Shown in pieces: positions 1 to 35,153 of a stretch of 35,153 nt of DNA (within the stretch, counting starts at the first letter, position 1; each line of letters starts with the position of its first letter). This stretch comes from Paenibacillus forsythiae T98. GTDB lineage: Bacteria > Bacillota > Bacilli > Paenibacillales > Paenibacillaceae. Under the pieces are notes generated by a model, which ran no database searches, had not been told where the DNA came from, and saw only the letters and a list, made by a program, of their open reading frames with translations. The DNA is taken from assembly GCF_000520735.1 (NCBI RefSeq), contig NZ_ASSC01000138.1, positions 1 to 35,153 on the forward strand, given 5' to 3'. The translations under genes and the position numbers were made by a program.

Positions 1-239
1 GGTTTAGGAGTTTACACAATCTATTTTACAGACTCTGTCAGTCTGTTATTGCCATAACCAATATTTTCATCGCTTTTTTGATAGAACGCAATTTGCGATA
101 CTGGACCTTTTTATTATTTTTGGAGATCTTCTTGCTCAAATTCACTTCTCAGTGAAAAGCTCTTCGTGTGACCCGACAGCATCCTACCAGGAAAGCTGAA
201 CGCCTTTGCTATCCGTCATATAGCCGACAAGACCATTGC
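1..239. other. Gene-free left edge
   Basis: I see no convincing coding region or RNA here. The sequence is AT-rich. The first 50 or so bases contain a run of the form TTTACACAATCTATTTTACA that resembles the outer ends of some IS256-type insertion sequences, but no transposase reading frame is present, so no mobile element is called. It lies just downstream of the truncated parA and has none of that gene's missing C-terminal coding sequence. Confidence 0.3.
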
Positions 240-485
240 CTACTCCTCTGCCGCGGGGAGCGAATGATCGCTCATAATGGCATCCAAAATGTTGCACATG
301 CTGATCGGTAGCTGGTCCGGCTGTTCGATCCCGAAGCATAGGGTGAGATTGCCTTGCGGGTCGAAATCTACCAGGAGCACCTTTTTGTTTTCATGGGATA
401 AGGCATGAGCGAGGTTATAGGCGGATGTTGTTTTGCCCGTTCCGCCTTTCTGATTGGCGATGGTAATGATCTTGGCTATGGTCAT
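240..485 (-). pseudogene. Truncated ParA/Soj-type ATPase
   Basis: The ATG at 483-485 follows a G-rich Shine-Dalgarno stretch and opens an 81-residue product beginning [20 protein letters not shown]. The deviant Walker A motif (KGGTGKTT, about residues 14-21) and the [11 protein letters not shown] Walker A' region are intact. This is the N-terminal third of a ParA/Soj/MinD-like ATPase. Family members are about 250-280 residues, and here a TAG at 240-242 ends the frame after LPAAEE. The sequence beyond it, read in all three frames, gives no recognisable ParA continuation, so the gene looks cut by a rearrangement rather than by one point mutation. The lost part includes the Walker B and DNA-binding regions, so it is probably non-functional. 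ParA genes are common on plasmids and integrative elements, which fits the tRNA remnant beside it. Identification is confident; loss of function is inferred. Confidence 0.8.
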
Positions 486-629
486 GGAACCCCCCCTGGA
501 GCCTTTGCTCCGTTCATTTGTCAATGGCAGGGAGCGGTCTGGTTCTCTCCGAGTTCTTCCCAACGTCCAAAATTGGCCGCTTTTTAGGTCATCGCCGGGA
601 AGCCTTGCAACGCTTGAAAAAAAGTAAAA

Positions 630-680
630 AACCCGCGAAAAACCCTGATGTATCAAGGCTTTTCGCGGGTTATATTTTCT
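630..680. terminator. Bidirectional hairpin terminator
   Basis: A perfect 12-bp inverted repeat, AACCCGCGAAAA (630-641) and TTTTCGCGGGTT (660-671), encloses an 18-nt loop and is flanked by A-rich sequence on the left and ATATTTTCT on the right. It could terminate in either direction. No intact upstream gene on the plus strand is seen, so what it serves is unclear. A similar CCCGCGA stem occurs at 22676-22718. Confidence 0.65.
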
Positions 681-706
681 CTTTCAGGGACTTAAATTCC
701 GCTACA

Positions 707-782
707 GTCGGAATTGCGATCAAGACTTAAAATCCTGCGGTAGGTACTACCGTAACCTGTTCGATCCCGGTCCTCGGCATCT
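707..782 (+). pseudogene. Degraded tRNA-Leu(UAA) fragment
   Basis: Bases 724-740 read GACTTAAAATCCTGCGG, the anticodon arm of bacterial tRNA-Leu(UAA). They are followed by a long variable arm (GGTAGGTACTACC), a T-arm with TTCGATC, and the acceptor 3' strand CCTCGGCA ending about 779. The 5' side is degenerate: part of a D-arm (CGGAATTG) is visible at 709-716, but the D-loop is shortened and no GCCGAGG acceptor strand lies upstream. The anticodon stem and the T stem each have a mismatch, and the end is TCT rather than CCA. It is therefore a 5'-truncated tRNA relic, not a working tRNA. Such fragments are typically left by site-specific integration at tRNA 3' ends. The family match was made by eye. 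Confidence 0.7.
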
Positions 783-949
783 AATCTATAGGTATTTGGA
801 AATGATCGCATGGCCCCGTTATTAAGTGGGTGTCTGTGCGATTTTTCGTGTCCAAAACATTCAGGCATTCGCTCATGGCATTAGCCGAAATGGGATTATA
901 TTCCTATAATGGCGAAGAATCAGGAAAGGCAATCAGTTTTACGAGCAAG
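783..949. other. Intergenic stretch, nothing recognised
   Basis: Between the tRNA relic and the DUF6809-type gene I see no gene, hairpin or clear promoter. Confidence 0.3.
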
Positions 950-1231
950 TTAATCCTTCCCTGTTAATATCTCAACCATGATTCCAGCTCCAAGCCGGAA
1001 GCCGTATGTAAAAGAAGAGGCCAGCTCCATTCCATGCGTCTGAGCATATAAGTCCAGCAGAGCCTCAAGTTCCTCAAGCTCCTGCTCGGAATGCCGATTT
1101 TTCCAAGCTTCCATTGCCTCGGATGTCTTTCGGCTGATCTGTCGATAATCCGGGTCGCTGGAGATCGCTTTAGCATCGGGACACAGATTGCCATGATACA
1201 ATTCTTCCAAAAGGCTTCTCATTCCATCCAT
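950..1231 (-). CDS. Small DUF6809-type protein
   Basis: A 93-residue (or 90-residue) soluble, acidic protein. Its pattern LLEELYHGNLCP near the N-terminus, a central helical segment rich in Glu and Leu (EQELEELEALLDLY), and a C-terminal FTYGFRLGAGIMVEILTG match my recollection of DUF6809 proteins, which are common in Firmicutes and often sit in mobile elements. Function is unknown. Two starts are possible: ATG at 1229-1231 and ATG at 1220-1222. The second gives an MRSLLEELYHG start that resembles relatives and has a better-placed AGGATGG ribosome binding site. It stands alone on the minus strand in a region of relics, so a mobile-element origin is likely but not shown. Confidence 0.65.
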   Translation of the reverse strand: MDGMRSLLEELYHGNLCPDAKAISSDPDYRQISRKTSEAMEAWKNRHSEQELEELEALLDLYAQTHGMELASSFTYGFRLGAGIMVEILTGKD

Positions 1232-1578
1232 CCTATCTGTAAAAATATATAATATAGCGCTTTAACCTTGCCGAAGCTAATGAAGTTTAAAAAGAATCCA
1301 AGCTCAATTAGAAGCGCTGTCCCCAGTGGGGCCTTCTCTTGATAAGCTGCTGACAGATTACCGCGTAAGCGACGTTCAATTATCAGATAAATCCTATCTA
1401 AAATGTCAATGAAAGTTCTGCTTTCACGCGGTTCTATTCGTAAAATGACATTTTGCTATTCCTGACTTTCTCTCGTCCCTGAAGCACACATTTCTCTGAG
1501 ATGGCACAGGTATCTTTTTTCTTGAATAGATAATATCATAAAAACTTCATTTTGTAGAGTATACTACGTGGATTATTC
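1232..1578. other. Non-coding region upstream of the Xre gene
   Basis: No gene is seen. It contains one copy of a direct repeat (1347-1374, CTGCTGACAGATTACCGCG then AAGCGA). It also has a nested inverted repeat: AAAATGTCA at 1400-1408 against TGACATTTT at 1446-1454, with an inner GAAAG/CTTTC hairpin at 1411-1425. Near 1556-1563 lies an 8-bp palindrome, AGTATACT, that could be an Xre operator, with TATACT as a possible -10. None of these is proven. Confidence 0.35.
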
Positions 1579-1851
1579 TTGGCAGATAACGGAATAATGA
1601 ATCAAAAAGAGGTATTTTCCTTGAAATCAGAACAAATATTTGGACAAATTTTAAGGACAATTCGCAAAAAACAGAAAATGAGTCAGGAGAATTTGGCCTT
1701 TCGAAGTAATCTTGATCGAACATACATATCTATGTTGGAGCGTGGCGTTCATCAGCCAACATTAAATTCTTTGCTTGCAATCGCCAGTGCTTTAAGCATG
1801 AAGGCTTCAGAATTGGTGAAACTCGTTGAAAATGAGATCGAAAAAGAATGA
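1579..1851 (+). CDS. Xre-family helix-turn-helix regulator
   Basis: The product is almost entirely one HTH_3/Cro-C1 domain: an ILRTIRKKQKMSQENLAF helix pair, the recognition segment DRTYISMLERGVHQPT, and a LLAIASALSM closing helix. This resembles small regulators with a restriction-modification-controller or phage-repressor fold. Start choice is uncertain. The longest form starts at TTG 1579 (90 residues) and an ATG lies at 1597, but TTG 1621 follows AAAGAGG at ideal spacing and gives a compact 76-residue protein. It stands alone, is followed by a hairpin terminator, and lies between two copies of a short direct repeat. The target is unknown; autoregulation is a guess from the palindrome upstream. 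Confidence 0.85.
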   Translation: MADNGIMNQKEVFSLKSEQIFGQILRTIRKKQKMSQENLAFRSNLDRTYISMLERGVHQPTLNSLLAIASALSMKASELVKLVENEIEKE

Positions 1852-1874
1852 GCGACCATTGTAATTATTTCGGA

Positions 1875-1909
1875 ATGACTGTGCGAAAACGCATGGTCAT
1901 TTTATGTTT
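1875..1909 (+). terminator. Terminator of the Xre gene
   Basis: ATGACTGTGCG (1875-1885) and CGCATGGTCAT (1890-1900) form an imperfect stem around an A-rich loop, followed by TTTATGTTT. It starts 24 bases after the Xre stop codon. Confidence 0.65.
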
Positions 1910-2010
1910 GAGTAAGTGTTGATAAACAAACGCTGAATACCACCCGAGCGCAAGGGAGAAATGAAAGGCAACTTGAACAGTTGACTAGAAAGATACATTG
2001 ATGGCAGTCT

Positions 2011-2040
2011 ACCGCTTCTTTAGGAGCGGTTTTTCTTTTG
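2011..2040 (+). terminator. Orphan hairpin terminator
   Basis: ACCGCT (2011-2016) and AGCGGT (2025-2030) form a short stem followed by TTTTCTTTT. No open reading frame precedes it directly, so it may read through from the Xre gene or be left over from a lost gene. It would insulate the hydrogenase operon from upstream transcription. Confidence 0.6.
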
Positions 2041-2202
2041 CTGTTAACTTTCCCAATTTCACTCCATTAACTTTTAAATTATAAACGTTTTCCAACCACT
2101 ATACTTAGCTTTCACACCAACCTTCTGCTGAGATTACCGCGAATAGCGAAGAAAGCAGTCAAATTTTAGGGAAATTTATCCAAAAAGTTTTCAATTTGTT
2201 CA
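2041..2202. other. Region upstream of the hydrogenase promoter
   Basis: No gene is seen. The second copy of the direct repeat lies at 2125-2151 (CTGCTGAGATTACCGCG then AATAGCGA). A palindromic AAACGTTT core at 2083-2090 resembles a weak cre box but misses two consensus positions. I found no FNR-type TGTGA-N6-TCACA site and no NikR-type site. Confidence 0.3.
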
Positions 2203-2232
2203 TTGATCTTTCTTTCTCTGTCCCTTTATAAT
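2203..2232 (+). promoter_or_regulatory. Probable sigma-A promoter of the hydrogenase operon
   Basis: TTGATC at 2203-2208 (-35, four of six matches) is separated by 18 bp from a perfect TATAAT at 2227-2232. Transcription would start near 2240, leaving a leader of about 67 nt before the small-subunit ATG at 2307. The ribosome binding site is AAAGGAGTGATG just before that start. Confidence 0.6.
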
Positions 2233-2306
2233 CTGGTTGTATTTCCCATAGAAAGAAAGTGGTTCCATGAATAGGAGACTCCCAATTCACTAAAAGGAGT
2301 GATGAG

Positions 2307-3206
2307 ATGAAGATTAATCGGAGAGACTTTCTCAAGTGGTCGGTAGCGGCTGTGGCAGCGCTGAAGTTGGAGATGGACATGGACAAGCTTAACACGGTGA
2401 TGGCGGCGGAATCGGACCCGCCGGTCATTTGGCTGCTGGGCTCGGGTTGCTCGGGCTGCAGCATATCCACGCTGAACGTGACGAATCCGACGACCATCGA
2501 AGATGTGCTTCAGAACAAAATCAGCATGAAGTATGACAGCACGCTCATGGCCGCCTCAGGCGAAAGTGCGATGCAGGCGCTTGAAAATGCGGTGAATCAG
2601 TATAACGGACAATTTATTCTTGTGATCGAGGGCGCCATTCCAGGAGGATCTTCGAAAAACTACTGTATTATCGGTGAGCAGAACGGAGTCCCGCTCACCA
2701 TGTACGATGCTGTACTTAAATATGGTCCGAAAGCCAAATATGTCGTGGCGGCAGGGACCTGCGCCTCCTTCGGCGGTGTGGCGGCCGCTGCCCCCAACAG
2801 CACAGGATGCGTATCCGTTAAATCGCTGCTGAGCGGCAAAACCGCGAACCCGGTCGTCAATTTGGCAGGGTGTCCCGTGAATGCGACGGTAATGGTGCAG
2901 ACGCTGCTTGATTTAATCTTGACTGGTGTACCTTCTCTCGACAGTTACAGCCGCCCGAGAAAATATTTCAGCACAGACGTACACAGTGTTTGTCCAAGAA
3001 GAGAAACAGAAGAAGTGTCCCAGCCCGGAATTTACGGCTGCTATGAGGAAATCGGCTGCAAAGGCCCCGATAACCAATCGCCATGCCCGTCGCTCAAGTG
3101 GAACAACAAACAAGGCTGGTGCATCCAATCGAATTATCCGTGCATCGGTTGTACATCTCCCGCATTCCCGTTAAATCCTGTCATTTCCGTCTCAAGCGAC
3201 GACTAA
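2307..3206 (+). CDS. hyaA: [NiFe] hydrogenase small subunit, Tat-exported
   Basis: A 299-residue electron-transfer subunit of a periplasm-facing [NiFe] hydrogenase. A Tat signal (RRDFLK at 5-10) is followed by a short hydrophobic stretch. Proximal cluster ligands are C48, C51 (GCSGCS), C152 and C189. The distal cluster uses H226, C229, C245 and C251. The medial cluster has C260, C279 and C282, plus C272 in the motif GWCIQ where standard enzymes have proline, so a [4Fe-4S] rather than [3Fe-4S] medial cluster is expected. The two extra cysteines of oxygen-tolerant enzymes are absent (Gly at both positions), suggesting a standard oxygen-sensitive type. The protein ends soon after the last cluster, with no C-terminal membrane helix. 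It is the first gene of the operon and the large subunit follows after 17 bp. The subgroup is not assigned. Confidence 0.95.
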   Translation: MKINRRDFLKWSVAAVAALKLEMDMDKLNTVMAAESDPPVIWLLGSGCSGCSISTLNVTNPTTIEDVLQNKISMKYDSTLMAASGESAMQALENAVNQYNGQFILVIEGAIPGGSSKNYCIIGEQNGVPLTMYDAVLKYGPKAKYVVAAGTCASFGGVAAAAPNSTGCVSVKSLLSGKTANPVVNLAGCPVNATVMVQTLLDLILTGVPSLDSYSRPRKYFSTDVHSVCPRRETEEVSQPGIYGCYEEIGCKGPDNQSPCPSLKWNNKQGWCIQSNYPCIGCTSPAFPLNPVISVSSDD

Positions 3207-3223
3207 GAAAGGGTGAAATTACA

Positions 3224-4642
3224 ATGAGCACAATCAAGCTGGACCCGGTAACTCGTCTGGAAGGACATTTAAAGGTCGAAGTCACGCTCGATGCCAATAA
3301 TGCGGTTGCTTCAGCCACTGTGGCCGGAATGCTGTTCCGGGATTTTGAGAACATGCTGCTGAATCGGCCTCCAAGGGATGCTGCTTTCCTGACTCAGCGG
3401 ATTTGCGGTGTATGCCCTGTCCCTCAAGCCGTTGCTTCCTCAAAGGCCGTTGAAAAAATAAAGGGCTTTAAACCAAATCTCCAGGGGTTATTGCTCCGGA
3501 ATCTGATTCAAGGGGCGAATTTTCTGGACAGCGGTATCACGCATTTTTACCATTTATCGTTACTGGACTATATTCAAGGTCCGCAGATGAGCCCATGGAC
3601 GGGAGGCTACACGCAGGATCTAAGGTTCAATGCCGCCGATACCCAAACGCTGACGGATCACTATATTTCGGCGCTGCAAATCCGCAGAAAAGCCAACGAA
3701 ATGGCGGCTATCTTCAGCGGTAAGCTTCCCCATGCCGCGAATATTATTCCGGGTGGGGTAACCGCCTTGCCATCGTCAACGGAAATCACCAACTTCAGAA
3801 ACTATTTGAACGAGATTCAGTCATTCATTTCCAACACTTATCAATCGGACGTCAACATGCTGGCCTCGGCTTATAGCGATTACTACAACGTGGGCACAGG
3901 GTACGGCAACCTGATTACCTTTGGCGTATTCGACACGAATACTTCCGGAGGCTTGTTATTCCCTGCCGGCACTGTCATCGGCGGAACGGTCGGCGCATTT
4001 AATGAAGCGAACATTAAGGAATACAATAAATATTCCTATTACTCCTCTCCGAGCGGACAAGCCCCGGCAAGCGGTACCACAACTGCGAGCTACGGCAAGA
4101 GCGGAGCCTACACCTGGTTGAAATCTCCACGGTACAACAATACGCCTTTCGAAGCGGGACCGCTGGCCAGAGTATGGGTAAGCGGCGACTACCGCAGGGG
4201 CGTATCCGTTATGGACCGGCATATGGCACGATATGTGGAAATGTCCAAACTTGTAAGCAATATGCAGACGTGGTTGAACCAATTGACAGCAGGGGCCAGC
4301 GGCTTTACGAATATCGGCGCTCCCGTTTCGGGCAGCGCCTCCGGCTTAACGGAAGCTCCCCGTGGCGCGATTGGTCATTGGGTATCGGTATCCAGCTCCA
4401 AAATTTCCAGATACCAGATTATTACTCCGACCTGCTGGAACGCCTCTCCGATGGACGACGCTGGCAACCCGGGTCCTGTGGAAAAAGCATTGATCGGCAC
4501 CCCGGTGGCTAACCCGGCCCAGCCTGTGGAGCTGCTCCGCATTGTGCATTCCTTCGACCCCTGCACCGGTTGTTCCGTGCATGTCATGTCCCCGGAAGGC
4601 GTGGAAATGTCCAAATTTGTCGTTCAGCCTCTTGGCAAATAA
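3224..4642 (+). CDS. hyaB: [NiFe] hydrogenase large (catalytic) subunit
   Basis: A 472-residue catalytic subunit carrying the Ni-Fe(CN)2CO centre. The L1 motif RICGVCP supplies C61 and C64, and the L2 motif DPCTGCSVH (445-453) supplies C447 and C450. RLEGH near the N-terminus and PRGAIGHW near residue 380 are further family signatures. After H453 a 19-residue tail (beginning VMSPEG) would be removed by the protease encoded next. The start is ATG 3224, which follows GAAAGGGTG and gives MSTIKLDPVTRLEGH; a longer upstream frame overlaps the small-subunit gene and is not credible. The protein is shorter than many group 1 large subunits (usually about 550-600). It has no Tat signal and would be co-exported with the small subunit. 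Confidence 0.96.
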   Translation: MSTIKLDPVTRLEGHLKVEVTLDANNAVASATVAGMLFRDFENMLLNRPPRDAAFLTQRICGVCPVPQAVASSKAVEKIKGFKPNLQGLLLRNLIQGANFLDSGITHFYHLSLLDYIQGPQMSPWTGGYTQDLRFNAADTQTLTDHYISALQIRRKANEMAAIFSGKLPHAANIIPGGVTALPSSTEITNFRNYLNEIQSFISNTYQSDVNMLASAYSDYYNVGTGYGNLITFGVFDTNTSGGLLFPAGTVIGGTVGAFNEANIKEYNKYSYYSSPSGQAPASGTTTASYGKSGAYTWLKSPRYNNTPFEAGPLARVWVSGDYRRGVSVMDRHMARYVEMSKLVSNMQTWLNQLTAGASGFTNIGAPVSGSASGLTEAPRGAIGHWVSVSSSKISRYQIITPTCWNASPMDDAGNPGPVEKALIGTPVANPAQPVELLRIVHSFDPCTGCSVHVMSPEGVEMSKFVVQPLGK

Positions 4643-4644
4643 CG

Positions 4645-5121
4645 ATGAAGGACACGGCGGTCATTGGGATAGGCAACATACTCTTGAAGGATGACGGCAT
4701 CGGCGTCCATACCGTCCGGGAATTGGAGCAAGAAGATCTTCCGTCCACTGTTGAACTGGTGGACGGGGGAACTTCCACCCTTGCCATGCTGAGCTATTTT
4801 CTGGAGTGCCGGAGAATTATCGTTATCGATGCGTTGAAGGCAGGGCTTGAGCCCGGAACGATCTACCGGATCAGGCCGGAGGATATTGCGGGCTACAATA
4901 AGGAGAATTTATCTATTCATGATGTACAGATTTTGGATGTGGTCCAAATGGCCCGCATGCTCGGCGCCGCTCCGGACGTAATTATATTCGGCATTGAGCC
5001 GCAGGAGATCGGGTTTGATCTGGAATTGTCGGATCTTATGAGGAGCAAGATTCCTGAAATCATCGGGCTTCTTAAGCAAGAATTGAGCCTTGCGGAGCAG
5101 GAGGAGACGAACTTTGCATGA
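4645..5121 (+). CDS. hyaD: Hydrogenase maturation protease (HyaD/HybD family)
   Basis: A 158-residue nickel-dependent endopeptidase that trims the C-terminal tail of the large subunit after nickel insertion. The N-terminus AVIGIGNILLKDDGIGVH is the family signature. Predicted metal ligands are D17 (DDGIG), D62 (VIDAL) and H92 (SIHDV), matching the Glu16/Asp62/His93 pattern of E. coli HybD with Asp for Glu. The start ATG 4645 lies two bases after the large-subunit stop, which suggests translational coupling. Its substrate is almost certainly the large subunit encoded immediately upstream. Confidence 0.93.
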   Translation: MKDTAVIGIGNILLKDDGIGVHTVRELEQEDLPSTVELVDGGTSTLAMLSYFLECRRIIVIDALKAGLEPGTIYRIRPEDIAGYNKENLSIHDVQILDVVQMARMLGAAPDVIIFGIEPQEIGFDLELSDLMRSKIPEIIGLLKQELSLAEQEETNFA

Positions 5122-5455
5122 AGCGGCAATTGTGGAAAGCGCCTTGGAATTGATCCTTGCGAAAGCCGAAGAGCACCGTTTGAACAAAATCAAACGCATC
5201 ACGGCCAAAGTGGGAGAACTGTCGGGTGCCTTTCCGGAAGCGATGCAATTCGTGTTTCAAAGCGCATCGCAGGGTACGGTTGCGGAAGGAGCGGATTTCA
5301 TCATCGAACAGGTGAAAGCAACAGCCTCATGCGGCAGCTGCGGCATTACGTTTCCTATCCGTTATTACCATCCCGTGTGCCCTTCGTGCGGCGGGCTGGA
5401 GAATCAGGTTCTTACAGGTTATGAGCTGTATATCGATACGATGGAGGGTGATTAA
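5114..5455 (+). CDS. hypA: Nickel metallochaperone HypA
   Basis: A 113-residue nickel-binding accessory protein that delivers Ni(II) with HypB. Starting at TTG 5114 gives MHEAAIVESALELI, the conserved MHE nickel-binding N-terminus. A strong AGGAGGAG site precedes it, and the start overlaps the protease stop by 8 bases. A start at an upstream codon would bury the essential MHE motif, so TTG is preferred. Zinc is held by two CxxC pairs (CGSC and CPSC). The gene abuts hypB directly. Confidence 0.94.
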   Translation: MHEAAIVESALELILAKAEEHRLNKIKRITAKVGELSGAFPEAMQFVFQSASQGTVAEGADFIIEQVKATASCGSCGITFPIRYYHPVCPSCGGLENQVLTGYELYIDTMEGD

Positions 5456-6118
5456 ATGAGCAGCATTAAAGTGGTTACCAACATCCTGAAGGTGAATGAC
5501 GAGCTAACGCAGCAGAACAAGAAGCTGATGAACGAGAAGGGCCTCTATGTAATCAATTTGATGAGCTCTCCCGGGTCGGGCAAGACTTCCATTCTGGAGA
5601 AAGTGATCGCCAAGCTGAAGGATGAAGTGAAGATTGCGGTAATCGAGGGCGACCTTTATACGACAAAGGATGCCGAAAGAATCGAGGCTCACGACGTGCA
5701 GGTCGTGCAAATCAACACCGAGGGCGGGTGTCATCTGGATGGACAGATGATCCGGAACGCCTTAAGCCATTTGAACCTGGATGACACGAACCTGCTGATC
5801 ATCGAGAATGTCGGCAACCTGATTTGTCCCGCATCGTTTGAGCTTGGGGAAGATCTGATCATCACCGTGTTAAGCACGACGGAAGGAAACGACAAGCTGA
5901 TGAAATATCCGCGCATGTTCGAGAAGTCCGGTATTGTCATTTTAAATAAAGTCGATTTGCTGTCCTATACGAACTTTGACAAGGATGAATTTCACAAGGA
6001 TATCCGGGAGATCAATCCCAAGGCGAAGGTGCTTGAAACTTCCTGCGTGACCGGCGAGGGGATTGATGAGCTCTGCGCCTGGTTGAAGGAAACGATCTCG
6101 ATCTCGAATCCAGTATAA
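5456..6118 (+). CDS. hypB: Nickel-inserting GTPase HypB
   Basis: A 220-residue SIMIBI-class GTPase that drives nickel insertion into the hydrogenase large subunit. It has a Walker A PGSGKTS (39-45), the metal-site motif GGCHLD with C92 and H93, and the guanine-specificity motif NKVD. It lacks the His-rich N-terminal nickel-storage stretch found in some HypB proteins, so it would depend on HypA or free nickel. The ATG follows the hypA stop at once, with GGAGGGTG as ribosome binding site. Confidence 0.96.
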
Positions 6119-6135
6119 AAAAAGGAGTGTTACCT

Positions 6136-6366
6136 ATGCCTCATATCGGTTTTGGCGAACTTATTGTTATTCTGGTCATTGCGCTGATTGTGTTCGGTCC
6201 CGGCAAGCTTCCCTCCGTGGGCGGCGCCATCGGCAAAGCCTTCTCTGAATTCCGGAAAGCATCCAGGGAGTTAACCGGGGAAGCTGCCAATTCCACCGCT
6301 GCCAACGAGCCAGTTCCGGTTCAAGCGGCCACCGTTACTCAAGAAACAAATGAAGTCAAATCGTGA
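6136..6366 (+). CDS. tatA: Twin-arginine translocase subunit TatA
   Basis: A 76-residue single-span membrane protein with an N-terminal helix ([18 protein letters not shown]), the FGPGKLP hinge, an amphipathic helix, and a polar, Ala/Val/Glu-rich tail. ATG 6136 is chosen because AAAGGAG sits eight bases upstream; an in-frame GTG at 6127 overlaps that site. It lies between hypB and two tatC genes, which implies a Tat system made together with the hydrogenase. No separate tatB is present, as is usual in Firmicutes where TatA can do both jobs. Confidence 0.93.
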
Positions 6367-6380
6367 TCGTCTCATGGTGA

Positions 6381-7136
6381 ATGTTTATGGTGGAGAGTGA
6401 AAATATCGTAAACGCTGTTCGCTGGCTGGGAAAATTCCGCATTCGCATTCTAGCGGCGGTGTTGGTTGTTATCGTCTCGGCGACGGGCGTATATGCGGTG
6501 TCGGACCCGCTTCTGAAGCTCTTGTGCCGTCCGCTGCAGGATCATCCGCTGTTCTTTATGACGCCCGTAGACGGAGTGATGACGAAGCTGAAGGTGGCGA
6601 TGTACGGAGGAATTGTGGTGTCCTTTCCCGTTCTGGCCTGCCTGCTCGTGTCCATATTCGCCCCCCTGCTGGAGCGCGGCATTCGTCTCAAACTTTATTT
6701 TTTGGCCATTCCGTTCGCTGTCGTTCTATTTGCGGGGGGAATCGTTTTTGCCTGCGAGTTTATTCTGCCGAACACTGTTGATTTCCTGATCCAGAGCGGG
6801 GAAGGGGTTCTGAAGCCGATGATTTCGGGGAGTGCTTATGTGTCGTTTATGGCCTTCTTTTTGATCTCGGTGGCACTGGTCTTTGAACTGCCGATCGTGA
6901 TGGTTGCCCTGTCGAGAATTGGTCTGATTCATGCCAGAATGCTGATGAACAAGCGGAAATTCGCGGTCCTCGGAATTGTGATCGTCCTGGCGGTTTTGTC
7001 TCCCACCCCCGATGCGTTCTCCCTTCTGGCGGAATCGATACCGGTGGCGGCGCTGTATGAAATCAGTATTTGGACGATTTATCTTCTGGAGCGAAAGAGC
7101 ATGGCAAGGATGAAGCGTGTGACGACCCATGATTAA
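6381..7136 (+). CDS. tatC: Divergent TatC protein 1
   Basis: A 251-residue protein with about six membrane segments. It matches TatC in periplasmic loop 1 (FFMTPVDGV followed by TKLKV), in transmembrane segment 4 (FELP, residues 168-171, holding the conserved Glu), and in the last periplasmic loop (LSPTPDAFS, about 206-214), ending with LYEISI. It lacks the N-terminal HLxELRxR signature, having RWLGKFRIR instead, and lacks the YQxxAFxxPGLxxxER cytoplasmic loop that forms the twin-arginine recognition site in standard TatC. The start could be ATG 6381 or 6387; neither has a strong ribosome binding site. It overlaps the next tatC by 8 bases. It is probably a specialised subunit acting with the second TatC. 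Confidence 0.85.
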   Translation: MFMVESENIVNAVRWLGKFRIRILAAVLVVIVSATGVYAVSDPLLKLLCRPLQDHPLFFMTPVDGVMTKLKVAMYGGIVVSFPVLACLLVSIFAPLLERGIRLKLYFLAIPFAVVLFAGGIVFACEFILPNTVDFLIQSGEGVLKPMISGSAYVSFMAFFLISVALVFELPIVMVALSRIGLIHARMLMNKRKFAVLGIVIVLAVLSPTPDAFSLLAESIPVAALYEISIWTIYLLERKSMARMKRVTTHD

Positions 7137-7887
7137 TCGAACCTCGCTGCAAGATACGGATCAACCGGTGCTGGAACATTTGGCGGAGCTGCGCAGAAGA
7201 TTGATTGTGACGCTGGCTTCCGTCATCGTTCTGACCGCCGTCATTTATACGAAAGCGTTCCTGATTGTGGAGATTCTAAAAAAATCCGTTGGGAACCAGG
7301 GTCTTGAACTGGCGTTTTTTTCGCTAACCGGAGCTTTTGTTCTAAGGGTCAAGCTGTCTTTTATTGCATCCCTCATCACGCTGTCTCCGTTCATCGGCTA
7401 CCAGCTGTTTGCTTTTATCGGCCCTGGCCTGACCGCCAAGGAGCGTAAAGTGCTGCTTTCGGCGGTTGTTTATATGGTTCCCTGTTTCGTGCTCGGCGTC
7501 GTTCTCAGTTATGCGGCGGTCGTTCCTGTTGTATTGCACGCACTTCTTACATACGGAAATTCTTATATGAACGCTGCCTTGTCGGGCGAGGAATACCTCA
7601 GCTTCATTGCCATGCTGTGCGTTGTTTTCGGTCTTGTATTCACGCTTCCTTTTCCGCTTATCGCGCTCGGGAAGCTGGGGCTCCTGCGTTCCTCCTGGAT
7701 GAAAAAAGCGAGGGTCTCCGTTGTGTTCTCCGTATTGATCGGGGAAGGTCTGCTCGCGGCTGACGTCACCTCGGTTATTCTGCTCGGCGTGCCTTTGATT
7801 CTGATTTATGAAATCAGCCTGAGAGTCGTCATACGGATGGAGAAACGAAGGGAGGCGGCGTCATTATCACATCCAGGAATGGAATGA
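7129..7887 (+). CDS. tatC: Divergent TatC protein 2
   Basis: A 252-residue six-span protein. It keeps the N-terminal signature EHLAELRRRL (16-25) and the cytoplasmic loop YQLFAFIGPGLTAKERK (91-107), the regions that bind the RR motif in E. coli TatC. It has lost the membrane Glu in segment 4, reading FTLP (171-174) instead of FExP. It also lacks the TPxD motif before segment 6 and the FFxTP element of periplasmic loop 1. These are the elements TatC 1 keeps. The ATG overlaps the end of tatC 1, and hypF starts 12 bases after its stop. Together they suggest a two-protein TatC; this is an inference from motif retention. Confidence 0.85.
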   Translation: MINRTSLQDTDQPVLEHLAELRRRLIVTLASVIVLTAVIYTKAFLIVEILKKSVGNQGLELAFFSLTGAFVLRVKLSFIASLITLSPFIGYQLFAFIGPGLTAKERKVLLSAVVYMVPCFVLGVVLSYAAVVPVVLHALLTYGNSYMNAALSGEEYLSFIAMLCVVFGLVFTLPFPLIALGKLGLLRSSWMKKARVSVVFSVLIGEGLLAADVTSVILLGVPLILIYEISLRVVIRMEKRREAASLSHPGME

Positions 7888-7899
7888 GGGCGAACAGCT

Positions 7900-10266
7900 A
7901 TGTTAAGTGAGGTCATCCGGGTGGATGTCCAAGTGAAGGGCATTGTGCAGGGGGTGGGCTTCCGCCCGTTTGTATACCGGCTTGCGCAGCAGCATGATTT
8001 GACAGGTTGGGTCGTGAATGATGCGGGCGGAGTCAGACTGGAGGCGGAGGGCCACAGGCCAGATATTGATGCTTTTTTGGTTTCATTGCGAACGTCCGCC
8101 CCGCCTCTTTCCCATATCGAGGAGCTGACTGCGGAAGTGCGATCCCCGGCCGGATACGCGGAATTCCGCATAAAAGAGAGCGTTGGCGCCGGGCCACATG
8201 AGGTGCGCCTCTCGCCGGACATTGGCGTTTGTGAAGATTGTCTCGCGGAATTGAAGGACCCGGACAACCGGAGGTTCCGCTATCCGTACATCAACTGTAC
8301 CAACTGCGGACCCCGGTTTACCATTACCGTTCAAGTCCCGTATGACCGGAAGCATACGACCATCCGGGATTTCGGGCTGTGCGAGGATTGTGCGAAGGAA
8401 TACCATGACCCGGCGAATCGCCGGTTTCATGCTCAGCCGGTGTCATGTCCAGTCTGCGGCCCCTCGGTATATCTGCTGGACGCTTCCGGCAAAAGGCTGA
8501 ATACGGCTGATCCGGTAGCGTGCGCCGCCGAACAGTTGAAGTCGGGCTCCCTTCTTGCAATCAAGGGCCTCGGCGGCTATCACCTCGCTTGCGACGCGAC
8601 GCAGGAGGAAGCGGTACGGGAGCTCCGCGCGCGCAAGCGGAGGGACGGCAAGCCGTTCGCCGTTATGGCGGATACGCTGGAGACGGTTCTCCGCATCTGC
8701 GCGGTGACGGAGAAGGAGCGGGAGCTTCTCATGAGCCCCCGGCGGCCGATCGTCCTGCTTCCCTTGAAGACAGAGGCGCGGGGACTTCTTCCGGCGGCGG
8801 ATTGCCTATCCCCCGACAATGATATGCTCGGCGTGATGCTGCCGTATACGCCGCTGCAGCATCTGTTGTTTCAGGAAGGTTTGGAGCTGATGGTCATGAC
8901 GAGCGGCAACCGTTCCGGCGAGCCTATTGTGTACCGCGACGAGGAGGCGGTGCCGACTCTGCAAGGAATCGCCGATTATTACCTGGCTGGTGAGCTGCCT
9001 ATCCATATGAGGACGGACGATACGGTAACCAGTGTGTTTCGGGAACGGGAGTACGTCATTCGCAGGTCACGGGGGTACGTCCCTTATCCGGTCGATTTGA
9101 CTGCTGCCGTTCCATCGGCGGAAGGGGAGCCGCACAAGTCCGGTCATCTTCCCATTTTGGCTCTGGGGGGAGAATTAAAGAACACGTTTTGTCTGGTCAA
9201 GGACCGCAAAGCGTTTGTCAGCCATCATATCGGCGATCTGGATAATCTGGAAACGCTGGATTCCCTGATCGGCGGGGCGGAGCATTTCCAACAAATGTTC
9301 GCAGCCAAGGCTGGAGTTTTGGCCTACGATATGCACCCTGGATACCGCTCCTCCCAGTATGCATCCGAGCAACAGAACGTGGTCAAGATCCCCGTTCAGC
9401 ATCATCATGCCCATATCGCTTCCTGTATGGCGGAGAACGGCGTTTCCGGTCCGGTGATCGGGGTCGCCTTCGACGGAACGGGGCTGGGCGAAGACGGGCA
9501 TATCTGGGGCGGCGAATTTTTCGCCGGGGATTACGGCGGATTCGAGCGCATGGCCCGCTTCGGGTATGTCCCGCTCCCCGGCGGCGACGCGGCGGTCAAG
9601 GAGCCTTGGCGGATGGCGCTCAGCTATGTCATGAACGAAGAAGCGGCGGAGCCGCCGGCCGATTGGCTGAATACCATCGAGCCGTACAAACGGGACATCG
9701 TAAAACGCCAAATCCTTCAGCGCATTAACACGCCGCTCACCAGCAGCGTCGGCAGGCTGTTTGATGCCGTGTCGTCCTTGGCCGGTTTATGCCACTATGC
9801 CGAGTACGAAGGCCAGGCGGCCATTCGTTTGGAAAGGGCGGCGGATAAGGAGGCATCCCGGATTTATCCATATGACTTGAAGGCTGTACAAGGCGTTCTT
9901 GAGATCGGCACAGCTCCTCTGATTCGGGAGCTGGTTCGGGAGATTCGGGAAGGAGTGGGCATTTCCGAAATATCCGGAGCCTTTCATCGGACCTTGGCGG
10001 CAATTACAGGGGATGTTTGCCGGCGGATTCGGTCCGAGCGGGGGCTGAACGAGGTGGCGCTCAGCGGCGGTGTGTTCCAAAACCGCTTGCTGCTTGCCTT
10101 TACGGTCGATGAATTGGAGCGCAGCGGGTTTCGCGTATGGCTCCACAGCAAGGTGCCCGCCAATGATGGAGGGCTTTCACTGGGCCAGGCGGCGATCGCG
10201 CTGGGCAAATATCTCACACAGGAAGGGATGCGGGAATCATGTGTTTGGCAATACCCGGAGAAGTAG
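7900..10266 (+). CDS. hypF: Carbamoyltransferase HypF
   Basis: A 788-residue protein that makes the thiocarboxamide on HypE from carbamoyl phosphate, the precursor of the active-site cyanides. Domains in order: acylphosphatase (GIVQGVGFRPFVYRLA near residue 14), two Cys4 zinc fingers (CEDCLAE and CTNCGPR, then CEDCAKE and CPVCGPS, about 105-190), a YrdC-like domain (about 205-390, with MTSGNRSGEP), and a Kae1-like C-terminal domain with the HHHAHIAS metal motif near residue 500. The length is normal for the family. The 3' end overlaps hypC by 28 bases. Confidence 0.97.
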   Translation: MLSEVIRVDVQVKGIVQGVGFRPFVYRLAQQHDLTGWVVNDAGGVRLEAEGHRPDIDAFLVSLRTSAPPLSHIEELTAEVRSPAGYAEFRIKESVGAGPHEVRLSPDIGVCEDCLAELKDPDNRRFRYPYINCTNCGPRFTITVQVPYDRKHTTIRDFGLCEDCAKEYHDPANRRFHAQPVSCPVCGPSVYLLDASGKRLNTADPVACAAEQLKSGSLLAIKGLGGYHLACDATQEEAVRELRARKRRDGKPFAVMADTLETVLRICAVTEKERELLMSPRRPIVLLPLKTEARGLLPAADCLSPDNDMLGVMLPYTPLQHLLFQEGLELMVMTSGNRSGEPIVYRDEEAVPTLQGIADYYLAGELPIHMRTDDTVTSVFREREYVIRRSRGYVPYPVDLTAAVPSAEGEPHKSGHLPILALGGELKNTFCLVKDRKAFVSHHIGDLDNLETLDSLIGGAEHFQQMFAAKAGVLAYDMHPGYRSSQYASEQQNVVKIPVQHHHAHIASCMAENGVSGPVIGVAFDGTGLGEDGHIWGGEFFAGDYGGFERMARFGYVPLPGGDAAVKEPWRMALSYVMNEEAAEPPADWLNTIEPYKRDIVKRQILQRINTPLTSSVGRLFDAVSSLAGLCHYAEYEGQAAIRLERAADKEASRIYPYDLKAVQGVLEIGTAPLIRELVREIREGVGISEISGAFHRTLAAITGDVCRRIRSERGLNEVALSGGVFQNRLLLAFTVDELERSGFRVWLHSKVPANDGGLSLGQAAIALGKYLTQEGMRESCVWQYPEK

Positions 10267-10463
10267 AAAGCGTATGCGGAGACAGGGCGGTGGTCGATAT
10301 TACCGGTATCCGGAGGGAAGTGTCCATTGCTCTGGTTGACCCGGTGAACGTCGGAGATTACCTGCTCGTTCACGCGGGCTGCGCGATTGCGATTATTGAT
10401 AAGCAGGAAGCCATGGAGACGCTGGAGCTGCTCCATCAGTTGGCGGGGAATATCCATGATTAG
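10239..10463 (+). CDS. hypC: Hydrogenase assembly chaperone HypC
   Basis: A 74-residue chaperone that works with HypD to build the Fe(CN)2CO unit and carry it to the large subunit. It begins MCLAIPGEV, where Cys2 is the essential ligand, and has the short beta-barrel fold signature DITGIRREVSIALV and VGDYLLVHAGCAI. It overlaps both hypF and hypD, so the three are probably translationally coupled. Confidence 0.95.
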   Translation: MCLAIPGEVESVCGDRAVVDITGIRREVSIALVDPVNVGDYLLVHAGCAIAIIDKQEAMETLELLHQLAGNIHD

Positions 10464-11541
10464 CGAATTGGAACAATTCAGAAGTGAAACGCTGACGGAA
10501 GGTCTGGTGAAGGCAATCCGGCGCTATGACGGCAGGCCCGTTTCGATTATGGAGGTATGCGGCACCCATACGATGGCGATTTCCCGTTACGGCATTCGGG
10601 AATTGCTGCCGCCAAGCGTCAGGCTTATATCAGGACCGGGGTGTCCGGTCTGCGTAACCCCGAGCTTTTACCTGAAATCGGCTTTGGAGCTCTGCAGGAG
10701 AGAGGATACAATTCTGGCTACATTCGGTGACATGATGCGGATTCCGTATAAGGGCGCCAGCTTGCTGACCGAGAAGGCGCTGGGCAGGGATATCCGTATG
10801 GTCTATTCCCCGCTGGATAGTCTGGAGATCGCCAGGCAGCATCCGGACAAGAAGGTTATCTTTCTGTCTGTCGGATTTGAGACGACGGTTCCGGTCACGG
10901 CCATTGCGGTTCTGGAAGCCGCTCGGCAGGGACTTGACAATTTCATGATCCTGTCTGCCAATAAAACGATTCCGGCGGCGATGCATCTGCTGTCTTCGGA
11001 CCCCGAGGTCGCCGTTGACGGGTTCCTGTATCCCGGTCACGTCAGCGCGGTCATCGGTTCCGGGCTGTACGAGGAGCTGGCTCAAACGTACGGAATTCCG
11101 GGAGCCGTCACCGGGTTCGACCCTGCGGATATTTTAGGCTCGATCCTGTACGTTCTGGAGCAAATCCGGGATAACAAGGCCGAAGCCGCCAACTTATATT
11201 CCATGGTCGTTCAGCCGGGCGGCAATCCGATTGCCCGGGGGAAAATCGATGAGGTATTCGAGCCTTCGGATGCCGTGTGGCGGGGAATCGGACGGATTCC
11301 GGGCTCAGGCCTGCGGCTTCGCGAGAAGTACAGGCCCTTTGATGCCTGGAGCCTGGTAAACGGCTCCGTGGAGGAGCTGGACGAGGAAGCGGGCGGCTGC
11401 CGCTGCGGGGATATTCTGAAAGGGAAATGCCTCCCGTCCGATTGCAAGCTGTTTGGAAAGGCATGCACGCCCGAAACCCCGGTCGGTTCCTGTATGGTGT
11501 CCAGCGAGGGGACTTGTGCGGCTTATTACCGATACCAATAG
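10456..11541 (+). CDS. hypD: Fe-S scaffold protein HypD
   Basis: A 361-residue scaffold where CN and CO ligands are attached to iron. Conserved motifs are EVCGTHTM (C35), GPGCPVC (C63, C66), and a C-terminal Cys-rich segment (CRCGDILKGKCLPSDC and GSCM) that binds a [4Fe-4S] cluster. The start is ATG 10456, which overlaps the hypC stop. A longer upstream frame would run through most of hypC and adds no family sequence. Confidence 0.96.
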   Translation: MISELEQFRSETLTEGLVKAIRRYDGRPVSIMEVCGTHTMAISRYGIRELLPPSVRLISGPGCPVCVTPSFYLKSALELCRREDTILATFGDMMRIPYKGASLLTEKALGRDIRMVYSPLDSLEIARQHPDKKVIFLSVGFETTVPVTAIAVLEAARQGLDNFMILSANKTIPAAMHLLSSDPEVAVDGFLYPGHVSAVIGSGLYEELAQTYGIPGAVTGFDPADILGSILYVLEQIRDNKAEAANLYSMVVQPGGNPIARGKIDEVFEPSDAVWRGIGRIPGSGLRLREKYRPFDAWSLVNGSVEELDEEAGGCRCGDILKGKCLPSDCKLFGKACTPETPVGSCMVSSEGTCAAYYRYQ

Positions 11542-11553
11542 CGGGAGGAAATC

Positions 11554-12564
11554 ATGAGCGAAATCATTACTTTAGCCCACGGCAGCGGGGGGAAGCTGAC
11601 CCATCAACTGATCCGGGGGATCTTTCAGAAGCGCTTCCGAAACGATTGGCTTCTTGAGGGCGGCGATTCGGCGGTACTGGAAGCTCTCCCGGGCCAAATG
11701 GCGTTCACCACGGATTCGTATGTTATTCATCCGCTGTTTTTCCGTGGAGGGAACATCGGGAAGCTGGCCGTCTGCGGGACCGTTAATGACCTGGCCGTCT
11801 GCGGGGCTATTCCCAGGTATATTAGCTGCGGCTGGATCATCGAAGAAGGGTTTCCTATCGAGGAACTGGAGAAGATTGCGGAGTCGATGGCGTCGGCCGC
11901 ACAGGAAGCCGGTGTATTTATTGTGACCGGCGACACCAAGATCGTTCCGCGAGGCTGTGCGGACAAGCTATTCCTCAACACCTCCGGAGTGGGCTTTATT
12001 CCCGAGGGTCTCCGGCTGTCCCCTACCTTAATCCGGCCGGGGGATCGCGTGATCGTCTCCGGTACGATCGGGGATCACGGAACTGCAATTCTGATTGAGC
12101 GGGAACAGCTTCAGGTGGAAACCGGACTGGTAAGCGACTGTGCGCCGCTGAACGGAATGCTGGAGCTGGTGACGGCCTCGGTGGGCGGCGCCGTAAGACT
12201 TATGCGGGACCCGACCCGCGGCGGCGTAGCCACTACGCTGAACGAATTTACGGAGGGGCAGGGCTTCGGCATCCGGCTGGAGGAACATGCGCTTCCCGTA
12301 AAAGGAGAAGTGAGCGGTCTATGCGGCATGCTGGGAATGGACCCGCTGTACATAGCCAACGAGGGCAAAGCCATTCTGGTGGTCGATGGTGCCCAGGCGG
12401 ACAGAGTATTGGAACTGCTGCGCAGCCACCCCTACGGACAGGACGCCGCCGTGATCGGGGAAGTTGTCGTGGATCATCCGGGTAAGGTGTATATGCGTAC
12501 GCTGGCCGGAGGCCACCGCATCGTCGATATGCTGGTAGGCGATCAACTGCCCCGAATTTGTTAA
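11554..12564 (+). CDS. hypE: Thiocyanate-forming protein HypE
   Basis: A 336-residue PurM-like ATPase that dehydrates the carbamoylated C-terminal cysteine to a thiocyanate and donates CN to HypD. The N-terminus LAHGSGGKLTHQLI, the central DPTRGGVATTLNE and the terminal PRIC, with C336 as acceptor, are all present. GGGAGGAAATC precedes the ATG. It completes a full hypABFCDE set in the operon. Confidence 0.97.
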   Translation: MSEIITLAHGSGGKLTHQLIRGIFQKRFRNDWLLEGGDSAVLEALPGQMAFTTDSYVIHPLFFRGGNIGKLAVCGTVNDLAVCGAIPRYISCGWIIEEGFPIEELEKIAESMASAAQEAGVFIVTGDTKIVPRGCADKLFLNTSGVGFIPEGLRLSPTLIRPGDRVIVSGTIGDHGTAILIEREQLQVETGLVSDCAPLNGMLELVTASVGGAVRLMRDPTRGGVATTLNEFTEGQGFGIRLEEHALPVKGEVSGLCGMLGMDPLYIANEGKAILVVDGAQADRVLELLRSHPYGQDAAVIGEVVVDHPGKVYMRTLAGGHRIVDMLVGDQLPRIC

Positions 12565-12665
12565 ACGGCGTACTATCCCTATTTGTGGAAGAAATTATTA
12601 TGGCCAGAGTTGCAGGATATCTGTAAGTAAGAAGCGTGAGCGCTTTTACGGGAGAAGGTGTATTT

Positions 12666-13670
12666 ATGAAGAGAATTTCCTCCAGTAACGGCTATATCTA
12701 CTTTCTGGTTGTATTCGCGCTGCATGTGCTGGGGGTAGGTGGATTTCTCACGGCAGCAGCCAGTCAGCCAGAGCTGTGGGGGCTTGGCCTGTTGGCTTAT
12801 ACGCTTGGTCTGCGCCACGCTTTCGACGCCGATCATATTGCGGCCATTGACAATACGATCCGGAAGCTGATCGAACGGGAGAGAAACCCTTTAGGGGTAG
12901 GCATGTATTTTTCGCTGGGGCACTCGACTGTCGTCTTTCTTATGGTGCTGGGAATCGCGCTCTCGATGAATTCGCTAGTGCTAGGCAATCCGGCTGTACG
13001 TGAAATCGGCGGGATGATCGGTACGTTTGTTTCCGGGTTCTTCCTGATCTTCGTCGGACTGATTAATGTGTTCACGCTTGTGAAGCTGTTGGGCGGAATT
13101 CGGAGGGGGAAGGACCGGACAGAAGGGGATTTTGAACCGGGTCATGGGCATGGACCGAAGGGGCTGTTGACCCGATTATTGACTCCTGCCTTTCGAATGA
13201 TCAACAAAAGCTGGCATATGTATCCGCTCGGATTTCTGTTCGGTCTTGGCTTTGATACGGCGACGGAAGTCAGTCTGCTGGCGATTACGGCCAGTACCGC
13301 GAATCAATCGTTCTCCATGATCGGCATTTTATCTCTGCCGCTGCTGTTTGCCGCCGGAATGAGTCTGATGGACACGATTGACGGCGCGATTATGACCCGA
13401 GCCTACCGGTGGGCATTTATATCCTATAAGAAAAAAACAGCTTATAATCTGATCGTTACCGGTGTGTCGGTTGTATCCGCGTTTCTTATCGGGGCCATTC
13501 AGCTCGTTCATTTAATTGAAGTACGATGGCCGCAGTCTTTCCGGTGGGTCAACAGTCTCGGTATCGATCACCTTGGCTACGCTTTGACCGGATTTCTCAT
13601 TGTGAGCTGGATCATCTCGATGATGATTTGGAAAGGGATGAAAGGCAGACAGGCCGTTGACGGAACGTGA
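12666..13670 (+). CDS. NiCoT-family nickel/cobalt permease
   Basis: A 334-residue membrane protein of the HoxN/NixA/HupN type that imports Ni(II). The signature HAFDADH (H51, D56, H57; the HX4DH motif of segment 2) and LGFDTATEVSLL are both present, with about eight membrane segments. ATG 12666 is preferred because GGGAGAAGG precedes it; an in-frame GTG at 12636 would give a 10-residue polar extension. It lies 101 bp after hypE on the same strand with no terminator between them, so it is probably the operon's last gene, supplying nickel for the hydrogenase. No NikR site is evident. Confidence 0.93.
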   Translation: MKRISSSNGYIYFLVVFALHVLGVGGFLTAAASQPELWGLGLLAYTLGLRHAFDADHIAAIDNTIRKLIERERNPLGVGMYFSLGHSTVVFLMVLGIALSMNSLVLGNPAVREIGGMIGTFVSGFFLIFVGLINVFTLVKLLGGIRRGKDRTEGDFEPGHGHGPKGLLTRLLTPAFRMINKSWHMYPLGFLFGLGFDTATEVSLLAITASTANQSFSMIGILSLPLLFAAGMSLMDTIDGAIMTRAYRWAFISYKKKTAYNLIVTGVSVVSAFLIGAIQLVHLIEVRWPQSFRWVNSLGIDHLGYALTGFLIVSWIISMMIWKGMKGRQAVDGT

Positions 13671-13680
13671 AATTTGAGTG

Positions 13681-13712
13681 CCCTCTCAGACATCTTCTGA
13701 GGGGGTGTTTTT
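13681..13712 (+). terminator. Terminator of the hydrogenase operon
   Basis: CCCTCTCAGA (13681-13690) and TCTGAGGGGG (13696-13705) form a 10-bp stem with one mismatch, followed by TGTTTTTG. It starts 10 bases after the nickel permease stop. Confidence 0.85.
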
Positions 13713-14222
13713 GTATGCACCAAGCTCCCAAGCGTTCGGAGCCTCCCCCACGATACCCGAAATGATCCATCCATCCAATGGCTTGACGTTCCTTCCTGTT
13801 CTCTCACAGACCTGACATAACAGGCCAAAAGGACAAGTTTAATAAAAAAATTTTCATAAATTTAAAATCAACTGAAATTTTTCTCTGCCCGGCCCGGAAA
13901 TTCGCTACGTCCCGGCTCCTGGCGGCTCAGAAGGCGCAAACCCTTGATCTTATGCGGAAAATCAATGCTCGGGCAGCTCAAAAAAGCGTAAAATTTAATC
14001 GTTTTCATTTCAGTGATTTTTTAATGAAAAACGGGCTTGGCAATTGGAAAAGTAAGCGGTACCATTCGCTGGAATTTATGCTGCCAAGCTTGACGCAATT
14101 ACGTATGTTTGTTACGGTTTTTACAAGCGAATGACAGCTGATCTGCATTTTTGCGAAATAGAAATATTATTTTGATGATGCGAGGGATGTTGACTAAACG
14201 GACAAAGAGGAGATGGTTGATC
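13713..14222. other. Long non-coding region before the HAD gene
   Basis: About 510 bp with no supported gene. A 60-codon frame at 13952-14134 has no ribosome binding site and no recognisable features, and I reject it. The stretch contains the cre-like box at 13994-14007. It also has weak promoter candidates: TTGGCA near 14038 with TACCAT 17 bp later, and TTGACG near 14090. Confidence 0.35.
13994..14007. promoter_or_regulatory. Candidate CcpA (cre) site
   Basis: The minus-strand reading TGAAAACGATTAAA matches the Bacillus cre consensus TGWNANCGNTNWCA at all but one defined position. It lies about 215 bp upstream of the HAD phosphatase start. It suggests carbon catabolite control of the phosphatase and mtlD genes. 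Spacing to a promoter is not established. Confidence 0.45.
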
Positions 14223-14903
14223 TTGATCAAAGGACTGATTTTTGATTTTGACGGAACGATTATCGATACGGAGACGGCTTGGTACACCGCATTTCAGGAA
14301 GCCTACAAAGAATATGAGGTTGAACTGACGCTTGAGCAGTACTCGACTTGCATCGGAACTAGTCTGCACAGCTTTAATCCTTACGAATACCTGATGACTG
14401 ATTTGAAGCTTGATATTGACAAGGATGAATTCAGAAAGGCTGTCCGGGCAAGACATAGCCAGCTGATGGAGCAACAGGCGATGCGTCCGGGCATTCAGCA
14501 TTATCTGGATTCGGCCAAAGCAGCCGGACTGAAGATTGGGCTTGCCTCAAGCTCGGATCGAAAGTGGATTGACAAGTATCTGGACCAGCTCGGTATCCGC
14601 GAATATTTCGATTGCATCTGCACCGCGGACGATGTCGAGAACGTAAAACCCGATCCGGAGCTGTATCAGAAGGCGCTATCCTGCCTTGGTCTGAAGCCTG
14701 AAGAGGCTGTGGCGATCGAGGATTCGCCGAACGGCTCCAAAGCTGCTGCTGCGGCCGGTCTGGATTGTGTCGTTATTCCGAATGAAATTACAAGCTTCCT
14801 TACATTTGAAACTCCGCATCACAAGACAGAAAGCTTATCACACCTCGATTTTGACCATGTGCTTACCCGCCGCTGCTTCCAAAATATGAATCTCCAGGTT
14901 TAA
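14223..14903 (+). CDS. HAD-family sugar-phosphate phosphatase or mutase
   Basis: A 226-residue HAD hydrolase, subfamily IA (beta-phosphoglucomutase-like, similar to YhcW types). The nucleophile motif DFDGTIIDTE lies at residues 8-17, motif II at LASSSDRKW, and motifs III/IV at KPDPELYQKAL and AIEDSPNGSKAA. A helical cap domain sits between the first two. TTG 14223 is chosen because it gives the typical MIKGLIFDFDGT start and AGAGGAG lies 10 bases upstream. mtlD follows 130 bp downstream on the same strand, so mannitol-1-phosphate is a plausible substrate, though other hexose phosphates are equally possible from sequence alone. Confidence 0.85.
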   Translation: MIKGLIFDFDGTIIDTETAWYTAFQEAYKEYEVELTLEQYSTCIGTSLHSFNPYEYLMTDLKLDIDKDEFRKAVRARHSQLMEQQAMRPGIQHYLDSAKAAGLKIGLASSSDRKWIDKYLDQLGIREYFDCICTADDVENVKPDPELYQKALSCLGLKPEEAVAIEDSPNGSKAAAAAGLDCVVIPNEITSFLTFETPHHKTESLSHLDFDHVLTRRCFQNMNLQV

Positions 14904-15033
14904 GACTGACTGATGTTCACTTCTTTCCGACTGACCAAGGTTTAGGGAGGAACAGGTGTACACTCTAAATTCAGACTTTCATAGTTCCTGTTCCTCACGG
15001 CCGTATATTAAATTGACTAAGGGGGACGCCATT

Positions 15034-16263
15034 GTGAAAGCCGTACATTTTGGAGCAGGCAATATTGGCAGAGGGTTTATCGGCCCCGTCTTGTCTCGCT
15101 CCGGTTACAAGGTTTGTTTCGTCGGACGCAACAAGAGAAAGATTGCCGAACTGCAAAAGAGAGGACAATATCCGGTTACCTTGGCTAACGAGAACCGGGA
15201 TAAATTTATAGTTGATAATGTGACAGCCATTAACTTGAATGACACCGAGAAGGTGGCGGAAGCGATTGCGGACGCGGAGCTTGTCACGACTGCTGTCGGA
15301 GTCTCCGCGCTGAAGGATATTGCGGGAACGATAGCCCGGGGCATCGAGCTGCGGCTGAGCCGGAGCAGCAAGCCCCAGCCCCTGCATATTATCGCCTGCG
15401 AGAATGGAATTGGAGGAAGCCAGCGGTTAAGAAAATCCGTCTATCGGCATTTGCGGCCGGACGTGATCAAGCAGGCCGAACGCAGCGTGGCGTTTCCGAA
15501 TACGATGGTTGACCGCATTGTGCCCGTCCAGAAGCATGCCGATCCGCTGGAGGTCATGGTTGAACCTTTCAGCGAGTGGATCGTCCCTCGAAGCGGGATG
15601 ATCGGCGATTATAACGAGATCCAAGGGGTCCGTTATGTTGATTCTCTCGATCCGTATCTGGAAAGGAAGCTGTTCACCGTAAATACGGGCCATTGCAGCG
15701 CCGCCTATTTCGGATATCTTGAAGGCTATACTACTTTGCAGGAAGCGATGGCCGATCCTGGCATTCGTGCCCGCGTATACGGGGTCTTGAAGGAGACAGG
15801 AGCGATGCTGGTGCGCTTGCACGGATTCGACCCGTCGCAGCATGACAAATACATTAAGAAAATGATGGAGCGCTTCGCGAACCGCAATTTCAAGGATAAG
15901 GTTTCGCGGGTGGCCAGATCCCCGCTCCGCAAGCTGTCCCCGAACGAACGGCTCATACGGCCTGCGCTCAAGGCGCATGAGCTTGGACTCGAAACCTCTC
16001 ATCTGGTCTCGGCTATTGCCTCCGCGCTGCTCTATGAGAATCAGGATGATCCGGAGGCGGTAAGTCTGCAAATGGCTATCCGGAGTTCGGGCATTGAACA
16101 GGTATTGTCCGAGGAATTGGGCATTCCCGCCGAGCATCCGCTGCACAGCCGCATCTTGGAGGAATACTTCAACACTTGTATTCAATATAAGCATAAGGCC
16201 GGCTTGGGATTTGAGGCGATAGCCGATTCCTTAAGCAAAGCGGCGATATCCGATAGCCCGTAA
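15034..16263 (+). CDS. mtlD: Mannitol-1-phosphate 5-dehydrogenase
   Basis: A 409-residue NAD-dependent polyol dehydrogenase interconverting mannitol 1-phosphate and fructose 6-phosphate. The N-terminal Rossmann motif HFGAGNIGRGFIG, the central ERSVAFPNTMVDRIVP, and LFTVNTGHCSAAYFGYL are family signatures. GTG 15034 gives the canonical MKAVHFGAGN start and has AGGGGGA upstream. However, an in-frame GTG at 14956 also has a very good GGGAGG site and would add 26 residues with no family match, so translation from either is possible. No mannitol PTS gene is adjacent. The gene ends in a strong terminator. Confidence 0.93.
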   Translation: MKAVHFGAGNIGRGFIGPVLSRSGYKVCFVGRNKRKIAELQKRGQYPVTLANENRDKFIVDNVTAINLNDTEKVAEAIADAELVTTAVGVSALKDIAGTIARGIELRLSRSSKPQPLHIIACENGIGGSQRLRKSVYRHLRPDVIKQAERSVAFPNTMVDRIVPVQKHADPLEVMVEPFSEWIVPRSGMIGDYNEIQGVRYVDSLDPYLERKLFTVNTGHCSAAYFGYLEGYTTLQEAMADPGIRARVYGVLKETGAMLVRLHGFDPSQHDKYIKKMMERFANRNFKDKVSRVARSPLRKLSPNERLIRPALKAHELGLETSHLVSAIASALLYENQDDPEAVSLQMAIRSSGIEQVLSEELGIPAEHPLHSRILEEYFNTCIQYKHKAGLGFEAIADSLSKAAISDSP

Positions 16264-16296
16264 TTGCGGCTTGCTGCAAGGTTTGAGATACCGCAA

Positions 16297-16336
16297 GACA
16301 AAAGAGACCGCATAACTGTGGTCTCTTTTGTCTTTT
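16297..16336. terminator. Bidirectional terminator between mtlD and the MATE gene
   Basis: A perfect 13-bp inverted repeat, GACAAAAGAGACC (16297-16309) and GGTCTCTTTTGTC (16320-16332), followed by TTTTG. It sits between convergent genes and the stem is A/T-rich at its base on both sides, so it could serve both. Confidence 0.85.
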
Positions 16337-16368
16337 GTGGTGCGCTGCGGCGCTCGTATATCAACAGC

Positions 16369-17739
16369 TCAGCTTCTCATTGGCTCCGAGCGGCCGCCTT
16401 TCATTTTTTTGTTGAAACGATACATTAAGAACAATGCCCTGACGAACAGATCTATTGCAATGGACAGCCATACTCCCGCAATTCCCAGCCCGAATGAAAT
16501 ACCGAGAACATAAACGCCGATAACCCGAATGAGCCACATGCCTATGGTTGTACTGTACAATGGGCTTTTCGTGTCTCCCGCACCCTGTAGCGCTCCTGCG
16601 AGCACTAATCCGATGGCCAGAAAGGGTTGGGCGAAGGCATCTATACGCAAGGCTGTAATGACCATGCCTGTCACGTCAGGCTCATGGGTAAACCATGATG
16701 CGGCAGCGGGGGAAAGGAAGAATAGCAGAACACCGACGAAGGACATGAACAGGACAGCAATCAAGGTGGCGATTATTCCGAATTGATAGGCGTCCTGCCG
16801 GCGCTTCGCCCCCAAGCTTTGCCCTACAAGCGTAGCGGCCGCCACTGCCAGCCCATAGCCGGGCATGTAAGAGAACACCTCGATATTGCCCGCTATCGTA
16901 TGGGCGGCATAGGTATCGGTGCTGATCCGGACGATCAAGCCAAAGTATAGTACCTGACCGAAACGCATGATAAGTCTTTCCATAGCGGCAGGCGCGGACA
17001 GTTTCAACAAGGGGAATGCATAGGTACGATTGAACATAAAGCCCTGGGTTATCGGAAACGATAATGTCGTCTTTCGGATATGAAGATAGAGAAGAGCAGC
17101 GCCCGCGATCCGCACAATCGTGGTTGCCCATGCCGCACCTGTAAGGCCAAGACCGTTAAACCCGGCAATCCCGAAAATGAGCACATAATCCAGAGGAATA
17201 TGAAAGACGTTGATCCAAAGTCCGATCTTCATAGGGGTTTTGGTATTCCCTGCCGCTCTTAAAATGCTGCCGAATACCGTCATCAGCGAAATCAGAATCG
17301 AGGGTACGGCAACAATACGGAAGTACTTCACGCCTTCGGTTATTACATTCGGCTCCGCTCCCATTATGCGCAATAAGGCTTCGGCAAAGAAGAAAGTCAC
17401 GACGCCAAAAAATAATCCGGCCGCTGAGGCTGCCCATGTGGCCTGTCTGGCAATAGCTTTCGCTTGTTCTAAATCTCCTGCGCCCACATTTTTCGCGATC
17501 ATCGAAGAGGTGCCCACACCCAGCGCCATGAACACAGCTATATAAACCGCTAATATCGCGTTTGTCACACCGACGGCCGCAACCTCTGTCAACCCAAGCC
17601 TGGATACAAATAAGGTATCCACGAACCCGACCACTGTTTGAAAGAAATTTTCAATCATGGCAGGAATAGCTAGAGCAAGTATGATCCTGGCCTTCTGACC
17701 CCGCGTTGCACCCGGCAGCTCAAGCAGATTTGTCGACAC
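16369..17739 (-). CDS. MATE-family multidrug exporter
   Basis: A 456-residue protein with about 12 membrane segments, of the MatE type that exports cationic drugs or other toxic compounds using Na+ or H+ gradients. Family features are LALAIPAMIENFFQTVVGFVDTLFVSRLG in the first segment region and, after an internal pseudo-repeat, LAIGLVLAGALQGAGDT. The start is GTG 17737-17739, preceded by GGAGGGG. It is transcribed away from the two glycosyltransferase genes. Its promoter carries a palindrome between -35 and -10, so expression is probably under tight repressor control. The substrate cannot be read from sequence. Confidence 0.92.
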   Translation of the reverse strand: MSTNLLELPGATRGQKARIILALAIPAMIENFFQTVVGFVDTLFVSRLGLTEVAAVGVTNAILAVYIAVFMALGVGTSSMIAKNVGAGDLEQAKAIARQATWAASAAGLFFGVVTFFFAEALLRIMGAEPNVITEGVKYFRIVAVPSILISLMTVFGSILRAAGNTKTPMKIGLWINVFHIPLDYVLIFGIAGFNGLGLTGAAWATTIVRIAGAALLYLHIRKTTLSFPITQGFMFNRTYAFPLLKLSAPAAMERLIMRFGQVLYFGLIVRISTDTYAAHTIAGNIEVFSYMPGYGLAVAAATLVGQSLGAKRRQDAYQFGIIATLIAVLFMSFVGVLLFFLSPAAASWFTHEPDVTGMVITALRIDAFAQPFLAIGLVLAGALQGAGDTKSPLYSTTIGMWLIRVIGVYVLGISFGLGIAGVWLSIAIDLFVRALFLMYRFNKKMKGGRSEPMRS

Positions 17740-17788
17740 AGTATCCCCTCCGGTATTTTAAGTTGCGATTGGAATAATTATGAGTTTT

Positions 17789-17817
17789 ATTTTATCCCCC
17801 CTGGGGGGATATGTAAA
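17789..17817 (-). promoter_or_regulatory. Promoter of the MATE gene
   Basis: On the minus strand TTTACA (17812-17817) is separated by 17 bp from TAAAAT (17789-17794). Both are five-of-six matches to sigma-A consensus. The spacer is almost entirely filled by the palindromic operator. Confidence 0.7.
17793..17811. promoter_or_regulatory. 19-bp palindromic operator in the MATE promoter
   Basis: TATCCCCCCTGGGGGGATA is a perfect inverted repeat around a single central base. Its position in the promoter spacer implies a repressor site. C-tract/G-tract palindromes with flanking A/T resemble operators of CsoR/RcnR/CstR-family sensors, but no such regulator gene is in the window and the assignment is tentative. 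Confidence 0.65.
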
Positions 17818-17855
17818 TGAAATTGTCTGTTTTCTGTAAAATATGCTCGATTTAG

Positions 17856-17884
17856 TTGAACTCTTATTTTACTTAAACTATAAT
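17856..17884 (+). promoter_or_regulatory. Promoter of the glycosyltransferase pair
   Basis: TTGAAC (17856-17861), a 17-bp spacer and a perfect TATAAT (17879-17884). It lies about 50 bp upstream of the GTG start at 17934. Confidence 0.75.
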
Positions 17885-17933
17885 TTATGGCATCACTTGG
17901 TATAAGTGTGAATTGCAAATGGAGGTTGATCCT

Positions 17934-19139
17934 GTGAAGAGAATTCATATTGCAATGATTAATGTTCCTGCTTACGGACATGTTAATCCAACACTCGCCG
18001 TTGTATCTGAACTCGTAAAAAGAGGCTATAAAGTGACTTATCCCACAACAGAACAATTTTTGCCTGCTATAAGTGAGACAGGGGCAACCCCTCTTCTCTA
18101 TCAATTAAATGATACTCAATTTGACGGCGAGCAGATGATGGAAGACGTGAAGATGAGAAACCCGAATCTCCCGTTGACGATCCTTGAACAAGCCATTTCC
18201 TTTTTTGCTCAGTTGGAGCAGTTGTATAAAGATGAGCTTCCGGATTTCATTCTGTTTGATTTTATGGGACTTGCAGGAAAATTGTTTGCGGCCAAGCACG
18301 GGATAGAGGCGGTACGGCTATTTTCTTCCTATGCGCTGAATGAGCATTTCTCGTTTGCCTCCGATTTTCCAGACGAAACCAGGAAGGCAATGGCGTCGGT
18401 GCTTGAGGCTTGTTCCGAGAAGGAAGGGATTCCGGGTCTAACCGTTGAGGAGCTGTTTCGTGCGGAAAAGTTGAATATTGCCTTTCTACCCCGGGCCTTT
18501 CAGCCCGAATCGGACACCTTTGATGAACGCTACCTGTTCACCGGCCCTTCGCTTGGAACACGCAGCTATCAAGAGAGCCTGCCCCTCAGTGAAATTCATG
18601 ATCGCCCTGTCCTGCTGATTTCGCTCGGTACTGTATTCAACCCATGGCCGGAATTTTATAAAATGTGCATAGAAGCTTTTCGCGATTCCAAATGGCAGGT
18701 GATTATGTCCACCGGGACCAAGATTGATCCCGAAACTCTGGGGGAAATCCCAGGCAACTTCATTGTTCGCCAGCAGCTCCCGCAGCTCGAAATTCTTCCG
18801 CATGCCAAGCTGTTTATCACTCATGGCGGCATGAACAGTACGATGGAAGCGTTGAGCCACGGTGTACCCATGGTCGTCATTCCCCAAATGTTTGAACAGG
18901 AAATCACCGCCCGCCGCGTAACCTTGCTGGGACTCGGGCAGCATTATCTGCCGGACGAAGTAACCGTTCAAGTATTGCAGCAATCGGTTCAGGAAGTGTC
19001 AGAGGACGAGCAATTGAGGAAGCGTGTGTATGACATGCAGAAGCAAATTCAGGAAGCCGGTGGAGCTATCAAAGCCGCTGAAGGAATTGAACAGTTTATA
19101 AATGAAACGAGCCGACAAAATGCACATGCTGCACACTAA
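17934..19139 (+). CDS. GT1 macrolide-type glycosyltransferase 1
   Basis: A 401-residue GT-B fold enzyme of the MGT/YjiC family, which transfers a sugar (usually glucose) from UDP-sugar to hydroxyls of macrolides, flavonoids or other small aglycones. The N-terminal acceptor domain starts IAMINVPAYGHVNPTLAVV; the C-terminal donor site has THGGMNSTMEALSHGVPMV with the downstream Q/E pair (PQMFEQE). GTG 17934 follows ATGGAGGT at good spacing. It is followed after 38 bp by a second member of the same family. Cytosolic inactivation of a toxic natural product is the likely role; the aglycone is unknown. Confidence 0.9.
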   Translation: MKRIHIAMINVPAYGHVNPTLAVVSELVKRGYKVTYPTTEQFLPAISETGATPLLYQLNDTQFDGEQMMEDVKMRNPNLPLTILEQAISFFAQLEQLYKDELPDFILFDFMGLAGKLFAAKHGIEAVRLFSSYALNEHFSFASDFPDETRKAMASVLEACSEKEGIPGLTVEELFRAEKLNIAFLPRAFQPESDTFDERYLFTGPSLGTRSYQESLPLSEIHDRPVLLISLGTVFNPWPEFYKMCIEAFRDSKWQVIMSTGTKIDPETLGEIPGNFIVRQQLPQLEILPHAKLFITHGGMNSTMEALSHGVPMVVIPQMFEQEITARRVTLLGLGQHYLPDEVTVQVLQQSVQEVSEDEQLRKRVYDMQKQIQEAGGAIKAAEGIEQFINETSRQNAHAAH

Positions 19140-19177
19140 AGTCTTTTAAATATGGAATAAAGGGAGAGTGTGAACAT

Positions 19178-20401
19178 ATGTCAAAAGTGCTTTTTTTAAG
19201 TGTCCCGGCTCACGGCCATGTTAATCCTACACTGGGATTAGTCCATGAATTAATCCATCAAGGCGAGGAGATTACTTATTTTTGCTCAGAGGACTTTAAA
19301 GAAAAAATCGAAAACACAGGCGCTGAATTCAAGAGCTACAAGGTAGAATCCCCCTTATTTAACAGAAAGAACAACTCGCCTCAAAACATGGGGATCGAGA
19401 GCCTGTTCGACAACATTAACGAAATGCTCAAGGTGAGCGATAAAATGATAGAAGATGTCTTGCAGCAAATTCAGGACCGGCATTTTGATTATATTATGTA
19501 TACAGCGATGTATCCTTTTGGCAATGCGATAGCCCAAATCCTGAACCTTCCTTCGGTTTCTTCCTTCGCCGTATTTGCCACTCCCCGGGAGCTTATGGCT
19601 CTCCACAAAGAATTCAACAGTGAGGAGGTTTTGAAGAATCATCCCGCTGTAGAGACCTATAAACAAGTTGCCAAGCAGTTAAAAGAAGTCTATAACGTGG
19701 ATATGCCGGGCAACCCGATGGGCTTATTTTTTAACAAAGGCGACCTTAATATTGCCTATACTTCCAAGTACTTCGTCTCACATCCCGAGTATTACGACGA
19801 CAGCTTCCTGTTTATCGGACCCCCGATCTTTGACCGGAAGGAAAATGTGGAGTTTCCATTTGAACAATTGGAGGGCAAGCGCGTCATCTATATTTCGCTC
19901 GGCACGGTGTTTAATACGGATACCAGGCTGTATGAGCTGTTCTTCAAGACGTTTGCCGACACCGATGCGGTTGTGGTGATGACGGCGTATAATGTGGATT
20001 TATCCGGACTAAAGATTCCCGGTAATTTTATCGTAAGAAACTATGTGCCCCAATCGGAGATTTTAAAGTACACGGACGTCGCCATCACGCATGCGGGCAT
20101 GAACAGCACAAATGATTTATTATATAACAACGTGCCTTTCGTAGCGATACCTATAGGAGCAGACCAGCCTTATATGGCAGGAAGATCGGCGGAGCTCGGA
20201 GCGGCCATTTCGCTTGACAAGGATAACCTTACGCCGGAGCTGTTAAAGAGTTCTGTGGAACAGGTATTAAACGACCCGAGCTATGTTGAAAATAGCCAGA
20301 AAATAAGTGATTCTTTTAGACAGGCCGGCGGTTATAAAAAAGCGGTAGAAGAGATTTTTAAATTTACTCACAGACAACGGTCTTCTATCTCTTTCCATTA
20401 A
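19178..20401 (+). CDS. GT1 macrolide-type glycosyltransferase 2
   Basis: A 407-residue GT-B enzyme similar to YdhE/YojK types. The N-terminus is LFLSVPAHGHVNPTLGLVHEL and the donor site is THAGMNSTNDLLYNNVPFVA. The usual Gly after THGG is Ala here (THAG), and the donor Gln/Glu region reads PIGADQPYMA. ATG 19178 has AAGGGAGAG upstream. It is clearly paralogous to the preceding gene but diverged, particularly in the acceptor half, so the two probably act on different aglycones or positions. They share one promoter and one terminator. Confidence 0.9.
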   Translation: MSKVLFLSVPAHGHVNPTLGLVHELIHQGEEITYFCSEDFKEKIENTGAEFKSYKVESPLFNRKNNSPQNMGIESLFDNINEMLKVSDKMIEDVLQQIQDRHFDYIMYTAMYPFGNAIAQILNLPSVSSFAVFATPRELMALHKEFNSEEVLKNHPAVETYKQVAKQLKEVYNVDMPGNPMGLFFNKGDLNIAYTSKYFVSHPEYYDDSFLFIGPPIFDRKENVEFPFEQLEGKRVIYISLGTVFNTDTRLYELFFKTFADTDAVVVMTAYNVDLSGLKIPGNFIVRNYVPQSEILKYTDVAITHAGMNSTNDLLYNNVPFVAIPIGADQPYMAGRSAELGAAISLDKDNLTPELLKSSVEQVLNDPSYVENSQKISDSFRQAGGYKKAVEEIFKFTHRQRSSISFH

Positions 20402-20438
20402 AGCTGCCTTAGCGTCAGATGCGTTCGCTCCATACAAA

Positions 20439-20477
20439 ACCCACGGAGAAAGAGTCATTTTCCCTGTGGGTTTCTTC
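20439..20477. terminator. Terminator between glycosyltransferase 2 and marR
   Basis: ACCCACGGAGAAA (from 20439) pairs imperfectly with TTTTCCCTGTGGGT (to 20471), followed by TTCTTC. It lies between convergent genes. Confidence 0.65.
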
Positions 20478-20486
20478 ATTAATATA

Positions 20487-20960
20487 TCATCCGCTGTTGC
20501 CGAATCTTCGGGATATTTTGATCTCGCTGTCCGTACCCTTAACTTGCAAGGAAAGCAGAGCGTTCAGATCGTTAAGAGACAGATGTTCAAAAGAGTTGAT
20601 TTTGTCCATAATCTCACCGTTGAATATTTCTTCCACACGCCGAATTTCAGAAATCAATTGTTCTCCTTCAGGCGTCAAGGAAATAATGATCTTTCTGCTG
20701 TCATGCGGGGAAATCTCTTTATCAATGTACTGCTTATCCATCAGTCTCTGTACAAGCCGGCTTGGGTGCTGGGAGTTGCACAATAATAAATCCCCCAGCT
20801 CGGCAATGGACATGGGGCCAAATTTGGCCAACACTGTGAGAACTTCGCTTTGGCTCGGTGTAATATCGAGTCCATTGGACATGAGCAGATCGGTGAAACG
20901 ATGATTTCCTTCCCGCTGTGCGCATTGAATCAAGTAACGTAATTTATCGATGGCCTCCAA
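20487..20960 (-). CDS. MarR-family transcriptional regulator
   Basis: A 157-residue winged-helix regulator. The core LTVLAKFGPMSIAELGDLLLCNSQHPSRLVQRLMDKQYIDKE is the MarR HTH, with the wing at SPHDSRKIIISLTPEG. The start is TTG 20958-20960, preceded by AAGGAG. It is divergent from the aldo-keto reductase gene, and the intergenic region holds ATATGT-type inverted repeats over the reductase promoter, so it probably represses both itself and the reductase. The inducer is unknown but likely an electrophile or phenolic compound, as for similar regulators. Confidence 0.9.
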   Translation of the reverse strand: MEAIDKLRYLIQCAQREGNHRFTDLLMSNGLDITPSQSEVLTVLAKFGPMSIAELGDLLLCNSQHPSRLVQRLMDKQYIDKEISPHDSRKIIISLTPEGEQLISEIRRVEEIFNGEIMDKINSFEHLSLNDLNALLSLQVKGTDSEIKISRRFGNSG

Positions 20961-20992
20961 GCGCCTTCACTCCTTATGCACTCAGTATAGCA

Positions 20993-21012
20993 TATATGTG
21001 CCTTGACATATA
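20993..21012. promoter_or_regulatory. Second MarR-type operator (marR side)
   Basis: TATATGT (20993-20999) and ACATATA (21006-21012) are perfect 7-bp arms separated by 6 bp. The right arm overlaps the -35 of the reductase promoter, and the left lies next to the marR start region. Confidence 0.5.
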
Positions 21013-21031
21013 ACTGCTTATTTCATAATAT
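21003..21031 (+). promoter_or_regulatory. Promoter of the leader ORF and aldo-keto reductase
   Basis: A perfect -35 TTGACA (21003-21008), a 17-bp spacer and a TAATAT -10 (21026-21031). The 20-bp palindrome overlaps the -10 and start site. Confidence 0.6.
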
Positions 21032-21047
21032 ATGTCTAGACATATAT
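21028..21047. promoter_or_regulatory. 20-bp palindromic MarR-type operator
   Basis: ATATATGTCTAGACATATAT is a perfect palindrome covering the -10 and likely transcription start of the reductase promoter. Length and position fit a MarR-family repressor site, and marR is the divergent neighbour. Confidence 0.7.
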
Positions 21048-21077
21048 GTCGGGGCGTACAATGGAGGAGGAGAGTTG

Positions 21078-21185
21078 ATGAAGATGACGGTGTTGGTAAC
21101 GGGAGCAGCAACGGATACGAACTTTTTCAAGATGAATCTGGTGTCCAATATTATGGTTAAACGAATTGATAAGGGAGGCTTGTAA
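21078..21185 (+). CDS. Short leader ORF, 35 codons
   Basis: ATG 21078 follows a very strong GGAGGAGGAGAG site and opens a 35-residue peptide beginning MKMTVLVTGAATDTN and ending IDKGGL. The first residues resemble the nucleotide-binding start of NmrA/SDR proteins (TVLVTGA), but the Gly-rich motif is not completed, so it may be the remnant of an internally deleted reductase gene. Its last codons contain the AGGGAGG ribosome binding site of the aldo-keto reductase, whose ATG starts 2 bases after this stop. It could therefore act as a coupled leader peptide. No known function. Confidence 0.45.
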   Translation: MKMTVLVTGAATDTNFFKMNLVSNIMVKRIDKGGL

Positions 21186-21186
21186 T

Positions 21187-22164
21187 ATGAGAAAAAGAGT
21201 GCTCGGCTCAAACCTTGAGGTATCTGAAATCGGCCTGGGCTGTATGGGAATGAGTCAATCCTATGGGGCAACCGATGAACAAGAAGCCATTAATACGATT
21301 CATTATGCGCTGGACAACGGAGTTTATTTTCTGGATACGGCGGATATGTACGGAAATGGGCACAATGAAGAACTGATCGGCAAAGCCCTGGCTTCTTATA
21401 AGGGAACTGAGGAAGTCATCATTGCTTCCAAATTTGGAATTGTTAACGGAGATGATATAACCAAGCGCTACATAGACGGCAGCCCGGAATATGTCAGATC
21501 GGCGATTGATAAGAGCTTAAAGCGTCTAAACCTGGAATATCTGGATTTATACTATATTCATCGTGTAGATAAGACTGTCCCCATTGAAGAAACCGTTGGC
21601 ACGATGTCCGATCTGGTCAGAGAGGGGAAAATCAGACATATCGGCATTTGTGAAGCGTCGCTTGAAACGATTGAAAGAGCCAATAAGGTTCATCCGATTA
21701 CCGCCGTGCAATCTGAATATTCACTTTGGAGCAGGGATGTAGAGGCGGCGATTTTGCCCAAATTGCAAGAGCTTGGCATAGGCTTTGTCCCGTACAGTCC
21801 GCTTGGCCGGGGATTCTTGACGACAGGCTTCCAGTTTGAAGAGCAGGACATGCGAAGATTCTTACCGAGATTCCAGGATCAAAATTTATTGAATAACCAG
21901 AAGCTGGTGAATCAGCTTACCAAAATAGCGGAAGCCATGAATATCAAGACAGCTCAGCTGGCGCTGGCCTGGGTACTCCATAAGAGCGAAAATATTGTGC
22001 CCATTCCCGGAACCAAAAAAATATCTCATCTGACCGATAATATTGAAGCAACCGATGTGCTTTTAAATACCGAACAAATATCTGAACTGGACCGGCTGTT
22101 CGACAGTGCGGCCATTCAGGGAACGAGGTATCCCGGCATCCTTATGGAAGAGATCGATGCATAG
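21187..22164 (+). CDS. Aldo-keto reductase
   Basis: A 325-residue NADPH-dependent AKR (YhdN/AKR11-13 type) that reduces aldehydes or ketones in the cytosol. The catalytic tetrad is D50, Y55 (DTADMYG), K82 (ASKFG) and H125 (YYIHRVD). The C-terminal cofactor site shows IPGTKKISHLTDN. ATG 21187 has AGGGAGG upstream; a longer frame beginning at 21166 only reads through the leader ORF. The neighbouring MarR regulator suggests induction by a reactive carbonyl or aromatic compound. The next gene overlaps its stop. Confidence 0.93.
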   Translation: MRKRVLGSNLEVSEIGLGCMGMSQSYGATDEQEAINTIHYALDNGVYFLDTADMYGNGHNEELIGKALASYKGTEEVIIASKFGIVNGDDITKRYIDGSPEYVRSAIDKSLKRLNLEYLDLYYIHRVDKTVPIEETVGTMSDLVREGKIRHIGICEASLETIERANKVHPITAVQSEYSLWSRDVEAAILPKLQELGIGFVPYSPLGRGFLTTGFQFEEQDMRRFLPRFQDQNLLNNQKLVNQLTKIAEAMNIKTAQLALAWVLHKSENIVPIPGTKKISHLTDNIEATDVLLNTEQISELDRLFDSAAIQGTRYPGILMEEIDA

Positions 22165-22672
22165 GGAGCGGGAGCTTCACATTCAACTGCTGGCCTCTGG
22201 CGAAACGCCGCCTTATGAACTGCTGCTGCTGGCTGACCCGTCCCGCGAGCTGGTAGACCGCTATCTGAAGCAGGGGATCTGTTATATGGCCGTGCTGCCT
22301 GGTGAGGCTGTGCCGGAGAAGCCGGTTGGCGTCTTTGTGCTGCTTCGGGGAGAGGCGGGAACCGTCGAAATTATGAATATCGCCGTAAGGGAAGAGGCGC
22401 AGGGCAAGGGGATCGGAAGGAAATTGCTTCAAGCCGCCATTGAAATAGCGAAAGCATCGGACGCCCGGGCCATCGAGATCGGCACAGGGAACTCCAGCCT
22501 GCAACAGCTGGCGCTTTACCAGAAATGCGGATTTCGGATCATCGGCGTGGACCGCGACTTTTTTGTACGGAATTATGCGGAAGCGATCTATGAGAACGGC
22601 ATTCAGTGCCGGGACATGATCCGGTTAAGGTATGAAGAAGACGGGGAGACAACACATAAGGCTGTAAAATAA
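22157..22672 (+). CDS. GNAT-family N-acetyltransferase (YvbK-like)
   Basis: A 171-residue acetyltransferase. The acetyl-CoA site is in NIAVREEAQGKGIGRKLLQAAIE (Q/RxxGxG/A motif), followed by IGTGNSSLQQLALYQKCGFRIIGVD, which resembles B. subtilis YvbK. ATG 22157 overlaps the reductase stop by 8 bases with GGAAGAG upstream, so the two are coupled. The substrate is unknown. It ends in a clear terminator. Confidence 0.87.
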   Translation: MHRERELHIQLLASGETPPYELLLLADPSRELVDRYLKQGICYMAVLPGEAVPEKPVGVFVLLRGEAGTVEIMNIAVREEAQGKGIGRKLLQAAIEIAKASDARAIEIGTGNSSLQQLALYQKCGFRIIGVDRDFFVRNYAEAIYENGIQCRDMIRLRYEEDGETTHKAVK

Positions 22673-22675
22673 CAT

Positions 22676-22725
22676 AAACCCGCGAGAAGCCTTGTTGTTC
22701 AGGTGCTATCGCGGGTTTGTTGTGT
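22676..22725. terminator. Terminator after the GNAT gene
   Basis: A perfect 10-bp inverted repeat, AAACCCGCGA (22676-22685) and TCGCGGGTTT (22709-22718), followed by GTTGTG. The stem shares the CCCGCGA core with the hairpin at 630-671. It separates convergent genes. Confidence 0.8.
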
Positions 22726-22760
22726 ACGGGATTGATTCTATGGACGTCTGTTGTGAAGAG

Positions 22761-23591
22761 CTATGCCTCCGTGACTGCCGCCGCTTCTTTCTTCAAGGCT
22801 TTTTTGAACATTTTCACCGCGGAAGCGATCAGTATGGCGCCAAGTACGAGCTTAAGCCAACTGGAAGATACGTAGCCGATCAGCATTCCGCCGATAAAGG
22901 AACCGATAATGGAGCCGATGCCCATGGGCAGAACAAGATCCCGCAATTCGGACTTCTGCTTGTAGGCTCCGTTGGAGCCATGTCTAATGATGCCGATCAG
23001 CACCGTTGGCAGACTGATGAGAATGCTGGCTGTGCCTGCGATTTTGATATCCAGCCCGAATACGAGAATCAGAGTGGGGATAATCAGCTCTCCGCCGGCC
23101 ACCCCGAGCAGGCTGCTCACAATGCCAATGCATAGGCCAAAGAGGACTCCAACAATAATCGCGGCGGGAAGCTTCATCGGGATGCCGCCCGATACAATGG
23201 GATGAAAGGATTCCACCAGAAGCAGGACGCCAATGCCGACCAATAAGACGAGAATGACCTTCTCCAGCGCGCGTTCCGACAGATGCTTCGAGTAATTGGC
23301 GCCCGTGTAGGCGCCGATCATCCCTCCGGCAATGAACGCGAGGATAATAGGAATATCCTGGACCAGATCGCTTACGGCGATTTTGGGAAGGCGAAAGATC
23401 AGCGAGGAGAGGAGCGTAATTAAACTGACGGCCAAATTAAAAGCTACCGCTTGCCGGGCGGTATAACGGAATATACCAACCAGCACGGGTAGACGAAACT
23501 CGGCGCCTCCCAGTCCGATTAAGCCTCCCAGGCAACCGATCGGCGCGCCTGTGATCAAAGCGAGGAATGATTTTCTTCCACTGTCTGCCAT
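22761..23591 (-). CDS. TauE/SafE-family anion exporter
   Basis: A 276-residue protein with about eight membrane segments in two homologous halves. GGLIGLGGAEFRLPVL in the first half and SLLGVAGGELIIPTLIL in the second are the typical repeats of TauE/SafE (DUF81) proteins, which export sulfite, sulfoacetate or related organic anions. AGGAGGT precedes the ATG. It lies divergent from the methionine-type operon, a possible sulfur link, but the substrate is not determined by sequence. Confidence 0.9.
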   Translation of the reverse strand: MADSGRKSFLALITGAPIGCLGGLIGLGGAEFRLPVLVGIFRYTARQAVAFNLAVSLITLLSSLIFRLPKIAVSDLVQDIPIILAFIAGGMIGAYTGANYSKHLSERALEKVILVLLVGIGVLLLVESFHPIVSGGIPMKLPAAIIVGVLFGLCIGIVSSLLGVAGGELIIPTLILVFGLDIKIAGTASILISLPTVLIGIIRHGSNGAYKQKSELRDLVLPMGIGSIIGSFIGGMLIGYVSSSWLKLVLGAILIASAVKMFKKALKKEAAAVTEA

Positions 23592-23816
23592 TTAACGACA
23601 ACCTCCTTAGGATAACAAAAACATATATAACATGGTGAAAAAAATCAGGATTATGTACTAAAACAAACTAAACCGAATAAAACATAATAAAATCAAAACA
23701 AGTTTATATTATTTCATGATAAAAGACAAGGTGAAAATCCGAAAATTTCGAAGCGCATACGGAGATTCCTGCCAGTCGGTTTATTGCGAATAATTGCGAA
23801 TAATGTAGAAAAAGCA
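23592..23816. other. AT-rich divergent intergenic region
   Basis: No gene is seen. It has a tandem direct repeat of ATTGCGAATA (23783-23792 and 23793-23802) ending 14 bp upstream of the -35 of the aminotransferase promoter, where an activator could bind. The A-rich part near 23640-23710 would hold the promoter of the TauE/SafE gene, but I cannot fix one. Confidence 0.4.
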
Positions 23817-23845
23817 TTGACAAGACACCGCCTTGAATCTATAAT
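23817..23845 (+). promoter_or_regulatory. Perfect consensus promoter of the aminotransferase operon
   Basis: TTGACA (23817-23822), exactly 17 bp, then TATAAT (23840-23845). It leaves a leader of about 85 nt before ATG 23939. Confidence 0.88.
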
Positions 23846-23866
23846 TTAAGAGTTTAATCCGACAAA

Positions 23867-23905
23867 AATGGTATGTTTAAATAGGAAGTGTAATTTTATA
23901 CCATT
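23867..23905. promoter_or_regulatory. Inverted repeat in the operon leader
   Basis: AATGGTAT (23867-23874) and ATACCATT (23898-23905) are perfect 8-bp arms with a 23-nt loop, inside the untranslated leader. It could be an operator or a transcript hairpin. It does not match an S-box or T-box that I can recognise. Confidence 0.45.
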
Positions 23906-23938
23906 GGACGGGATGTTTAAAGAAAAGGAGCCAAGGGA

Positions 23939-25120
23939 ATGCCGGAATTAAGTAACAGGCTGGACGGATTTACTGAATCGATTATTCGCAAAATGACCCG
24001 TGTAGCCAGACAGTATGACGCCATTAACCTGTCCCAGGGCTTTCCGGATTTCGATCCGCCCCGGGAGCTGACGGAGGAACTGCGCAAGGTAGCGGACGAA
24101 GGCCCCCATCAGTATGAGATTACATGGGGTTCCGAGCTGTTCCGGGAGAAGCTGGCGCTCAAGCAGACGAAACGGATGGGGATCCCGGTAGATCCGGCAA
24201 CCAATATTGTCGTGACCTGCGGCAGCACCGAAGCGATGATGGCTGCGATGATGACGGTGTGCAACCCGGGAGATAAAGTGATCGTATTCTCTCCGTTCTA
24301 TGAGAATTATACGGCGGATGCGATTCTGACCGGCGTAACGCCCATCTATGTGCCGCTTGCCCCGCCGGAATTCGAGTATGACCCTGCGACATTGCGGCAC
24401 GCTTTTGAACAGGGAGTCAAGGCGATTGTGCTGTGCAATCCGTCCAATCCGACGGGAAAAGTGTTCACGCTTGAGGAGCTGGAAGAAATCGCCCGGCTCG
24501 CGGTGGAATTTGACACGTTCGTGATTACGGATGAGGTCTACGAGCATATTGTGTACGAGCCGCATGTGCATACGTACATGGCGTCGCTGCCGGGGATGTT
24601 TGAGCGTACGCTGTCTTGCAGCTCGCTGTCCAAGACGTATTCGATCACCGGCTGGAGACTCGGGTATATCATCGGTCCGGCGAAGGTGATCGAGACCTGC
24701 CGCAAAGTGCATGACTTCCTCACCGTAGGAGCGGCCGCTCCCTTGCAGAAAGCCGCGGTGAAGGGCCTGGAAATGGCCGACGCATATTACGAAGAGCTTA
24801 CCGGGATTTACGAGCGGAAGCGGACGTTGTTCCTGGACGGACTGGACCGGATCGGCCTCAAGTATTACAAGCCCCAGGGAGCTTACTATGTGCTGGTGGA
24901 TATCAGCGAGTTCGGCGAGCCGGATGATTACAAGTTCTGCGAGTGGCTGGCGAAGGAGATTGGCGTTGCGGCGGTTCCGGGCTCAAGCTTCTTCCGGGAG
25001 GATGTCCGCCAGTATATCCGGTTTCACTTTGCCAAGAAGGAAGAGACACTGACCGAGGCGCTCAAGCGGCTGGAGAAGCTTGCGGCTTACCGGGGCGCGG
25101 GAATTACAAGTATCAAATAA
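23939..25120 (+). CDS. Class I/II PLP aminotransferase
   Basis: A 393-residue aspartate-aminotransferase-fold enzyme close to the methionine/aromatic/kynurenine group (YbdL, KAT types). Visible residues: QGFPDF near residue 33, the substrate/PLP-binding NPSNPTGKV with N170, D198 and Y201, the Schiff-base lysine K232 in SLSKTYSITGWR, and a C-terminal substrate-binding Arg in YIRFHFA. The ATG follows AAAAGGAG. It heads an operon with a MetQNI-like transporter and an FAD oxidase, so a methionine/2-keto-4-methylthiobutyrate transamination is plausible. That is context, not proof. Confidence 0.9.
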   Translation: MPELSNRLDGFTESIIRKMTRVARQYDAINLSQGFPDFDPPRELTEELRKVADEGPHQYEITWGSELFREKLALKQTKRMGIPVDPATNIVVTCGSTEAMMAAMMTVCNPGDKVIVFSPFYENYTADAILTGVTPIYVPLAPPEFEYDPATLRHAFEQGVKAIVLCNPSNPTGKVFTLEELEEIARLAVEFDTFVITDEVYEHIVYEPHVHTYMASLPGMFERTLSCSSLSKTYSITGWRLGYIIGPAKVIETCRKVHDFLTVGAAAPLQKAAVKGLEMADAYYEELTGIYERKRTLFLDGLDRIGLKYYKPQGAYYVLVDISEFGEPDDYKFCEWLAKEIGVAAVPGSSFFREDVRQYIRFHFAKKEETLTEALKRLEKLAAYRGAGITSIK

Positions 25121-25144
25121 TTTGAATGCGAGAGGAACAGACAA

Positions 25145-26014
25145 ATGAACAAGATAACAAAGGGGCTCGTCATTACACTGGTTATTTCCCTGATGGGACT
25201 GCTGCTCGCCGCTTGCGGCGGCAATGAGAAGGCGGCGGATGCGGGCGCATCGCCGGAAGCGAAGAAGGATATCAAGATTGGCGTATCTCCCGGCCCTTAC
25301 GGCGACATGATCACCAAAGCGATTGCTCCGTATATGGAGAAGCAGGGCTATAAAATTGAAGTCGTGCAATTTTCGGACTATGTACAGCCTGACCAGGCGC
25401 TCGGCAGCGGCGAAATCGACGCCAATCTGATGCAGCATACGGTATATCTGACGAAGTTCGCCGCCGATAACAAGCTGGACATTGGCAAGGTGATTTCGGT
25501 TCCGACAGCGGGCATGGGCGTGTATTCCAACACAGTGAAGAATTTGGTTGACATTCCGGACGGCTCTAAGGTGGCGATTGCCGTCGACGCCTCCAATCTG
25601 GCGCGCTCGCTGCGCTTCCTGAAGGCGATCGGCTTGATTGACCTGAAAGCCGACGTAGACCCGACCAAAGCCACCGTGCATGATGTAGCGACAAATCCGC
25701 ATAACCTCGAGTTTGTGACGATGGATGCGGCGCAAATTTCCCGCAGTCTGGACAGCGTAGCCATCGGCCTGATCCCCGGAAACTTCGCGATTGCGGCGAA
25801 GCTGGATCTTGCAAGCGCGATTGCTGTTGAGAAGCTGACGGAGGATTACAAGAACGTCGTCGCGGTGCGGACCGCCGATATTGACGGACAGCTCGGCAAG
25901 GACCTGAAGGCTGCGGTCGAGTCGGAGGAGTTCCATCAAGCGATTGAAGACCCTAGCGGAATTTTCAAAGCGTTTGACAAACCGGAATGGTATACGGCCA
26001 AATACGGCAAATAA
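25145..26014 (+). CDS. metQ: NlpA/MetQ-type substrate-binding lipoprotein
   Basis: A 289-residue lipoprotein. The signal peptide ends in LLAAC, with C24 as the lipidated residue, so it is tethered outside the membrane and feeds the ABC permease. The mature part begins IKIGVSPGPYGDMITKAIAPYME, with the QPDQALGSGEIDANLMQHTVYL segment typical of MetQ binding proteins. The start is 24 bp after the aminotransferase stop. Family members bind L- or D-methionine and some relatives bind other amino acids; the ligand here is inferred only. Confidence 0.9.
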   Translation: MNKITKGLVITLVISLMGLLLAACGGNEKAADAGASPEAKKDIKIGVSPGPYGDMITKAIAPYMEKQGYKIEVVQFSDYVQPDQALGSGEIDANLMQHTVYLTKFAADNKLDIGKVISVPTAGMGVYSNTVKNLVDIPDGSKVAIAVDASNLARSLRFLKAIGLIDLKADVDPTKATVHDVATNPHNLEFVTMDAAQISRSLDSVAIGLIPGNFAIAAKLDLASAIAVEKLTEDYKNVVAVRTADIDGQLGKDLKAAVESEEFHQAIEDPSGIFKAFDKPEWYTAKYGK

Positions 26015-26072
26015 TCAATCAGCTGTACAGTTTGAGCATGAATGGCGTTGATTGCAGGAAAGGGTGCTCGCG

Positions 26073-27107
26073 GTGATTGTTCTTGATAAAGTCGACGTGA
26101 TTTTTAAACAAAAGGGCCGGAGGATGCATGCGGTCAAAGAGGCATCCATTACTGTAAATAAGGGCGAAATCTTCGGAATTGTCGGTCCGAGCGGAGCCGG
26201 GAAGAGCACTTTGGTCCGGGTCATCAATCTGCTGCAGCCGCCCGCTTCCGGCAGAGTCATTGTGGGCGGTCAGGATATCACCCGGTTCAAGGGCGCCGCG
26301 CTGCGCAAGGTCCGGTTGAAGATAGGGATGATCTTCCAGCACTTCAACTTGATCAGCGGAGCGACCGTGTACGACAACATAGCTTTCGCGCTCAAAGCGA
26401 ACAACTGCCCGGAGCAGCGGATTCGCGAACGGGTGAGTGAGCTGCTGGCCCAGGTGAACCTGTCGGACAAGGCGCAGGTCTATCCGGCCAACCTGAGCGG
26501 CGGGCAGAAGCAGCGGGTGGCGATTGCCCGGGCGCTTGCGAATGATCCGGAAATTCTGCTGTGCGACGAGGCGACCTCGGCGCTCGACCTGGAGAATACA
26601 GAAGAGATTATCCGGATTTTGCGGCGCATTAACCGGGACAATCCGATTACGATTGTGTTCATCACGCATGAAATGGATGTGGCCCGGAAGCTGTTTGACC
26701 GGATTGCGGTGATGGCGGACGGCGAAATCGTGGAGGTTGGAGACACTTACCGGATCTTTACGGAGCCGCAGCATCCGCTGACCCGTTCTCTGGTTTCACG
26801 GGTGCTGAATATCGAAGTGCCGGAGCATTTGCAGCTTAAGTCCCAGGAGGAAATGCTGAAGATCACCTACACCGGCGAGCGGGCGTATGAACCGCTCATC
26901 AGCAGGGTGTCGAAGGAATTTGACGTGCTGGTCGATATTCTCCACGGGAAGATCGAATATATTCAAGGCAAGCCGCTCGGTATTCTGCTGATCAAACTAA
27001 GCGGAGACGCCGCGGAAATTGCCAAGGCCCGGGACTATATTTCCGGCCAGGTGTTCAAGATTGAACGGATCTCCGCCGGAAATGAAGGGGGAGAGCTGAA
27101 TGGATAG
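26073..27107 (+). CDS. metN: MetN-type ABC transporter ATPase
   Basis: A 344-residue ATPase. Walker A GPSGAGKST, Q-loop MIFQHF, signature NLSGGQKQR, Walker B ILLCDEATSALD and the H-loop (ITHEMD) are all intact. The C-terminal 90 residues form a NIL/ACT-like regulatory domain (from about 265), which in E. coli MetN mediates inhibition by intracellular methionine. GTG 26073 is chosen since GGAAAGGGTG lies just upstream; a TTG at 26052 would add seven residues. It overlaps the permease gene by 8 bases. Confidence 0.92.
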   Translation: MIVLDKVDVIFKQKGRRMHAVKEASITVNKGEIFGIVGPSGAGKSTLVRVINLLQPPASGRVIVGGQDITRFKGAALRKVRLKIGMIFQHFNLISGATVYDNIAFALKANNCPEQRIRERVSELLAQVNLSDKAQVYPANLSGGQKQRVAIARALANDPEILLCDEATSALDLENTEEIIRILRRINRDNPITIVFITHEMDVARKLFDRIAVMADGEIVEVGDTYRIFTEPQHPLTRSLVSRVLNIEVPEHLQLKSQEEMLKITYTGERAYEPLISRVSKEFDVLVDILHGKIEYIQGKPLGILLIKLSGDAAEIAKARDYISGQVFKIERISAGNEGGELNG

Positions 27108-27762
27108 CACCTGGGATATTTTGCGATTGGAGCTGCCCTCGGCCGTTTGGGAAACGGTGATTATGATCGCCATTTCCATGGCGGCCTCGCTTGTGTTTGG
27201 ACTGCTGATGGGTCTTATTCTGTATCTATCCGCAAGTCCCCTGTTTTTTCCCAAACGGACGCTCAACATGATCATGGGCGTAGTGGTGAATATCATTCGC
27301 TCCGTTCCGTTTGTTATTTTGCTTGTGCTGCTTATTCCCGTCACCAAGGCCGTTGCGGGAACCAGCATCGGGCCGGTGGCCGCTTCCGTCCCGCTCGCAT
27401 TTGCTTCCGTCGCGTTCTTCGCCAGGCTGGTAGAGGGCGCGTTCAGCGAAGTGGATAAAGGGGTGCTCGAAGCGGCGATTGCCACCGGAGCGGGCCTTGG
27501 CCTGATTTTGCGGAAGGTGCTGTTCGTGGAGGCGATGCCGGGCCTGATCCGGGCGACCACCGTGACGGTGATCAGTCTGATCGGTTATTCGGCAATGGCG
27601 GGTCTGGTTGGCGGCGGCGGGATCGGCGATCTGGCGATCCAGTACGGGTATTACCGTTATGAAACGGGCGTCATGTTCGCAACGGTCCTTCTGCTGATTA
27701 TTATTGTCCAGGGTGCGCAATTCGTCGGCGATTGGTGCGCCCGGGTATTTACCAGAAAGTAG
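27100..27762 (+). CDS. metI: MetI-type ABC transporter permease
   Basis: A 220-residue permease with five membrane segments. The region NIIRSVPFVILLVLLIPVTK and the EAA-loop (GVLEAAIATGAGLGLILRKVL), followed by GYSAMAGLVGGGGIGDLA, are MetI signatures. GGGGGAG precedes the ATG inside the end of metN. With the lipoprotein and ATPase it forms a complete importer. Confidence 0.93.
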   Translation: MDSTWDILRLELPSAVWETVIMIAISMAASLVFGLLMGLILYLSASPLFFPKRTLNMIMGVVVNIIRSVPFVILLVLLIPVTKAVAGTSIGPVAASVPLAFASVAFFARLVEGAFSEVDKGVLEAAIATGAGLGLILRKVLFVEAMPGLIRATTVTVISLIGYSAMAGLVGGGGIGDLAIQYGYYRYETGVMFATVLLLIIIVQGAQFVGDWCARVFTRK

Positions 27763-27773
27763 AGGTGGGTTTC

Positions 27774-29135
27774 TTGCAGGAGCTGTACAGCATAATTTCC
27801 GATCCGCAGCGGATCAAGACGGTAGGAATCGAGGAAAAGTATGTTACAGATAATCTGGGACGCCTGCAGGGAACCTGCGACGCTCTGGTGTTTCCGGTTA
27901 GCGCGGAAGAGGTCAGCGGTGTGATGAAATGGGCGTATGCGAACGCTGTTCAAGTAACGCCGCGCGGGGCGGGAACGAATCTCGTCGGGTCTACCGTTCC
28001 GGAGCATGGGGGCATTGTGCTTGACCTGTCCCTGATGAACGAGATCGTGGAGCTGGACACGGATACGCTGACCGTGACGGTTCAGCCGGGTGTCCTGCTT
28101 GCCGATTTGCAGGCGTATGTGGAAGCCCGGGGGCTGTTCTATCCGCCCGATCCTGGTGAGAAGCAGGCGACGATCGGCGGCAACATCAGCACCAACGCCG
28201 GCGGCATGCGGGCGGTCAAGTACGGCGTGACGCGGGATTATGTGCGCGGGCTGACGGCCGTTCTGCCAAGCGGCGAAGTGATCCACACCGGCGGCAAGGT
28301 GGTGAAGGACAGCTCGGGCCTGTCGCTGAAGCATCTGCTTATCGGTTCGGAGGGCACGCTTGGCATCATTACCGAATGTGTATTGAAGCTCATTCCGAAG
28401 CCTGCGTTCGTCATGGGGGCGCTTGTGCCTTTTGACAGCCTGAAGACGGGAATTGACGCCGTAATCCGGCTCATTCACGAGAACGCGGGACCAACTGCCA
28501 TCGAGTTCATGGAACGTAAGGTGGTCGCCCTGGGCGAGCAGTTTATGGGAGTCACCTTCCCTTATCCGGAGGCGTCGGCGTATATTCTGCTGTCCTTCGA
28601 CGGCAACAGCGAGAGCGAGGTCCGCTCCAACGCGGAGCGCGCGCGCCAGTCTGTCATTCAGAATGGAGCGCTCGATTTCCTGCTGCTGGAGGATAAAGCG
28701 ACGCTGGACGAAGTGTGGAAGGTACGCGGGGCGCTCGTCAGGGCGGTAGAAGCGGTGTCCGAGCAGGAGCCGGTGGATATCGTTGTGCCGATCAACAAGA
28801 CGGCGGACTTTATCGCTTATGCCAATGAAGTGGAGCAGGAAAGCGGCGTGCAGCTAATCAGCTTCGGCCATGCCGGTGACGGCAATGTGCATTTATGCGT
28901 GGTTCGCGGGGAGCGGGATGCGGCGGCCTGGCAGAAGGATCTGAAAGCGGTCATGACCCGCATCTACGGAAAAAGCCATGAGCTTGGCGGCTTGACGTCG
29001 GGCGAGCATGGCATCGGCCTCAGCAAGAAGCCTTATTTCCGGAAAGCGACAGACCCGGCGGTGATCGCTGCCATGAAGCAGATCAAGGATGCGCTCGATG
29101 ACCGCCACATTCTCAATACAGGCAAGATTTTCTGA
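27774..29135 (+). CDS. GlcD-type FAD-linked 2-hydroxy acid dehydrogenase
   Basis: A 453-residue flavoprotein: an N-terminal FAD_binding_4 (PCMH) domain with PRGAGTNLVGSTVP and GGNISTNAGGMRAVKYG, and a C-terminal FAD-oxidase domain with SFGHAGDGNVHLC and GEHGIGLSKK. Relatives oxidise D-lactate, glycolate or other D-2-hydroxy acids to 2-keto acids. TTG 27774 lies 12 bases after the metI stop with AGAGGTGGG upstream; GTG 27732 is possible but would overlap metI by 31 bases. In this operon it could produce the keto acid used by the aminotransferase. Confidence 0.88.
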   Translation: MQELYSIISDPQRIKTVGIEEKYVTDNLGRLQGTCDALVFPVSAEEVSGVMKWAYANAVQVTPRGAGTNLVGSTVPEHGGIVLDLSLMNEIVELDTDTLTVTVQPGVLLADLQAYVEARGLFYPPDPGEKQATIGGNISTNAGGMRAVKYGVTRDYVRGLTAVLPSGEVIHTGGKVVKDSSGLSLKHLLIGSEGTLGIITECVLKLIPKPAFVMGALVPFDSLKTGIDAVIRLIHENAGPTAIEFMERKVVALGEQFMGVTFPYPEASAYILLSFDGNSESEVRSNAERARQSVIQNGALDFLLLEDKATLDEVWKVRGALVRAVEAVSEQEPVDIVVPINKTADFIAYANEVEQESGVQLISFGHAGDGNVHLCVVRGERDAAAWQKDLKAVMTRIYGKSHELGGLTSGEHGIGLSKKPYFRKATDPAVIAAMKQIKDALDDRHILNTGKIF

Positions 29136-29219
29136 GAGAAAGCCTGCGGGATGCGTAAGAGCCTTGCTCAGTTGGAACAAGTCTGTATGCGGCAGGGCAA
29201 GTAATCATAGGTTTAGTCG

Positions 29220-29261
29220 GAAGCACCGTCACCTGTTTCGGGGTGAGGGTGCTTCTTTTTT
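29220..29261 (+). terminator. Terminator of the aminotransferase-metQNI-glcD operon
   Basis: GAAGCACCGTCACC (29220-29233) and GGGTGAGGGTGCTTC (29241-29255) form a long stem with a small bulge, followed by six T residues. Confidence 0.87.
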
Positions 29262-29324
29262 CAGGGATATAAGAATGTGTAAGCTCCACGCTTAAAATGC
29301 TATTTGTAGCCCATGATGCAATAT

Positions 29325-30032
29325 TTACTTCCGGTATACGCTGGAGGTTGTGCTGTAGCTCTCTCCCGCATTTAATACGACGCCCTTCAATTGCTTCTTC
29401 GCCATTTGTTCTTCCCACTTGTTGGTGTCCTGGGTGATCAAAGGGAATGTATTGTAATGCATAGGGATGGTCAGGTCGGCGTTAAGCCATCGGGCCGCAA
29501 TTACGGAGTCATCAATTCCCATGGTGAAATTGTCTCCAATGGGAAGCAGGGCGACATCAATCCGGTTCAACTCGCCAATCATTTTCATATCTCCAAATAA
29601 AGCGGTGTCTCCTGCATGGTAGAGTGTAGTGTCTCCCATCGTCAATAGAATACCTGACGCTACTCCGCCATAATGGAATCCATTGTCTTCCAGCTCAATA
29701 CCACTACCATGCCAGGCGGGGGTAAGTTTAACCCGTCCCCATTCGAAATTGAAAGCCCCGCCTATACCCATCGGATGAATGGAAGCGCCTTGTACAGCCA
29801 GTTGCAAGGCCAATTCATAGCTTGTTACAATCGGACATTGATTAGCAATCGCTATGTCGATACTGTCACCGGTATGATCGGCATGCCCATGGGTAACTAA
29901 CACCGCATCCACATGAATATCTTCCTTTTTGGCGGAAGCGTTAGGGTTGGCGGAGAGAAAGGGATCGATGATTACCCGTTTTCCCGCCGACTCGACAAGA
30001 AAGCAAGAATGCCCTAAATACGAGATGTTCAT
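29325..30032 (-). CDS. UPF0173 metallo-beta-lactamase-fold hydrolase
   Basis: A 235-residue protein with the MBL-fold metal motif THGHADHTGD, the opening MNISYLGHSCFLVES, and later YHAGDTALFGDM and IPMHYNTFP. This is the UPF0173 (YtkL) family, predicted metal-dependent hydrolases of unknown substrate. AGGAGGT is 5 bases upstream of the ATG. It is the only gene between the MFS transporter and the glcD operon and probably has its own transcript or shares the MFS promoter. Confidence 0.93.
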   Translation of the reverse strand: MNISYLGHSCFLVESAGKRVIIDPFLSANPNASAKKEDIHVDAVLVTHGHADHTGDSIDIAIANQCPIVTSYELALQLAVQGASIHPMGIGGAFNFEWGRVKLTPAWHGSGIELEDNGFHYGGVASGILLTMGDTTLYHAGDTALFGDMKMIGELNRIDVALLPIGDNFTMGIDDSVIAARWLNADLTIPMHYNTFPLITQDTNKWEEQMAKKQLKGVVLNAGESYSTTSSVYRK

Positions 30033-30081
30033 TTTATACCTCCTGAAAAATGGGATATATGGAGCCGCCGATCCTCTTCGA

Positions 30082-31287
30082 TCATACGCCTGTTGTCACC
30101 GGGTGCTCTTTTGTTCCCGCGTATGCTCTTCTAATGCTCAGCAGGATCAAGGCGTATGCGATAGCGAGCAGCAGCATGAACCATCGAAAACCAAGATAGC
30201 CTAAAGCCCAGCCCCCAATCAGCAGAAGTAAAGCGTTATACAACCCATACTGCCTTTCCATAGTAGATAAGAGAGTTGTGCGCTGCTTGGGCGTCATTTC
30301 CGTTTGATTGAGATTGCTCATGGTTAAAGGTCTTATGCAGCCGGAGGCTAATCCCAATAAAATTATGGCTACAATCCCGGTAGTAATGTTCTGCGAAAGC
30401 CCAAAAACGGTGAGAGACAGAAAAGAGGCTGCAAAAGACAAGCGGGATAAAAAGTCCGGGCTTTTGGATTGCCCCCACCTCACCACATACCGGGATGCGA
30501 AAAAACCGAATAATGTAAATAAGCTCAGAACGAATCCAAACATATACAAGCTGAGGTTCTCTTTTTTATAGAAATAAAATGGGAGGAAGCCTACGAAAGG
30601 GGCCAAGGCAAAGGCGCGGGAAAACGCATAGTAGGACATCCAGTACTTTTGTTCATTGGTAAAGACAGGCTTGCCTGAGTGTGCCGGTGCGTTTTCGATA
30701 GCAGAAGAGGCGGAGGGACTTTCCCGGGTGACATCGGGACTGCGAGTTTCACGAATCAGCAATACGAACAATACAGCCAATAAATTAGAAAGAACAGAAC
30801 CTGTGAATGCGTATGTAGAATGAATATGAAAAAGAATGCTGCCAACAACTCCGGAAATCAGCACCGAGAGAAACATGTAGCTGTTGGAGCCGGATTCAGC
30901 GCGCTTGTAACTTTGAGGCTCTGCAATCAGGTGACGCAGCAGGCTGGAGTCCGTACCGGCAGATAAACTGTACCCGAATCCGGAAACGATTTGACCTGCC
31001 AAGAGTACGGGGAAATGATGGCCGGACAGCAGCAGAATTAATCCGAGAGCCTTCACTAGCTCCGCTAATGCGATAACCGTTCTGTGGCGGAAATGTCCGA
31101 GTAGTCTGGCGTTGATGTTCGAAGTGACCATGATGACAACACCGTAAACGGCCAAGAGCAGTTCAATTTCCCAGAGCGGCAAACCAAGGTTATAAAAATA
31201 AATGAAAAGCACAGGTAAATGGAAATACAGTCTAGAAGCAAAACGATACAAATAAAAAAAACGAACAGATGCCGTCACGGCATTCAA
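30082..31287 (-). CDS. MFS transporter
   Basis: A 401-residue protein with about 12 membrane segments in two six-helix halves separated by a polar loop (ETRSPDVTRESPSASS, about residues 190-205). The second half starts near FTNEQKYWMSYYAFSRAF. It is a major-facilitator exporter of unassigned subfamily. The ATG follows GGAGAGGG. It is divergent from a PaaX-family regulator and has a strong promoter in the shared intergenic region, so it is the likely target of that regulator. Confidence 0.88.
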   Translation of the reverse strand: MNAVTASVRFFYLYRFASRLYFHLPVLFIYFYNLGLPLWEIELLLAVYGVVIMVTSNINARLLGHFRHRTVIALAELVKALGLILLLSGHHFPVLLAGQIVSGFGYSLSAGTDSSLLRHLIAEPQSYKRAESGSNSYMFLSVLISGVVGSILFHIHSTYAFTGSVLSNLLAVLFVLLIRETRSPDVTRESPSASSAIENAPAHSGKPVFTNEQKYWMSYYAFSRAFALAPFVGFLPFYFYKKENLSLYMFGFVLSLFTLFGFFASRYVVRWGQSKSPDFLSRLSFAASFLSLTVFGLSQNITTGIVAIILLGLASGCIRPLTMSNLNQTEMTPKQRTTLLSTMERQYGLYNALLLLIGGWALGYLGFRWFMLLLAIAYALILLSIRRAYAGTKEHPVTTGV

Positions 31288-31333
31288 CCCTCTCCATAAT
31301 ATAATATTAAAAATGCGAATTTATATAAAACAA

Positions 31334-31361
31334 ATTATAATATCATCAATGGAAATGTCAA
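31334..31361 (-). promoter_or_regulatory. Promoter of the MFS gene
   Basis: On the minus strand a perfect TTGACA (31356-31361), a 16-bp spacer, and a perfect TATAAT (31334-31339). It lies in the 117-bp region shared with the PaaX-type gene. Confidence 0.78.
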
Positions 31362-31404
31362 CAATAAAATGTTATGATTGAAAAAAGCCTGAGGAGGGAC
31401 ATTT

Positions 31405-32202
31405 ATGCTGTCCGTAGAAAAACAGATTCTATATTTGATGTCCCGAACAGACGAGATGTCGGCTGACGAACTAATCAGCATCTATCAAAAACGCCAATAT
31501 TCAGACCAGTATATTCGAAATGTTTTGTTCAGTCTTAAGAAACAAGGGTATATTGAGTCTCCCAAGCGTTCAAGCTACCGGATTCGGGCAAGCGGGCGGG
31601 AATACGTTCGGGCCATTAATCAAAAACCGCTGCTTTATAATAGGGAATGGGATGGCACCTGGTATGCGTTATTGTTTAATATTCCCGAGAAAGATCGTCG
31701 TAAGCGTAATCAACTGCGCAGCCGTATGAGTCAAACCGGCTTCGGCCTATTATATCCTAATGTGTTTGTTTCACCGTGGAACCATAAGAAAGAAGTGGAG
31801 GAATTCATACAGCAGCTGGAGATTACCGGGTATGTCTCCTTGCTCTACGGCCAGATGCTTTTAGGAGGCGTTGCCAAAGAGAAAGTTCCACAGCTTTGGG
31901 AGCTGGATAAATTGGCCCGCGTGTACGAAGAGAAGCGGAGATGGTTTCAAGATGAGTTTCTTATTGAAGCGGAACCGCTTAGCGCGAAATCCGATGCGGA
32001 GATATTCAATTATTTTCTCACGGTGGGTGAGGTGATTGCGGAACTGTATTTGCTTGATCCTATGCTGCCCAAATCCTTGCTCCCGGATCATTGGCAGGGG
32101 GCAAGGATACTGTTGGAACTGCAACAATATTTAAATCGAATCAGTGTCCACTTTTCTCCAAGCTCAGCCTATTATCGGTTTATGGATTTTTCAAACGCTT
32201 GA
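31405..32202 (+). CDS. PaaX-family transcriptional regulator
   Basis: A 265-residue regulator: an N-terminal winged helix (MSADELISIYQKRQYSDQYI then VLFSLKKQGYIE), a central PaaX domain with WDGTWYALLFNIPEKDR and GFGLLYPNVFVSPW, and a C-terminal PaaX_C region. PaaX proteins classically repress phenylacetate degradation by sensing phenylacetyl-CoA, but no paa genes are in the window, so this is probably a diverged member controlling the adjacent MFS transporter. GAGGAGGG precedes the ATG. Confidence 0.88.
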   Translation: MLSVEKQILYLMSRTDEMSADELISIYQKRQYSDQYIRNVLFSLKKQGYIESPKRSSYRIRASGREYVRAINQKPLLYNREWDGTWYALLFNIPEKDRRKRNQLRSRMSQTGFGLLYPNVFVSPWNHKKEVEEFIQQLEITGYVSLLYGQMLLGGVAKEKVPQLWELDKLARVYEEKRRWFQDEFLIEAEPLSAKSDAEIFNYFLTVGEVIAELYLLDPMLPKSLLPDHWQGARILLELQQYLNRISVHFSPSSAYYRFMDFSNA

Positions 32203-32290
32203 TCATTTCATAATGTTTTAAATTAAATATATGGAGAGAAGCCAACGGTATATTTACGAGAAACGGTGCCGTCCTGAAAACGGGATGCGC

Positions 32291-32322
32291 AGCCGGTTCT
32301 TCTTACCGGTTGGTTTTTTTTT
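32291..32322 (+). terminator. Terminator after the PaaX-type gene
   Basis: AGCCGGT (32291-32297) and ACCGGTT (32305-32311) form a 7-bp stem with one wobble pair, followed by GG and a run of nine T residues. Confidence 0.75.
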
Positions 32323-32387
32323 GCGTTTCTCCGGTTGAGTCCAAGGATTGACGGTAATTGGGAAATGTATCAAGCATTATTTTTTCG

Positions 32388-32414
32388 TTGACATCATTTG
32401 GGATTAATTATAAT
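32388..32414 (+). promoter_or_regulatory. Candidate promoter of the Sua5-like gene
   Basis: Perfect TTGACA (32388-32393) and perfect TATAAT (32409-32414), but with a short 15-bp spacer. An overlapping TAATGT would give 17 bp. The region is very AT-rich. Confidence 0.5.
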
Positions 32415-32471
32415 GTAATATATGAGATTATATATTAAAAATATTATAAAAATTGTTTAGGAGGGAATTGT

Positions 32472-33191
32472 ATGGAGCGTCATCCTGTAGAGGAGAAGCT
32501 GGAAAAATTCCGGGTAGATGAATTGCCGGGAGAAACTGAAGTGGCACAGAACGAAAAGTTATTGGAGGCTAATGAACATAATTTTGCTTTGGCTGCCCAA
32601 TGCGTAAGCGAGGGAGGGGTAATCATCGCCCCCAGTGATACGAATCTGGCTCTGACGCTTAATCCATGGGCTGATGAAGCCATTGAGCGGGCTTTTGCCA
32701 TCAAGAATAGACCGGCGACCTCCGCGTTGACTTTGTTTTTTCTGAATCCCAATGATTGGAAAGAATATGGGGCCGCGGCTGATCCCGGGCTTGTTCAAGC
32801 ATTCGTTGATGCATATTGGCCCGGCCCGCTCAATATTGTGCTTCCGAAGAAAGCGAATGTTCCTGATACAATGGTTCGTGGCGGTTCCACGATTGCGATG
32901 GGCTGTCTCAGCAATCCCGTATGGCGGGGAATGATGCGTCATTTGGACATTCCTGTGACCATGACATCAGCGAATCTTTCGGGTCAGGCTGACGGTGTGC
33001 TTGTGGATATGAATCTGGCTCTGAACCAAGTCGGGAGTAAAGTGGATTATATACTGGAAGGCGGAGCTCAGGGTACAACAAAGTCCAGTACGATCATCGA
33101 CCTTTCCGGAGAACCCCGCGTCCTGCGGTATGGAGATATTACTGTCGCCCAACTGAATCAAATCGCCCCCGTCTTTAAGGAAATCAGTTAA
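32472..33191 (+). CDS. Sua5/YciO/YrdC-family protein
   Basis: A 239-residue protein whose core (about residues 40-220) matches L-threonylcarbamoyladenylate synthases: APSDTNLALTL, KNRPATSALTLF, YWPGPLNIVL and MTSANLSGQ. It lacks the extra C-terminal Sua5 domain and has a charged N-terminal extension of about 35 residues. TTAGGAGGG precedes the ATG. It is a stand-alone gene with none of the usual tsaC neighbours, so it may be a secondary paralogue rather than the housekeeping t6A enzyme. Confidence 0.85.
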   Translation: MERHPVEEKLEKFRVDELPGETEVAQNEKLLEANEHNFALAAQCVSEGGVIIAPSDTNLALTLNPWADEAIERAFAIKNRPATSALTLFFLNPNDWKEYGAAADPGLVQAFVDAYWPGPLNIVLPKKANVPDTMVRGGSTIAMGCLSNPVWRGMMRHLDIPVTMTSANLSGQADGVLVDMNLALNQVGSKVDYILEGGAQGTTKSSTIIDLSGEPRVLRYGDITVAQLNQIAPVFKEIS

Positions 33192-33233
33192 GCTCCCTCT
33201 ATAACCAATTTCACCTGCAAAATGCCGATATTC

Positions 33234-33285
33234 AAAAATCTCCTTTCAGGCCTGACCAAACTCGGCTCTATGGGAGATTTTTTTC
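33234..33285. terminator. Bidirectional terminator between the Sua5-like and VOC genes
   Basis: AAAAATCTCC (33234-33243) and GGAGATTTTT (33273-33282) are perfect arms with a 29-nt loop that contains its own CAGGCCTG palindrome. T-runs on both strands suit two convergent genes. Confidence 0.75.
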
Positions 33286-33707
33286 TATTCCTGAATCAGT
33301 TGCTGTTTCCCCAGCAGATTCAGCTGCCAGGTCACCCCGAATTTATCGCCGACCCAGGCGAACTTATCGCTGAAAGGGTATTTATCCAGAGGCATGAACA
33401 CCTGTCCCCCTTCGGACAGCCTAGCGAACAGATTGTTGATCTCCTCCTCGCTCTCGCAATTGACATAGAGAGAAATGGCGGGTGTAAAAGTAAAGTCATG
33501 CGGCGCATTGCTGTCAATGCACATAAACTGCTGACCGTTCAGAGAGAAGACGGCATGCATCACGCTTCCTTCAGCTCCCGCCTCGCCCGGTCCGTAACGC
33601 TGGATATGCACAATTTCCGACCGCTCAAACAAAGAAATGTAGAAGTGCATAGCTTCCTCGGCTTGTCCGTAGAACATCAGAAATGTTGTGATCTTTTGAT
33701 TATCCAT
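33285..33707 (-). CDS. PhnB-like VOC superfamily protein
   Basis: A 140-residue protein of the PhnB/3-demethylubiquinone-methyltransferase-like VOC group: FLMFYGQAEEAMHFYISLF, then SVMHAVFSLNGQQFMCIDS, and the C-terminal WVGDKFGVTWQLN. The fold suggests metal-dependent small-molecule chemistry or antibiotic binding, but the function of this subgroup is not settled. ATG 33705-33707 follows AGGGGTGAT; an upstream in-frame start at 33728 would include that ribosome binding site in the coding region. A LexA-like box lies in its leader. Confidence 0.88.
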   Translation of the reverse strand: MDNQKITTFLMFYGQAEEAMHFYISLFERSEIVHIQRYGPGEAGAEGSVMHAVFSLNGQQFMCIDSNAPHDFTFTPAISLYVNCESEEEINNLFARLSEGGQVFMPLDKYPFSDKFAWVGDKFGVTWQLNLLGKQQLIQE

Positions 33708-33725
33708 AACTATCACCCCTATTTG

Positions 33726-33739
33726 CAAACATATGTTCC
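33726..33739. promoter_or_regulatory. LexA/DinR-like box upstream of the VOC gene
   Basis: CAAACATATGTTCC matches the Bacillus SOS consensus CGAACRNRYGTTYG except at two positions, and has a perfect AACATATGTT core. It lies between the promoter and the start codon. Confidence 0.4.
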
Positions 33740-33748
33740 TATAATAGT

Positions 33749-33777
33749 ATTATCTGTACATCCTGGCGGTTTGTCAA
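33749..33777 (-). promoter_or_regulatory. Promoter of the VOC gene
   Basis: On the minus strand TTGACA (33772-33777), a 17-bp spacer and GATAAT (33749-33754). The start site would fall just before the LexA-like box. Confidence 0.7.
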
Positions 33778-34029
33778 TGCTTTCGTGTGAAGGTATTATC
33801 AGGATATCCAATAATTAAAGCTCTTATTTATTTCCGAAGCAAGGTGCTTACTTTTGCGGCCAGAAAAGGGATAATCAAAGTCAGGGAGGGACAGATTCAT
33901 GACGCAGCCGGCGGTATTTCCGCTCGCTGCTTCCGCTGTATGCATGCTTGGCACGCCTATCTTGACGCTGATCCAGCCCGGTCAATTCATATTGTTATGT
34001 GAAAGAGAGCTTGAGGAGGAGATACCCAG
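33778..34029. other. Intergenic region before the phosphotransferase
   Basis: No supported gene. A 71-codon frame at 33787-34002 has no proper ribosome binding site and unremarkable composition, and I reject it. The right end holds the GAGGAGGAG ribosome binding site of the next gene. Confidence 0.4.
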
Positions 34030-34839
34030 GTGACTGATTTGGAGCGAATCGGGCAAGGCAGAACCGCCGAAATATTTGAATATTCGAAAGGAAAGATTAT
34101 CAAGCTGTACAAAAAAGGTTTCCCCGCCGAGGCAATCAATCAGGAGCTTGAGGTCAGCGGCCTGGCCAGATCACGCGGTATTTGTACGCCGGAGCCGTTT
34201 GGACATGCCTATCTGGACGGCAGGGAGGCATTAATTTTTCAGCGCATATCGGGCGCTTCCCTGCTCAGCCTTTTCATCAAGAAACCGTGGAATATTCATA
34301 AATATTCAAAATGGCTTGCGGAGCTACATGCTGAAATCCATGCTCATGAGGCAGCCGAATTGAAGAGGAAGCAAAAGAAGGTTCTCTGTAAATACATACA
34401 ACAAGCTCCCTTGCTTAATGAACGGGAAAAGGAAATGATTATCCGCTATACGAAAGAATTGCCTGACGGGAACAAGCTCTGCCACGGCGACTTTCATCCG
34501 GACAACGTGATGGTTGACGGAGGCTATTGGATTGTGGACTGGATGACCGGAATGTCGGGAAATCCTGCTGGCGATGCGGCCAGGTCGATTATTTTGCTCG
34601 GCGTTGGTTCTATGCCTGACGGTACTCCGGCCCCTGTGAAGTTACTGGTTCAGTTCCTGAGAAACCGGCTAAAGAACGCCTACATTAAAGAGTATCTTAA
34701 GATAACCGGTCATCATTATTCAGCCATTGACGAATGGATATTACCGATAGCGGCAGCCCGGCTATCAGAATGGATTCCGCAGGGTGAAAAGGACGAGCTA
34801 GTATCCATCATCAGAGCCAGATTGAAGGCACTGGCATAA
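34030..34839 (+). CDS. APH-type phosphotransferase
   Basis: A 269-residue protein-kinase-like phosphotransferase. The Gly-rich loop region is IGQGRTAEIFEY, the lysine follows in KIIKLYKKG, the catalytic loop is LCHGDFHPDNVMV (about 151-163) and the metal-binding DxD-type motif is IVDWM. Relatives phosphorylate aminoglycosides, macrolides, choline or homoserine; the substrate here is unknown. GTG 34030 is preceded by GAGGAGGAG. The following gene starts 31 bases after its stop. Confidence 0.87.
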   Translation: MTDLERIGQGRTAEIFEYSKGKIIKLYKKGFPAEAINQELEVSGLARSRGICTPEPFGHAYLDGREALIFQRISGASLLSLFIKKPWNIHKYSKWLAELHAEIHAHEAAELKRKQKKVLCKYIQQAPLLNEREKEMIIRYTKELPDGNKLCHGDFHPDNVMVDGGYWIVDWMTGMSGNPAGDAARSIILLGVGSMPDGTPAPVKLLVQFLRNRLKNAYIKEYLKITGHHYSAIDEWILPIAAARLSEWIPQGEKDELVSIIRARLKALA

Positions 34840-34870
34840 GACTTGTTGGAGCGAAAGGAGCGAGCTGGCA

Positions 34871-35153
34871 TTGATTTATGTCATCAAATTTATCTACAGC
34901 TTCGTGCTGCCCCCTGGAATATTTATCGTACTGCTTGCGCTGCTGGCTATAGGGCTATTATGGAAAAAAAGGCGCGGCCCCGCAGTTGCGCTGTTCGCCG
35001 TAACGCTCTTGCTGTACTTGGCTTCGGTGCCGCTGATTTCCGAACCGCTGATGCGCAGCCTGGAATCGCGATATACCCAGCCGGAGCAGGTTCAGGGCGA
35101 TTGTCTGGTGGTGCTCGGCGGCGGAGCTACGGCAGGGACGCCCGATATAGACG
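34871..35153 (+). CDS. YdcF/DUF218-family membrane protein, partial
   Basis: Only the first 94 codons are in the window. TTG 34871 follows GAAAGGAG and opens MIYVIKFIYSFVLPPG, two hydrophobic segments (about 5-28 and 36-54), then LESRYTQPEQ and the start of the DUF218 domain, DCLVVLGGGA. This layout matches YdcF/ElyC-type proteins, which are linked to envelope biogenesis. The frame stays open to the last base, so the gene continues beyond the window. Confidence 0.85.
   Translation, partial: MIYVIKFIYSFVLPPGIFIVLLALLAIGLLWKKRRGPAVALFAVTLLLYLASVPLISEPLMRSLESRYTQPEQVQGDCLVVLGGGATAGTPDID

Follow-up and report, generated by a model that had tools for sequence, protein, structure and literature searches.

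In Paenibacillus forsythiae T98, a compact plus-strand [NiFe]-hydrogenase operon carries tatA and two tatC genes between hypB and hypF, and only one of the two TatC proteins, TatC2, keeps the residues that bind a twin-arginine (RR) signal. Tandem pairs of one signal-reading and one signal-blind TatC recur in other Bacillota, and blind TatCs have more than one origin. We consider it most likely, at a probability of about 0.6, that the operon has its own TatA–TatC machine in which TatC is divided between paralogues that join in one mixed core.

The window, which is the whole stretch of 35,153 nucleotides that was analysed (contig NZ_ASSC01000138.1), contains the genes in Table 1. A preliminary description of this DNA had noted a hydrogenase operon with tatA and two overlapping tatC genes, and this was borne out: the tatC frames overlap by 8 nt, with the ATG of tatC2 at position 7129. 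The small subunit has the N-terminus MKINRRDFLKWS, a canonical twin-arginine signal, and is the presumed cargo of the operon's Tat genes. The operon TatA, read directly, has a Glu where E. coli has E8 in TatB and Q8 in TatA. We take the ORF that follows the large-subunit gene to be a HyaD-like maturation protease, and the names of hypA, hypB, hypF, hypC, hypD, and hypE are likewise putative assignments.

Table 1. Genes of the hydrogenase operon and the evidence for each.
Feature	Position	Strand	Evidence
[NiFe]-hydrogenase small subunit, RRDFLKWS twin-arginine signal	2307..3206	+	Pfam Oxidored_q6, NiFe_hyd_SSU_C, TAT_signal
[NiFe]-hydrogenase large subunit	3221..4642	+	PF00374, 369 bits
Maturation protease ORF	4645..5121	+	BLAST homologue at same place in G208 and G781 operons
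hypA	5117..5455	+	ORF, synteny with G208 and G781 operons
hypB	5456..6118	+	ORF, synteny with G208 and G781 operons
tatA	6127..6366	+	PF02416, 66.8 bits
tatC1, TatC-family, without RR-binding residues	6381..7136	+	PF00902; residue table
tatC2, TatC with RR-binding residues; E170→T, Q215→V	7129..7887	+	PF00902; residue table
hypF	7900..10266	+	ORF, synteny with G208 and G781 operons
hypC	10239..10463	+	ORF, synteny with G208 and G781 operons
hypD	10453..11541	+	ORF, synteny with G208 and G781 operons
hypE	11554..12564	+	ORF, synteny with G208 and G781 operons

Directly 3′ of hypE lies an ORF (12636–13670, +) that by eye resembles a NiCoT-like nickel permease, which suits the nickel supply of a hydrogenase. 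Upstream of the operon, an ORF on the opposite strand (240–656, −) has a ParA-like P-loop start and ends early at 240; it is possibly a cut or frameshifted gene. Repeat and promoter scans gave nothing to the point. Elsewhere in the genome there is a housekeeping TatC on contig C882, where it is cut by the contig end, and a second TatA on contig C458. A candidate fourth TatC in the window (22869–23258, −) was rejected: its PF00902 match is weak (26.9 bits, just over the Pfam cut-off) and probably a false positive, the ORF at that place (22761–23591, −) resembling by eye a TauE/SafE-type permease.

TatC1 (251 aa) and TatC2 (252 aa) are separate, unfused, full-length TatC-family proteins, matching PF00902 with 144.1 bits (profile positions 3–208) and 151.6 bits (1–208), respectively, against a cut-off of 25.1. 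With the TatC equivalog TIGR00945 (cut-off 132.7), TatC2 scored above the cut-off at 165 bits and TatC1 below it at 117.7, and TatC1 is therefore filed as a TatC-family paralogue rather than a TatC receptor. Monomer predictions from four-row alignments were too poor for the glove fold, with mean pLDDT values of 41.6 for TatC1 and 46.0 for TatC2.

Residues were numbered by alignment to a fetched E. coli TatC. In E. coli the signal is contacted by H12, E15, F94, Y100, and E103 of TatC; E15, F94, and E103 contact the two signal arginines, and E103A serves as a binding-negative control (PMC13323110, excerpt). TatA or TatB docks on M205, T208, and Q215 of one TatC together with TMH1 of the next (PMC13323110, excerpt). 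Export of CueO persists at a reduced level in the E. coli T208A and Q215A single variants and is abolished in the double variant (PMC5201420, excerpt).

At the signal contacts the window's TatC1 has W12, K15, I94, E100, and I103, so the earlier statement that it lacks both recognition elements was correct. The four other Paenibacillus orthologs agree at positions 12, 15, and 103, with M94 and with E, D, or G at position 100 across the set. TatC1 keeps E170, S208, and D211, and Q215 is replaced by L in 5/5 orthologs. The recognition parts attributed to TatC2 are indeed present, with H12, E15, F94, and E103 kept in 5/5 orthologs; Y100 is replaced by T, at a position that is variable in many intact TatCs. 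At residue 170, TatC2 has T in the window and in P. brasilensis and M in the other three orthologs, so that the FTLP motif first noted applies to two of the five. Residue 215 is V in all five, and residue 208 is A in four and S in one, in a column that a one-residue gap makes uncertain. TatC2 was also said to have no TPxD, which describes the letters correctly; the Asp is nevertheless present: D211 stands in AAD, aligned with APD in the Aquifex TatC.

To judge how unusual these changes are, we compared them across 150 aligned rows. Residue 170 was E or Q in 141 of these; the nine remaining rows were one gap, the five Paenibacillus TatC2, L190 (T), and L167 and L169 (both N), which gives a departure in 5/5 TatC2 versus 3/144 other readable rows. 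Residue 215 was not universal (Q in 100/150 rows, D in 20/150). Only two changes are conspicuous against the other rows, the missing RR site of TatC1 and the lost residue 170 of TatC2. The proposed alignment check thus found that the two proteins do not both retain all functional residues, and the idea of complementary loss holds for these two features but not for D211, which both proteins have, or Q215, which neither has.

TatC1 has near copies (86–88% identity) beside TatC2 in four other Paenibacillus, namely P. rhizophilus (L066), P. zanthoxyli (L067), P. brasilensis KACC 13842 (L068), and genome G032. The RR-site pattern is fixed and the tatC genes overlap in all five operons. Within a 295-genome family sample, a close TatC1 and a close hydrogenase co-occurred in two genomes, the present one and G013; in G592, from the same sample, the hydrogenase match was 39% and no tatC was found in the 19 kb around it. 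A scan of genome contigs with two N-terminal peptide patterns only returned three Paenibacillus loci, and a TatC1 search of plasmids gave no match above 60% identity. At the P. rhizophilus locus of G013 (L121, 12931–14909, −) there are two tandem small-subunit genes and one large-subunit gene, the two small subunits being 94% and 91% identical to the single one in the window.

Over ten pairs each, dN/dS was 0.12–0.22 for TatC1 and 0.15–0.27 for TatC2, compared with 0.04–0.10 for the hydrogenase large subunit and 0.13–0.19 for HypF. Both tatC genes are under purifying selection, TatC2 being constrained a little less than HypF, and on this evidence neither appears to be decaying.

Such a division is not peculiar to the hydrogenase operon: 18 tandem pairs occur in other Bacillota genomes, each with one RR-competent and one RR-defective partner. 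PF00902 matched in 218 of the 398 genomes of a phylum sample. Of the 41 genomes other than the present one that had two or more matches, 34 were read (G135, G342, and G363, with two matches each, were left out, as were G239, G264, G312, and G387, in which the two tatC copies are far apart). A tandem pair was present in 13/34, and the order of G410 (14 genomes) added five, giving 18 genomes in eight families. The gene directly before the pair is tatA in 13 of the 18, the exceptions being five f117 genomes. In all 18 genomes, some of them incomplete, the pair accounts for every PF00902 match, and the 15 tested have one TatA-family gene (11 genomes) or two (4 genomes). The blind TatC is therefore half of the only Tat core detected in such a genome.

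In 23/23 tandem pairs (5 from Paenibacillus and 18 others), H12, F94, and E103 are all kept by one partner and one only. Gene 1 of the other pairs retains H12, E15, F94, and E103 in 18/18. Gene 2 has lost E103 in 17/18, the exception being G278, and two or more of H12, F94, and E103 in 17/18 (in G229 only E103 is gone). The TatA-docking residues fared differently: T208, D211, and Q215 are all present in gene 1 of 16/18 pairs, and gene 2 has T208 and D211 in 17/17 readable rows and Q215 in 15. Since both partners keep most of these residues, loss in the 18 other pairs is one-sided. One-sided loss is the general rule, with reciprocal loss seen only in Paenibacillus. Gene order also differs, the blind gene coming first in Paenibacillus and the intact gene first in the other pairs.

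As controls we used 104 non-tandem rows, which were not a random draw: they consist of the best TatC1 matches, relatives of the window, and unlinked duplicates. H12, F94, and E103 were kept in 89 of the 100 with a readable N-terminus. Each of the 11 remaining rows belongs to a genome that has two or more TatCs; a companion TatC was read for 10 of them, all but the one in G003, and was intact every time. All three residues are lost in seven of the 11, which are unlinked TatCs (L154 in G367, L156 in G734, L181 in G188, L183 in G218, L184 in G069, L188 in G243, and L189 in G407), and each of these genomes has an intact TatC elsewhere. E103 alone is lost, with H12 and F94 kept, in L031 (G003), L172 (G187), L185 (G170), and L190 (G384), whose genomes have more than one TatC each. 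Unlinked blind TatCs occur in f27, f101, and f136 genomes.

The mean net charge of the TMH2–3 loop (residues 98–108) was 0.7 for gene 1 of the other tandem pairs and 3.5 for gene 2. Unlinked blind TatCs averaged 3.1, Paenibacillus TatC1 2.4, and the 88 intact non-tandem rows 1.2; Paenibacillus TatC2 and E. coli TatC both have 2.0. A control loop (residues 182–196) gave means of 2.8 versus 2.7 within the tandem pairs. The blind site gains basic charge and the control loop does not, the lost acid itself being part of the shift.

Trees were calculated with the RR-site columns left out; for the quick tree, five cut-off rows were dropped, near-identical rows were thinned, and 20 more were left out, leaving 100. 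With the unlinked f136 copies included, the two genes of the other pairs formed sister clades (support 98/95 for gene 1, 94/87 for gene 2, and 98/95 for both together; 98, 96, and 97 in the quick tree), which indicates a single ancient duplication whose products have stayed together. Placing the f27 and f101 blind TatCs with the gene 2 clade was rejected (AU p 0.0005), as was a single clade of all blind TatCs (AU p 0.0016), and signal-blind TatC therefore requires at least two origins. Paenibacillus TatC1 and TatC2 have long branches (1.88 and 2.84), and for these proteins the AU test did not reject TatC1 with the blind clade (0.34), TatC2 with the intact clade (0.44), or TatC1 with TatC2 (p 0.36), so that descent from the other tandem pairs and a separate origin both fit the tree.

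Single-tatC versions of the operon had been named as a refutation of divided function. Among 20 hydrogenase regions, comprising the best matches in the 398-genome phylum sample plus G592, tatC was nearby in two: G208, whose operon (large subunit 54%) has hypB, tatA, one tatC, and hypC-D-E, and G379 (large subunit 43%). No tatC was found within about 9 kb in the other 18, some of which are cut by contig ends. G781, of the same class as G208 (large subunit 54%), has one tatA–tatC, located at the opposite operon end; its locus (L201, 12851–15960, −) also has three tandem small-subunit genes beside one large-subunit gene. Such operons therefore exist, but in both G208 and G781 the lone TatC is intact (H12, D/E15, F94, E103, E170, T208, D211, and Q215), a finding as compatible with one TatC having been divided as it is with the refutation.

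In the mixed core that we favor, TatC2 would be the receptor, its TMH1 end and TMH2–3 loop binding the small subunit's twin-arginine signal. TatC1 would be unable to bind the signal, with E15 changed to Lys, E103 to Ile, and basic charge added around the site. Because the periplasmic part, E170, and some of the TatA-docking site are still present in it, TatC1 could complete the oligomer and hold TatA. E. coli TatC functions as an obligate oligomer (PMC5102672, excerpt) and is a trimer in solved cores (PMC13323110, excerpt). A mixed core would have fewer signal sites than TatC subunits, and thus a built-in asymmetry; for a mixed trimer this would mean one or two sites. TatC2 lacks Q215 and probably T208, the two residues whose joint replacement kills CueO export, and our guess is therefore that TatA sits mainly on TatC1, to which TatC1 S208 and D211 and the Glu at the docking position of the operon TatA also point. 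In E. coli a single working signal site is proposed to arise because TatA replaces one TatB (PMC13323110, excerpt); a pair genome with one TatA-family gene has no TatB for this role, which a blind TatC could fill instead. A group of other Bacillota would use the same plan as their only TatC set, with TatA-docking residues on both subunits.

The overlap of the two tatC genes directly after tatA speaks for this arrangement, as do the fixed RR-site pattern in 5/5 operons, the purifying selection on both genes, the basic charge gained at the blind site, and the pairs of other Bacillota; the machine would serve the hydrogenase. Counting against the mixed core are the housekeeping TatC, which could pair with TatC1 or TatC2, the incomplete partition at D211 and Q215, the gapped column at residue 208 of TatC2, the variability of residue 215 among the rows, the undecided tree position of the Paenibacillus pair, the lack of a nearby tatC in 18/20 hydrogenase regions of the wider family, and the reversed gene order. 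In a rival reading, TatC1 and TatC2 are unpaired: TatC2, with TatA, would be the hydrogenase translocase or would feed the housekeeping TatC, and TatC1 would have another job, for example as a TatA-binding or regulatory membrane protein. The low equivalog score of TatC1, the housekeeping TatC and second TatA in the genome, and the unlinked blind TatCs of the f27, f101, and f136 genomes, which show that adjacency is not always needed, are all consistent with it. We nevertheless regard it as unlikely, given the gene overlap in 5/5 operons, the absence from TatC2 of E170 and Q215, which are normally present where a TatC functions on its own, and the genomes in which a pair is the only TatC set found.

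Less likely again is that a TatC2 homo-oligomer suffices and that TatC1, as an extra and partly redundant copy, improves TatA recruitment; function would then not be divided. TatC2 does keep D211 and every residue that contacts the two arginines, and either docking variant alone still allows export in E. coli; but TatC2 has A/S and V at the two positions of the non-exporting double variant, and its non-E/Q residue 170 is nearly private to it. Least probable, to the point of being implausible, is that TatC1 (or TatC2) is a decaying duplicate under relaxed constraint whose motif losses are drift. The long branches and the faster evolution of the TatCs relative to the large subunit would be expected of decay, yet dN/dS is well below 1 in 20/20 comparisons, there are no stops, identity between species is 86–89%, and other lineages, with no TatC found apart from the pair, show this pattern too. 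For TatC1, decay was rejected on dN/dS.

The original motif observation thus stands with corrections, and its setting is wider than hydrogenase operons; on present sequence comparisons, a heteromer seems the best explanation. A broader reading, which we hold tentatively and rate somewhat below even odds, is that signal-blind TatCs form a recurring functional class of subunit that joins a signal-reading TatC, fixes the number of signal sites, and encodes asymmetry. It would cover jointly the two or more Bacillota origins, perhaps the haloarchaeal fused TatCs, and Paenibacillus as the case taken furthest, where the reader itself lacks E170 and Q215. TatA-only systems would then obtain from their genes the asymmetry for which the TatA/TatB exchange is proposed in E. 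coli. To judge from the recurrence of signal-reading and signal-blind TatCs in pairs, certain export machines may have a lopsided build. Bacteria with apparently one TatA and two TatCs, one of them blind, would be natural experiments in which genes set the number of sites per core. The Paenibacillus operon adds a case in which signal reading and, probably, TatA docking lie on different subunits, and which appears tied to one folded metalloenzyme cargo.

Our literature search, which did not extend to bioRxiv or most subscription journals, did not turn up any description of bacterial TatC pairs in which one member is signal-blind. The nearest in print is a 2026 review that speculates on such TatC asymmetry for the haloarchaeon Halobacterium and holds that Bacillus-type TatAC systems can use only regulatory asymmetry (PMC13186574, excerpt). 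Like Paenibacillus, Halobacterium salinarum has a normal TatC and a second TatC-type protein; its second TatC is a fusion of two TatCs, whereas that of Paenibacillus is a separate six-helix TatC. The haloarchaeal TatC1 and fused TatC2 are also named TatCo and TatCt. Fused double TatCs are found on plasmids of Natronococcus, Halomarina, and Halocatena (L197, 3725–5578; L203, 3456–5708; L204, 3441–5690), and in a rough alignment H12, F94, and E103 are absent from 6/6 halves of these three proteins. The annotated flanks of the L203 and L204 genes contain no second TatC. The three fused TatCs may be a lead for the same idea of asymmetry.

Bacteria with several TatCs include Sulfobacillus and Paenibacillus (Simone et al, 2013; PMC3827258, excerpt), and several TatCs per genome are described there for Bacilli including Paenibacillus. 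The Bacillus TatAd–Cd and TatAy–Cy systems share with the Paenibacillus operon a TatA and TatC without TatB and a gene location linked to the substrate. In the Bacillus type, however, each TatC has its own TatA and they form separate systems (PMC3827258, excerpt), whereas in Paenibacillus two TatCs follow one tatA and only one has the RR site. In Parageobacillus thermoglucosidasius, tatA and tatC flank the Pha locus of a [NiFe] group 1d hydrogenase (PMC6036681, excerpt). That locus and those of G208 and G781 resemble the Paenibacillus operon in having tatA and tatC at a hydrogenase locus, but they have one TatC and not two divided ones. For E. coli, an asymmetric TatA1B2C3 core with one physiologically relevant signal site has been proposed (PMC13323110, excerpt); there the asymmetry is that of TatA versus TatB around three identical TatCs, whereas in Paenibacillus it would lie in TatC itself.
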